From NCBI GenBank assembly GCA_029959195.1, contig CP114118.1, positions 682,001-746,000 of the forward strand: DNA of 64,000 nucleotides. Reading direction: 5' to 3'. Under the pieces are notes generated by a model. It did not search any database. It was not told the origin of the DNA and saw nothing but the letters and a program-made list of their open reading frames with translations. Below, in pieces: positions 1 through 64,000 of this stretch. The stretch is from Dictyophora rubrovolvata (lineage: Eukaryota; Basidiomycota; Agaricomycetes; Phallales; Phallaceae). A program made the position numbers and the translations under genes. The number at the start of each line of letters is the position of its first letter. Position 1 is the stretch's first letter.

Positions 1-1099
1 GTTCTGCCGAATAAGAAAAATCGAAAATGACGACGAAGAGTAGCTGATATGAATACAGCCTGTAATGGCCATCTCCAAGGCATGGGTCCATTCGGTTGAT
101 CGACCTTCGACCTAGCATTAAAGAGTTCATTTAGAATAGTCAACGTCGGCGGAGGATGCCTTTCCCAATTTCGTTTATCTTTAGGAGAACTGTGTCGGCC
201 AGGCACGGGAAGGAGATAATCAGCTTCGTCTAGTACGACTGTATCCAAGGTTGGGATTTGTAAAACGCCTTTGTCCTTCTCCATGATTTCAAGAATTGCC
301 TGAGGCGTTCCAATCAATATATGAGGAGCTTGTTCACGGAGTTTCCGAACTTGGACATCAAGAGGCAGTTCAGGTAAGCCACGCACACAGACCTGCCCTA
401 TTGAATCAAGAGAGGACTCAAGGTTATGGGGGCAGAGCTGCCTGATCCATTGCATTAATTGAAATGCCAAATCCCGATGCGGAACAATGACCATGCTTGT
501 AATAGGTCTCTTAGCTAATTGTGATTTTTCTCTGAAGGACATGCGTGGCCGCGTAGCACGGGTTTTGGAAAGAAGGGCCAGAATAAGACCAAGGGTCCTT
601 TCATAAAAATTTTGTTATCAGTGAGAACTTTTACTTACGACATGCGCCCATTGATATTATGTATTACTTACTTTCCGGTTCCCGTTCTATCCCTCAATAT
701 GACATCGTTCCGTTGAAGGATAGCCGGTATGAAAGCAGTTTGACACGCAGTTGGCGATCTAATGTTTGGGAACGCTTCGTGCAAAGCTGCGCGAACAGAC
801 TTGCGTATACCAAGCAGTGCAAAATCCGGTAATAGGTCCGAGTCATTAGTATCAGCCTCATGGATAGCACTGCTGTGATTTTGGACGAACGGTTCCTTCG
901 GTGGAAGCAATGGAGATAATTGCAATCGCGATGACGCATTTTCGGTAGAGGTTGTACCATCATGAAAAAAACATGATCTTGGTATTTTTCGATTGGGTAA
1001 CCAGATGCTTGAATTTGAGATTTGCGAGCTAGAAAGAGCTTGAACACATCGAAACTTGCAGAGCATGCTACCACATTGCGTGAGACACCTGCCCGGCAA
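1..1099 (-). CDS. DEAD-box RNA helicase, probably mitochondrial (3' end outside window)
   Basis: ATP-dependent RNA helicase core of the DEAD-box family. The first exon (1099 down to about 674) has a Q-motif-like stretch (ACQTAFIPAILQRNDVIL) and motif I RTGTGK. One intron of about 75 nt splits the Lys codon of motif I and the frame resumes as TLGLILALLSK. The second exon holds motif Ia-like PHRDLAFQL, Ib-like IGTPQ, motif II VVLDEAD near position 230 and motif III SATL near position 35. The helicase C-terminal half lies beyond the left edge. The N-terminus from the chosen ATG is rich in Arg, Ser and Cys with few acidic residues, which fits a mitochondrial presequence (inference). A second ATG at 1128 opens a different frame that does not join the helicase motifs, so 1099 was preferred. 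An MRH4-like identity is possible but not proven. It lies in the same orientation as the decarboxylase gene upstream. Confidence 0.85.
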
Positions 1100-1353
1100 G
1101 TCGGCCCCGCTCGAATACGAGTCTTCAATCTAACAGGTATGTCGTCAATTACAAGAGGTATATATTACTCATTCATGTATTATGCCGACACGCAACAGAA
1201 AATACATTGCATTTGACAACCAGGCTAAACGGGGTAAAAACTGCCCCCCGTCAGAGCAAAGTGACCTTTATTTATATACCAAAATCAAAAAATACATATC
1301 TCGTCTGGACAGCGAACTAACTGTGACCGGTTCAGGTTTGAATTATTCGAAAC

Positions 1354-3313
1354 TCATGACTTGTTGCCTTCCAACCATTCCGTTATTGCTGGTCCGATCT
1401 CGTTGCAAAGGATACCCCATATCTTCTTAATATGTCTTTCTTCAGTCCTTTGAGATCCAACTGCCAGACGAATGCAAAAAACTCCATCCAAAACAATCGA
1501 TGTCAGAAAGAGATCCGCCGCGGAAATTCTGTTATGGAAGATGCGGTTTAAAGCATTTAGCGATATATTGTCCTTCACGTCATGGACGTCGTTTGTTTCA
1601 ATAGGAAAAATTCGAAAGACTGTCAAAGTCAAGAAGGGAGGCGCGACAATTTCGAAGCGCGAATCGGATCGAATTAGTGCCCGAAACTGCTCGGCCAATG
1701 TAATACCCTTCAACAAGTAGATTCAGGTTGGTATCAAACTGCTTCCCGATCATTCACAGTAAGTCTGCTGACCTTTTTTAGGTGGTTTTTGAACCCTTCA
1801 ATCCCGTAACTCCTGAGAACGAACCACACTTTCACAGAACGGAAACGACGGCCCAGGGGCAGTTGCCAGTTCCTGTAATCAATAACCTCCCCTGCAGGAG
1901 TGGGTAAATGAGCAAGCCAAAAATGTACAATTTTGGGAGAATACTAGGAACCTTCTTCATCGCTTTTCAAATAACTAGGTGAATGATCCAGAGCTTCCGT
2001 CAGTAATGGTCGATTCCGAACCCACAGAGTGGACGCGTCAAAGTTCACAAGACCCCACTGGTCATTTGGCCATGTCATTGTTATTGGAATCAAACATCGT
2101 AATTTGAAATGTGATAAATTCGTGCAGAATGAATCCGCGTAGACATTGATTCCCTTCAGATGGCAAGCTTCGTGAAATTCCGGGCAGGCGAGTGCCACTC
2201 CAGCCCATGCTGCATCAACATGCAGCCAAAGGCCGTTGTTCCGCGCTTTATTTTTTTTACGGGAAAAAAAAAAAGAAGAGCGTCAATTTCAAATTTACTG
2301 GAATCGATAGAAGCTCTCTTAAATACTTATAGGTCCCAGTTCATCTATTCTATCAACGGCGCCAACACCTGTGGTTCCCACTGTAGCAACTATTCGATTG
2401 TTATCTTAGCGGAAAGCTATACCAGCAGATTCAATATTACTGACTCAAAACAAAGGGATGCATTCCTGCTGCGCGATCTTCTTCAATGGCAGCTGACAGC
2501 TCTTCTCCGCGAAGGCTATAATTATCTTCGGCTTTGACTTCAAGGGCTCGACATTTGAGACCTAGAATGAGACCCGTCTTGACGCCTAAAGCGTGTGTCG
2601 CTGTAGTGAAATAGATTAATAGTTCGTTCAACGGAACTTCTGGATGTCGCCGCTGATAACTTGCTCTAGCGGCGACAACTGCCACTAATGCAGAATCTGA
2701 TGCTGTAGTTTGTATAACGCCTCCGCCGACACGGGATGAATTCAAGAAGACGTCGTCTAGGTGGAAAAGCTTGGCTGACCAGTCCATCACCACTGCCTCT
2801 AATTCGGTGCAGGCTGGGCTACAACTCCAGTTGAAACCTGGATTGGCAACACTGCTCGAGTATAAATCCCCTAACATGCTCTCATATGTGCCGGCGGTTG
2901 GGTACCATGCAAAGAATAGGGGATGCTGCCAGTTCATGATTCCTAATTAGGTTGGGATGGTTAGGCGCATATATGCTGCGGCTGTAATTATAGAGCGCAC
3001 CTGGTAAAATGAGCTTCTCGAAGTCACCAGTAATTTGTTCAAAAGGTTCACCATCTTCAGGAGCAGTATCTTTATTCGCACGGTCAGCGTAAAGGTGCTT
3101 CGTTCTGTAATAAGGCTCGTGAGCACACCAGGCAATGCCTTCCTCAGGTATCCAGGCATAACATCGGGTACAAGCCTTCCATGCTCCAGTGTTTGAAGGT
3201 AATTACAGATCCTGTCGACCGCGTCATGTCCAGCTTTCCGGAAACTAATACATCAATGAATCGTTGAGGATAGTATACGCAAACAAGCAAGTTGAATACC
3301 CTTCCAAATCCAT
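1354..3313 (-). CDS. Aromatic-L-amino-acid decarboxylase family protein with the PLP-lysine block missing
   Basis: Group II PLP-dependent decarboxylase (DDC/TDC type), whose family removes CO2 from aromatic amino acids such as Tyr, DOPA or Trp. Exons read MDLEGFRKAGHDAVDRI, ALPDTAPEDGEPFEQITGDF, the substrate-pocket stretch NWQHPLFFAWYPT, SPACTELEAVVMDW, GGGVIQTTASDSAL, the PLP-stacking His in TTATHALG, IATVGTTGVGAVDRIDELG, LWLHVDAAWAGVALACPEF with the PLP-nitrogen Asp, WGLVNFDASTLWVR, and the C-terminal YRNWQLPLGRRFRS and KVWFVLRSYGIEGF. All splice junctions I checked stay in frame, so the gene is otherwise whole at about 500 residues. The exception is around 2050-2115: instead of the family's SFxxNxHKW, the frame has SFCTN, about 20 unrelated residues, then Gln directly before Trp. 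No GT-AG intron restores the lysine. The start is set by the MDLEG exon. Catalysis by the usual mechanism is doubtful as sequenced. Confidence 0.85.
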
Positions 3314-4208
3314 AACACCTCTACTAGAACAGCTCGAGTGGCTTTGATAAGAAAGAATCTGAACAAGGTAAGTTTGTTCAGTTGATTTGTCAGCGCAATT
3401 TTAGAACCTCTACTGATATCATCGTATCGGTGAGAAATTGTTATAGGCTTCTTTTCGTTCAAATGGCATCTATATAAATAGTCACGGTGTTCGCCATTGT
3501 AGCATATAAATGGCACATGCATAGTCAGAATTCATCATAATGACACCGTTTGCCATTAATATAACGTATGTGTAAATGATACATACTTTCTGAATGTCGC
3601 TTACAAATACAACGCTACAACTCGAGATCTCGTGTTTCTCAAGTTCAGAAGTGATGCTTCAAGGACAGAAGGTGATAGAAGGTAACAGAAAACCGCGAAT
3701 CAGCAGAAGTTTGTGAAAGAAGCTTGAGCCAAAGCTATGTTCGTATAATCGCATGCGGCACCATCATTTGCATGGTGAACCAAAAACTGAGCGCCAAAGT
3801 CTTCACGAGAAAAACATTTATTCAGAGCGTTTCTTTTACTTGACGAAAAAGACCGTTTTTCTAGTAACACGGCTTCTACAGGTATAACTTGGACGGCTCT
3901 GAGACTTGAGTCTTGCCCAGTGCAATGCCGCATGCCCTGGAAGCAAACGCCCATGTTCGGACTCGGGAAGAAGTACTGTAGGACATGGTCACTTTTGTCA
4001 TGTTTCATTGTCTCGAGAGACTTTGAACACTGGCATTATTCGGATGCATTCGAGATAATGGAAAAAAGCTACATATGGAGACTCATTGGAGTGTTTGGTG
4101 ATGACGTAATCGTGACAACCTGTGACGCGAGACCTTATCTCCTCCTACTTCTTGCCACTTCCCCTCGTCTTACCATTTTCTTCTTTTCAACTCTTTGTTT
4201 CTTCCAAA
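3314..4208. other. Intergenic region between decarboxylase and SPF30 (divergent promoters)
   Basis: The 895 bp between two divergently transcribed genes should hold both promoters. A TATA-like box serves the decarboxylase side (separate entry). On the SPF30 side a CRE/ATF-like TGACGTAA lies about 100 bp before the start codon and a T/C-rich tract runs up to the ATG, as is common in basidiomycetes. An open stretch of about 100 codons on the minus strand (4008-3700) has no recognisable domain or start context and is not called as a gene. Confidence 0.5.
3471..3480 (-). promoter_or_regulatory. TATA-like box of the decarboxylase gene
   Basis: On the minus strand the sequence reads TATTTATATA, about 158 bp upstream of the start codon at 3313. 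Position and composition fit a TATA element; no experimental start site is known. Confidence 0.4.
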
Positions 4209-4977
4209 ATGGATGCTTCTGAACTCGAGACCTTTCAAGTGCAACTTCAGCAAGCAGAAATGGCGTTGGCGGCCGACCCAACAAACAAGGAACTCATTAC
4301 CCTTTGTGACGAGTTAAAATCTCTCATCGAACTCACAAAAGAAGCTATAGCACAAGCAGAAGCAAGTAAAGCGGAAGCTAATCGAAAAGCTGCTTTGTTA
4401 ACCGCATCGGCTCCGGCCTTTGGTGCTGGAGATGAAGTGTTGGCAAAATATTCGGGAGACGGCGCGTGGTATCCTGCTCGAGTGACATCAGTTGGTGGAT
4501 CAACGGAAAATAGAGTGTACAGTGTGGCTTTCAAAGGATACAATAGCACCGAATTGCTTACTGCCGTAGCGTTAAAACCTTTGCCTCCATCATACGATCC
4601 AAAAACGTCAGCCAAACGAAAGATGTCGAAAGACGAGGAAGACGAGCGAGAAAAGAAGAAGAAGAAGAATGAGAAGAAAATGGAAATTCGTGCACAGAAA
4701 GCTCAGGAGCAAGTCGCCAAACAGGCAACCTGGCAGAAATTCACCAAAAAGGCAGAGAGGAAAGGCGTCAATATCGCTGGTGTATCTGGCAGGAGCATCT
4801 TTAAGACACCTGATAATCCTCATGGTAAAGGTAAGGATCGTTCCATGTATGTGTTTGCTTGTGACTCTATTTACTAACTTCGTGGTTTCAGTTGGCGTTA
4901 CCAATAGTGGCAAAGGCATGACGGAAGTTGCGTCGCGGGGTAAACATGTCTTCGTTCCAAACGAGGAAACTGTATAA
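4209..4977 (+). CDS. SPF30: Splicing factor SPF30 / SMNDC1 (Tudor domain)
   Basis: Survival-motor-neuron-related splicing factor that helps assemble the mature spliceosome in the nucleus. The N-terminal helix (MDASELETFQVQLQQAEMAL) is followed by a Tudor domain around residues 75-125, with GDEVLAKYSGDGAWYPARV and YSVAFKGYNSTELL, the aromatic strands that bind dimethylarginine. Next come a Lys/Glu-rich nuclear-localisation-like stretch and the family C-terminus (WQKFTKKAERKG, SIFKTPDNPHGKVGV). One intron (4831-4891) sits late in the gene, with GTAAGG donor and TTTCAG acceptor. The ATG at 4209 is preferred over an in-frame one at 4122 because family members begin at this point and the extra 29 residues are hydrophobic 5'-leader translation. 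Length of about 235 residues is normal. Confidence 0.93.
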
Positions 4978-5518
4978 CTGTAAGCCCGTCCTCTTACTTT
5001 ATGATCAAACTGCTGACAAGTTGTACACACAGTGCTGTCATTGTTTACGTTTTCTTCTCGCTTCGTCCCTTTTCTTTCATTAACGACCCTATTTCTCTCC
5101 TTTTTTTTAAGCAAATGTGATAATGATACCACGGTGTCAACGTCCGTCTAAATACGGTCGACAGGGAGATTTTATCAATGAGCTTGGCCGGCTGCGTAGC
5201 ATTTCTTCTGCTGATTTATTGCTTCATCACTTCCTTGCCTGACCAAAGTTGTCCAGGTTTATGTACAGCAATTTGAAACAGGTGTATACAGGTTAGATTA
5301 TTGTAACAACATGTGTTTACTTATGTCAATTGGTGACTGACTTCTTTACGTGTCTCCACCCTTCAACGTGAGGGGTACCGACAGATCATTGAGCTCCGCT
5401 AATGGTACAGTTGATATCGCAGGCTTTATATTCGTGAGTTCTAGCTGCGTTATTATAAAACCTCCTGACCCAAAGACATGAATTTACTCGGCGTTATAAT
5501 ATATCTAATCATACTATG
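4978..5518. other. Intergenic region between convergent genes
   Basis: 541 bp between the stops of SPF30 (+) and the dehydrogenase gene (-). It must hold both 3' ends. Only T-rich and AT-rich stretches typical of 3' untranslated regions are visible; I see no gene. Confidence 0.5.
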
Positions 5519-6747
5519 TCATGCTTCACTCATCACTGAATGAAGCGGCCTTCCGTCCAGGAAGTTGCCAACGTTTTCAGCAGTCTGAGAATACCACACC
5601 TAATATACTTGAGAGGAAGTTTTACAAAAATTATCTCATCAAGCGTTGACTCACCTTATAGTTGTCGTCGGTAACATACGCATTATGGGGCGAAAGAACC
5701 GAAATGGGTGCTTTTCTTATAGGATGATCAAGGGGGAGAGGTTCGATGTCATAAACGTCTAATCCAACACCGGCAATACGTTTGTTATACATCATGTCGA
5801 GAAGAGCTTCTTCGTCAACGAGTGGACCACGTGAAGTATTGATAAACAGAGAAGTCGGTTTGAGGAGTGCCAATTCGGCTTTCCCAACGAGGTGACGAGT
5901 CGAGGGGGCTAATACCATGTGTATCGATAGTATATCAGCCTGTTTGAAAAGGTCTTCCTTGCTTGCAGCCAATTCGGCACCAGCTGCCTCTGCACGTTCT
6001 TTGGTCAAGTGAGGAGACCATGCGAGGACTCTCATTCCAAATAGTTTTGCAATCTATATACGTGAAAAAAAATGGTTTCATTCCTCTCCGCTGACTAAGA
6101 TATATGTAACACTTACCTGTGCTACTTCTTTGCCGAGTCTTCCTACGCCGAGCAGGCTGATAGTTTTTTTTCCAAGTCCAAATGGTATTATTGACTGCCA
6201 TTGAGGATTTCCATCCCTGATATTTTTATCTTCTACAGCTGTTTGTCGAGCGACTGCAAAGATCAATGCCCATATATGCTCTTTTGTTGGGTTCATATGT
6301 CCAGGTGCTCCAGTAACGATTATGCCTTTCCTTGTGGCTGCTCCGACGTCGATGGATCGATTGACAAGAGCAGCTGTATATTCACGGTTAATCAACAATC
6401 ATGAGGTTCAAAGAAGGGTATTATCATTACTCGTAGTAATATACTTCAAATTGGGAAGTTTGTCCAACAAAAACGCAGTTATCTTTGTCCTTTCACGCAT
6501 GGTGCATATCTTTGATGAAAGAAGTATGGTTGTGTTGAATTCAAATTCGAACGTATTTCATAAAAAGGGCCTTTTTTGGCGCACATACCACAGCATAAGG
6601 CTCTAGACGCTTAGCGAGCTCATCTTCATCAAGAATGGTATCACGATAAACGTCGATAGACGCTTTAGCCTGCACAGCAGACCAATCGGCCATAGAGAGG
6701 GCGACGTTCTGATAGTCATCGAGGATTGCTACGCGGATTTGAGACAT
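5519..6747 (-). CDS. NAD(P)-dependent D-isomer-specific 2-hydroxyacid dehydrogenase
   Basis: Cytosolic oxidoreductase interconverting a 2-keto acid and a D-2-hydroxy acid (glycerate/phosphoglycerate dehydrogenase superfamily). Four or more exons: MSQIRVAILDDYQNVAL at the start, MRERTKITAFLLDKLPNL, a Rossmann motif LLGVGRLGKEVAQ, and the catalytic trio in order: Arg in INTSRGPLVDEEAL, Glu in GLDVYDIEPLPLDHP and His in LSPHNAYVT. The last exon after an intron at about 5592-5646 gives VWYSQTAENVGNFLDG and a TGA at 5519. Introns are short GT-AG. Length of about 345 residues is normal for the family, and all three catalytic residues and the nucleotide fold are present. The exact substrate cannot be read from sequence. 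Confidence 0.9.
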
Positions 6748-7712
6748 GTCGTTGACGACGTTGCAGATGAGAAAAAGATAAGGCCGAACGAAGGGAAAAA
6801 TGCTCACCGCAATGAGAAATTTCGATTTTCGATTGATTCTCGTGATCACGCCTGCCGAGCCTCGATGTCCGGCGGGTAAGAGCTTATATAATAATCACTG
6901 CTTAGTCAGTGACTAGTGACTAGTGACTTGTTTTTGATGGGCCCCCAATGATCTTGTCGGCCTGTGCACGCTTGCTTCAATCTATTCTTTACACTTACCC
7001 TTACAATGCTGTTATACGTACGGCTGCGGATAGAAAGATTATTTTGCCATGCGTTATTGCTTGGCCCCACCTCCTTCCCCGCTCTATTAATAGCTCATGT
7101 TCCACGCCTGCCTTATCGATCTAAACTGAGCATGCGAGCAACTGCGTACGATCGTAACAATGTCTCAAAGATAACTGAGGTGAGTTTCGAGGGAATCGGT
7201 TACCATCGTCGTAAATTGTGATGGAGCTAAGTTGAACATTGTGCCATCATGCTTTGTTTATTGATCTCGCAAACTCACGTTTCCAAATCATCAATGATCA
7301 GGGTGACCATTTCGACAATTATTTCCACATTTAGCGCTGTCTGCCAAATTTCGGTAAATTTTGGGGTGGAGAACTGACGTTGGCCGTTGATTCCGTCACT
7401 GAGTGGGTTCAGCTGTTGAGAACCCTGGCATATTACAGACCGCATCGCCACCGGGGGTTTAAAACAAAGTTTGCGGTAAATTTAATTTCATATCTGGCAC
7501 TGTATCACATACCTACCACAGGTTTCCGTCACTAAGCGGCCCCTCATGCGAAGTACTCGGCGTTCGCTACTTACGGCTCAGCCAGCACAGATACATAAAG
7601 AGTCGCCACTAATCTCTCGAGGCTTCATCACTCCCTCTTTCTCTTCGATTTCTATCCACCTCCTTTCTTCAACGACTTATACCATCCTTATAATTCTCTT
7701 CGAGTTCTTATA
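6748..7712. other. Divergent intergenic region, dehydrogenase / GPI protein
   Basis: 965 bp between two divergent starts. Near 6905-6930 the heptamer GTGACTA recurs back to back, possibly a cluster of protein-binding half-sites. The last 100 bp before 7713 are C/T-rich, a usual core-promoter feature here. No convincing gene is seen. Confidence 0.4.
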
Positions 7713-8554
7713 ATGTTCCGCTACCAACAAGTATTCGCCTGTGCACTTTTACTTTCTGCTGCTCTCACCACCGCCGCCCCCGAACCCCAAGGTAGGTTGA
7801 TTCCCTTTGCCAGCACAGATTTGACCTAATAATATATTGTGTAGTCGCAAGCGTCTTCAGCGATCTCACGTCAGGTGGTACGTCCGACTTTCTGTATCTC
7901 TCTTATGGCACAACCTGAGTCATATCCTTAACAGTTGCCTCCGTATTCAGTGATGCTACATCGTTCGTTGCAAGTGGGGCAAGTGAAGTCGCTTCGGACG
8001 CCTCCACTTTTTTCACAGCAGCAACCTCAGACATCGCCAGCGAATTCACTGTGATCACTTCCGCAGTCGCCGGTGGCTTTACCACTTTCACGTCTGATGT
8101 CGCCAGTGTCTTCAGCTCCGTGACCTCTGATTTGGGCGACAGCTCCTCATCGACAACCTCGACAACCTCGACAACCTCCAGCTCTGTCCCTCGTTGTATG
8201 TCATTCTTTATAACATGACACTGATCGATTGTGCTGATTGTTCAAATCTCATTAGCGAGCACCTCTAGTCCTGGTTCTTCTCCTGCTCCCACTTCCCCTC
8301 CCGCTTCGTCGCCAACTTCTCCGGCTTCCTCTGGAGCTAGCAACACCAATTCATCTCCAAGCGGTGCTGCCTCCCAGACTCAGTACGTTCCTCATCGTCT
8401 CATTCAGATATTTTATCAAAGATGATTGACAATCTTCATTTTTAGATCCCCTAATGCAGCTGCCCCTGTCCGTATCATGACCGGTTCATCCTTCTTCGCG
8501 GGTCCCTTGACTTTGATCGGTGGTGTTGTTCTAGGCGCTTTGGCCGTATTGTGA
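7713..8554 (+). CDS. Small Ser/Thr-rich GPI-anchored cell-surface protein
   Basis: Predicted secreted, wall- or membrane-anchored protein of unknown function. It starts with a clear signal peptide (hydrophobic core ACALLLSAALTTAA, cleavage near APEPQ). Five exons follow. The middle part is made of related helical repeats: VASVFSDLTS, VASVFSDATSFVAS, FTTFTSDVASVFSSVTSD. A low-complexity block rich in Ser, Thr and Pro comes next (SSSSTTSTTSTT, then PGSSPAPTSPPASS), suited to O-glycosylation. The C-terminus is small residues followed by a hydrophobic tail (FFAGPLTLIGGVVLGALAVL), typical of a GPI-attachment signal. Introns are short GT-AG with good acceptors. About 190 residues. Gene family not recognised; similar repeat-plus-GPI proteins are frequent in mushroom genomes. 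Confidence 0.75.
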
Positions 8555-9534
8555 AGAATCGTTTCTTTTTTCGTTTCTTTTTTTTTGCCTTTTCCTTTGG
8601 AAAATGAAATGTTTGACAAATGTGACAAATGTTTAACATAGTATTTTGATTCTCCTGGCTCATTCATTTGTAGATAACGGACTGCGCGTAAATGTTATTG
8701 ATAAGACTTAGTTTATTGAAAGTCAAAAATATCACTTGCGACTCTTTTTTTCAAACCTTAACATGTCTTCGAGTCTAAAATCTGCGTTCACGTGCCATTA
8801 ATCATGGTTAGCATAGGGGGCTGTTGTCAAGCTCAGGGTTGTGTACTAGTAGGACTGATGAAAATCACTGGCAATTGAGGAAATATCTCGGGCGACTGAT
8901 TTTTTTTTCAAACCTTACATATCTTCGAGTCTAAAAACCTGTGTTTATGTGCCACGTCATGGTTAGCATTGGACTGTTGTGTACTAGTATGGCTGATGAA
9001 AATCACTGGCAATTGAGAAAACCACCTCGGGCGGCCAGCCATCTGTCGTTGGATTTAGGAGGTTAGAAATATAAAAATACATCTTGATTTTGGGAGGATT
9101 AAGCCTACAAAGGTTTTAGGTTACAGTCAAAAGAAAATAAGACGAAGTTTAATTGTCCTAGATGATTGCTAGTACATGATAGAGATTGACAAGATAAAAT
9201 CAATATGTACCTTACTACAGATTGTTAATTAACAATACTAACTCGAAGTATCACTTATGGGCTCTACTCGAAAGTCGCCGCACGTCGAAGTTGAGGTCAG
9301 TCTGCACGTAGTAAGAGTAATAATAGCCTCAGGCCAAATTAGCTTGAAATCATTCAGCGCCGCCAGCTATGGTGCACTTAATATAAGTACATTTCTTAGT
9401 TTTAATTATGTTGTCAAAGTATGTACATGTTTTAATCAGAAGAGAAGGTCCGATCGTTACGTTGGAATAGAAAGGTTTTACGTAGTACAGTATATCGATT
9501 TCTCCATGAAAGGCTGTCTGTTTCTCAAGTTCGT
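8555..9534. other. Intergenic region with a local duplication
   Basis: 980 bp between the 3' ends of the GPI protein (+) and the Pil1-like gene (-). It contains an imperfect tandem duplication described separately and otherwise AT-rich sequence. Open frames here are short and without domains; I see no gene. Confidence 0.5.
8737..9036. repeat. Imperfect tandem duplication, two units of about 150 bp
   Basis: Unit one (about 8737-8893) and unit two (about 8894-9036) share in the same order TTTTTCAAACCTTA, CTTCGAGTCTAAAA, CATGGTTAGCAT, TGTGTACTAGTA and GATGAAAATCACTGGCAATT, ending in CTCGGGCG. They differ by small deletions and scattered substitutions, so the duplication is not recent. Confidence 0.85.
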
Positions 9535-11450
9535 TTATTTGGGGTCTTCATACGGAGGAGGAGCATTCTCGTCATCATCTTCACCTTCATTTCGACGCGT
9601 CTTAGACATATCGTTATCATTATTACCACCACCACTCAACAATCTATCAGACGTCGTTAGAAAAGAAGAGAGGGAAAGAGAGAATAATTGAACATACCGC
9701 TCACGTTCCTCCCTCTCCAACCGTTTCTTTTCTTCTTCAGCTGTCTCATAATGCTGTTGCTGCGGAGGACGAGACACAGTAGGAGCTCTCGAAGGCCCAA
9801 CGCCACTCTGCTCCGCCTGATAAGCTAAAACCCTTTCTCTCCCTAACGTCTCCAATCGTTTCTTTTCCGCTTCAGCACTTAAACCATCACCGCCACCGAC
9901 AGCACCAGGAGAAACCTGTGCCCTCCATACCGCCTCGGATCCCGAAGCTGAACTGCGTCGTCGCCCAGACGCGGCATCAAACGGATTGCCAGTTATCTCG
10001 GTCGAAAAACTGGACGACACGGATGCTCTATGTCTACCGCCTACCAAGCTTCCACTCACGGGGCCAGGACCGTCTCGGCCTGCAGTGAGAGGAACACCTG
10101 TTTCAGCAACGGTTGGAGCATTCGTGGGGATTGTTCCCGCAGCGATGGAACTCTGAGGTTCTGAAGACGTAGTACTGAGGAGTTGTTCAGGCGTGGTGGA
10201 TGGAGCTGGTAATGGAGTTGGATTGTTGTTAAGTGTTAACGGGTCGACGGGGGTAGATGGTGATTGAGGATCTGCATCCGGCGGTGTACGTTTCGCCGGA
10301 GATCCTTGATATAATGGTAGTCGAATTTCGGAAAATGAGGAAGGAGGTGTTGGGGAAGGTGGGGGCGATGGCACATTTCGAGAAGTACGTTCTCTTTCTC
10401 GATCTGCGACGCTGCTGATTCGGGTTAGTTCGCTTGCGTGCGTTTCACCAAATGATCGTAGTTCGGGGTCTAGTGTGCCTTGGTGAAAGTCGAGCGTTGT
10501 TAGTCCTGGTTTGTACGTGTCAAGAGCCTTCTGGAGCGTTGCTCGGGCTTGGGCTGTGATGGGTGCACCGGAGTAAGGACGTGCAGGGGATGGAGGAACG
10601 CTAGGCAAAGCGCTCAGAATAGGTTTAGAAGCCTGAGCGAGGAGGACGAGTTTTTCTCCATACTTTGAAGACAATTAGTGTAAGCGAGATGAATTGATAG
10701 AGGAAGCATTACTCACTTCTTTGATCGCATCCCACCGCTGAGTTTCGCTATCGATGATGGCCTTTCGTTTCAAAAGCTCGATTTCCTTCTCAAGAGGCTC
10801 ATCCTGTGCTTCTGCTCGAGCCAGGAGCGACTCAAACTCCTTTATCTTTGCCTCGGTCCCGAGCTTATTCTCGTTCTTCATGCGGGAGATCTGCAACTCG
10901 TAGTTGTTACGAGTATTTCTTCGTGGCTGTAACTGAGCTTCAGCATCTCTAAGTGCTTTCAGAGGGGATCTAGAGGCGTCGACAGAAGCGGCTAAGGTGG
11001 CGGTCAGACCGCCTTGAACAAAGGTAAGATAGGCAAGGCGATCAACGACATCTTTAATGTCGTTGTCCTCTGTTTGACCCCAGATATAGAGTTCTTTAGA
11101 GACCGCTTGTGCGTCTTGAGCGTGCTTTTCGAGATCGAGGATAATCCCTTTCTGGCCGGTGATAATGAGCTGAAGTTGACGAACGTCTTTACTAGCGCCA
11201 GAGCTGAAAAAGATTGACGATGAGAGGGAGATACAAAATGCTATAAAACTCATTCATACCCATATTGAAGGTGTAATGTGCGTATCTGATGTTGGAGGAC
11301 ACCGAAAGCGTATGAGCGGTTGCCACTGCTGGTGTTGCTGCCACTCTGAGATGGCGGGCTATCAAGACCTGGGATATACTGCCCTAGTGGGGTGGAGTTG
11401 AGGGCGGATTGGGCTTTGTCTTTGAGATCATGGAACATCTTCCTAGACAT
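9535..11450 (-). CDS. PIL1: Eisosome core protein, Pil1/Lsp1 family (BAR domain) with long C-terminal tail
   Basis: Structural protein that lines plasma-membrane furrows (eisosomes) in fungi. Exon 1 gives MSRKMFHDLKDKAQ and PLGQYIPGLDSP; exon 2 gives DVRQLQLIITGQKGIILDLE, SKELYIWGQTEDNDIKDVVD and the BAR-helix stretch with RSPLKALRDAEAQLQPRR; exon 3 starts YGEKLVLLAQASKPIL and continues through ARPYSGAPITAQARATLQKAL and LDTYKPGL. The core of about 290 residues matches the family. It is followed by a Pro/Ser-rich tail of roughly 300 residues and charged Glu/Arg blocks (EEKKRLEREERER), ending ENAPPPYEDPK. The tail is longer than in yeast Pil1. Introns lie near 11200-11262, 10674-10730 and 9630-9695. 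The leader contains a GA-rich microsatellite. Confidence 0.93.
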
Positions 11451-11465
11451 GACTGGGAGAGAGAC

Positions 11466-11487
11466 AAGAGAGAGAGAGAGAGAGAGG
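11466..11487. repeat. (GA)n microsatellite in the 5' leader of the Pil1-like gene
   Basis: About eleven GA units directly upstream of the start codon; on the coding strand this is a CT tract, a frequent leader element in basidiomycetes. Confidence 0.9.
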
Positions 11488-12123
11488 TGGTACTCAGATT
11501 TGATGATGTCACACGATGGTTATCTGTGCACTATATGCCCTAGGGCCTAAGGTCTTAGTTGAGCGACAGAGTGTAATTATGTTTAAAATTTAGTATTTTT
11601 TTTTAGGAAATAAGATAAAATAAATTAGATAAATCAAGGTAAAACAACCGGATATGTGTGTAGTCGAATATAATGCCAAACCGAGTCTTGAGAAGACATG
11701 GCTGTAATGGCCCAACTGGGAATGCGAGTTAGTGTCATTGTCAACGGATAACTTGATAGTGCGCTGGTTCAAAGCCCGCCCCTCCAGATGATTTGGTCTC
11801 TGTCTCGACCAGCGCCAGGCAACTTGCGCTTAGTCAGCAGATAAAGGGTAGAAGCGAGGTCAGGGAAGTCATTCCGCAGCCTTCTCTGCTTGCCTAGTCA
11901 GTCTAAGGAGATCAGGCGGTGTCTTCTAGTTCGCGCTGTCGGGCCGTGCTACTCGCAGACTTTTTGTGCCAATTGAGAATATTTTTGGTTGGGGCAAATA
12001 GTCTCGCAGCATTCTTTTTCCATGCCAGGCGCTACTCTGTCGTGAGAAACCCTCCGCGGCCGCTAAGCGTGACCGTCTCGTCATTGCACGAAATCTAATT
12101 CTTCCAAATTATCGGAAACAAGG
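11488..12123. other. Divergent intergenic region, Pil1-like / sulfurtransferase
   Basis: About 640 bp that should hold both promoters. A segment at 11701-11786 has matches to internal tRNA promoter boxes but does not fold as a tRNA (see rejected items). Nothing else is recognised. Confidence 0.4.
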
Positions 12124-13536
12124 ATGTATAAAGTCCGTCAAATCATTCTTCGCAACCACTGCCGCTTCATGTCTTCCTCAATACACCGTTTAGCTCCTCT
12201 TTTGCTCAGTCCTTCTCAGGCAATCTCCATCCCACAGGAATCGCGTTTGTTCGTCGATGCGACATGGTTTATGCCAAATGTTCCTCGGAATCCTAAACAA
12301 GAATTCGAAAAGATTCGTCTTCCCGATGCACAATTCTTGGATCTCGATGAAGTTGCTGCCCATACCGAAGACGGTGCCGCCTTGGGATTAAAACACATGA
12401 TGCCTTCCCCGGTGACATTTGCCAAAGCCTGTGGTAAGTTCGCGTCTATTGGTCTGTCTGTCTGTCGATTGTTCTCTAACGCGCGTACTAGAGGATTTGG
12501 GTATCAAGCATGACACACATGTCATCCTGTACGGTTATTCTGGTCGCGGTATCGCGTCGTTTTTTCCAAATCTCAAATCTGAACTGTGCTTGGTAGATAC
12601 GATACCCATGGCATTCTCTCCGCCCCACGGGCTTTGTTCATGTTTCGAGCAAGTCGTATTTTTTTGTCCTTTTGTGGGAGGAATTGTTCTAACTGGACCG
12701 TTTCAGGCATTCTCTCACACTAAATCCTCCGTATTAGACGGTGGTTTACCCGACTGGGTCAATGAAGGATATGAAATAGAGACTGACCCACCGAACACCC
12801 CAAAGGTAGATGAGACGCTCTACGCCGTCCCTACTCTAAATGAATCAGTAATACGCTGTGGGTGGGCATCTTTTTTTTTTCAAAAGACAAATTTAAATTC
12901 AAATTCAAATTGTCATAGCTTATGTCCAGATGGTCAGCAACTCCAACAAACCACTTGCTGATTCCACGGCGGATATAGTTGTTGATGCCCGGTCTCGCGA
13001 GAGGTACACATACATCTGTCCTTATCACCTTGCTTCATAGTTTCATATTCATTGTCCTAGATATCTTGGGACAGATCCCGAACCTCGTCCCGGCCTGTCA
13101 TCAGGACATATACCTCAATCATTCTCCCTCCCTTTCACTTCCTTCCTTTCATCTAACCAACTCACCAATAAGTCATTTTTGGAAACACATCCGGATGTTT
13201 CCTTCAAAACATACGGAATCTTTCGCTCTCCACAGGAACTCTCTGAAGAGCTTCACAAAGCCGCGGGTGATAAGTATACTCAACAAATTCTGTCTGGAGA
13301 GAGGGGTCTTGTTACTACATGCGGGAGTGGGATGACGGCTGCGATTTTGTGGTTAGGTATCAACAGGATTTGGGAAGCGGAAAACAAAGCACCTGGCGAT
13401 GTCGGGTTATATGACGAAGTCAGTGGCTCACAAGCGTTCATCCTAAAAAAATTTTCATATGTTTTTTTTGTAGTCATGGACGGGGTATGCGGCCAGGAAA
13501 GAAAGCAAGATTAGTAAGGGTAACGAGCCAAATTAA
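12124..13536 (+). CDS. TUM1: Two-domain rhodanese: thiosulfate / 3-mercaptopyruvate sulfurtransferase
   Basis: Sulfur-transfer enzyme with two rhodanese domains, probably mitochondrial. The N-terminal domain shows RLFVDATWFMPN, FLDLDEVAAHTEDGAALGLKHMMPSP and VILYDTHGILSAPRALFMFR. The C-terminal domain shows DIVVDARSRERYLGTDPEPRPG, GHIPQSFSLPF and the active loop TTCGSGMTAAILWLG with the catalytic Cys; the CGSGMTA form resembles mercaptopyruvate sulfurtransferases. The end is SWTGYAARKESKISKG with TAA at 13534. At least six exons. Exon 2 ends at CATCCT before GTACGG, and the intron after FR appears to use a GC donor (GCAAGT). The Arg/His-rich N-terminus could target mitochondria; a second in-frame ATG at about 12169 could give a cytosolic form. 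Confidence 0.9.
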
Positions 13537-14607
13537 CCAAGTAATCGGATGGGGCAGGTCCAGGAATCTGAACATGCCCCCGTTTTGAATGTCGATAGAT
13601 AATTTGTGCTACCGGGAGCGCAGGGGGTATGGTTTAGAACAACGACTTGGAATAATGAATGGCTTGGAGTAGTATATATAGCATTGACTGAACACTTTGA
13701 GTCGTCTGAATTCAGGGCCTAGGCGACGCACCGTCAGGCACTAAAAACTTTCTTAAGCGCCCATTCACCTCGGATATCATCCGTTCCGCATCTGCAAACG
13801 TGTGCGTGAGGAGAGTGCCATCATATGTTGTTGAAAAAAAACTCTCAACTGCATCGTTTTGAAATTTTTCTTGGCTTGAAGAAGATTAAGAGATCTTCGT
13901 GTCCATTCCCATTGTGGCTCTTTGAACTTTTGACTTCAGGTTCAAGTTATTGTACTGCATCGACTGGTTGACACTGGTCTTGCGCCTATGATATTCAATA
14001 TCGGATGCTATATACTCAATAAACACGTCTAGGGAGGCCTGGCAACCCGCCTTCAATATCAGTGGAACTTGTTCAGGGACATTAGGAACTGTCACCCGTC
14101 ATCCGTGTCAACACGTCCTTTAATTAGGTCTTCGAGGCTGGACTTCTCTACCGTGCGTTTGTTTGTCTCGGAATCCCGTGGGCAGCGAAATATGCCGGTA
14201 CATAATACATATGCGTTGTCGTCACGGTAGTACGCATGATTACCACCCCTGCCAGCGCGGAATTTCACACATACTAAGTAAGTATAGCACTGGCATCCAC
14301 TCAAAGCACGGTTTGCAGGGTATGCTCAACTTCAGGTCGACAGTTTTATTAACCCCCCTGGACGTAAATGAGAGCCACATGGTCAATGTCCATGCCCAAT
14401 CATCATCCCTCTCTTACCCGCACGTGCGTTCAAACGAACACCAGCGTGCGAAGCATAGACTATCACCAGTACTACACTCAAATTACCCGATAAATTTGCG
14501 CCATATCCATTGAGTCTTTATAAACGTGGTTTTTTTCCATCATTGATGGGCCACTCGACTCATTTTCCTGTCGTCTCGGAAGTCCATCACAAGTTGGCAG
14601 TATCATA
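13537..14607. other. Intergenic region upstream of the phytase-like gene
   Basis: 1.07 kb. The right end carries a TATA box (separate entry). No open frame here shows a domain, signal peptide or plausible intron structure. I see no gene. Confidence 0.45.
14517..14525 (+). promoter_or_regulatory. TATA box of the phytase-like secreted gene
   Basis: TTTATAAAC lies about 85 bp before the ATG at 14608, a usual position for a TATA-driven promoter of a secreted-protein gene. Confidence 0.5.
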
Positions 14608-16735
14608 ATGAGACGATTCTCCGGACTTTTTCTGCTGGCAGCCTTATTCTGCAAGACAGGGAATGCACTTGCTAGTCCGGCATTTGGAAAGCCTCCACAT
14701 CCACATCCACCCTCACCTCCACCCCACCCTTCTCGTCCAGAACCAGAACCAGCCAACTTTTTCAATGTTACTCTGGATGGTAAGACTTTCATCAGTAAGG
14801 TATGATCTGCATTAATGGACCATTATTGCCAATGATTTCCTTATTTCCAATTTCCATCTTTATAAAGGGTATGGTGGGCTTTGGTTTCATCCCAGCTGTA
14901 TTCAGGGACTCGAGAGGAGAAACATTTGGTGGTGTTGGTTCCGCAATTGCTATGAAACGTGGCACATGGAAACAAAACAAGGACGGTTCATATTCCGGCT
15001 CTTTGATCGTACAACCAGATCGCGGATTCAACATGTATGTACATATGCTTCATTTACCACGTCTTTCACCTGTTCATTTTGACAATATTCCACTGACTTC
15101 TAGTGATGGAACAATCAACTACCAAGGACGTCATCACGAAGTGGAAATCACCCTAAACCCCTACTATGACACCACACCTCTTTCCTTCAACGACTCTCAG
15201 AAAACACTCGCGTTGAAGTATAAATCGACACTGCTCTACACAGAACGACAACACAAAAGTACTACAGGTCTAGACTCAGTCGCCGTCCGACCTTCTGAGC
15301 TCGTTGGTCTAGTTCTCGATCCTCCAGAACCTATCGCCAACAAAATATTCTCTCACCTCAATCTCGACGCCGAAGGTCTTGTTCTAAACGCCGATGGAAC
15401 GTAAGCAGTCTCTAGTCCAAACAATAAAGAAAATTCCCCTTTTCTCAGAAAATATTTTCAGAGTTTGGGTTTCCGACGAATATGGTCCCTACATTCATCT
15501 TTTCGGTTCAGATGGTTCCTTAATTCGGTCCATTCAAGCCCCCGAAGCTATTCTGCCTTTCCAGAATGTTTCGGGTGTCTCCAAACCTGTCCTCAATTTC
15601 ACAGCTAGTATTGATCCTACAACAGGAAGGGCCGCAAATCAAGGTAATTATTCTACCCCCCTGCATACTATGCACCAACCCTTAATAATGCTCCTTCAGG
15701 ATATGAAGGGTCGGTTTGATTCGAGCATATATAGCGCCTTCGGCACTAAACTAACAACCTTTCCCCTGAAAACTAGTTTAACAATCAACCCCTCGGGAAC
15801 GAAACTGTTTGCTTTACTACAGAGTGCCACGATCCAAGACGGTGGTTCTACAAAAGAAACGGAACAAAACACCCGTCTCCTCGTATATGACATCACTGGA
15901 AGCCTATCCCTTTTCCCTCCCACATACGTCGCAGAATATGTTGTTCCTCTTCCACAGGTATACATACCACTTAACTAATAAGCAGCTCACTATCTGACTT
16001 CCAACCCAGAAACCCAAAAACAACCATACCTTCGCACAATCCGAATTCCATTATCTAACAGATACCCAATTTTTAGTTTTAGCTCGCGATGGAAATGGAA
16101 ACGGAGACGGAGTAGGAAACGAAAAATCCGATTACAAGTTCAGTGGACACGACCTTGCCATAAATTTTTTCGTACAAACTGACACCCACTTTCTCAGGAA
16201 CGTCGACTTGATCGATATTTCAAAAGCAACCAATATCGCACACACCAAATACGATAGCCCCGCTAATCCTATAGCAGTGGACGGTGTCGTCGTTAAAGGA
16301 ATTACACCTGCCGTATATCAACCATTTATCAGTCTGATTGATCCTACGCAACTTGGACGATTCGGTTTACACAACGGTGAGAGGGGGGATATATTTTGAG
16401 TGTTGAATGTGTATTAAATTTTATCAAAAAGGCGTACCAATTGAACCGACATTGCTGAATTCCAAATGGGAAAGTTTGGCTCTCGCTCCTGTAGGCGATC
16501 CCAACTTCCCGAACGATTATTTCATTTTTACCGCCGTAAGTGACTATTTTTTTTTTCCTCGATTTGAAAAATGACATTTTGCGATTAGTCTGATAACGAC
16601 TTTCTCACAACGGATGGTTTCGTCGCTGGAGCTGCCTACAATGCAGGTTCCAATGTGGACAATCAATTTATGGTTTGGCGCGCGACTTTGCCCAGTGTCG
16701 AACGTGGATCGGTTGAAGCCAGCATCGGGATATAA
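14608..16735 (+). CDS. Secreted phytase-like (esterase-like activity of phytase) beta-propeller protein
   Basis: Extracellular protein with the fold annotated as esterase-like activity of phytase; family activity is poorly defined. It begins with a signal peptide (MRRFSGLFLLAALFCKTGNA), then a His/Pro-rich linker (KPPHPHPPSPPPHPSRPEP). The propeller region includes GMVGFGFIPAVFRDS, GGVGSAIAMKRGTW, LNLDAEGLVLNADGT directly followed after an intron by VWVSDEYGPYIHLF, the most diagnostic pair of strands, then LTINPSGTKLFALLQSA, NTRLLVYDITGS, FHYLTDTQFLVLARDGNG, KWESLALAPVGDPNFPNDYF and TASDNDFLTTDGFVAG near the end. About eight introns, all short. There are several N-glycosylation sequons. Length of about 580 residues is typical of fungal members. 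Substrate unknown. Confidence 0.85.
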
Positions 16736-16881
16736 ATAGTAGCATATAATTACATTAATCTCATCAACTAGGAAGAATTGAAGCAATGTTACACATGAAG
16801 AACGAGAATAGCATGAGTTTAGAACAAAAAAGCAAAAAGCAAAAACAAAAAAAACTCGACTAAAAGCAGTTTCGAGTATGC

Positions 16882-19056
16882 TTATGTCTTATGGTGACCC
16901 CCAAACAACTCGTGGATAATAGATCCAATCCACGACTCCTGATACCTCGGACGTCCACCCTCATCGACCATAACTTCGGATCGCATCTGATCCTCAGCAG
17001 TCTTCTTAGCCATATTCTCCAAAGATTTTACCATCGCATTCTGAGCTTGATTCTCCAAATCAGCCTCAGATTTCTCATCTGTGATCTCTTCTTTTGGGAT
17101 GTAATTCCAGACTTTTTTCATATTCTCTTCCACCTCGTGAAGCTCTGTCACTAGAGCTGGGTTGGCTTTGATATTCGCGAGGAGTTCGGGTATTTGGATT
17201 TTTTGTTCATGGACGGCGCTGTGGACGTATTCGTGTGTGATATTGTTTGTTTCAGTTGGTAGGGTGCGTTGGATTTCGAATGCTAATTTGAAAATACCAG
17301 TTTGGGGGCTTCGTGACGGTTAAATCAAGTCATGAGAAGATGTCGTAGTAATTAAATGCGCTTACTCATGAGGGTATTGTTTTCCCCATTCAGCTACGGG
17401 CTGAGGCAGACTATAAAGGTAATCTCTGTCCATGGAAAGTATATCTTGGACGTTGGCCTAATCAGCATTATTTTTGTCATTTCTTTCCGCTGAAAGTGAA
17501 AATTGGGAAAAAAACATACCACCATCCATGCTAAAGTAAGATCGGATAAATCGTGTCTCATCCATCCACCTCCAATCTGTAAAATATGGGATTGAGATAT
17601 GAAAAAATAAATCCGTATTCTAGAATGCCTTACATCCGAGTGGGACCCTTGGCGTAATGTTAGCCGTTGGGAAAAAGGGAGCTGCAGCGCAAAGTACCAT
17701 CTCACCTGGAAACCATACCTGCTTCAGAAGTTGGCCCTTCGCAATACCTTCAGGCCGCTGTTCAAACTTGGCCACGTCCTATATGCAAGCAAAGGTAGTT
17801 AATTAATTAACTTTTTGGAAAACGTTATGAATTGTGAGACGAACAAAGTCTTTTCTGGTCTCGTTTAGAGCCATAGCATGGTAAGCTCGTTTGATGTGCA
17901 ACCCCAGTCTTCTGTCGTTGAAGCCGAAAAGTTCTTTGAATTTTTTGCTCCACCAAGTTAGTTCTTTAGGCAATCCGAGAGATCCGACGGTATCAAATAC
18001 ACCAACACACCTGAAGAAAGAGAGTGAATATAGGCGAAAAGAAATGTAAAGAGAACGCACCTACTGGATCGTAAAACCGTCCTTATCACTGTCAGCACGT
18101 CGTCTCCCATTGTCCATGATGTCTTTATAGTTGAGCAATTGTGCATCGTATTCTTCTTTGACTGTTTTCAAAAATATTCAGTAACCACAATCTTATTTTT
18201 TAAAACATGCTATGATTATACCTTTAGGATCACTAGTATTGCCTCTCTTCTGGTAGGCGATAAAAATATCCGCGAAGCGATCCATATCCTTTTTGTCCAG
18301 GACGCCTATTCGGCCCTATCAGAAAGAAGATAATAATAGACTCCAGGACTTGATAAGATTGAATGAAGACGTAAACATACGATAAAATCGGCTACCATTC
18401 GAGCCGTGTAAGCCCCTCGTGAGAAGCCGAACAAAAAGATCTGTCAATTGCAATTGAAAAGATGAATATCCAGACAGATAGAAAGTTCCGCGAGTTCTGA
18501 CCTCGTCGCCTGGCTGATAGTTACTGGAGAAAGGATTAGCCAATGAATTGTAGTTTTGACTCAAGCTCCCGACTCCAGATGGACTTACTGTGCGATGAAT
18601 GCATAAGCTTCTTGTACTTTGTCCGCTAGATCAGCTCCTGTGGCACCTTTTACGAGCGGTATAATTAGCTAGAGTTAAAGATATCATTCCACAGACCACA
18701 TACCTTCAACATATTCAGAGTAGATATTGTGTTGACTCCCAACACCAGTTTGGTAAAAGACAATTTGTGGAGTTGGTGGCGTGCTATGTTCAGGGTTAGA
18801 TTACTGTTGCATACTAGCCTGCAAGAAGACTCCTTCTAACTTACGTTCTGTCGTCCTGGAGATTCAAAGCTCTGGAGATCTTCAAAATATTCGAGTATTG
18901 CCAGCGGTGCTCTTGAATCACACCATCTAGGATGAAATAACACAATATTGTTTAATATGAATATTATGAAGGAACGAACATGTACATACCTTGCCATGTC
19001 CCGTCGCAGCAGACGATGATTCGCTTGTGAACTATGTGAGCGGTTGTGTCAGTCAT
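16882..19056 (-). CDS. Tle1-like alpha/beta hydrolase (DUF2235, T6SS phospholipase-effector-like fold)
   Basis: Fungal member of the DUF2235/Tle1-like family; bacterial relatives are phospholipases, whereas the role of the many mushroom copies is unknown. From the start: MTDTTAHIVHKRIIVCCDGTWQ, then DGVIQEHRWQYSNILKISRAL, QIVFYQTGVGS, the nucleophile elbow LFGFSRGAYTARMVADFIG (GxSxG), VGVFDTVGSLGLP, AYHAMALNETRKDF, QVWFPG and, across an intron, SHSDIGGGWMRHDLSDLTLAWM. These contain the expected Ser, Asp and His regions. The C-terminal part (IPKEEITDEKSEADLENQAQ) is charged and helical. About ten short introns. No signal peptide, so an intracellular protein is likely. The start ATG at 19056 sits 11 residues before the first conserved strand. 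Confidence 0.85.
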
Positions 19057-19623
19057 AAGTAAAATCAAATTGACCTTTACTAGCTGCCTTCTTCGAGCCT
19101 TTATATATACATTTACGGTCAAGTTGAGCCGTGCGGCTGTGAAATGAATAATCCATCTGCAATTGGGTTCTTTGATTCATCAATTAAACTCACATGTCAA
19201 AATCTCAATTGTTTGAGAAGATCTTCTCAAGAAGCCGAAGTCAGTAGAGGCCAATTAGCTCCAACGGCTGAGATTATACTGTCAAATTCAAATTCAAATT
19301 CATATAGCCGGATGTCAGTTGTATGAATTAAGGGTGGCAGCCCGCTGGCTCAGCCCCGACCTCAATATGAAGACCTTGGGGAAGAAATCTCCTTTGCGTC
19401 ATCAGACTACATTTTACTGATTGCACTTAGGCAAGTCGTCTGTTACAAAATGTATGTCGCTTTGAGAGGGATGGGATGGAAACATAATTCAAATAAATGA
19501 GACGATAAAAGGTGGTAAAGTGGAAGGGAAGACAAAAATAGAGGTGATGTGACAGCGAGTACAGCGCTTACGGAGGGAGTCCATGTTAATTGAATAAGTT
19601 ATGGCATATTCGCCCCCTACTCT
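19057..19623. other. Intergenic region between Tle1-like gene and NUS1
   Basis: 567 bp between two genes on the minus strand. It holds a short AAATTC tandem array near 19284-19300 and presumably the Tle1-like promoter and NUS1 3' end. No gene is seen. Confidence 0.4.
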
Positions 19624-20816
19624 TCATTTGCCTAATCTAAATTCGGCATCGGAATATTGGTCTAATGCACGGCGGAAGTCTAATTCCGACATCGGGTACG
19701 GCGGATTGTCGAGCTTGCGACTGAGGAGTCTTAACAAACCTCGGAGAATTCCTCCGTGGCGCGGTTTATAGCTGTGTTCGGACATGAGTTCTGACAATAT
19801 GATGTACGTGATTGATGAAGGGCTCACTGTATTTCGGAAAGTCGCATATGCCATGGCGGGTATCCGTGCATTTCCATAGGTGCCGTAGATGGATACAGCA
19901 TATAAACAATAAGCAAATCGGGGGGTGCAAAGCCTGATTCCTCTGAACATACCACTGAGACCGAGACGAGACGAGACGAGACATGTTGTGAAGAAGAGAT
20001 AATTACCTTCTATCATTGTATTTATACCATCCACAGTCAACGCAAATTTGTTTTCTGGCGTGTCTCTGCCATGTCTTTGTATCAAGGTTTTAGTGACTTC
20101 CGCCAAAGCAGGCTTAGAAGCGTCTCTAGAGAGTAGTTGCAGCGTAAGGATTTGAGTTCTTTGTCTTGTCTCTTTAAAAGCGGGTTAGCCCGAATTCTAG
20201 GAACATGGTTCTTTGAGCTTACGGCTGTTCCTTTTGCTTTTCGCTGTCTTCTTCTCTACGTTTACTAGGTTTATCTCTTTAGTGGGCTTGTTCTTTGAGA
20301 CGTAGGGTATTTGTATGGTATTGATTACACAGCCGAGTGGGTTGGCTTTCACTAGTTGTTCGGAGGAGTCTATGTCGGACGATGGAGGAGTCAATCTATT
20401 CGAAAATTCTGCAGCGGTAGTCTTTCCACGTGTTTCTAAGCCGCTCAAAGGCAGAATGAAATCATTCACGCTACGTGATAAATAAAGCCTTCCTTTTAGT
20501 AAACCAAGCGTATTAGTCTAAAAAAAAGCCGATCCACACACCTGCCCTCTTTTTCATAAATGCTTAGCTTTGGTATACCCAGAGTTTGACACCAATCTAC
20601 GGCTCGTTCTATGCATTGTTTTATCACAACTTTTTCTTCGCTGTGATTGCGGTTTTCAGGGTCTGGAACGAGAATGAGCGAAATATGCGTCGGAAGTTTG
20701 CGGCGGCGTGCCAAAAGTGGTTTTGGTGTACGGGAGGGAATTACAGAAAATAGAAGATTTTTTAGTCCATAGATGGTATGAATAATGAGCAGGAGAAGGC
20801 GTGCCAAAAGATACAT
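19624..20816 (-). CDS. NUS1: NUS1 / NgBR-like subunit of the cis-prenyltransferase (dehydrodolichyl diphosphate synthase) complex
   Basis: Non-catalytic but essential partner of the cis-prenyltransferase that makes the dolichol backbone at the ER. The N-terminus is a membrane helix (MYLLARLLLLIIHTIYGLKN), followed by LPTHISLILVPDPENRN and RAVDWCQTLGIPKLSIYEKEG, the UPPS-like first strands without the catalytic Asp expected of the other subunit. Later exons give FAPPDLLIVYMLYPSTAPM and HGYPPWHMRLSEI, the usual NUS1 signature. The end FRRALDQYSDAEFRLGK contains the C-terminal RxG-type motif (RLG) used in the shared active site. The ATG at 20816 is placed at the membrane helix; an in-frame ATG at 20867 would add 17 residues. 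An insert rich in Lys/Thr (around 20200-20460) is longer than in yeast. Confidence 0.88.
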
Positions 20817-21040
20817 GGCGAAGGTTGTAAAGTTTTTACGCGCATCAGGGTCAGTTTGTAAGAACACCGCACAGCTTACGTGTCATTTTCAAGTTTGAGT
20901 ATTATTAGGCCAATTATAGTACAAAGTCATCATCATATCATCATTGTCGTCGTCATTAAATATATAACTACATGGGTTAAAGATGTAAATACAATGTATT
21001 TATGTGGATATGGATGACTATATTGATACAATTGGTTGGT

Positions 21041-22095
21041 CTACGTCAGAGGATCTTCATCCTCAATGGTTCTCTTTATCTTTAGCAGAATGGAAGTCTT
21101 CCAGTTGTCGAGACTGACAACGGCATTATACTCGAATACGTTGGCCGTGTACGCTTCAACATCGCCACCTTCCAGAGCCTCAATGAGACTATTGATAAAC
21201 TTGGCTTCTCTCGTTGACGGAAACGTTACGTCTTGGGTGCTGTATTTCGTCATATTGCGACGGGCGGTCACTGTATCCTGTTGGAGCGGTAGTGTTTGAG
21301 TGAAAAGATTGAATAGAAAAACATTTGTGGGGACAAACCCGCATAGCAAGAGCACATAAAGAGGCTCGTAGCCAGTATTCTTTAACGCTGTACTTGGTAA
21401 GAGGAGAACTGAGGGAATAGTTGGCAATTCTCTCATAGTTTACAATTGCGGCTGGGAACTCGTCTAGTTCAGCATGAAGATCGGCGGCATCTTTGTAGCA
21501 TCCATTGGCAGTTCTGATTGAACGAGTTTAGGAATTTAGGAGTTAGACCAGACGATTAGGACATACGCATGGGCATCTTCTTGTGCATACCACTCTGCTG
21601 CACGCTCAAAACTCTGGCAAGCTTTCGCGAGGTCATTATGTTCCTGAAGGTAAATCTGACCAATTTCTTTCTCCCTGTCAGCCGCCTGCCTAAACCGACC
21701 TTCTTTCGTTAGAAAGGTCACTGTTTGCTGCAATGCCTGTACAGCCACTAGACGCGATCTAGTCAGACGGGAATGATGGCAAAGATAACAATCGTTTTCG
21801 TACGATCTGGGAATCCTTGCTTGAACGCCTTCGCCGCATTCCACCATGCATTCGCGGCATCATTATTTTCACCAGATTTTTCACGACATTCAGCTTCTTT
21901 CGCAAAAGAATCACCAGCAGACTTGAAATCCTTGTCGATTTTGTACTGATTGGCAGCTTGCTGGAAAAGATCCCCGGCTTCCTCGTACCTGTTAGATGAC
22001 GAGCTGAAGCTGAACCATCCTCCGCTGCCGGCCGCAGCATCAAATTTCTTGCTGGCCTTGTTCAATAAATCGTCTCCTAGACTCTTCGCAACCAT
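21041..22095 (-). CDS. SEC17: Alpha-SNAP, vesicular-fusion protein Sec17
   Basis: Adaptor that recruits NSF/Sec18 to SNARE complexes for disassembly after membrane fusion. The N-terminal membrane-binding loop region has SGGWFSFSSSSNRYEEAGDLF; TPR-like helices follow: AANQYKIDKDFKSAGDSFAKEAEC, NDAANAWWNAAKAFKQG, GRFRQAADREKEIGQIYLQEHNDL, SFERAAEWYAQEDAHA, and after further introns QDTVTARRNMTKYSTQDVTFPSTREAKF and DNWKTSILLKIKRTIEDED. The acidic/aliphatic C-terminus (IEDEDPLT) is the NSF-stimulating end. About 290 residues, normal length. It lies head to head with PRP19. Confidence 0.93.
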
Positions 22096-22224
22096 TGATG
22101 TTGACGTGGAAGAATAAAAGTCTAACTAAGCCAAGAAAGAGGAGCAGCAGATATAGCCTTATGTCATACTTGTGGGCGTCAGTGGGGCGTATTGTTCATT
22201 TTTTTTCTTTTCTGGACTTTCGCC
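22096..22224. promoter_or_regulatory. Short shared promoter between SEC17 and PRP19
   Basis: Only 129 bp separate the two divergent start codons, so the core promoters must overlap. The sequence is T/C-rich towards PRP19 and has no TATA box. Both genes are housekeeping functions, consistent with a common constitutive bidirectional promoter (inference). Confidence 0.6.
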
Positions 22225-23951
22225 ATGTTTTTCTGTGCTATCTCGGGTGAACCTCCTCAAGATCCAGTGATTTCTCAAAAATCAGGACACGTTTATGAAC
22301 GACGCTTGATAACAAAATACATCACACAAAATGGCACGGACCCTATGACCGGGGAGAAACTTGAGGAGTCAGACCTCATCACCGTCCAAGCTAGTGAGTA
22401 GTCACGCTCAACAAACCCTCTCGAGAACGTGTCAATTTTAGCTGTCTTATGAGCCATACTTTGGCGTTGACTATTCTCTTTTGAACTGGATTCTCATGCA
22501 TTTGCTTAGATCCCAAAACTACTGCTCCGCGTCCCCCAAGCTTAACTTCAATCCCTGCGCTGCTGCAAACTCTTCAAAACGAGTGGGACGCGCTGGTTCT
22601 TGAGACATTTGCTATAAGACAACAATATAACTCAACGCGCCAAGAGCTGAGCCATGCTTTATATCAACAAGATGCCGCGACACGAGTGGCCGCTCGTCTC
22701 CTTCGAGAACGTGATGCCGCACGAGAGTTCGTTCTCCTATCCATACTATTTTATCTTTATTTATTAATATTTTCACTTTTAGAGCATTGGCGAATGTCAA
22801 AGTTACTATGGGTTTGGAAACTGAAGGTGATGCCGAGATGCAAGAGGCAGCTGAAGAGCCGGGATTACCTGCAGATCTTATCAACGAAATTGAAGAATTA
22901 TCCAAATCGTGAGTTGTTTATCATTCATAGTTCATCCTTCTTCTCACTGTCTCACAGATTATCGTCCACTCGTAAGAAGCGTAAACCACCTACTGATTAC
23001 CCCGTGGCAGCACAAGTCGGATCATACAAAGTCAAGCAGACCATCGAATCACTACACTCTTCTTCAACAGCTGGAATCAACAGCTTGGTTTTGTCACAGA
23101 ACCAGCCTTCTCTGTTCCTTACTGGTGGTAACGATAAGATCGTCCAGCTATACGACAGACAGGCGAATAAAGTTGCAGCAACTCTCAAAGGACATACTAA
23201 GAAGGTCAATGTTGTCGCATTCCGTGAGAAGGAAGGCGAGCCTACGATCATTCTTTCAGCCAGTGCCGACAAAACGGCGCGTTTATGGGAGCAGGATTCT
23301 GCGTCGGGTGAATACGCACCCAAACACACTGTCAAGACACACAAAGGCGACGTTACAGGTGTTGCTGTACATCCAACCTTGTCATTCTTCGCATTGGCAT
23401 CAGCAGACAAAACATACTCGCTACACAGCTTTAACACAAACGCCTTGATTTTCCAGTCTGCTTTGAGCGAGTACGGTTTCACAACGCTAGGTATCCATCC
23501 AGACGGCGCACTTTTAGCCCTCGGAACATCTCACTCCACCATTCAAATATACGATATTCGCTCCGGAAAAATTGGCGCATCGCTCGTCCCGTCCGATGAA
23601 AATGCTGGCTTTTTTACCGTCAATACGCTATCTTTCTCAGAGAATGGTTACCACCTCGCTGCACCTTCCGCTAACAATACAGTTGCAATTTGGGACCTGC
23701 GGAAACAAAAAGAGGCGCACAATATTTCGCTTGGACAAGGATCCAAGATTAACAAAGTTGTTTATGACTATAGTGCGCAATTCCTCGGTATTGCCGGTAG
23801 TCAAGGTGCAACTGTATTTGCTCATAAAACCTGGGAGGAGATTATCAAATTGACAGACGGAGACGTCAGTGATTTGACTATCTCGAGAGACGGAGCGGAA
23901 ATTTGGAGCGCGAGTGGTAGGACTGTTCAGGTATGGGGCGCTGACGCCTGA
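22225..23951 (+). CDS. PRP19: Pre-mRNA-processing factor 19 (U-box E3 ligase, NineTeen complex)
   Basis: Scaffold and ubiquitin ligase of the spliceosomal NineTeen complex. The U-box is at residues 1-60 (MFFCAISGEPPQDPVISQKS, then GHVYERRLITKYI, DPMTGEKL). After an intron near 22400-22508 comes PRPPSLTSIPALLQTLQNEWDAL and the tetramerising coiled coil (TRQELSHALYQQDAATRVAARL). After further introns the C-terminal half is a seven-bladed WD40 propeller: FLTGGNDKIVQLYD, ILSASADKTARLWEQD, HKGDVTGVAVHPTLSFFALAS, GIHPDGALLALGTSHSTIQIYD, AAPSANNTVAIWDLRKQ. The start is fixed by the conserved MFCAISGE-type N-terminus. About 500 residues, normal length; in this copy the second and third residues are both Phe. 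Confidence 0.95.
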
Positions 23952-24127
23952 GGCTCGTATAAGTGGTGAAAATAAGGGGTCCGCCGATGTTGTCAATTTT
24001 TGTTATTTACTCCTAAAAAAACGCTGTAAACTACTGTTGATACAAAGAATTTATCTTGAATGTTCTTTTTTTTTCCTGTGGAAGGACAAAACATTAAATA
24101 ATTGCATGGTTTTAACGTATGTAAATG
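23952..24127. other. Convergent 3' regions of PRP19 and UGO1
   Basis: 176 bp between two stops. T-rich and A-rich stretches provide poly(A) signals for both strands; no gene. Confidence 0.5.
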
Positions 24128-25652
24128 CTATAATTCTGTCCACCCCGTTTCTTCATCTCCTCCGCCGAATGCCGTTAAAAGCGAAATAGCAATAACGGCT
24201 CCTGTGTTCAAGCGGAAGCCATGGTATAACTGTCCAATACCACTAAATGTTATGCGACTCTCATCCGTCTCTTCCGTTTCCTCCTTCGGAGCTGGAGGAT
24301 GCCTGTCCACAATAACGGGAACCTCTGACCGCTCCTCTGTTACGATTCGCCACATGGCTTCAACGACGCCGTGATAAGGTCTCGGCCGTGTTTCAACACA
24401 TGCTTTGAAATCAGTCGACCCCCGCGGTTGAATCTGCAATCGCCGCCGTACAGTTTCGAATGGCGAGATAATGACGTTGGCAAGACATCCGGCGACAATT
24501 TCGCTGAACATCACGACCAGAGGGTGTGTATCTTGTGTGATACCCATGCGTGAAGCTATTAATATAGGCAGAGCTATGTTGGCTAGTGGACGGGTCAGAT
24601 TATCGAGAAGAGCGGGGATGAATAAGTGGGGGTGGAAGTAGAGGCCTTTGAGACCGCCTTCGTGTCTGATGAGATGGGCGAGAGCGTTGAAAGGGCCTGT
24701 GTATGTTCTATGAAGAGGCATCGAGGATTGACAGATTAAGCGAGTGCGAACGAGATCTAATGGGGAGAGGATAAGGCCAGTCAGAAGATGCGAAGTGATT
24801 GGAATGAGTAGAGATGGTGGTGATGTGTCAGAAGATGGAAATATGGAAAGCAAGGCTTCTTGAAGCATGGGTTGTATTGTAGTCGAAAGCGTGTTTATTA
24901 TACAAGATGTTAGTAGACCTTATCAAACGAAAATGAGCAGATTTGATAAAGAAGTTGTGACATTGAATAACATACCTTTCCACAAGGCAAACCAACCTTC
25001 ATTTCGAAAGCGAACTATCTTTTTAATCATACTCCACAACCCATTCGTATTTGTCAACGGGATAACATATTCAGGTCTTGTACTTTCTTCAAGAACAGAT
25101 TTTCTAACAATATATCCTTTTTCATCGACATGCCGTCGCTTGGGTGGTGGATGCAAAGGAGACGAGGATGATGGATCTTGAAAATACGCTTCGTCCGAAG
25201 AGTCGTCACTAATCTGGAACAAATACCATCGGAATTACAGTACGACTTTTGACATAAATAATATATATCATTACCTCCTCTTCGATAACTGCTTCCTCCT
25301 CTTGTGCCTTCGCAGACCCAGCGTCTCGCGGGTTCCACTGAACTTGAAGCAGAATCTTGGCGGCTTCCCAAGGCATAGCAATGGCGGTACCACCATACTG
25401 CATTACAAAAGTCCCAATAACAGAATGAACAACTCCTTTGATGTCGATTCTGATACCGTCATCGTAGGACAAACTCGGTGAAAGGTCGAAGACAGGGTTG
25501 GCGTTAATTCGCATTGACCATTCACGGCCGCCTGGCAACGGCGACGATGATGATGAGCTGGAATTCTGAGACACAGAAGGGGGACTAAACGACCATGCTG
25601 AATTGGGATTTGAATACGTGTCTCGCAATGAACCCGAACTGGCAGAAGTCAT
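24128..25652 (-). CDS. UGO1: Mitochondrial fusion protein Ugo1-like (SLC25-derived outer membrane protein)
   Basis: Outer-membrane protein derived from the mitochondrial carrier fold; in yeast it links Fzo1 and Mgm1 during fusion. The N-terminus is Ser-rich and polar (PSVSQNSSSSSSSPLPGG), followed by the first carrier-like segment (GTFVMQYGGTAIAMPWEAAKILLQVQW). A charged loop with ISDDSSDEAYFQD and EEAVIEEE splits that repeat from GLWSMIKKIVRFRNEGWFALWKG. Two further segments follow: SHLLTGLILSPLDLVRTRLICQ with HEGGLKGLYFHPHLF, and SEIVAGCLANVIISPFETVRRRLQIQ with QLYHGFRLNTGAVIAI. The PxD/ExxRxR patterns are degenerate carrier signatures, as expected for Ugo1 and not for a transporter. Introns lie near 25215-25270 and 24870-24980. 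About 455 residues. Confidence 0.8.
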
Positions 25653-25863
25653 TGGGGGACACGAAAAATTTGGGTTTCGTTATGTCAATGACGCCCACAG
25701 AGGACCAGTTCCTTCGCGCTCTGTTGGTAATGAGTCACACAGCGATAGACGCCCGACATGCGCGGTGGTCTTTTAATATCCTTTCCTCGTCCATTTTTTG
25801 CCTTGTCCACCCCAGCGAGATCAAGATCAAAAAAGTTCATGTCTTCAAACATCAGAAAAGCCG
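25653..25863. promoter_or_regulatory. Shared promoter between UGO1 and methionyl-tRNA synthetase
   Basis: 211 bp between two divergent start codons. It is partly T/C-rich on the synthetase side. If the synthetase starts further upstream through an unseen leader exon, this interval is shorter. Confidence 0.5.
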
Positions 25864-28538
25864 ATGGTTTACTACGACATATCCCCCAAGAGGGTGAAAA
25901 AGTGTATGACGCTAAATTATTCAGTTTCAATTTCCTTTTTCACTGAAATTTGGCAACACCTTGCACAGATTGCCCAAAGAAGGAGAAACCAACATTTTAA
26001 TAACCTCTGCACTTCCTTATTGTAATAATGTACCTCACCTTGGTATGTACTAGGATATGCTCAGCCTGCATACCCGTCTTGAATACTATCGTATTTCACA
26101 GGTAATATCATCGGTAGCACGTTGAGTGCTGATGTCTTCAGTCGGTGAGTCATCAGGCGCATTGTCCTAATCTGTCCTGATCTTATTTGATCAGGTATAA
26201 TCGTATGTGACTAGGCGTCTCTATGTTAACTCTCGACATCTAATCTCTCCCTAGGAACGCGGAATCGGAGAACGCTTTATGTCTGCGGGACTGATGAATA
26301 CGGAACCGCTACCGAAACACAAGCACTGAAAGAAAATATATCTCCAAAAGCTTTATGCGATAAATACCATCAATTACACCGAGAGACGTACGAATGGTTT
26401 GAAATTGGGTGAGCATCATTTAATAATGTGCATGTAATTTATCTGAAAACGAATACACAGCTTCGACATTTTCGGCCGTACTTCGACAGAGCATCATAAA
26501 GAGTAAGTCTGCTCGGACGATTAAATTCGCCTCCTGAACCGAATAATTCCCTAGAATCTGTCAAGATATTTATTTACATCTAAGTAAAAATGATCTTCTG
26601 GAGAAACAAGTCAAGGATCAAACATTTTGCGAAGGATGCAATCGGTAAATTTGACTGCTGTTATAAAATAATACTTCATTAAAAAATCATCCTAGATTCC
26701 TTGCTGACCGGTTGGTAGAAGGAACTTGTCCTCATTGCCGATACGAGGTAATAGCCGAGTTCCTTACTTTTCCGCCAAACCAAACTTGCTTACTTTCCTC
26801 CTTTCATAGGACGCACGAGGAGACCAGTGCGACGGGTGTTCACGCACTTTAGACCCACTTGATCTAATTTCACCCAAATGCCAACGAGATCCCACCCATT
26901 CAGTCGTCGCTCGACCATCTTCACATATGTATGTCAAATTGAACGTTGTCCAGCCTCGTTTAGAGGAATGGATCAAACATTCTTGGAAAGCTGGCAAATG
27001 GGGACCTAATGTTATTATCAACCATGACGGTGAAATTATCGATGCTCGCTTGAAAGGCGGTCTTAGGCCGAGTCCTGTCACTCGAGATTTGTTTTGGGGT
27101 GTACCAGTTCCGATCACGGGAAAAGCAGCGGAAGATGAGGAGATGAAAGAAAAAGTTTTATGTGAGATTCTTTTTTATTTTTCGTTTGATCTCCGGTAAT
27201 TAATTACGACGATTGTACGTTAGATGTGTGGGTATGTCCTAGATCTTCATTTTTTTTATTTCCAAAAAGGGTGATGCTGAATTTATTTTTGCCAGTTCGA
27301 TGCACCCATTGGATATCCTAGTATTACAGCAAACTACACCGATGAATGGCGACAATGGTGGTTCAGCCCGAAAAATGTCAAGTTATACCAATTCATGGGT
27401 AAAGATAACGCTTACTTCCACGCTGTTTATTTCCCCGCGGTTTTACTGGGAGATGGCAGGGACTGGACCATGTTGCATCACATCTCCACAACAGGTATTT
27501 TATTTTTTCTTTGTCTGTTAAGAATAAATATAGTCTTATCTTATCCCGATCCGCTAGAATTCTTGAATTACGAAGGTGGAAAATTCTCGAAATCTCGTAA
27601 TCGTGGTGTGTTTGGACCTGCGGCCAAAGAGACGGGTTTATCACCCTCAGTTTGGAGATATTACCTCTTATCGACGAGACCTGAAACTTCTGATTCGATG
27701 TTTTCTTGGAGCGAATTCGTAAGTCGATATATCTTTTTTTTTGTAGGGAATTGTAGTTGCTAAGGACAATCTAGATCACCGTCAACAACAGTATTTTATT
27801 AAACAAGTAATGTCATATCTATGAATTCATAGAAAAAAACTCGACTCATTATATTTTTTTAGCTTCGGGAACTTCGTCAATCGAGTAATCAAATTCGTCG
27901 CCGCAAAATACAATAGCCAAATTCCAGATGGTGGAGATCAACCTGGGGAAATACCAACGGACTCAAACGACCCCGACCACGCATTCCTAACCGAAATCAA
28001 CGGATTGCTCCAAAACTATATAGAAACGATGGATGCCGTCAAATTACGATCAGGTTTACAAATTGTCATGTCGATTTCCGCACGAGGCAACTTGTATCTC
28101 CAGCAATCAGGTCTCGGAAATGCGCTATTGGCCGAAAATCCCAAACGCTGCGCTCAAATCGTCTTGCGTGGTATCAATTTGATTTACGCACTTTCTGCTG
28201 TTGTATATCCTTTCATGCCGAGCACTTCCGAGTCTATACTATCTCAATTGAATGCACCCGCTCGAACCGTCCCGAGTGTGTTGGGCAACGATATTTTACC
28301 GGGACATACTATTGGTGCTTCGGCGTATCTTTTCAAGAGGATAGAAGAGAAACAGGCTGATATTTGGCGTGCGAGGTTTGGGGGTGGTTCGGAGGTTGGT
28401 GCTGCTGTCGCTAACGGTGCGGGGGTTGCGAAAACGAAAACTGGTGGGCAGAAGAAAAAGGAGAAGGCTAGTAAAGCACCGGTTGACAAGACTGTGCAGA
28501 GTGCCAAGGAGACGGAGGCTGTTTTGGAGAAAATGTGA
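25864..28538 (+). CDS. MES1: Methionyl-tRNA synthetase, cytosolic type
   Basis: Class I aminoacyl-tRNA synthetase charging tRNA-Met. Exon 1 ([13 protein letters not shown]) splices to [20 protein letters not shown] and the HIGH-equivalent VPHLGN, itself split by an intron; then [16 protein letters not shown] and [14 protein letters not shown]. The zinc-binding insert has CEGC, CPHC, CDGC and PKC pairs. Further: GWFDAP-type [36 protein letters not shown] and the signature loop [14 protein letters not shown] (KMSKS equivalent). The anticodon-binding helical domain includes [20 protein letters not shown] and [14 protein letters not shown]. The tail is Lys/Ala-rich ([16 protein letters not shown]), lacking a WHEP or EMAP domain as far as seen. 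About eight introns. The start is the first ATG in frame with the HLGN exon; a non-AUG or spliced leader upstream cannot be excluded. Confidence 0.93.
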
Positions 28539-29017
28539 CTTGTCAAAACGTGTTGAAGAGAAAGACTGGATAGCCGGATCGTCGCTGTCGTCGTTTTGGT
28601 TTAATCGTACTGCTAGGAGCTTTTGTTCCGCTTCCGGCTAGATTTTTGTTGACTGGTTGTAATCGGTAATGTTCTCTCGAGTGTATCGGTATAGTAAAAT
28701 CGAATTTAAATGTGCCCTATTGTTCTTTTTTGGTTCGAGCATTGGGCTCCGCGAGGTCCGATATGATCTTAAATTGAGTTTTGTAAGGCTGTTTCTTAGT
28801 GAGCAATGTCCAATATCCAATATATGAGTCATCCTATGATAAGCCATTTATCTTTGTTGACTCTCGCTTCCGAGATTCAACAAATCGCGCCATCTTATCA
28901 GATATGATTCATTTAGACGCCCGTGGCGTGAATTTTTTTTTTTAATGCCGTATGTCTACGCACTGGCACCCGTCATCCTAGGGTTCCCTCCCACCACCAT
29001 TATCAAGAATACCTAGC
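28539..29017. other. Intergenic region MetRS to mitochondrial carrier
   Basis: 479 bp holding the MetRS 3' end and the carrier promoter. A poly-T stretch near 28930 and a C/T-rich leader before 29018 are the only features noticed. Confidence 0.4.
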
Positions 29018-30233
29018 ATGGACCCTCTACATGCCAAAGTGGTCGGGGCGGTATGTGGATCTACCATGACCGCCTTAACGAGTATGTAAAAGAAAGAAAA
29101 AAAGAAGTGGACATAACTGAGCTTGTATTTTCAATTAGTGACACCCTTCGATGTCGTAAAAACTCGGTTGCAAACACAAGCACCTGCTGGTCCTTCGTTC
29201 AGGGGTTCATCTCAACTCTGTTGCACGCCTTCTAATGCCCACTGTGTTAGGAACATGTCATCTCTCGCTCGAGCAGCGTCGTCGGAAAATGTAGTATGTC
29301 TATGGGAAAACGGCACGCTAAAGACGGAGCGAGTTGCCGGATTTTCTGATGCTGTTGCAAAAGTTTTGAGAACGGAGGGGGTTAGAGGGTTATGGAAAGG
29401 CGTTGGGACTACTTTGTTTGTCTTCCTTTCTTTTTTTTTTGTGTTTAAAATGTTATGTTTAAAATTTGAAATTTACAGAATGATAACTGTTCCGTCTGCT
29501 TCGAGTTATATGGTGATATACGACCATTTAGCACATGTCATAATCCCTCAAGTATCGCCATTACCTTCAACCACACCGCTCGTATCGGGTGTCTTAGCAC
29601 GAGCACTAGTTTCATCCATATCCTCCCCTCTCGAACTCCTCCGAACAAACCTCCAATCCACACCGATATCACCAGACAAACCCCACACCTTCACATCCGT
29701 CATCTCCAATATCCGCACAGTAGCACGCTCACAAGGAATAAGCACGCTATGGCGAGGCTTAGGTCCGACACTATGGCGAGACGTAACCTTCAGCGGACTC
29801 TACTGGGCGTTGTACGAAAAGTCTAAAACGACACTCGAAGAAAAAGGATATCACGGCGTTCCCGTTGCTTTTGCGAGCGGGTCTGTCAGTGGTACCATAG
29901 CTGCTGTTATGACGAATCCGTTTGATGTTGTGAAGACGCGTCGTCAGGCGTTTCAGATGTCGACGACGACGACTACCGCGCAGCAGCAGGGGTCGTTATC
30001 GGTTTTGATACGTGTGTTGCGGACAGAAGGAACTGCGGCCTTGTTTGCTGGTTTGACGCCGCGGATAGGTAAAATCGCTCCGGCGTGTGGTATCATGATT
30101 GGATGTTACGAGGTATGTAGATTCCTGTGCTTTATCTTGACTGCAATGCCCGATGACTGACGGTGGGGTTGTAATAGGGTGTTGGAAGATTGCTGACCAA
30201 AGTGAACCCTGACTCAGAGGACGATCAATAAAC
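29018..30233 (+). CDS. MTM1: Mitochondrial carrier, SLC25A39/SLC25A40/Mtm1-like
   Basis: Inner-membrane carrier; the closest family in memory is Mtm1/SLC25A39, tied to mitochondrial glutathione uptake and Mn-SOD activity. Exon 1 MDPLHAKVVGAVCGSTMTAL is joined over an intron (donor GTATGT, ATG codon split at the junction) to MTPFDVVKTRLQTQ, the first carrier signature. A Cys-containing loop (SQLCCTPSNAHCVRNM) follows, as in this subfamily, then VLRTEGVRGLWKGVGTTL. The second repeat has SSISSPLELLRTNLQ and GISTLWRGLGPTLWRDVTFSGLYW, and the third has SGTIAAVMTNPFDVVKTRRQ and RTEGTAALFAGLTPRIGKIAPACG. The final exon is GVGRLLTKVNPDSEDDQ. About 365 residues, complete. Confidence 0.88.
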
Positions 30234-30838
30234 GACGGTGATTGAAGACATCCGGTTCGGTTATGACTATATGTTATTTTATTGTTACTTTCGCCCGTCT
30301 TCCCCTCCAAACGACGTTCAGTTCATCCCTGCATAATCTATAATTACCATAGTACACTACACAGTCTCAAGTACGCTAGATAGGGAACTCGTGTAATTAA
30401 AAGACATGCTATTCGATAAGCGATGATTCTTAGACATAAACTCGACATCATCTCGCAGTCCTGATGTAAAAAAAATGACTCGTTTGTGTTAGTGTCGCAG
30501 TTGGGCTTCTAGAAGAGAATTAGCCGCTTACATAAACTGACTCCGGCCGCATTGACCGCTGCAGCCCGCAAAGCACAGCCTCTTTGAAACAACAAAGCCG
30601 AGTAATTAAAAGGACCAACCACTGCAGAGATGGCCTTCAAGAAATTTCAAAAAACATGCGGTGAACATCTCCTATTCGTTCCCTCTCGTTTCGTTTTTGA
30701 ATCTTAATTCCCTCTACGTTCTTTCAGTATCAAACGCCCCAATACTTATATAGCCTGGTGTTCTCTCAACACAGGCTATTTCATACACCTTAACTCGAAA
30801 TTAAGCTATTTTTCTTATCGCTCTTATTCAATGATACA
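30234..30838. other. Intergenic region upstream of the small hypothetical gene
   Basis: 605 bp. A weak TATA-like stretch (CTTATATAG) lies near 30746-30754, about 90 bp before the next ATG. No gene is seen; a C/D-snoRNA-like stretch was considered and dropped. Confidence 0.4.
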
Positions 30839-31469
30839 ATGCGTTTGCGTTTCTTCAAACGACGAACGCCATCGAAAAGCATGCCATCCAACACCGTGAC
30901 AGCTTCGTCCAGCGCTGCCGCCAAGACAAAGAAGACTGGCACACAATCCAACAACAGCTGTTGGGAGGTTGTAGATTGTATCGATATCGCACCCATCATA
31001 ACGGCATCTTATCTCAGCGACGGTACGTACTGAAGCTTGCTGTTGTTGTTGTGTACTTGTGGCTCATGCGTGTGTTCAGAGTTTCTGGCAAGAGATGCGT
31101 TAATGGGTATAGCACGTCAAGACATCTCCCGGACTTATGTATTCTACGTTAGACCAAAGGATAATCAACACCAGAAAGAGTTAACTCAGCAGGCTGTCAT
31201 CTTTGCACGTCGTCAATTATTAGCTGAGGCCCGTCGACATGGCTTCAACTCTTTCATTCGAGAAGGGTGCGTCGTGTCCCCATACTTTCTCTCTCCTTTG
31301 TTCTTCTTCTTCTCTTACCGCCCATTCCTTTCTACTTAGATGGAAGCTTACTCTGTTCCGAGACAACAATCGATGGCGAATTGAAGTACGCTATACCGCA
31401 CGGCCGGCTTTCATGGGTAGGAAATTCCAATCCCACACTCCACCTTTTCTCGAGATGCTCCGCGCGTGA
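30839..31469 (+). CDS. Conserved-looking small hypothetical protein
   Basis: Protein of about 166 residues with no family I can name. Three exons: a basic N-terminus (MRLRFFKRRTPSKSMPSN) and Ser/Thr/Ala-rich linker ending NSCWEVVDCIDIAPIITASYLSD; a helical middle EFLARDALMGIARQDISRTYVF, QQAVIFARRQLLAEARRHGFNS; and a strand-rich end WKLTLFRDNNRWRIEVRYTARP, ending PPFLEMLRA. Both introns have good GT and AG sites (about 31022-31078 and 31268-31340) and keep frame, which supports a real gene. No signal peptide or membrane segment. Adjacent to the carrier in the same direction, with no visible functional link. Confidence 0.65.
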
Positions 31470-32870
31470 GTTGAGATACATCTCCAAGTCGATCATAGCA
31501 GGTTCGCTAACACGTTGTGATTGGCAGACCCCGATAACCACACACCATCACTCCCCACCATTATCATTCATTGATTCATTGATTCAGCCTCCTACTCATC
31601 TTTCTCGGCTTCTTTCTCTCATGTCATTCCATCAAAGATTTCCGTTATTTAAGCTCTAATTTATTCTCCCTTTCTCACCAAATCGAGGTGATCTCACCGC
31701 TCAAACTATCATTACACCTCTCTCGAGATTGTCATGCCCGCTGTGGGCTCGACTGTTTTATTAGTTGTGTACAATTTGTATTCAAACATGCGCATCAATC
31801 AGAATGCGCCAATTTCCATTTCCATTCTGACTCACCTGTCATTTTTTTTACGAGAAGAAGGTGCAGCAGTGCTATTCATGCTGACAAACCGCGGCGGTAA
31901 AGCTCGTCAGTCTGAGATTACGACTCGCCAGCGATGATGCGTGATGGATATTGAATCATCGGGGAGAAGACGAACACAAAACTCTCCACATCTTTGACAT
32001 CGTTTCTTCGAATTGCGCAGTGGAAATTACAATTGCAAAATGATCATCCGACTGAACAAACTTTATAGAAGATTTTCCGTCTCTTTCATGATTTCAAAAA
32101 AGCTGAGAAACTAGTGCATAGACTCTCCAGGCCACATGTGCCACGTCTGTATCGTAATTGTATTATATTTATGTATGTACACACATAGCAGTACGTGTGG
32201 CGCACAGCCTCCCGCCGATCGCGCCAAAGTTGTTTGTAAAGAACACGTTCTTTCTGTTCGAATTCAGAATTTCAAACCGACACTGATTCTATGTCCTAGT
32301 AGCCACATTGACATTTACGCTCAACTTTTACCCGCCCTGCGTCATAAAATAATCTATTTTCTATTCCCTATTACATAGTATACATACAGTATCGGAAAAA
32401 AATCGGACAAGTCCCGCCGTCATTGGCCGAAACGTACGCGTGTGCGTGCATCTGATGAGAGCATCTAAGATTCTTTAATTCCATACATCTCCGAGTGGTA
32501 CTTCAAGTTGAAGATATCGTCCCTATTGTCGGGGATGCAGTCCGTAAGCTCCATTTACATAAAGCCGGGATGTTTATCGAATAACGTAAAGCTTTACATG
32601 CGTGCGTGTTAGATTTAATTTTAGAAACAAATCGATCGTGATGCAGAGTCCATCCACGACTTGCAAACTGTTCTGCACACATGTAATAGAGTCGCTAACA
32701 TCAATACGACGCTCGTCAAAGTAAATATTATTTTACATAGATCTTCTTTTACAGTAGAATACAATAATATGCAAAGAAAGTAAAGAAAACATATGAGAGG
32801 GTATATAAACTATATTCATACAAAAAAAAAAGTAAGTAAATAACCGTCTTCTAGCACGAATATCAATCAA
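31470..32870. other. Long intergenic region (1.4 kb)
   Basis: Between the 3' end of the small hypothetical gene and the 3' end of the transcription factor gene. It includes GATTCATT tandem copies near 31565-31585. Two overlapping open stretches at 31688-31937 (up to 70 codons) lack domains and splice context. I see no supported gene. Confidence 0.4.
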
Positions 32871-35800
32871 TCAATAAGACCTCGTCTGTCCTACAAATTG
32901 ATATGCACCAGAACTCGGATCAACGGGGAGAGTCTGGTGAGACTGCTGATAATAACCATCTACCACGGCCACTGCGGATGGATACTGCTGCGTTGCACTA
33001 TAAGGAACTTGCTGTGGCTCCCCTGCTCCTGCTCCTGCTCCTGATGCAGCATCAACATGGGCATGCCCATGTCCATCTCCTAGAAGAATAAATCCTTGTC
33101 CTGGCAACGTCTGCTCAACAGAAGACTCGTATCGAACTTGCTGGTACTGATAACTCCCAACCCCAACTCCAACTGCCTGAACGGGCGCCGTAGCAGGAGC
33201 AGGAGCATGATGATCATGACCATGCAGCTGTTCCGTCGCGCCTGGCACACCCGCACCCGCACCCGCACTCACATTCGCATTCGCACTCGGATGAACAGGC
33301 CACGAAAACCCAGGCATCATCACATTATCCCACCACCGCGGGTTATTAATCGCCTGCATCGATAATATATATTCTTCAGTCGTGAGTGCGGGTAACGACA
33401 TCGCTTCGTCGGTCATGCTCACATCGGCGTTGACGTTGACGTTGACATGTACGTTACCAAGGGCAAGGGGTAGCGTGCCGACACCTGTACCGATATTAGC
33501 AGGGTATATATTAGCTTCCTCTTGGTACTGGTATTGGGGAGGCTGTGATTGCGGTTGTGGTTGTGCATGATGTTGACCATCAGAGAACACAGCTTCATCG
33601 ACGACTTTAGGATAAGTATACTGCTGAGGCTCAACTCGAACGGCATGAGCCTGCTCAGGAAAATACCGCATATGGCTAGACTCATTACCCAACCTTAACT
33701 CCGTCTGAGGACCATCGAACGAATCTCCCCCTTGTTCATTCCACTCAAGCTGGTGATGAACCGCCGCAACCGCATAATCTGTCGTCGTCGTCGTCGCACT
33801 ATCCGCCGCATCAGCATTACTCTGGCTCTGACTCTGGCTCTGGCTCTGCTGCTCGTTTTTTTTTCTCTCCGCACCAACTATACTTTTACTCCTCGACGAA
33901 GACGACCCAGCCGGAAACATCTTAGCCATCAATTCCGCAAAAAACCTGGAATAAAGCTTCGCTGTATGCTGTTCATCCACCGCAACCTCTGCAGACCCGA
34001 GAAAACGGATCAACTTCCGAACGAGAATGGATATCTGGTCTTTATGTGCCCGTTTTACGATTTTGGCAAAGTCAGGCCGTAATAGCTAAAAATGAATTAT
34101 TTGAGATTAAAAAAAGGTTCATTCATTCTCGAGATCTGAGAGACGGTGTGGTGCCTACTTTGAGCAAGAAAGCAGCCGCAAATGCAGTAAAAACAATATA
34201 CCCTGCGAAAAAAAAAATTAAATAGGATGATCGACTTCGATCGGGTTTGAGAAAAATTAACTCACCGTCCGGAGAAAACCGCATATACCCCATCGGTGCG
34301 AGAATATCTATCATGCTCGTGATTACGGCACACGCAGCATCGAAACACTTTTAAATTGAATCAGAAAATAAAACAATCGACTGGGCCTCGTTCGTTACAT
34401 ATAACAACGAAAGAGAGAGAGAAACACGAAGGAAGATGTTACCCACGTTTTGAAAGAAAATATCTCCCTTTTGCAATATTCCCTGATCGACCGCTTGCTG
34501 AAACCCAAACGAGAACATGACAAGACGATAATAATTGACAACTCTACAACAACACAAAAATAACGTAAATTTTTTTTCTTCTCAAAATTGTTTCTGCCCG
34601 GCTTACTTACAGGGGTAAAAGGCCAGTGCGAAATACACATCCGGAGTCTGATCATAGAGAGAGAGAACCGGTAAGCAAAAGCCCCGTCCGAGTTTCCAAA
34701 AAAGGAAGTTTCATGTAGATTTACTCACCGTTTTTGTCAGAATCTAGATCATATCGTTCGGCGATTCGGGCATGAACATCATCCAACTGGTCATTGAAAT
34801 CTAACGTAACCCGTTTATAAAAGCGAAGGTCCTGAGAATGCCCAATAATATAAAAAAAAGAGTAGGCAGAGAGACGTTCAGAGGTAAGTAATTATAATTA
34901 TCGCCGGATAAAAATTTTTTAGAAAATAAAATAAAATCAAATATAAAGGTATAGTAATAAAAGGCTTTTTTTTTGATAAAAAAAATTCAGATTCACTCAC
35001 TCTTTTACCTTCCACACCACCTCGAACAGCCTCATGAAATCGGCACATGAGACGGAGAGCCTCCGTATACGCACACAAATGAACGTCGTACGGATGGTTA
35101 TATCGCGAACGCGTATACCACTCTGCCATGTCAGCACTAACGATATCATGACTCAACATTGCAGGTCGTCCGAGGAGCGTGCTCATTGAGCAGTCGAGAT
35201 TATAACAATTCAACCACGCCCTCGTTCGATTCAGACTTTCGCGCTCGTACTTTTCATTAGGAAGGTTAGATAGCGAGAGAGGCCTGTGGATATTCAAGTC
35301 GAGGGCAATCCTGTTTGTGTGTGAAAGGGGGGTAGGAATGTCGATTGTCAGTTTCGGAAATAGGGATAGACGGAAGAAAAGGAAAGAAATAAAACAAAAT
35401 AAAGAGCGCTGCCCTACCTGATAGCCAATTCAAGGTACAGCCTCGACCGATCTTCTTCCCATTTCTTAGCTGGCATAGAAAAAGTGCTAAGCAGGATATA
35501 AGCCTGGCACAGTTCGACGGTTTTCCAGCCGTTGACGAGGTATGATCCTGCCAGCACTTTGGCGAAGTGCATGGCGTATTTGTAGATGGCTCGTCTTGGA
35601 GTGTAGTATCGTGATGCGATGGCGCAGACTGGGGTTTTTAGGGGTAAGGGGATGGTTAGAAAAGTTGAGAAATAAGGGGTTGAGGGTGCTCTGATACTCA
35701 CTGACTGTGAAGAGGAAGGGAGATCTGCTAAATGTGTTGGCGGGGGTATGCAGAACTGGATCCAGGAGAGAAACAAATGCCTGACAAAATGAATTTTCAA

Positions 35801-37421
35801 GGGATAACCTTGCGTAGAATAAGATAAACTCACGTTCATCCTTTGGAAATAACTGAATTTTTTTAAAAAAAAACACCGTCAACGCGAGAAACACTCTTTT
35901 CGACGAAAGATAATCAAAAGAACATACATCTTAAACAACTCATCTACGTCATCCAACGTAATCAAACCATGCAACAGTATGTCAGGTACAGGCTCTCGCT
36001 CGATATAAAATCGCCGTTGGTCAATATCCGACGCAGGGCCGGGATTAAAATACTTGGAATGGGCGACACCAACTTCATCATCGTTATCGCTCACGTCCAC
36101 GTCCCCATCATTGTCGTCGTCGGACCTATAATCTCCTTCAGAGCCGTAGCGCAAAGGACTGCCACGTGCACGACGTCTACGGAGATCTGCAATATAGCCG
36201 ACAGGGACAGGCATAGAAGGAAGGTGGTGCACCAAAATGGGATGTAATTGTGGTAAAACCCCTTCTTCATATTCGACGTCGTCCGTACCCGAACTCTCAC
36301 GCGTGCGCGTGCTCAACCCAGACTCAAATTTACTCGGACCTGCGCATGCCAGGCCTGAGCCCGCATCCATATTGTCCGAGCCGTTGAGTTCCTTTCTAAC
36401 CTGCTGGCCAAGTTCCGTAGATGGAGTAGTCCAGTCATTATTTGCATCAGGTGGATATCGCTCGTACAATTTCTGAATCCACATTTGTGTTTCTCGGTTG
36501 GGTGGTATATCTTTGCGAGATGCGGTACTCGAATTGACAGAGTCGTAGTACCCGATTTTGGGTTGCGGTACGATCCCGCGCCTTTTGATTTCCTGGAGTA
36601 AAGCATCGATTGTGGCTTCTTTAGCACGCAGCTGAGCAAGTAATACTTCATGTCTAATCCAGGAGAGAGAGAGAAAATTAAACTGTGTGTTTTTTCATTA
36701 TTACCATTGGAAACATACATACTTGTGTTCAGTTTTTTTTCGACCTTCGAATACGCATATTCTCTCTTTGATTTTACAGCGTCGGCACATGTTTATTTCA
36801 GGGATGAATTCGCACTTGGTTTTGAGCTTTTTGCATTGTCGGCATGCGCCTGATCTGAAAAGATAAACGGCAGAATATGAGCGCAAGTCAAATGGGGCAT
36901 TATCGCGGAAGGGATATGACGTACAATCGTCGCACAGCGTGTTCTGGAGCCCCAAAAGGATCATCGTCATTATCTTCAATTTCAACACCTGGTAAGTCTT
37001 TTGAATTTCCTTTGGGGAATGTCGATATAGCGGGACTACAATTGTCCCATGTGGGGTTGGGGTTGGGGTTTGGATATGAATGTGCACGATGTGCCCGCTG
37101 ATTTGATAATGAATGTTGATAGTTCTGCTGCGGTTGATGTGATAGATGGTTTGGATTTGGAAATTCTGGAGAAGATGCGATGCTGCTTTGTGTGGTAGAA
37201 GAAGCCTGTCGAGTTTGGGTCGTGTTTACACGCCCATTGGTATTGGTATTGATACTGGGATTAGCATTCATATTCGAACTCGCATGATTCTTTATCAACG
37301 ACGCTGGCATTACCGCCTGTGGAGATCCACTGTTAGCGTTCTCGTACATTCTAGTGGCAGCAATCCCGTGGTATTGAGGGACCCTGGTTGGCCTTGACGC
37401 CGTCCAAGGTTGGGCCATCAT
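32871..37421 (-). CDS. Zn(II)2Cys6 fungal transcription factor with Gln/Ser-rich C-terminus
   Basis: Nuclear DNA-binding regulator. The N-terminus from MMAQPWTASRPTRVP is Asn/Ser/Pro-rich. The zinc cluster near 36760-36850 reads ACRQCKKLKTKCEF, then MCRRCKIKERICVFEGRKK: six Cys in the C-x2-C-x6-C-x8-C-x2-C-x6-C pattern. An intron inside the TEHK region leads to a helical dimerisation segment (HEVLLAQLRAKEATIDALLQ). An acidic block (YRSDDDNDGDVDVSDNDDE) is followed by the fungal-specific TF domain (AIYKYAMHFAKVLAGSYLVN, RSRLYLELAIR joined to IALDLNIHRPLSLSN, ARAWLNCYNLDCSMSTLLGRP-like). The last exon is Gln/Ser/Gly-rich with (SQ)n and (VN)n runs. About twelve introns. Over 1,000 residues. Targets unknown. 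The upstream reading frame stays open to 37526 but translates hydrophobic leader, so the MMAQ start was preferred. Confidence 0.85.
33821..33852. repeat. Ser-Gln coding microsatellite in the transcription factor
   Basis: Hexamer-like units of CTGGCT/CTGACT encode an SQ dipeptide run on the minus strand, likely variable in length between strains. Confidence 0.7.
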
Positions 37422-37530
37422 TGAAATCCACGATTCCACGAAATCTTCAGGGTAATATGCGGTACCACAGAAGAAGAAAAAAGCGAGAGACAAGATGATA
37501 AACCCACAGAAACTAAAACAAAACAAACCA

Positions 37531-37571
37531 AAAACGAAAAACGAAAAACGAAAAACGAAAAACGAAAAAAA
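37531..37571. repeat. Tandem array of the 7-mer AAAAACG
   Basis: About five consecutive copies, 110-150 bp upstream of the transcription factor start, ending in a poly-A run. It probably lies in its 5' leader or core promoter. Confidence 0.9.
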
Positions 37572-38478
37572 AATTGGGAAATCGACAAGAGCAAAAGTTT
37601 AAAATGGCGTTGCAACAGGTTACAATCCAACTAATTCAAAAACGGGTTTATCGTATTTTTGCGAGGGCTCGGCCTGAATGGCCGCACGCGTGCCAATGAT
37701 GTGACATTTCTGGCTTTTCTGACAGTCACGCAGAGTCACGCGTAGATCTGGGATTTGCGTATGTATTGTGATTCGAACCTACAATGAATTCCAGTGAACA
37801 TGACCGGAAGCAATTCAAAGGGTGGCTCCAGGCAGTGGTATGACGTACGGAGGAGGACTAGATTCTCGTTCAATACAACAAAGGCATTGAATCCAGTAAG
37901 TAAGAACTAATCACAGCCCGGGCTATCTTTTTTTCGCAAACTTGAAGGCAAGTATGTGATCAAATCATACCATCTTCGAGGGCCTCCGTGGGGAGCTTGA
38001 GTAGCACCGTTGTAACACGGACCCTGCAACAATGTACCATGACGGGACGATGACTCACCGTCGGCAACTGTCGATTTATCATTCAAGAGCTGCGGATATT
38101 CATTAACAGGCTGGCGCTGTGGGAGCAAGCTCTACTTTCAGTTCTACTAGTCTGTTCTTCAAGAGTACTGGTCCGTCGACTCATACAAAATACATATGAC
38201 TTGTGCATAGTATGGAAATCCGTGAGAACACGTCTCGCTTTCTCCCTCGTGCGTATAAGATTCACGAAGCAGCCGACCCTGGTACATAAAATGATCAACG
38301 AAGGTTCCTTATATCTATATTTAAACCTCTCCTATCCGATCAGTCTAGAGAAGTTCACACAACCCTTGAACGTTTTTTTCCGATGAATCGAACGTTCTTA
38401 TTCAGACACCGGTACCGGTGCTTCAAGCCCCTACACAATCGTGCATAATGAATCAAACAAGGATTTCATTGCCATAGT

Positions 38479-38511
38479 GTTATTGTTGTTGTTGTTGTTG
38501 TTGTTGTTGTC
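38479..38511. repeat. (GTT)n microsatellite
   Basis: About ten GTT triplets just downstream of the stop codon of the membrane protein gene, probably in its 3' untranslated region. Confidence 0.9.
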
Positions 38512-38572
38512 GCTGAAAAAAAAAATTACACATAGACGTTGAGTCTGCATCCGACACCAACACTGAAGAAGA

Positions 38573-39987
38573 TCATGTTCGACTATACGCGCGCTCCAAA
38601 ATCTTTTGAACACGTAAATACGGATCGCCCAAATTTGGTCCGAGTCCGATATTCTTAGTATGAATAACAGTCGAAAATACAGGAACCGAAACAGAACCAG
38701 GATTACGAAAACCACCCTTCTTGGATTCAGATGTGCTAGTGATTGCTGTGATGGTCGACTTGCAATCCACAGCAGCACGCAACTCGTTCATTCCAAGATC
38801 GAGAGGACTACATTCCGTAGAAAACCCCGTTTTGTCCGAGAACACAGACTCCGGCGTATAGAGAATCGAAGAACTCGGGGATGTACGTCGGGGCCGGTGA
38901 GAATCTTGACGTACTGAGAATCGCTGGTCTTGCAGGATAGCATTGGCACTGCGGCACATAACTGGTCCGGAGATAATTGCAGTTGCAGCTGCAGATTGCA
39001 TCGGTACCACCACGTTATGCTCTGCAGGATTGATTTTGGAGTGCGTCACCGGATGAGGAGCAAGTAGCGGAAGCTGTGGTAGCGGTCTTCGTGGCCATCC
39101 TTGTCCTTGAACCGGCGGTGTAATGGTAACAGTAACGGCAGCGTCCGCATTCAGACTAGGTTGTGCGCGTGCCACATACGCCTCCGCAATAGAATGAGAC
39201 CCTGCTCCACCAACACCAGCACCAACACGCGCGTCATCCGCATACTTCATAGCCATCACCGACGTCCTCTTCCAAAACGAGATCGTCCGACTTAGAGTTC
39301 GCGGCGGCAATCCAGTCCTATTTTTAACATTGACTCTCGGACCCCACATCCGATTCGGTCGTGCGTCCACGGATACGTCGACCGACTTGTGATTCAAACC
39401 AAAGTTCAAGCCCTGCGCTCTTGAAGAAGAAAAAAGGCGTGCGCAGGGAGATTCAGCGAGCTGAGTAGCAATCATATTATCATCCACTTCCTCACTATCA
39501 TCATCATTTTGCGAAATAGCCTGACGCTGACGCGCACTGCTACTCCGTCGACGCGGTTGTTGTGTCTAGGAATGTCTATATGCGCGATGCTAACACATAG
39601 GTTCAACTGCTTGATGCCTACCTGCATCCTGTGCGATTTTCCAAACGGATCCAGAAGTGAAATATCACCATAATAGTATCGTTTATGGACTGAAGACTGG
39701 GATAGTATCTCGATATGTTTTTCTTCGTCCTGGCCTGGAGACGCGACGTGAGGAATGATGGGTTTTTCAGACTTTTCTTCCTGTTTGATTAGCATGAGTT
39801 TTTGATGCATTAGACGGCGATTGGTTGTGAAATCGTGTTTGAAGGTGACACGCAGGAAGAAATACCACACTCCGCATCCTGCCAAAAAACCGATGACAGA
39901 ACAGATCAAAATTAGTGATAACGGGGAAAGGGCGGGTGGTCCAATAGAGTGATGGTATTGAGAGGATGCATTGGTAGAGCTTGACAT
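38573..39987 (-). CDS. Single-pass membrane protein, function unknown
   Basis: Two exons. The N-terminus is a short polar stretch (MSSSTNASSQYHHS) and one strong membrane helix at about residues 20-46 (LSLILICSVIGFLAGCGVWYFF). No cleavable signal peptide precedes it, so a type III or tail-in topology is likely. The rest (about 400 residues) is polar and disordered, Ser/Pro/Arg-rich, with an acidic patch (SQNDDDSEEVDDN) just after the intron at about 39565-39622. The junction HRMQ to TQQPRRRSSS is in frame. The pattern of one membrane helix plus a long disordered cytoplasmic tail is common among basidiomycete hypothetical proteins; no catalytic domain is visible. Confidence 0.65.
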
Positions 39988-40045
39988 GTCGTTTTGAAAA
40001 CCACTAGATCACAAATCGGACCGGCTCGGAAAACACCAAGGTACT

Positions 40046-41121
40046 TCAACATGCAAATAAATCCCAGCTGTTCGATATTCCGGCTCCACCACTGAGTCCT
40101 TTGAGTTTCCCAATAGTAATCCTGCCTTCCACAGCGGATATTGAAAGATCGCAGATGGGGTTTTCAAGCGACAATCCAGCAGCGATGAAACTTGAACGTC
40201 TGATAAGATGGAACGACGGGGTGTATAGTGCAGAACAGGATGTGTTTCGCCAGAACGAGTAAGGACGCACTATGAGTGCAAGTATATGCCATAAATGAAT
40301 GGTTGGTGAAAAAAAAAAGGATAGGGAGGGTGAGCTTACGTAGTGGAGGCGGGGGTAGCAAGACCAGCGTTCCCTCTTCGTCTTCGTCTATAGTAACAGC
40401 GCGGCCTTTTTTTATGCACGAACGGCGTTTTCTGGTGGGTGTCGTTGGAGGCGACGGGTCTTCGGAAGGACTAAAGAATGTAACCTGTGTCGTTGGCGAG
40501 CTCTGTGGACTGTACCCGAATTGACGAGCGAAGTCCCGTTCTAAAGAAATTGGTCTGTTTGTCTTATCTGAGAAGAAAGTTATAATGGTTTTTGAAAATG
40601 ACGTTTTTTGTTTAAAAAAAGCATACAATGTTGTTGGTGATGTGGCTGCTGTTGATGCTGTCGACGCTGTCGAGCGACTTGTTTTGCGTCCGCTTCCAAT
40701 CAAAAAGATATCAATACAACCTTGTTAAAAAAGTAAGATGAAATAAAAACAATTTACAGGGAGATAATAGATTTGGGTCGGGACTGTGTGGCGATGGTGG
40801 TGGTGGTCGAGTCCTGGAAAGCCTTTTCGGAGAGACTTCGAAATCGGCTTCAGCCTCTGTTTTGGCAGCTTCAAGCCCGTCAACTGATACCTGTCCTTCG
40901 GCTCTAGCAATCATCTGCTCTTCTTCTTCCTCTTCTCCCGCTTCAACAACAACAACAACATGATGATTGACAGGTTTATCCATAGCTTGTAATTGCAACG
41001 AATACTCCCGTCCGTGTCTTTTTTGCTTCAGTGTACGGTGTTCGACGGGTTGGCCGAGACCCCTTTTCTCTCCTTCCAGGACAGGCGACAATCTGAGTGC
41101 TGCAGGTAGATTTGACACCAT
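40046..41121 (-). CDS. Low-complexity hypothetical protein
   Basis: Predicted from four exons joined by short introns: MVSNLPAALRLSPVLEGEK with an acidic run (EAGEEEEEEQ) and PKRLSRTRPPPPSPHSPDPN; a short Gln/His exon (QRRQHQQQPHHQQHY); KTNRPISLERDFARQFGYSP with SEDPSPPTTPTRKRRSCIKKG, VTIDEDEEGTLVLLPPPP; and a final exon LRPYSFWRNTSCS ending NSWDLFAC. The phase of each junction agrees, which supports the model, but no domain is recognised. The TTPTRKRRSCIKKG block looks like a phospho-regulated basic motif (inference). The terminal exon frame is the least certain part. Confidence 0.5.
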
Positions 41122-42542
41122 TCGAGAGCATTAAGAGAAAAGAAAAAAAGGTTCTGACAAATCACAAGGACGGTGATGGCGCCGTGGAAAACCCTTGCCA
41201 AACGCTTGTAAGCGGGTGGACCCTATCACTTCCGAGTCTTCCGTGTGAGAATATGTTTTTAGCGTGGATTTGAGTAAATCGCGGTCAAGAAACACGGCGT
41301 CAATGTCCAAAACGTTTGGCGGATGTCATGAAGCCCAGGTAAGCTTATCATTCTCCCCCCACCATGAATTTATGCCCATCTGAAGCGCCATAGACGTAGT
41401 AGGTTTGCTAGATGTATATACTCGAAGTTGGTTATGCTTTTGACCATAAGGGCAGGCCGGCCAATGCAGCTCAACAATGGGCTGAGAGAGGAGTGTCGTG
41501 CTCTCCTGTCGGATATCAAACGAAAACGGTAAGAACTGACATAACTCTTTATATATTACTATGGCAATTAAGAGATGATATACTATAGCTCGTAACGTGT
41601 GTTATTATGCCTTGTTCGATGCAGTAGGTGACTGCTGCTGCGGCCAACTGTTAAATAATATCAACTATCACAGTACCACTACTACATCCAAGTAACTGAT
41701 AATTATGGTCAACCCAGGCAATGGTGAATGGCTTTTCTACAGCCCCTTGGTTATGACGTCTCTGAGGGGGGTATAATCCAATATCGCTTCAGTTGGCACA
41801 GCAAATTCTCGTCCCGTTACCACAGTAGTTGCGGCCAGTTCATCGTAGATTCGTACCCGAGGCTCAATTTACCTTTCAAATGCCCTCGGCCGAAAATTTG
41901 GTTCTGATTTTGGAGCTGGTACATATCTGAGAAGGAAAATCAACGCTTTATCGAACTCTCAATATTTCCCTATTCACGCTCGCCCGTTAGCCCGAGGCTT
42001 AATGACAAACTAACCTCAACGGCAAACGTCCGACATATTGCTTACTGTCTATTTTCACCATCGCTTGAACTCCTATGCATTGCAACTAGATTCCCCTCCG
42101 TCAGAACTCCACTATGTAGCAGTGTTTCAGGCCCCTAAGTCTCCTCCATTGGAATTCGAAGTTCACCCGTACCTGTATGTACTTTTGCCCAATAAACCAT
42201 GCTAAATCCTTCGTTTGAAATACTGATCCAAATATTCTTACTCTGAAACAAGGATTCCCGCGTCGTTTGATGAGGTTAGGTGATCCGGGATCATGAGTAT
42301 GGGGCACCGAGCACCGAGCACTGGTCTCCTTCCGGCCTTTGTTCCTATTACTGCATCTGTACTACAGGAGTACGTGCTTGGTAAAATAGGATTCGGGCAT
42401 ATTTCTCCGGGCATGGAAGAAACAACAAACACAGCTCCTGAAGTCCCTAATTTTCAAAGTCCTCGTTTGCCAAAAAAATTCCTACATTGCTTTGAACTAT
42501 ACCATGGAGACTAATCTCAACGATTTAGGAGGTCTTTCTGCA

Positions 42543-42549
42543 TATAAAA
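42543..42549 (+). promoter_or_regulatory. TATA box of the left secreted-protein gene
   Basis: TATAAAA lies about 125 bp before the ATG at 42669. The right-hand copy of the gene does not share this promoter. Confidence 0.5.
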
Positions 42550-42555
42550 GAAGAT

Positions 42556-42660
42556 TCTTCTCAAGTTGATTTTGACAATTCATACCTATCTTATTACTCC
42601 TCAATCTTCTCAGTTGATTTTGACAATTCATACCTATTTTATTACTTTTCAATCTTCTCA
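42556..42660 (+). repeat. Tandem 49-bp duplication in the leader of the left secreted-protein gene
   Basis: Two adjacent units (42556-42604 and 42605-42652) both read TCTTCTCA, GTTGATTTTGACAATTCATA and CCTAT; a third partial unit begins at 42653 with TCTTCTCAA. It lies between the TATA box and the ATG, so it lengthens the leader. Confidence 0.9.
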
Positions 42661-42668
42661 AATCTATT

Positions 42669-44968
42669 ATGCATATCACAACTAACACCCTATATCTCGC
42701 ATTCCTTCTCGTCTCAGCGGGTTTCACTCATGCCATTGACAATACACCCTGCGTATCGGGATCCTGCTCTCATAGTGGAGGTGACAACGTGAAATCATTA
42801 GTCCACTCCATTTCCATAGTATGTCACTTTGAACACCCTGGAAGCGTAAAATATTGACATTTGTTATTTAGAACGGGTCCCAGGAGCTTATTGGGGATGT
42901 TACACAAGCAGCAGGCTGGAACATCCAAGGATGCGATCCTAATTGGAGTTCTGGTAATCATACTGTTATTATGACCTGTGAAGGCAGCCCGGATCAAACT
43001 CAGTACTGTGACCACGTTTTCAACGGAGGGGTTGAAAATACCATTGTACGCTTGCCCGAGAATGTGAGTTTCATTATGGTTCTTCGATGAAAGACGAATC
43101 GTTGATTTGCGTCTCATTTCAGTGTGGAACAGGACCGTTCGCAAGGATTGTTTCCATCGACAACGGAACTGACGGAGTGTATACGATGCAGTTGGATTAT
43201 AATTTTACACAGATCCCTGAATCGGCGTCAGTCACCTGTTTTTAAAAGCGGCACATAATTGTCATCTAATGGATTTTGTATCAGGCGGGAAAATGTCACC
43301 TTTGAAATAAACTTCGGCAATTCCGAGCCAGTTCCATCGAGCGCCAGTACCGCTCTACAACGTTCGTTCCCCTTCCACTTTCATATTGCAAATTTATACT
43401 CACATTATTATAGCAAGATGTAAGATAATTTTGCTTCACTGCTGACTTTCACACGTATATAACCCAGCCTGTCCGACCTTGCAGTTACTAAATCCGCATC
43501 CAAGACTTTTCCCATCGGCCCTTTTCAAAAAAGCGAGACCTTGCTCAATAAATCCGCGTCCTGTGATCTTGGAGCGGCTGACGTGGAACTTGATCTTAAC
43601 GTAGTAAGTGACGATCCAGTCATCATTTGCACTGAGAACATTATTAACATTTTTTTTCATCATAGGATGTCACGGGAACTGTAAACGGTAGCGTGACTCT
43701 CAATGGCACCATTACGGTGAGTGATATCCAGATTCAATCTTGCGCGAACTTTTTCAATCATTCAACCAGGGAAGCTTCGTGATAGTTAAAACGATTGTAA
43801 TCACAGCAGGTAGAGAAACTCAGCTCGCTGGCAGAGTAACAGAGACTCAAATAATTCGTTCCAGATATAGAGGGAACTGTGTCTATGGATTTGAATATCA
43901 ACGCTGGTCTATTGGTAATGTTTTCATGAATGGTTTATAAAGTACAAAACGTCCTCATTTTAGATAGGTATCAACTACCACCGGAGATCAACCATTCTTC
44001 TCCCTTTCAATTCCGGACTTGACCATTCCTGGGTAAAATACATTTTTGCCAGCTTAATCGTGTATGCATCATGATGAATTCTCGCAGAGTTATCACACTC
44101 GGACCTGAACTCGAGATTGATTCACGGGTTGATGTTGATGCTTCCCTGCAGTCCACAGCAATTGTTCATACCCAATGGGATATCAATAGTATTCACATTG
44201 TTTTTCCGTCCAGTGCAGGCGCATCATCACGCAGTATTACGCCTACTTCTTCTGATCGTATGTTTGTTCATCTATCCTCTCGTAAAGTCGGTCTTTCTTA
44301 CCCTTTTTCAAGCCATTCATATGAGTACCAATCCTTCGCTTGCGGTAGGCCCGAGCATAAGTGTCACCGGACATATCATACCAAAGGTTATTTGTTTCAC
44401 CTGTTGATGAGTTGTTTCGAGAATTGCTCACATTTCTGATTCAGTTCAGAGTCGGTGTTGACGCGCACGATTCTGGGTCGGTCACGGTAAAATTATGATC
44501 CAATTTTTTCTGCTTGCAATTGTCTAAATGTAAAACCGACAGGCATTCGCCGAGGCCGATTGCTTCCTTTCTTTCAGCACGGGCATACAGTCCAATTTCG
44601 GCAAGAGAGATTATTCTCGTGACCTGTTCAAAAGAGGAACTGTAGCTATGGTTTCAGTCGACGCTGGAGTTAGTTTTGATGTAGGTGTAGAAGGGTCGAT
44701 CGGACCCTTCTCAGGCGGAAATGAAATTCAATTAGCGACGCTGGAGACAAACTTGTTCAATGTGAGAAATTTTCTCACTGATGGATAATTTGATGAATCC
44801 TCAAATGCGTGGTTATTATGTTTTTTTTAGAGAGAATTCGGTTTGGCAGGTCCCCCTGCGAGACGAGAGGTTGAAGCACCTCGAGTCTTTAAACGTGATG
44901 ATGACTCGGATACCACGGAATGCCCCAGTGCTAACGACATTGTCGCTTCCCTTCAAAAACTAATTTAG
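42669..44968 (+). CDS. Secreted beta-rich protein (DUF7223-like, tentative), left copy
   Basis: Predicted secreted protein of unknown function, about ten exons. A signal peptide (hydrophobic core LYLAFLLVSAGF, cleavage near THAIDN) precedes the Cys-containing mature start NTPCVSGSCSHSGG. Next come DVTQAAGWNIQGCDPNW, YCDHVFNGGVENTIVRLPEN and CGTGPFARIVSIDNGTDG, with several N-glycosylation sequons. The middle has repeated short strands (VTGTVNGSVTLNGTIT) and DLTIPGVITLGPELEIDSRV, which resembles the DUF7029/DUF7223 group of large fungal secreted proteins (from memory, not searched). Late exons give VTAFAEADCFLSFSTGIQ, VAMVSVDAGVSFDVGVEGSI and a tail with VFKRDDDSDTTECPSAND. Junctions around the small exons near 43390-43470 are uncertain. 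From SGSCSHSGG on, it is virtually identical to the inverted copy at 58939-61220. Confidence 0.65.
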
Positions 44969-45981
44969 AATATTGAAGGACTAAGTTATGATTGCTGGTA
45001 CAATTTACGATTATCATGATGTCACCGTATATAGTAAACCTGTTTAAGAACATTCCTTATTATTAGGTATTATCGCGGCGCTGTTTTAATTAATTATTAT
45101 TTATTTATTTGAAAGCCTGTTCCAAATGCTTTCCCCTTGTTCACTTTACGATTATAAACATTTTCGAATTTATGTTCAAACGTTTGAGCATATGGCGAAG
45201 TTCTTGTTCCAATTAAACAAACAACAGCTTCGATCTCTTTCTCGTGAATGTCTTGATGTGCTCATATATTTATGTTTGTGAATGAATCATAAAAGAAAAT
45301 AAATTTGACAGTACTCTATATAATAACATCGACCTCGATCATAACTTATTACATCTCTAGTAAGTCTAACCAGCTTTTACTTGTTGTTCAACAAAACATT
45401 CATAGCTTACATAATTCCACCATATTTCAGATCAAACTTTCAAGGCTAGTGGCAATTTTGTAAGTTAATTAGTCTCTTCCCTAGTGGTCGGTAATGACGA
45501 CTATATTACCTGTAAGTTAATTAGTCTACAGGTGTGTAAGTATGTTATGTTATTATATTGATATGGTTTACTCACCTCTTCCCTAGTGGTCGGTAATGAC
45601 GACTAGGGGAGAGGTGACACGCTTGTACTATGTGTATAGGGTGTGATACTGGCACTTAGTATGCTGGATTCTAACAAATTTCTGAGGGAGTGGGGCATTA
45701 GAGGGTTTCATGTGGGGGAATTCACTCTGAATTCACTCTGAATTCAGTGGATAACTCCAACCTGAACTCCAAAACTGATTTCCGGAGAATTCTGAGAACC
45801 ACCTATAGTACCCACGTGATACTATCATACTAGACTATGTGACAGATACTGTTACGTACTCTAGTAAGATAGTTCCACTCAAAAATCTCTATCCTGCAAA
45901 TATTACAGTGAATGCTCATAGGCATTTTGTAGTACTTCAGAGGACTTCACTGTGAGGAGAATTTTTTAATTATTTTACACT
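42754..45981 (+). repeat. Inverted repeat, left arm, outer part
   Basis: This segment is matched in reverse complement by 57926-61153 with constant coordinate sum (103,907, briefly 103,906). By eye I find two one-base homopolymer differences (near 44210 and 44821) and one T/C substitution near 45954 in about 3.2 kb. The outer edge falls inside exon 1 of the secreted gene. The inner end is the insertion site of the LTR element. Confidence 0.95.
44969..45981. other. Non-coding part of the left arm with internal repeats
   Basis: About 1 kb between the secreted gene and the LTR element. A 30-bp block containing CCCTAGTGGTCGGTAATGAC occurs twice (near 45480 and 45584), GTAAGTTAATTAGTCT occurs twice, and GAATTCACTCT is repeated near 45719-45745. 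These could be scars of small mobile elements; no coding sequence is visible. Confidence 0.6.
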
Positions 45982-46696
45982 TGTTGAGGGCCGGAACGAG
46001 TTACATGGAGATGGCATGAATTCGACGGCTAATTTTGATGATGCGTTTAGACCAGCGCCTAGAAACCAGAAGTGACGGCACTGCTCGTTGTGGTGTAGGC
46101 CAAGCTAGAATAAACTTGGCATCGCAAGATTATAGCCCCGTATATGCTCAGTCCCCGTGTTCATGATTTTATTAACCACTCATATGACTCAACGCCCAAG
46201 TAAAAAAAATAGTAGCCTAATTGGTTATAAAAAACCTTTGTTTCTGGCACTCGTGTTTGTTTTTTTTTTCTTTTTTTATTTCAAAACCCTTCTCAGCGTT
46301 CATTCCAATCGCGATCGACATTGAGTACAATCTTTTTCGCCTTTAAACTTTTCCATTTCACAACGCTTTTCTCTCCTTCCATTCTCTTCCAAGTGTTTTT
46401 TCTTGTTTTCTTTTCTCATTATAGATATCAAAGCTCCATTTATTGGGGCTTATGCAAGGAAAATGTCTATAAAAACTAGTAGTTTAGATATGAAATATTA
46501 TGGTATTATCCCCCCTCTAGTTATTCACTCGCTGCAAAGAACGATCTCATTGTTCGCTGTGTCGAACTACTTCTATCCTCTATTCCTCAAAATCTTTATT
46601 TTACTTATACTATCTCATTTTATTTACACATCTCTATCCAACACACATTGACACCGGTTCCCTCTTTCTCTGCATACTCCTGAGCAGCGCATATCA
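45982..46696 (+). repeat. 5' LTR of the Gypsy-type element
   Basis: 715 bp from TGTTGAGGGCCGGAAC to GCGCATATCA. A TATAAAAAA-type promoter box lies near 46224. It matches the 3' LTR over its whole length at about 98 percent. Confidence 0.95.
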
Positions 46697-46697
46697 T

Positions 46698-48611
46698 TTG
46701 GTGACCACCGCAGGGAATCGTTTTGTCTTTGTGTGTCGTGATCCTATAACAAAACCACACTCAAAATTCCTAGATATTCAATTGTCTCGAGTGGCATCTA
46801 CACATCGCTATAACCTACAGTCTCTAGTAAACAATCTTTCCCTACACGAAGAGTCCCCGGAACAATTCCCCATTGTGTCAGAATCATTGCTAAATCCAGA
46901 AGATATCCCCAGTACCATCTCGTCACTTCCTACGCCGATTACTTTAACAACACCAGCTTCATTCGATTTCCCCGCACTTGATTTATTGCAATCAGATAGC
47001 GAATTCAGAAACTACGCACTAATAAACGAGGCTGCTATGGCTGCTACACCACGCGCGATCCCACTGCCTACGAGAAACTCTGACAAAGCCCCACGATTCG
47101 ATGCTGATAACCCTTTGTCTTTATGGGATTATTTCGTCGACTACGAAATGTTGGCTAATGCGGCACAATTAGATCAAGTAACAAAAATTCAGCGATCGGT
47201 CATTTACCTGAAGCATGCAGAGGCTGACTTTTGGGAGTCTCTTGAAGAATACAAGACAGCAACGGAATGGGATACCTTCAAGAATGCAGTTTTAAAATGT
47301 TACCCAGGTGCAATTCCTAAGGACAGGTGGACTCTCGAAGATCTTGACAACATATGTGCAACGCAAAGGATGAAACGCATCGAAACGAGAGGAGACTTCG
47401 GGGATTTTGAAAGGAAGTTTTCCAAGGTAGCAACGTCACTGATGAACAACGACCTCCTTTCCGATATGGAAGCTCAGAAACTGTTCTGGGGCACCTTAGA
47501 TGCATTCTTTCAAGGAGATTTGGCCCGAGAAATCAAATTCACGAAGCCAGGCTATACGAAGACAACCATCTTGACTCTCAAAGAGATATGTGATACGGCA
47601 GAGACATTTTTGGATGGGACACCAGCTGTGAGGAGCGAGATAGCCGAAAGGAGTTCAATCAATGCGAAGGAAGAGACAGCAGTGAAAAAGATTAAAGCGG
47701 AACCTTTTGATATGGATCGTTTCACTTTACAAATAGGTGCAATGATGGCTCAGACAGTGGAAACGGCGATCACCACAGCCATGAAGAGTATGGCCACCAT
47801 GTATGCGCCTATTACGCAGCCAAATCCTGTACGAAACTCCGGAGCAGGAACCTACAATCCACCCCGTGCAAACAATGTCACTCCAGCATGTTTTATGTGT
47901 GGACAAAATGGCCACTTCCTCAATACGTGCCAGATTTTGCAGCAGTATCTAAATGAAGGAAAATTAAACAGAGATGCACAGGGTAACTATTGCCTAATGC
48001 ACGGAGAAAGGATTCCCGCATTCCCGCGAAATGTGCCTTGGGTACAAAAAATCGATGAGTTTTATAGACAATTCCCAAATATTGCTGCAGCCATATTACC
48101 AATCCCAGTTTCTGCCCCTGTAGCATCTGCAAATCTAGTTGAAATCAAGATAACAGAAGCTTCTGTTACATCTGCAGAAAAAGAAGAAAATTTAGATTCA
48201 TATATCGCCACCCTTCAAAGGATAAATACTCACGAAGATGAGGACGATGAAGCATTGGGAGATGTGATGCAGGTCTTAGAGGCGAGGGTTACTAGAAGAA
48301 AAAAGGCAGAGGAAGCGTTAAATCAAGGTCCCCAGGAGAAGCTGTCGGGACCCACCATTGATGTCACCAGTCTTGCTAATGCAAACAAAACAGCAGCAAA
48401 ACCAGCACCCGCTCCAGTCTCCGCACCCGCTCCAGCTGTCTCTAAAGCTTCAGAACAGCAGTACCGGTTCCAAGCTCCCTGCGAGATTTTGGTAAAACCT
48501 GCAGAAGTCCTCAACTGTATTCTGAGTCAAAGCGTCACCTTAAATGTTGAAGAATTACTTGCCTTATGTCCAGACATTCACAAATACTTCAAAGAGGCTA
48601 CGACAACGTGA
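46698..48611 (+). mobile_element. Gag region of the Gypsy-type element
   Basis: Fossil capsid-nucleocapsid region of the retroelement. It shows a helical capsid-like part (for example WDYFVDYEMLANAAQLDQ) and one CCHC zinc knuckle (CFMCGQNGHFLNTC) near residue 395, followed by an Ala/Pro-rich tail. It belongs to the Ty3/Gypsy type common in mushroom genomes. Confidence 0.85.
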
Positions 48612-48620
48612 AGGGTAGCT

Positions 48621-49175
48621 GTGGAGAATCAAAAGAAGGAAGAATTGTCTAAACTGGCATTAACAAATATGAGCTCTACCTTTTCAGTTGAAGAAGACCC
48701 TCGCGATGGACTAGATGCGGTTCCCTCTATGCCCTTGCGACTCATTGATGTAGTCATTAACGACAACTACAGTGTTTCGGGTATTCTCGACAGTGGATGC
48801 CAAATCGTTGTTATGCGAAAAGACATCTGGAGTAACCTGAGGACACCTTTACGCTCGGATCATACTATCGACATGGAATCCGTGAATGGAATAACAAATA
48901 AAACAATGGGCCTTTTACCCCGGGTCAAGTTTTCCGTTGGCGATGTACATCTGTTCTGCTCAGTTCAAGTTGTGGAAAACATGCCGTTTGAGCTCCTATT
49001 GGGCCGTCCATTTACTACATGCGGTCAAGCCATGATTCGTGACCTATTTGACGGCAACATGGAAGTGACATTAATTGATCCAAGGTCCGGAGCAGTAGTA
49101 ACGTGCCAAACCCACCCTCGAAATGCAAACACAAAGCCAAATAAGCCCAATCAAATCTCCGCAAATTTTCAATAG
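48621..49175 (+). mobile_element. Protease region of the Gypsy-type element
   Basis: Retroviral-type aspartic protease segment recognised from ILDSGCQIVVMRKDIW and the second strand PFELLLGRPF. It is part of the broken pol region of the fossil element. Confidence 0.8.
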
Positions 49176-49972
49176 TCGAGGAATCCTACTCAGGAGGAGA
49201 CGAAAAGAAAGAAACTAGAGGACTAAAAAAGTCAGTAGAAATAAGTAAACAGTTCAAAAAACCGTGTCATTTTGTTATGAGATCTCTTAAAGGAATAGAC
49301 TATGCCATAATTTCCCCTTATATTGTTAGACCTGTCAAAAGTGCTCTCTCACCCCTGTATACCGCACCCCCTCATGTAACATTGCCCAAAGAATCGTCTC
49401 CCATATGTTGTTTTGCCCCTCCTGTTTCGTTATGCTATACCATCGCTACTAACAATTATAGATTGCTATCCAATCAGGAGCTAGTTGTCGAATCAGCCAG
49501 GATTATTGAAAGGAAAGAAGAAATGGCAGAATTATGAAGAAAAATATTAAAGAAAATTGCCTCATTACCACATTATCCTCGTCAAGGAGGACTCCTTCAC
49601 TTCGGACGATCTATGGTGCCGGTACCATCACTAGCCCACTTAGCAGCTTTGTCGGATGCTGATTTGCTCACCTATGGGGGATACCTTGACTCCTTTTTCA
49701 AGTCCCGTTTCCCAAACAATCCTATCTCCATCGTTGAATTCCCTCAAGTGCTGGCAGCCATTCCCAAAAAAGAAAAAGATACCTCTGTTTCAGTATACGG
49801 AAAATACAAGAAAGTTGCTGATCATATTCGACCAGTACCTGCTACCTTATCTGAGAAATTTCGGATTGTCTGTCGTTATCCTTCCAATCCTCTAGGAGAT
49901 TTACCTGAGCTTCCCCTCCATCCCCCTTCTTTTAAACCTACGTCGAAATTTACACTGGAGTGACTGGCGAAA

Positions 49973-51384
49973 ATGAATATAAACGAAACAAAATTCTTAT
50001 GGCCTGAAGAGGAGAAACTTGCCTTGTGGATCATGGTGGCGCAAGAAGATGCAATCGCATGGATACCTGAAGAAAGAGGAAGCTTCTACAAGAAGTATTT
50101 TGACCCCGTTGTGATTCCAACTATCGAACACATCCCGTGGTTTGAAAAGAATATCCCTATACCCCCCGGCAATTATGAACGCATAATTGCCATTTTAAAA
50201 GAGAAGGTTCAATTAGGAGTATACGAACCTTCAAACTCATCCTATAGATCCCGTTGGTTCTGCGTAAATAAAAAAGGAGGAATCAACTTACGTGTGGTAC
50301 ATGATTTACAGCCTCTCAACGCCATAACCATTCGAGACTCGGGAGTTATTCCATTTGTTGACATGCATACTGAGATGCTAGGTGGACGGGCCTGTTACTC
50401 AGCATTCGATTTATTTGTTACTTACGATCAGCATAAACTTGCAGAAGAAAGCAGAGATCTGACGACGTTTTACACACCTATGGGAACACTACATCTTACG
50501 AGTCTGCCCATGGGAGCTACCAATTCAGTCGCTGTACTACAGGGCGATGTTTGTTTTATTCTTCGAGATGAAATCCCCAATGTCACTGCGCCATTCATGG
50601 ATGATGTTACTGTTAAAGGTCCAAGGACACGGTACGAAACAGATATTGAAGGTTTCTACTTACCTTCTCCAATGGGTTGGCTGCCTGAAGATCCCCAAGT
50701 TGATGCTGTTCCTTGCACAAAAGGAGACGATGGAATCTATTATGAAATATTAGAAGAAAATTCTGGCATTCGCCGCTTTATTTGGGAGCACCTCAATAAT
50801 GTCAATCGTGTTTTGCATCGGTTCAAGAAATTTGGCAGGACATTTTCGGGAAAGAAGCTCGACATATGTGCCGGCTCAGTTGTAGTGGTAGGACATGAAG
50901 TTAGCTATGAAGGGCGTCAACCGGAGAAGATAAAGATTGACAAAGTACTCAACTGGGAACCGTGTACAATGGTAACAGCAGTTCGAGGGTTTTTAGGAGT
51001 TTGTGGTGTTGTTCGGATTTGGGTGAAGAATTTTGCGAAGAAAGCGAAGCCACTAGTGCAATTGATGAGAAAGAATGTAGAGTGGGAGTGGGGAATGGTG
51101 CAGGAAGAAGCAATGAAGGAGTTGAAGGATGTTGTACAGTCTGCATCTTGCCTAAGACCCATCGACTATCACGCAAAAAATTGCCCTGTGGTCCTTGCGG
51201 TAGATTCGTCAAACATTGGTGTCAGATGGCTCCTCTTACAGATTGGGCAAGATGGCAAACACTACCCGAACTGTTTTGGGTCAATAAACTGGAACGAACG
51301 CGAGTCTCGATACTCACAGCCAAAGTTGGAGATCTATGGGGTATGGAGAGCCATGCGAGCAATGCGCCTCTATATTGTAGGCGT
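49973..51384 (+). mobile_element. Reverse transcriptase and first part of RNase H of the Gypsy-type element
   Basis: Recognised from INLRVVHDLQPLNAITIRD, YSAFDLFVTYDQHKL, TPMGTLHLTSLPMGATNS and FMDDVTVKGP, followed by the connection/RNase H stretch with VLAVDSSNIGVRWLLLQIG. Typical of Ty3/Gypsy elements in Agaricomycetes. Part of a broken element; the right end is cut by a later insertion. Confidence 0.88.
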
Positions 51385-53640
51385 TGTAACGATCCGAAGA
51401 TAATAGCTAAATGTCGTAGCTATATATACAATCGGAAAAACTACAAAGATATTTTGTTTGAGGCCGTCTAGTCTCCGTGGAGTGGGTCCTGGTGCTGATT
51501 TCGTAAGGAGGAGGGTGGGGGAATAATATGATATTTAGTGAGTGTGTGTGTGTCGATATAAAACCAACAACAACAAAAAAATGATGATCCTAAGATCGTG
51601 TGTGTGTGAGGGGGATGATAAATGTGAGTTGCGATAAAAATGGTGAGTCAATACACCGTCGATAATACAGCGATGATAATCTGTTTTAAAGTTAGTAAGG
51701 CTTCAACGACAATACGAATCGTTGAGTTTATACTCCGAGGCCTCACTCAGAGTAATCCAAAGAAATAGACGTGAGCGTAGAAATAGACTAGAGACGAAAC
51801 TTGACTTGAACTTGACTTAAACTGAACTAAACTTGAGACAACTGTTCCGGTAGATTGCTGCTGTTACATGTATTTACATGCAGTATTTATACCGTTTGGA
51901 AACATAAAGGAAAGCGGAATGATCACTCATCATTCATCATGATAACAAAAGGAAACAAAAAGAGAACAAAGAAACAAAAGAAAAAGGAGAAAACGATGGA
52001 GGATACAATTAAAAAAAAAAGGGGAATCACATATGTGGTTAGGGGGAATAGGAGAAATATGTTGAAACAAAAAGAGAAACAAAAGAGAAACAAAAAGAGA
52101 TCAAAAGAAGACGATGAAACCGGATTCCCAGCATAGCTTTACCAAAATCACCATCTGGCACTTCTCGTGCTACCTCTTACCCAAAACTATAATCTTACCA
52201 TCCCAAACTTCTTACTGATCTGGTTCTTGTTGACGAGATCTTCTTCTTCGTGGCTGTGGCGCAATAATAATGGCTATGGCAACGCTTAACAATACCAGAT
52301 CTTGAACGAGATTGGATTGGAGATCGGAATAGGAAGGGAGGGTTTGGTTTCCAACAGAGTAGTTGGGAGGGGATGGGATGGCAGATAGGGGTGCGTCTAT
52401 GAATAAGAATTGAGTATAACTTCGAAATTGATGACGAAAGACCAGTCTCCAGATTGATTCTTCTTGACGATTTGTTGAAAGGAACTCGACAAACTCATAC
52501 GATTCGTCCATGACATTGACGTTGGTTCGTTCGTACAGGGTTAAAGCTCGTGGATATCCTATCTCCAGATTGTCGTAAGGAATAGTAATCTCCATTAGTG
52601 GCTGTGGAGTAATCGGAAGCATTGTGGAGGGGTCGACATCAATTTCAGAAACAAGAGTATTGTAAACGCGAAGTCATGAGAGGAAATTAGGGTTGGGTCC
52701 GAATCTGAGAGAAGAACGATATTCAAAAGGGAAGAAAGGGAGTTGAAAAAGGGGAATAGGGGAAGTAGGAGTATCGTTATTGTCCGACATGATGATATGA
52801 GTTAACCAAAATTTTTAAGCGCTAATGAAATGTCCAAAAAGAAAGAAGGAGATGAAATACAAATCTAATCGCTTATCCTAATCAAGCCTTTTGTCCTAAT
52901 TTCATCCAAGAAGGTTTGAGCAAACGCGTCGGATCTTTCGGAAGGATCATTTGGATGGAGAAGAGGGGAGAGATATTGGTTCTGGCGAATGGGGTGAAAA
53001 ACGAGACATTTGAGGATCTACAGGAACAAGATTGGCTGGTCTATATGGGCTATGTTTTTGCATTTTTATGTTTTTCATGACAACCCAACGACTTGGCACA
53101 TCTAGAACCAGGAATGTAAATTCGAACCCTTCTTGTGTCACTAACCAAATCCGATATGAGTCTTTAATGGCTGATTCGGGTGTAGAATAAACGTTGATAA
53201 TTGTAAACCAGTCTAATCGTTCCTCAATATAAACCTTTTCTCCAAACATGAGACTGGGGTGAACCAAATCCGAACTTCTGCATTGACGAATAATAAGAGG
53301 TGGAGGGAACTTCGGGAGGTACGTTTCTTCATCGATGTCGAGACTCGCATATTGGGAACTATAGATATAAAGAGTTGTATGCAGATCCAAATCGTATGTC
53401 CTTGGACTGGAAGGTGAAAAATGAAAAGGTGATATAGATTCATCGTCGGAGGGGGGTAATGACTCGGTGGGAGATGCTGGAATGGGCAAAGAGATTGATG
53501 ATGTATAGTGAAATGAAAATGCGGCCATTTTTCATAAGGGTTTTGATTTCGAGAGGCTGTGGTGTATCGGTTAAGTTTTTGGTAGTTTGAAACTGCGCTT
53601 TGAACCAAAAATCGGAACGTTTCCTTATTAGAAAGATTTT
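51385..53640. mobile_element. Secondary insertion inside the Gypsy-type element
   Basis: About 2.2 kb that separates the RNase H part ending LYIVGV from its continuation LVIEVDAKYIKGMLTNPD. The right boundary is approximate. Its left 484 bp (51385-51868) start with TGTAAC and end with GTTACA and carry a TATAAAA box, so they resemble an LTR of a second family. The remainder has two open stretches on the minus strand (52622-52212 and 53528-52947) rich in Pro, Ser and Tyr, with no domain I recognise. No clear target duplication was found. Confidence 0.6.
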
Positions 53641-55513
53641 GGTGCGCGACAGCATGGAAAGACTTGTCATTGAAGTGGATGCGAAGTATATCAAAGGAAT
53701 GCTTACCAACCCAGACGTTCAGCCAAACACGGCAATAAATCGATGGATTACAGGAATCAAACTGTTTCAGTTTGATTTAGTCCATGTCCCTGCAGAGTGG
53801 CACGTTGCGCCAGACGGGATGTCTCGTCGTGAACGGATGGAAGGAGACAAGGAGGAAGATGAAGGAGAGGAGGCGGCAGAAGACTGGATAGACACTCTGA
53901 TGTCGTTCTCAGTCGAAGTTTTGAATGCGAGGCCATGGAACCAGAGACGGGTGCGAGTCCCTTCGACGAAGCTGGAGATATGGGCTCAATTGCCCGGCTG
54001 CACAGAACAAGAGTTCAAAAGAGACGCGGTATCTGTGTATATGGGGAAATTCGTGGGAGAGGAAGATGAGATAGGGCCCGACGATGACCAAAGAAATGAC
54101 GTGGTACTCACAAATACCGAATTCCCACAGAAAACGGAGAAAATCCAACAGCAGGACGAGCGAGTGAAGGTTGTACGGGAATTCTTGAAAAATCCTCACA
54201 AGTTCGCTTCCTTGTCGTCACGCGAACTTCATATCATGAAGAACTATGCTGGCCGTTTCTTTATTTCAAACAACTCTCTCATGCGTCGTGACATTACGGG
54301 GCGACACAAAATAGTCCCAACAGAAGATCGCCGTTTTCGAGTCCTTAGCGAATGTCATCATCAGGTTGGCCACAAGGGAAATTTTACGACACATAAAAAC
54401 CTACAGGATTGATTTTGGTGGCCAGGAATGCAAGAGGACGCATGATGGTTTTACCAGACTTGCCACATCTGTCAAATGCGTTCCACGCAGAAAGTCCATA
54501 TCCCACCTGTAGTCGCTGAGATTCCAACATTGTTTCGACGAGCGTATATCAACACAATGATGATGCCTGCAGCAAATAAGTTTAAGTACATCGTCCAAGC
54601 ACGGTGTGGACTTACTAGCTGGCCTGAGTGGTGACCACTTCATAGAGAGAACCAAAAGACGCTTGGTGACTTTATCTTCGAGGAGATTTTATGTCGGTGG
54701 GGAGGTGTTGAAGAAATAATTACGGACAACGGAACACCATTTATTGCCGCTATGGATTATCTATCAGAACACTACGGAATTCATCATATCAGGATCTCAG
54801 CTTACAATAAACAGGCAAATGGCGCGGTGGAAACCAAGCACTTTGACGTCTGCGAATCTATCATGAAAGCCTGTGAAAACGACAACTCTCAATGGTACAA
54901 AGTAGCTCACCAAGTGTTCTGGGCAGAATGGATTACAATTCGACGTACCATAGGATATTCTCCTTATTTCATGGCCCATGGAGTCGAAGCCATCATGCCG
55001 CTAGATTTGTCGGAAGCTACGTATCTTGTTCCTGTAGTAGACACACCCTTGACGACAACTGAGCTCATCGCGCTTTGAGCTAGGCAACTTCAGAAAAGAC
55101 CAGATGACATGGAGGCAATGCGCGAACGGATTCGTCAATATCACGAGAAAAACCGACAAGTCTTTCTCAAAGAACATAGCCGGATGATGCATGAATACAA
55201 TTTTCAATGCGGAGATTTGGTCTTGGTACGAAATACCTGTTTTGATACAGATGTGGGCAATAAAACGAAGCCACGGTATATTGGGCCCATGATCGTTATC
55301 CGGAAGACAAAGGGTGGAGCTTACATTCTAGCCGAAATGGATGGTGCAGTCCTTCATCTTCCAATCGCAGCCTTTCAGTGTTTGCCGTACCACTCCCGTA
55401 CTCTAAAAATAAAAGTGGTAGCTAAAGCAGTTGGAACAGAAGCATTAAAGAAGATCCTCCAAGAACGTAAAGAAGATAACGATTTTAAAAATAGCCCTGA
55501 CACAGACCTATAG
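53640..55513 (+). mobile_element. RNase H end and integrase region of the Gypsy-type element
   Basis: Continues with the RNase H segment (INRWITGIKLFQFDLVHVPA, then PDGMSRRERMEGD), followed by the integrase zinc-binding region (CHHQVGHKGNFTTHK), the catalytic core region (YGIHHIRISAYNKQANGAVE, TIGYSPYFMAHGVEA) and a C-terminal chromatin-binding-like region (GPMIVIRKTKGGAYILAEMDG). Fossil, broken. Confidence 0.85.
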
Positions 55514-56077
55514 ATAAGATATTCATCACGAGCCCCTGATCCTCTTTCGCATTGTCGTTCTTGTCATTCTCATCGCATGAATCACAATAAAGAGAAAAAT
55601 GATAATATTTCCTGCACTATGTCTTTCTCTTCAACCAACTTCACTTTTCACTTGTTAATTGTCTCAAGTTTCTTATTTCTTTCTCATTGTCATTCTTGTT
55701 GCATTTATTGCGCAAAATTTCTCATTCAGCTCGCTCATTATTCGTCATTGGCTGCCAAGTTTCTCCCGTTATGTTTGCCTCACTGTCAACCTATTTTGAT
55801 TTTGTATCTGGTTTTCATTTCTTCCGTTTTATATTTCCGCCTCATATTTCTCGTATCTCTTCCTTTCTCTGTCTCGCATTTCTCATATTTCGTTTCTTTT
55901 AATTTCCATCTCATATTTCTTTTGTCAAAAATCCCACATCAATTGCAAACATGGTTTTAATCAAGATCCATGCAGAGCAACGTTGCTGAAGAAGATTTTA
56001 CTATCGAAAACCGTCAAAAACATTTATTTTTCTTTTGTCACTGACGACGGAGCGTCAGTAGTAAGGTCCCCAGGAGA
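55514..56077. other. T/C-rich tail of the Gypsy-type element before its 3' LTR
   Basis: Pyrimidine-rich, apparently non-coding stretch between the integrase region and the 3' LTR. A short purine-rich motif (AGGAGA) just before 56078 may be the remains of the polypurine tract. Confidence 0.5.
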
Positions 56078-56792
56078 TGTTGAGGGCCGGAACAAGTTAC
56101 ACGGAGATGGCACGAATTCAACGGCTAATTTTGATGACGCGTTTAGACCAGCGCCTAGAAACCAGAAGTGATGGCACTGCTCGTTGTGGTGTAGGCCAAG
56201 CTAGAATAAACTTGGCATCGCAAGATTATAGCCCCGTATATGCTCAGTCCCCGTGTTCATGATTTTATTAACCACTCATATGACTCAACGCCCAAGTAAA
56301 AAAAATAGTAGCCTAATTGGTTATAAAAAACCTTTGTTTCTGGCACTCGTGTTTGTTTTTTTTCTTTTTTTATTTCAAAACCCTTCTCAGCGTTCATTCC
56401 AATCGCGATCGACATTGAGTACAATCTTTTTCGCCTTTAAACTTTTCCGTTTCACAACGCTTTTCTCTCCTTCCATTCTCTTCCAAGTGTTTTTTCTTGT
56501 TTTCTTTTCTCATTATAGATATCAAAGCTCCGTTTATTGGGGCTTATGCAAGGAAAATGTCTATAAAAACTAGTAGTTTAGATACGAAATATTATGATAT
56601 TATCCCCCCTCTAGTTATATTCACTCGCTGCAAAGAACGATCTCATTGTTCGCTGTGTCGAACTACTTCTATCCTCTATTCCTCAAAATCTTTATTTTAC
56701 TTATACTATCTCATTTTATTTACACATCTCTATCCGACACACGTTGACACCGGTTCCCTCTTTCTCTGCATACTCCTGAGCGGCGCATATCA
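56078..56792 (+). repeat. 3' LTR of the Gypsy-type element
   Basis: 715 bp, same ends as the 5' LTR and about 98 percent identical. It is followed directly by CACT and then by left-arm sequence that continues the inverted repeat. Confidence 0.95.
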
Positions 56793-57210
56793 CACTAAAA
56801 CTATTATTTTCAATCAATTAAATATTAGTTTCTTTAATTCTCATTGGCTACTATGACTGCACATCATCACCCGCGGCATTGTTGAACCAACACATCATCA
56901 TCACATGACTCGTTCATCACAGCTTGTCACTATGTCACCCATCACTCAAAAGTCTCTGTTGTCATCATTGGCCACAGTGGCAGCGATACTATCCCCATTT
57001 CTCAGTATTTTTGAGCACTTTTTTTCTCTTTCATTATATCTATTCTTCTTCCATCTTTTTAATAGACAATTTCTCTTCAACCCATTGTCAGGGCTACTCA
57101 CTCAGACTAGAGGGAGGGGATCCTAAGTAACTGTATTGGATAAATACTAACTAACTCACCTACAGGGAGGGGATCCTAAGAGAACAAACTTAGGGATCCC
57201 TCCTCTAGGG
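56793..57210 (+). repeat. Inverted repeat, left arm, inner part
   Basis: Matches 57512-57929 in reverse complement with coordinate sum 114,722, with no difference seen. It holds a 73-codon open stretch (56905-57126) duplicated in the other arm, and near its inner end two copies of GGGAGGGGATCCTAAG followed by the inverted CTTAGGGATCCCTCC. Confidence 0.95.
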
Positions 57211-57511
57211 TGTTACGTACGGTGGTCTTGTCAGGGTACGCTAGCGTCGTCCCCTTATTTTCCTTCGTTTATCTTTGGTTCTGGTTTATCTTATTCATTT
57301 CCTTATTTCTCGTATTTTATCCCATTTCCTACATTCCCCCTTCCTTCCGTATTCCCTTCTTTCCCTCCAATGGGCGCTGAGCACCTGTTCCCATCAGAGC
57401 CATGGCCTAGGCCCCAGCTAAAAGTCTGGGACCGGCGCGTATCCACGCCCAGTCCATGAACCGAAGGCCGTGTGTGGCCTTCGCTGTTTTTTCATAGTAT
57501 ATAGTTAGTAG
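57211..57511. other. 301-bp spacer between the inverted-repeat arms
   Basis: Single-copy sequence at the centre of symmetry. It starts TGTTACGTACGG, like many Gypsy LTRs of mushrooms, and has a GC-rich second half (GGGCGCTGAGCACCTG) with a small hairpin CGAAGGCCGTGTGTGGCCTTCG, given here as its two stems GAAGGCC and GGCCTTC. No matching LTR end is seen on the right, so it may be an LTR fragment or unrelated. Confidence 0.7.
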
Positions 57512-60500
57512 CCCTAGAGGAGGGATCCCTAAGTTTGTTCTCTTAGGATCCCCTCCCTGTAGGTGAGTTAGTTAGTATTTATCCAATACAGTTACTTAGG
57601 ATCCCCTCCCTCTAGTCTGAGTGAGTAGCCCTGACAATGGGTTGAAGAGAAATTGTCTATTAAAAAGATGGAAGAAGAATAGATATAATGAAAGAGAAAA
57701 AAAGTGCTCAAAAATACTGAGAAATGGGGATAGTATCGCTGCCACTGTGGCCAATGATGACAACAGAGACTTTTGAGTGATGGGTGACATAGTGACAAGC
57801 TGTGATGAACGAGTCATGTGATGATGATGTGTTGGTTCAACAATGCCGCGGGTGATGATGTGCAGTCATAGTAGCCAATGAGAATTAAAGAAACTAATAT
57901 TTAATTGATTGAAAATAATAGTTTTAGTGTAAAATAATTAAAAAATTCTCCTCGCAGTGAAGTCCTCTGAAGTACTACAAAATGCCTATGAGCATTCACT
58001 GTAATATTTGCAGGATAGAGATTTTTGAGTGGAACTATCTTACTAGAGTACGTAACAGTATCTGTCACATAGTCTAGTATGATAGTATCACGTGGGTACT
58101 ATAGGTGGTTCTCAGAATTCTCCGGAAATCAGTTTTGGAGTTCAGGTTGGAGTTATCCACTGAATTCAGAGTGAATTCAGAGTGAATTCCCCCACATGAA
58201 ACCCTCTAATGCCCCACTCCCTCAGAAATTTGTTAGAATCCAGCATACTAAGTGCCAGTATCACACCCTATACACATAGTACAAGCGTGTCACCTCTCCC
58301 CTAGTCGTCATTACCGACCACTAGGGAAGAGGTGAGTAAACCATATCAATATAATAACATAACATACTTACACACCTGTAGACTAATTAACTTACAGGTA
58401 ATATAGTCGTCATTACCGACCACTAGGGAAGAGACTAATTAACTTACAAAATTGCCACTAGCCTTGAAAGTTTGATCTGAAATATGGTGGAATTATGTAA
58501 GCTATGAATGTTTTGTTGAACAACAAGTAAAAGCTGGTTAGACTTACTAGAGATGTAATAAGTTATGATCGAGGTCGATGTTATTATATAGAGTACTGTC
58601 AAATTTATTTTCTTTTATGATTCATTCACAAACATAAATATATGAGCACATCAAGACATTCACGAGAAAGAGATCGAAGCTGTTGTTTGTTTAATTGGAA
58701 CAAGAACTTCGCCATATGCTCAAACGTTTGAACATAAATTCGAAAATGTTTATAATCGTAAAGTGAACAAGGGGAAAGCATTTGGAACAGGCTTTCAAAT
58801 AAATAAATAATAATTAATTAAAACAGCGCCGCGATAATACCTAATAATAAGGAATGTTCTTAAACAGGTTTACTATATACGGTGACATCATGATAATCGT
58901 AAATTGTACCAGCAATCATAACTTAGTCCTTCAATATTCTAAATTAGTTTTTGAAGGGAAGCGACAATGTCGTTAGCACTGGGGCATTCCGTGGTATCCG
59001 AGTCATCATCACGTTTAAAGACTCGAGGTGCTTCAACCTCTCGTCTCGCAGGGGGACCTGCCAAACCGAATTCTCTCTAAAAAAACATAATAACCACGCA
59101 TTTGAGGATTCATCAAATTATCCATCAGTGAGAAAATTTCTCACATTGAACAAGTTTGTCTCCAGCGTCGCTAATTGAATTTCATTTCCGCCTGAGAAGG
59201 GTCCGATCGACCCTTCTACACCTACATCAAAACTAACTCCAGCGTCGACTGAAACCATAGCTACAGTTCCTCTTTTGAACAGGTCACGAGAATAATCTCT
59301 CTTGCCGAAATTGGACTGTATGCCCGTGCTGAAAGAAAGGAAGCAATCGGCCTCGGCGAATGCCTGTCGGTTTTACATTTAGACAATTGCAAGCAGAAAA
59401 AATTGGATCATAATTTTACCGTGACCGACCCAGAATCGTGCGCGTCAACACCGACTCTGAACTGAATCAGAAATGTGAGCAATTCTCGAAACAACTCATC
59501 AACAGGTGAAACAAATAACCTTTGGTATGATATGTCCGGTGACACTTATGCTCGGGCCTACCGCAAGCGAAGGATTGGTACTCATATGAATGGCTTGAAA
59601 AAGGGTAAGAAAGACCGACTTTACGAGAGGATAGATGAACAAACATACGATCAGAAGAAGTAGGCGTAATACTGCGTGATGATGCGCCTGCACTGGACGG
59701 AAAAAACAATGTGAATACTATTGATATCCCATTGGGTATGAACAATTGCTGTGGACTGCAGGGAAGCATCAACATCAACCCGTGAATCAATCTCGAGTTC
59801 AGGTCCGAGTGTGATAACTCTGCGAGAATTCATCATGATGCATACACGATTAAGCTGGCAAAAATGTATTTTACCCAGGAATGGTCAAGTCCGGAATTGA
59901 AAGGGAGAAGAATGGTTGATCTCCGGTGGTAGTTGATACCTATCTAAAATGAGGACGTTTTGTACTTTATAAACCATTCATGAAAACATTACCAATAGAC
60001 CAGCGTTGATATTCAAATCCATAGACACAGTTCCCTCTATATCTGGAACGAATTATTTGAGTCTCTGTTACTCTGCCAGCGAGCTGAGTTTCTCTACCTG
60101 CTGTGATTACAATCGTTTTAACTATCACGAAGCTTCCCTGGTTGAATGATTGAAAAAGTTCGCGCAAGATTGAATCTGGATATCACTCACCGTAATGGTG
60201 CCATTGAGAGTCACGCTACCGTTTACAGTTCCCGTGACATCCTATGATGAAAAAAAATGTTAATAATGTTCTCAGTGCAAATGATGACTGGATCGTCACT
60301 TACTACGTTAAGATCAAGTTCCACGTCAGCCGCTCCAAGATCACAGGACGCGGATTTATTGAGCAAGGTCTCGCTTTTTTGAAAAGGGCCGATGGGAAAA
60401 GTCTTGGATGCGGATTTAGTAACTGCAAGGTCGGACAGGCTGGGTTATATACGTGTGAAAGTCAGCAGTGAAGCAAAATTATCTTACATCTTGCTATAAT

Positions 60501-61153
60501 AATGTGAGTATAAATTTGCAATATGAAAGTGGAAGGGGAACGAACGTTGTAGAGCGGTACTGGCGCTCGATGGAACTGGCTCGGAATTGCCGAAGTTTAT
60601 TTCAAAGGTGACATTTTCCCGCCTGATACAAAATCCATTAGATGACAATTATGTGCCGCTTTTAAAAACAGGTGACTGACGCCGATTCAGGGATCTGTGT
60701 AAAATTATAATCCAACTGCATCGTATACACTCCGTCAGTTCCGTTGTCGATGGAAACAATCCTTGCGAACGGTCCTGTTCCACACTGAAATGAGACGCAA
60801 ATCAACGATTCGTCTTTCATCGAAGAACCATAATGAAACTCACATTCTCGGGCAAGCGTACAATGGTATTTTCAACCCCTCCGTTGAAAACGTGGTCACA
60901 GTACTGAGTTTGATCCGGGCTGCCTTCACAGGTCATAATAACAGTATGATTACCAGAACTCCAATTAGGATCGCATCCTTGGATGTTCCAGCCTGCTGCT
61001 TGTGTAACATCCCCAATAAGCTCCTGGGACCCGTTCTAAATAACAAATGTCAATATTTTACGCTTCCAGGGTGTTCAAAGTGACATACTATGGAAATGGA
61101 GTGGACTAATGATTTCACGTTGTCACCTCCACTATGAGAGCAGGATCCCGATA
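57512..61153 (-). repeat. Inverted repeat, right arm (unoccupied site retained)
   Basis: 3,642 bp, the reverse complement of the left arm with the LTR element removed. The AGTG at 57926-57929 is the single-copy target site. The arm ends at 61153 inside exon 1 of the right secreted gene. Confidence 0.95.
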
Positions 61154-61220
61154 TACAAGGAATGTTGTTCATGGCCTGGGCAAAACCGGTTAAAGCGAGG
61201 AGGAATGTAAGAATCTGCAT
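58939..61220 (-). CDS. Secreted beta-rich protein, right copy (frame interrupted)
   Basis: Inverted paralogue of the gene at 42669-44968, convergent with it. Its own signal peptide (core ILTFLLALTGFAQA) and mature start NNIPCISGSCSHSGG differ from the left copy up to the Ile/Val before SGSC; from there the sequence is practically identical. One visible coding difference is a T6 instead of T5 run near 59701-59706, which shifts the frame in the exon after DINSIHIVF, so this copy would be truncated unless the extra base is a sequencing error. The intron near 59085 also differs by one base in a homopolymer. Its promoter is unrelated to that of the left copy. The model ends at the TAG complementary to 58939-58941. 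Confidence 0.6.
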
Positions 61221-61861
61221 AATTGTAGAATCAAACAGCAGGGAAGTTTAGTATTGAGACTGTTTGGAAGAAGACAGAACTCTGGAGCTCTAGAGAGTAG
61301 AGTGCACGGAACTAGTAAATCTGCTCGACAAAAATCTTTATTAAGTAGAATCCTCCTGGACGGATGGGGTTAAAGATCAAAGTCTCCAGCGCATGATATC
61401 CAAACAGTGTAGTATTCAATTTGGGTATCTTTCTGAAAACGCATAGCTTCCATACATCATTAATGTGATATTAGCCTGGGTTTGCACTTGCGGCTTGGGA
61501 AGTTGCATTTGTAAATTGTGCATGACAACAACGCGTTACGCGACATTAGTGAAGTAGCTCATTTGGTTGTTAGGTAAGCGGCATGATATCCTGCCATCCG
61601 GCAGGGATGAGGACAGTTTCAATCGAGTACTTTCAGGTTGCGACTACTGCAAGACACTGACAACCGTTCTGAAGCATCTGCAAAACTTAGCTGTTTTTAC
61701 TTAATGTGTCATATTCAATCCAAGCGTGACGAAGAGTGGGAGTGCAGCGCGACTAGTATTGGCGCCTAAAAGTTGTACATAGTTAGCTTAGCGAGCTCGC
61801 CTAGAGTTCAAGGCTGGGTGCGCGTTTCTTTCATCTTCTGTTTTCTTTAGTAGATACTGAC

Positions 61862-61882
61862 GTTCAAGGCTTCGCCTTGAAC
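61862..61882. repeat. Perfect short hairpin
   Basis: GTTCAAGGC and GCCTTGAAC, separated by TTC, form a 9-bp perfect stem. The same arm recurs at about 61805-61814 (GAGTTCAAGGC), so a larger alternative fold of about 85 nt is possible. Confidence 0.8.
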
Positions 61883-62286
61883 TCTTAGATATCCGTTGCA
61901 CAGTAATATATTCCATATTACCCTATTTGTTGTGAAAGCGTAGCGTTTAACTCGGTGATGATCAAGAACGAAGTTGAGGCCGTTGAGGGACAAGTGTGGC
62001 AGTGGAGTCTAAGGATCCAAGGGGGCTCACGCTCTCAGGGTCACCGGGACCGGCCACCTAACCTATCAAAATGAAGCAGAACTCCTTTTGGGAACTTGGG
62101 TCGCTGAAGCCGTGACTTTGGAAGAAGAATTTTCGCATGTCTTAAGGAATATATTAATATGTACAGGTAACTTCCAGTGCACGTTGGACGTCGAGCTTTC
62201 GGTCCGCCAGTAAGTCGGCGGTCGCACGAGTTCACGTTCGAAACGTCTTCAACCATCAGAAAGGCACATATGGCCAAAAGGGGGAA

Positions 62287-62371
62287 GATGAAAATGATTT
62301 CCCAAATCTTGTCCTTTGCTACTCGATGATGAAAATGATTTCCCAATATTGAGTCTTGTCCTTCGCTACTA
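62287..62371. repeat. Tandem duplication of about 42 bp
   Basis: Two units share GATGAAAATGATTTCCCAA and CTTGTCCTTTGCTAC / CTTGTCCTTCGCTAC. The second unit has a few extra bases. Confidence 0.85.
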
Positions 62372-62409
62372 AGCACTCATTGCCGCTGCGGTCATAATTT
62401 ACAGAATCA

Positions 62410-62760
62410 GAATGTCTCGAAGGGGATCTCCCAAATTGAAGTCTTCCTAAGAAAAATACAATAATCACGCCTTTGAAAATTCATCAAATTATCCATCATT
62501 CATCCCGGAGTAGAACTCTTACCTGGAAAAAGTTTGTTTGCATCCACCGACGTCAATAAAATCGTTATCTCCATCTTTCAAGGGCCGATTGGCCCTGATA
62601 CACCTCCATTAAAATTAACTGCAACATCGATTGAAACCGAAGCTAAAGTCCCTGCTCTTTTAAAGAATGATCTGTGATAGAGCTCTGTATACCCGCGTCT
62701 AGAATAGATGCGGTTGTTGCTATCAAATCGGTAGGAAACCTAATCTTTAATGGTAGGTAC
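62410..62760 (-). pseudogene. Decayed third copy of the secreted-protein gene (C-terminal exons)
   Basis: Shows clear but degraded similarity to 59045-59310 in the right copy: the intron stretch with ATTCATCAAATTATCCATCA is shared exactly, and the coding block corresponding to VSVDAGVSFDVGVEGSIGP is recognisable around 62560-62670 (AAGGGCCGATTGGCCCTGA against AAGGGTCCGATCGACCC). Only the 3' part of the gene is present, and the flanks diverge. Same orientation as the right copy, so it is a tandem relic. Confidence 0.7.
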
Positions 62761-64000
62761 TTTTAGCGTTATAGACCCTTTTTCCTTGTGGAGAAAATTA
62801 TGTTGGGTGGTGGGTTTAGAGCTGTACGAGAATCGCAGTGAAAACTTCAAGTTGTTTCTGAATCAGTATGGCTGTGTTCTGACCTTACACCGCGAATCCC
62901 ACAGAAAATTCTACCACAAGACATGAATGCGGTGAAAAGAAAATGCACGAAGAAAATCGCAAAACCGTACAAATTATCATCAGAGTAAATAACCTCTTTC
63001 AACGTAGATGGACAAGACTGTCGTAAGCGCCTGTCGGATAACCGGCGTTTCTCCGCCAGCTTCACTGTCATTCCGACTCATTTGTGACCTGTGCTCTTTC
63101 GAAAGTAATAGACTGGAAATATTCCACTTTTTCTCCCCTAAGTACTCTCAATTTATCAATGATATATGCCTTTAATTCCCACTTAATCTTTAGTTTATCT
63201 GCCTTCTTTTCCTATTTATTTTACTTCCCTGGAAGTTGGAACCTCACAGGTTCACATAAATACATATGACCCTTTTACACGGCGGGCCAGTTCACAAAAG
63301 TCCTTTTATTGTGCACGTCCTCGTCGACAAATTCGTTTCACAGAAGTGCATAATTGCCATTTGTAAGTCCAAAACATTATATCTCGCTTTCGTCATGATA
63401 AATACATATATGTGATGATTCAATTATTTCTCTAACAAGGTCGAGTCAAAGCAATCTGATGAGTTCGCGATCAACTTGGTTCCTGGACATGGAAGAAAGG
63501 TCAGGGACTGCTCCAAACTCGAACGGTCCACAATTTGCGTCCTATGACGACTTCGTTGTTTGCCAAGGGAAGGGGAAGCCCAAAAACAGGGGTCAAATCA
63601 TGCAGATTGTAATGTTAAAGAATATCCTATATGCTCATTAGTTGATTATGAAATTCAGTGTCAATATTCCACGTGTCACAACGTTGGTGCATGATGAACA
63701 GACTCAGAATGGGTTTCATATAGCTTCAGAAAATACATGGAATGTGTCGATGTTGATGTTCCTAATGAGCGAGTATTGTTTCTGTAGACGGGTAATGTCT
63801 TGTAAAAAAGCATGCTAATCACAGAGTTTCCAGCACATCGAATTTTTACAACTGAAACGTCGTGGGTAACACGATCAAACTCATCGACGAGCCCCACCCT
63901 AGACAAACGGACCAGGTCATATTCAAGGGGAAGGAAAGTCGTAAGCTGAATTTCAAGCTGAGCATCACGCCCAATTCACTTAACGCTTAACCCTAAACCC
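62761..64000. other. Right-end region without recognised genes
   Basis: 1.24 kb, AT-rich, with only short open stretches (up to 76 codons) lacking domains or splice context. Nothing supported is seen up to the window edge. Confidence 0.4.

Follow-up and report, generated by a model that had tools for sequence, protein, structure and literature searches.

The 64-kb window analysed here, the whole stretch of Dictyophora rubrovolvata DNA under study, corresponds to C2:682001-746000 of the assembly searched (28.2 Mb, 11 contigs). It contains two convergent paralogous genes, A and B, whose bodies lie in the opposing arms of a long inverted repeat, and an LTR retrotransposon that interrupts one of these arms. 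The locus is situated ~0.72-0.74 Mb into a 3.15-Mb contig, that is, away from the contig end. Its features, in window coordinates, are as follows.

42669..44968, plus strand: gene A, the inferred recipient; heuristic 15-exon model of 480 aa, secreted and DUF7223-like (spliced model, Pfam, chimaera test)
42669..42753, plus strand: first part of gene A, not included in the identical tract, with a leader that by eye resembles a signal peptide (four-gene alignment)
42754..45981, plus strand: outer segment of the left arm, the putatively overwritten tract (self-comparison)
45982..56792, plus strand: LTR retrotransposon of 10.8 kb, LTRs at 45982-46696 and 56078-56792 (self-comparison, ORF family scan)
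56793..57210, plus strand: inner segment of the left arm, the last ~125 bp (57086-57210) being the inverted tail of dispersed repeat E
57211..57511, no strand: spacer of 301 bp, made up of 17-19 bp like the TG-end of family X (57211-57229) and the first 282 bp of the right-hand repeat E
57230..57637, plus strand: right-hand, complete copy of repeat E, ~408 bp, starting GTCAGGG and ending CCCTGAC near 57635
57512..61153, minus strand: right arm, the inferred donor side, with the empty site of the LTR element (self-comparison)
58939..61220, minus strand: gene B, the inferred donor (heuristic spliced model)
61140..61585, minus strand: start of gene B (to 61220) and its 5' flank, homologous to the tandem paralogue C (70%; genome search)

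The inverted repeat and its genes

Self-BLAST and repeat finding recovered the arms as two matches, the first between 42754-45981 and 61153-57926 (3229 columns, one mismatch, two gaps) and the second between 56792-57210 and 57930-57512 (419 bp, 100% identity). The original prediction had described a near-perfect inverted repeat with a 301-bp spacer between its inner arm ends and three differences between its arms, and had proposed a self-alignment of the window as a check; that alignment reproduces the description exactly, both arm segments included. Once the LTR element is omitted each arm measures 3.64 kb, and the structure consists of reverse-complementary arms around a short spacer, as in other long inverted repeats. 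The three differences comprise the lengths of two T runs (44200/59706 and 44821/59086) and one T/C substitution (45953/57954), a CpG transition located 29 bp from the LTR element. Arm identity and phasing are those of the assembly sequence. As the window holds no further inverted match of more than 86 aligned bases at E 1e-5, the repeat is not a chance pairing. Only ~419 bp on each side is at present contiguous with the spacer: with the left arm interrupted by the 10.8-kb insertion, the structure as it stands is not an unbroken 3.64-kb palindrome, which weakens the earlier suggestion that a large hairpin could form at its centre.

A search of the assembly with the right arm as the query revealed no third near-identical copy among the 47 matches listed (40 of 386 candidates were scored). 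Among these matches were gene relatives at 72-74% and a 94-bp piece beside paralogue C at 80%; the remaining high matches listed were short dispersed repeats located within the arms. A dispersed repeat of ~220 bp occupies window positions 58227-58452, is mirrored in the left arm and has at least 32 matches of at least 165 bp elsewhere in the genome (87-95%). Upstream of gene B, at window 61721-61947, lies a short repeat that accounts for 45 of the 49 matches listed for 61140-62700, spread across many contigs.

Past position 42753 gene A is identical to gene B except for the lengths of the two T runs. The heuristic models of the two genes differ in some splice choices, exon 1 included. One of the T-run differences sits in a mid-gene coding exon, and the frame of gene B is then out of step with that of A and of the paralogues C, D and F, a difference that may be real or may be a read error. 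The translated leaders are MHITTNTLYLAFLLVSAGFTHA in gene A and MQILTFLLALTGFAQA in gene B. Paralogue C is in tandem with gene B just outside the window (C2:747696-749352), D is at C2:2737430, and F is on C9. When heuristic spliced models were scored against the Pfam family DUF7223 (PF23865; gathering cut-off 27 bits), paralogue C reached 30.3 bits and gene A 19.3. The proposal that the convergent paralogues carry a secreted-protein cargo is thus supported, in that each has a leader resembling, by eye, a signal peptide and C passes the family cut-off, which A does not. A six-frame HMM search of the genome with DUF7223 gave no match and, as the controls were likewise silent, is uninformative. 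No solved structural relative of the gene A protein was found (a single chain was listed, at E 0.12), nor was any mention of DUF7223 in the literature searched.

Two observations concern the wider family. Between B and C, window 62414-62654 is ~72% identical to the 3' part of A/B (window 59043-59271), and this fragment is probably, judging by its similarity, the remnant of a further paralogue. The D and F loci (L031, C2:2734500-2741500, and L032, C9:1602500-1609500) are 97.5-97.9% identical over ~5.6 kb in two pieces, F lacking a 317-bp portion of D in which exon 1 begins.

The outer edge in exon 1

The outer arm edge falls inside exon 1 of both genes. Gene A starts at 42669 and gene B at 61220, the first 85 bases of A being outside the arm, and homology continues in diverged form beyond 42754/61153 up to the start codons. 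Identity between A and B is 46 of 67 aligned positions before the edge and 294 of 294 just inside it, an abrupt change within homologous sequence of the kind that marks the end of a conversion tract. In an alignment of A, B, C and D, from which paralogue F was omitted because it is without the pre-edge stretch, and with gap columns left out of the counts, the informative sites group as AD|BC at 7 of 7 positions before the edge and as AB|CD at 16 of 16 after it (Fisher p = 4e-6, neighbouring sites not being independent). The nearest relative therefore changes, and a donor is identifiable, at the outer end only: further in B-C identity drops to ~60%, and the inner flank is without an outgroup, so the donor test works only here.

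The direction of the change follows from the comparison with C. At aligned positions B-C identity is 63/67 before the edge and 267/294 after it (p = 0.48), whereas A-C identity rises from 58/85 to 267/294 (p = 1.5e-6). It should be emphasized that the pre-edge stretch is short (67-85 bp, 7 informative sites), that A-D identity within it (61/84) is hardly above that of A-C, and that, the gene B leader being 21 bases shorter than the C leader, pre-edge B-C identity is only 0.57 if gaps are scored as differences. The 5' flanks of B and C are also alike (70% over 446 bp, 81 bp of which are in the gene), and a genome search at E 0.001 found no other match to the 5' flank of gene A (42100-42663). 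Since B-C identity is steady, A-C identity jumps and B and C have a flank in common, A is likely to have received sequence at the outer end, from B or from a B-like gene. The most likely reading of these patterns is that gene A was overwritten by gene B over ~3.6 kb, through ectopic conversion or break-repair copying.

B-C identity itself shows a step inside the arm, from ~91% in the first 430 bp (exons 0.906, introns 0.917) to 0.681 in exons and 0.743 in introns over the next 670 bp. An earlier exchange within the cluster may account for this step.

The inner edge and the retrotransposon

The left arm terminates in the tail of repeat E (~125 bp), inverted and cut where family X begins. Repeat E has at least 43 other near-complete matches, 39 of those listed being 91-94% identical. 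An exact motif search found that E runs on past the cut point in 8 of 8 occurrences across six other loci; the left arm has TGTTACGTACGG instead. At two mismatches, three further matches to the 20-base E/X junction were found, against none for the reversed control pattern. Family X comprises at least 40 copies of at least 460 bp, the query included; among the matches listed the T of TGTTACG is the exact starting point of 23 of 40, and 13 begin one base earlier. From its TG start and its length, X may be an LTR. With the left E replaced at the cut by the start of X, the spacer consists of 17-19 bp of X and 282 bp of E. The likeliest course of events is that X inserted into the left E and that a deletion then took the rest, and the original inner edge has probably been lost.

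Two other ways of reading the centre were discarded. The missing target duplication around the right-hand E might be taken as proof of a central deletion, but a duplication of at least 4 bp is present in only 4 of 19 other E copies (9, 8, 8 and 5 bp, two of the four, L018 and L019, having identical flanks). Nor is E an element with long inverted termini positioned at the palindrome centre, the left piece being a truncated inverted copy cut at the start of X. Copies of E nested within E occur at L010 and L015, and the nest site in L015 is the internal E position at which X cuts the left arm; the shared position is perhaps a preferred insertion site.

The LTR retrotransposon is present in the left arm only, where it is flanked by a target duplication of 4-5 bp (CACT/ACACT); the right arm retains the empty, uninterrupted site. 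Its 715-bp LTR has at least six further full-length matches (1-715) in the genome at 93-96%. When three of its ORFs were scanned, one was above the cut-off for RNase H-type reverse-transcriptase families, with RVT_1 below cut-off, a second matched DUF4100 below cut-off and the third had no family match.

Origin of the near-identical arms

The account that we consider probable, reconstructed from sequence comparison, is that B, the inverted neighbour of A, recently overwrote A over ~3.6 kb, by conversion or break-repair copying, and that the LTR element entered and the inner end was trimmed later. The starting point would be a facing pair of old convergent paralogues, separated by one or more copies of repeat E; without the LTR element the 3' ends of A and B are now ~3.2 kb apart. 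Repair of a break within or close to exon 1 of A may have used B as an inverted template, so that, in what could be a single event, long-tract ectopic conversion or break-induced copying replaced the sequence of A with ~3.6 kb of the body of B, its 3' flank and the E repeat. The LTR retrotransposon would have entered the left arm afterwards, and insertion of element X followed by a deletion would have trimmed the inner end. The outcome would be a chimaeric gene A, in which its own 5' flank and leader precede the mature protein of B. Within this sequence of events, the identity of the arms, the switch point in exon 1 and the fact that B, not A, is in step with C at that end are direct observations.

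It could be argued instead that the B side was duplicated in inverted orientation very recently, through template switching or end joining, and that the copy came to lie in exon 1 of a resident paralogue of which no earlier body is left. The sequence would look no different if a local copy of B, in inverted orientation, had been attached to a resident exon 1, and the switch point does lie at a short stretch, TATCGGGATCC, that is identical in A, B and C. Gene A, however, begins with a diverged exon 1, has a flank of its own and is in convergent orientation, features that point to an older resident gene, and a duplication of this type is in our view possible but unlikely. The structure would be an assembly artefact if two haplotypes, or two repeat copies, had been collapsed or joined into a chimaera; assemblers are prone to err in identical arms, and two of the three differences between the arms are in homopolymer length, where read errors are common. 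Against such a join, the outer flanks are unrelated past the gene starts, the LTR insertion and its target duplication are in one arm only, the edge lies in homologous but diverged sequence at which the nearest relative switches, and the assembly resolves 28.2 Mb into 11 contigs. An artefact of this kind appears improbable.

A further possibility is that the arms are kept identical by repeated conversion between them, a process that would have continued since the LTR insertion, acting on both sides of the element without removing it. At face value the LTR pair favours this view: it differs by 13 substitutions in 715 bp, and the arms by one in 3642 (p = 7e-10). All 13 are transitions, however, and 12 are at CpG, and the raw LTR clock was therefore rejected as proof of conversion after the insertion. 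In an eight-copy alignment the same pair has 14 differences, with a T-run gap placed otherwise, and the CpG form predominates in the six other LTR copies at 12 of 12 CpG difference sites. CpG sites have changed at 12 of 34 positions in the LTRs versus 1 of 129 in the arms (p = 1e-8), a pattern of methylation-type transposon decay that is silent about the arms. CpG-biased transposon decay is described for a basidiomycete in a passage of one report (PMC4469406). The pair is thus not directly usable as a clock and cannot date the arms relative to the insertion. With non-CpG substitutions alone the count is 1 in the LTRs against 0 in the arms (p = 0.16). Adding non-homopolymer indels gives 2 against 0 (p = 0.027), and adding all indels gives 3 (the one substitution and two 2-bp indels in ~715 bp) against 2 (the T-run indels in 3642 bp; p = 0.034). 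These values are no more than a hint that homogenization of the arms postdates the insertion. A tract spanning the insertion would be expected to erase the LTR element or to copy it, and continuing conversion appears unlikely. The suggestion that the inverted paralogues form a working leader-swap device, in which they keep exchanging bodies while each retains its own 5' flank and leader and the 10.8-kb retrotransposon is tolerated rather than erased, is more doubtful still. The original prediction had held that the arms are either kept identical by gene conversion or very young. Overwriting of the resident A by B, a recent event, is favoured over fresh duplication alone because gene A retains its own exon-1 start and 5' flank; repeated maintenance, in contrast, is not shown, one event being enough.

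Ectopic gene conversion between inverted paralogues is a known process, an example being the facing Hsp70 pair of Drosophila. The present locus resembles that pair in its facing gene copies with near-identical bodies and diverged flanks, but here one arm is split by a retrotransposon and the edge lies just past the leader-coding start of exon 1, so that the recipient A retains its own leader and 5' flank. Mammalian Y palindromes are reportedly kept alike by arm-to-arm conversion, a finding attributed to Rozen and colleagues in 2003. Gene-bearing inverted arms of very high identity are common to these palindromes, to those of the willow sex chromosomes and to the locus described here, which differs in that its arms extend over a few kilobases and in that an older paralogue pair has apparently been overwritten. 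The willow palindromes are likewise described, in a passage of PMC7023750, as kept alike by arm-to-arm conversion. Within the fungi, part of a report on Cryptococcus MAT loci (PMC12510652) describes multiple, often divergently oriented pheromone genes and proposes that they act as inverted repeats and conversion templates. Inverted gene copies as proposed templates in a fungus are thus shared with that system, at least as it is presented there, although its genes encode mating pheromones in a mating-type locus and those considered here a DUF7223-type secreted protein. A strict literature query for inverted paralogues together with conversion found no paper, which does not imply absence from print.

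Known processes suffice to explain the locus, which is a clean and instructive example of a known copying process and not a new kind of structure. Its value lies in the internal evidence, which indicates the overwritten copy and the point at which the exchange ended, information that is usually blurred in identical gene pairs. It also illustrates that an LTR pair such as this one, with differences so largely confined to CpG transitions, is a poor clock for the surrounding DNA. If strains were compared, the locus could gauge how frequently inverted paralogues are rewritten in this fungus, and could show whether a large insertion in one arm blocks such rewriting.
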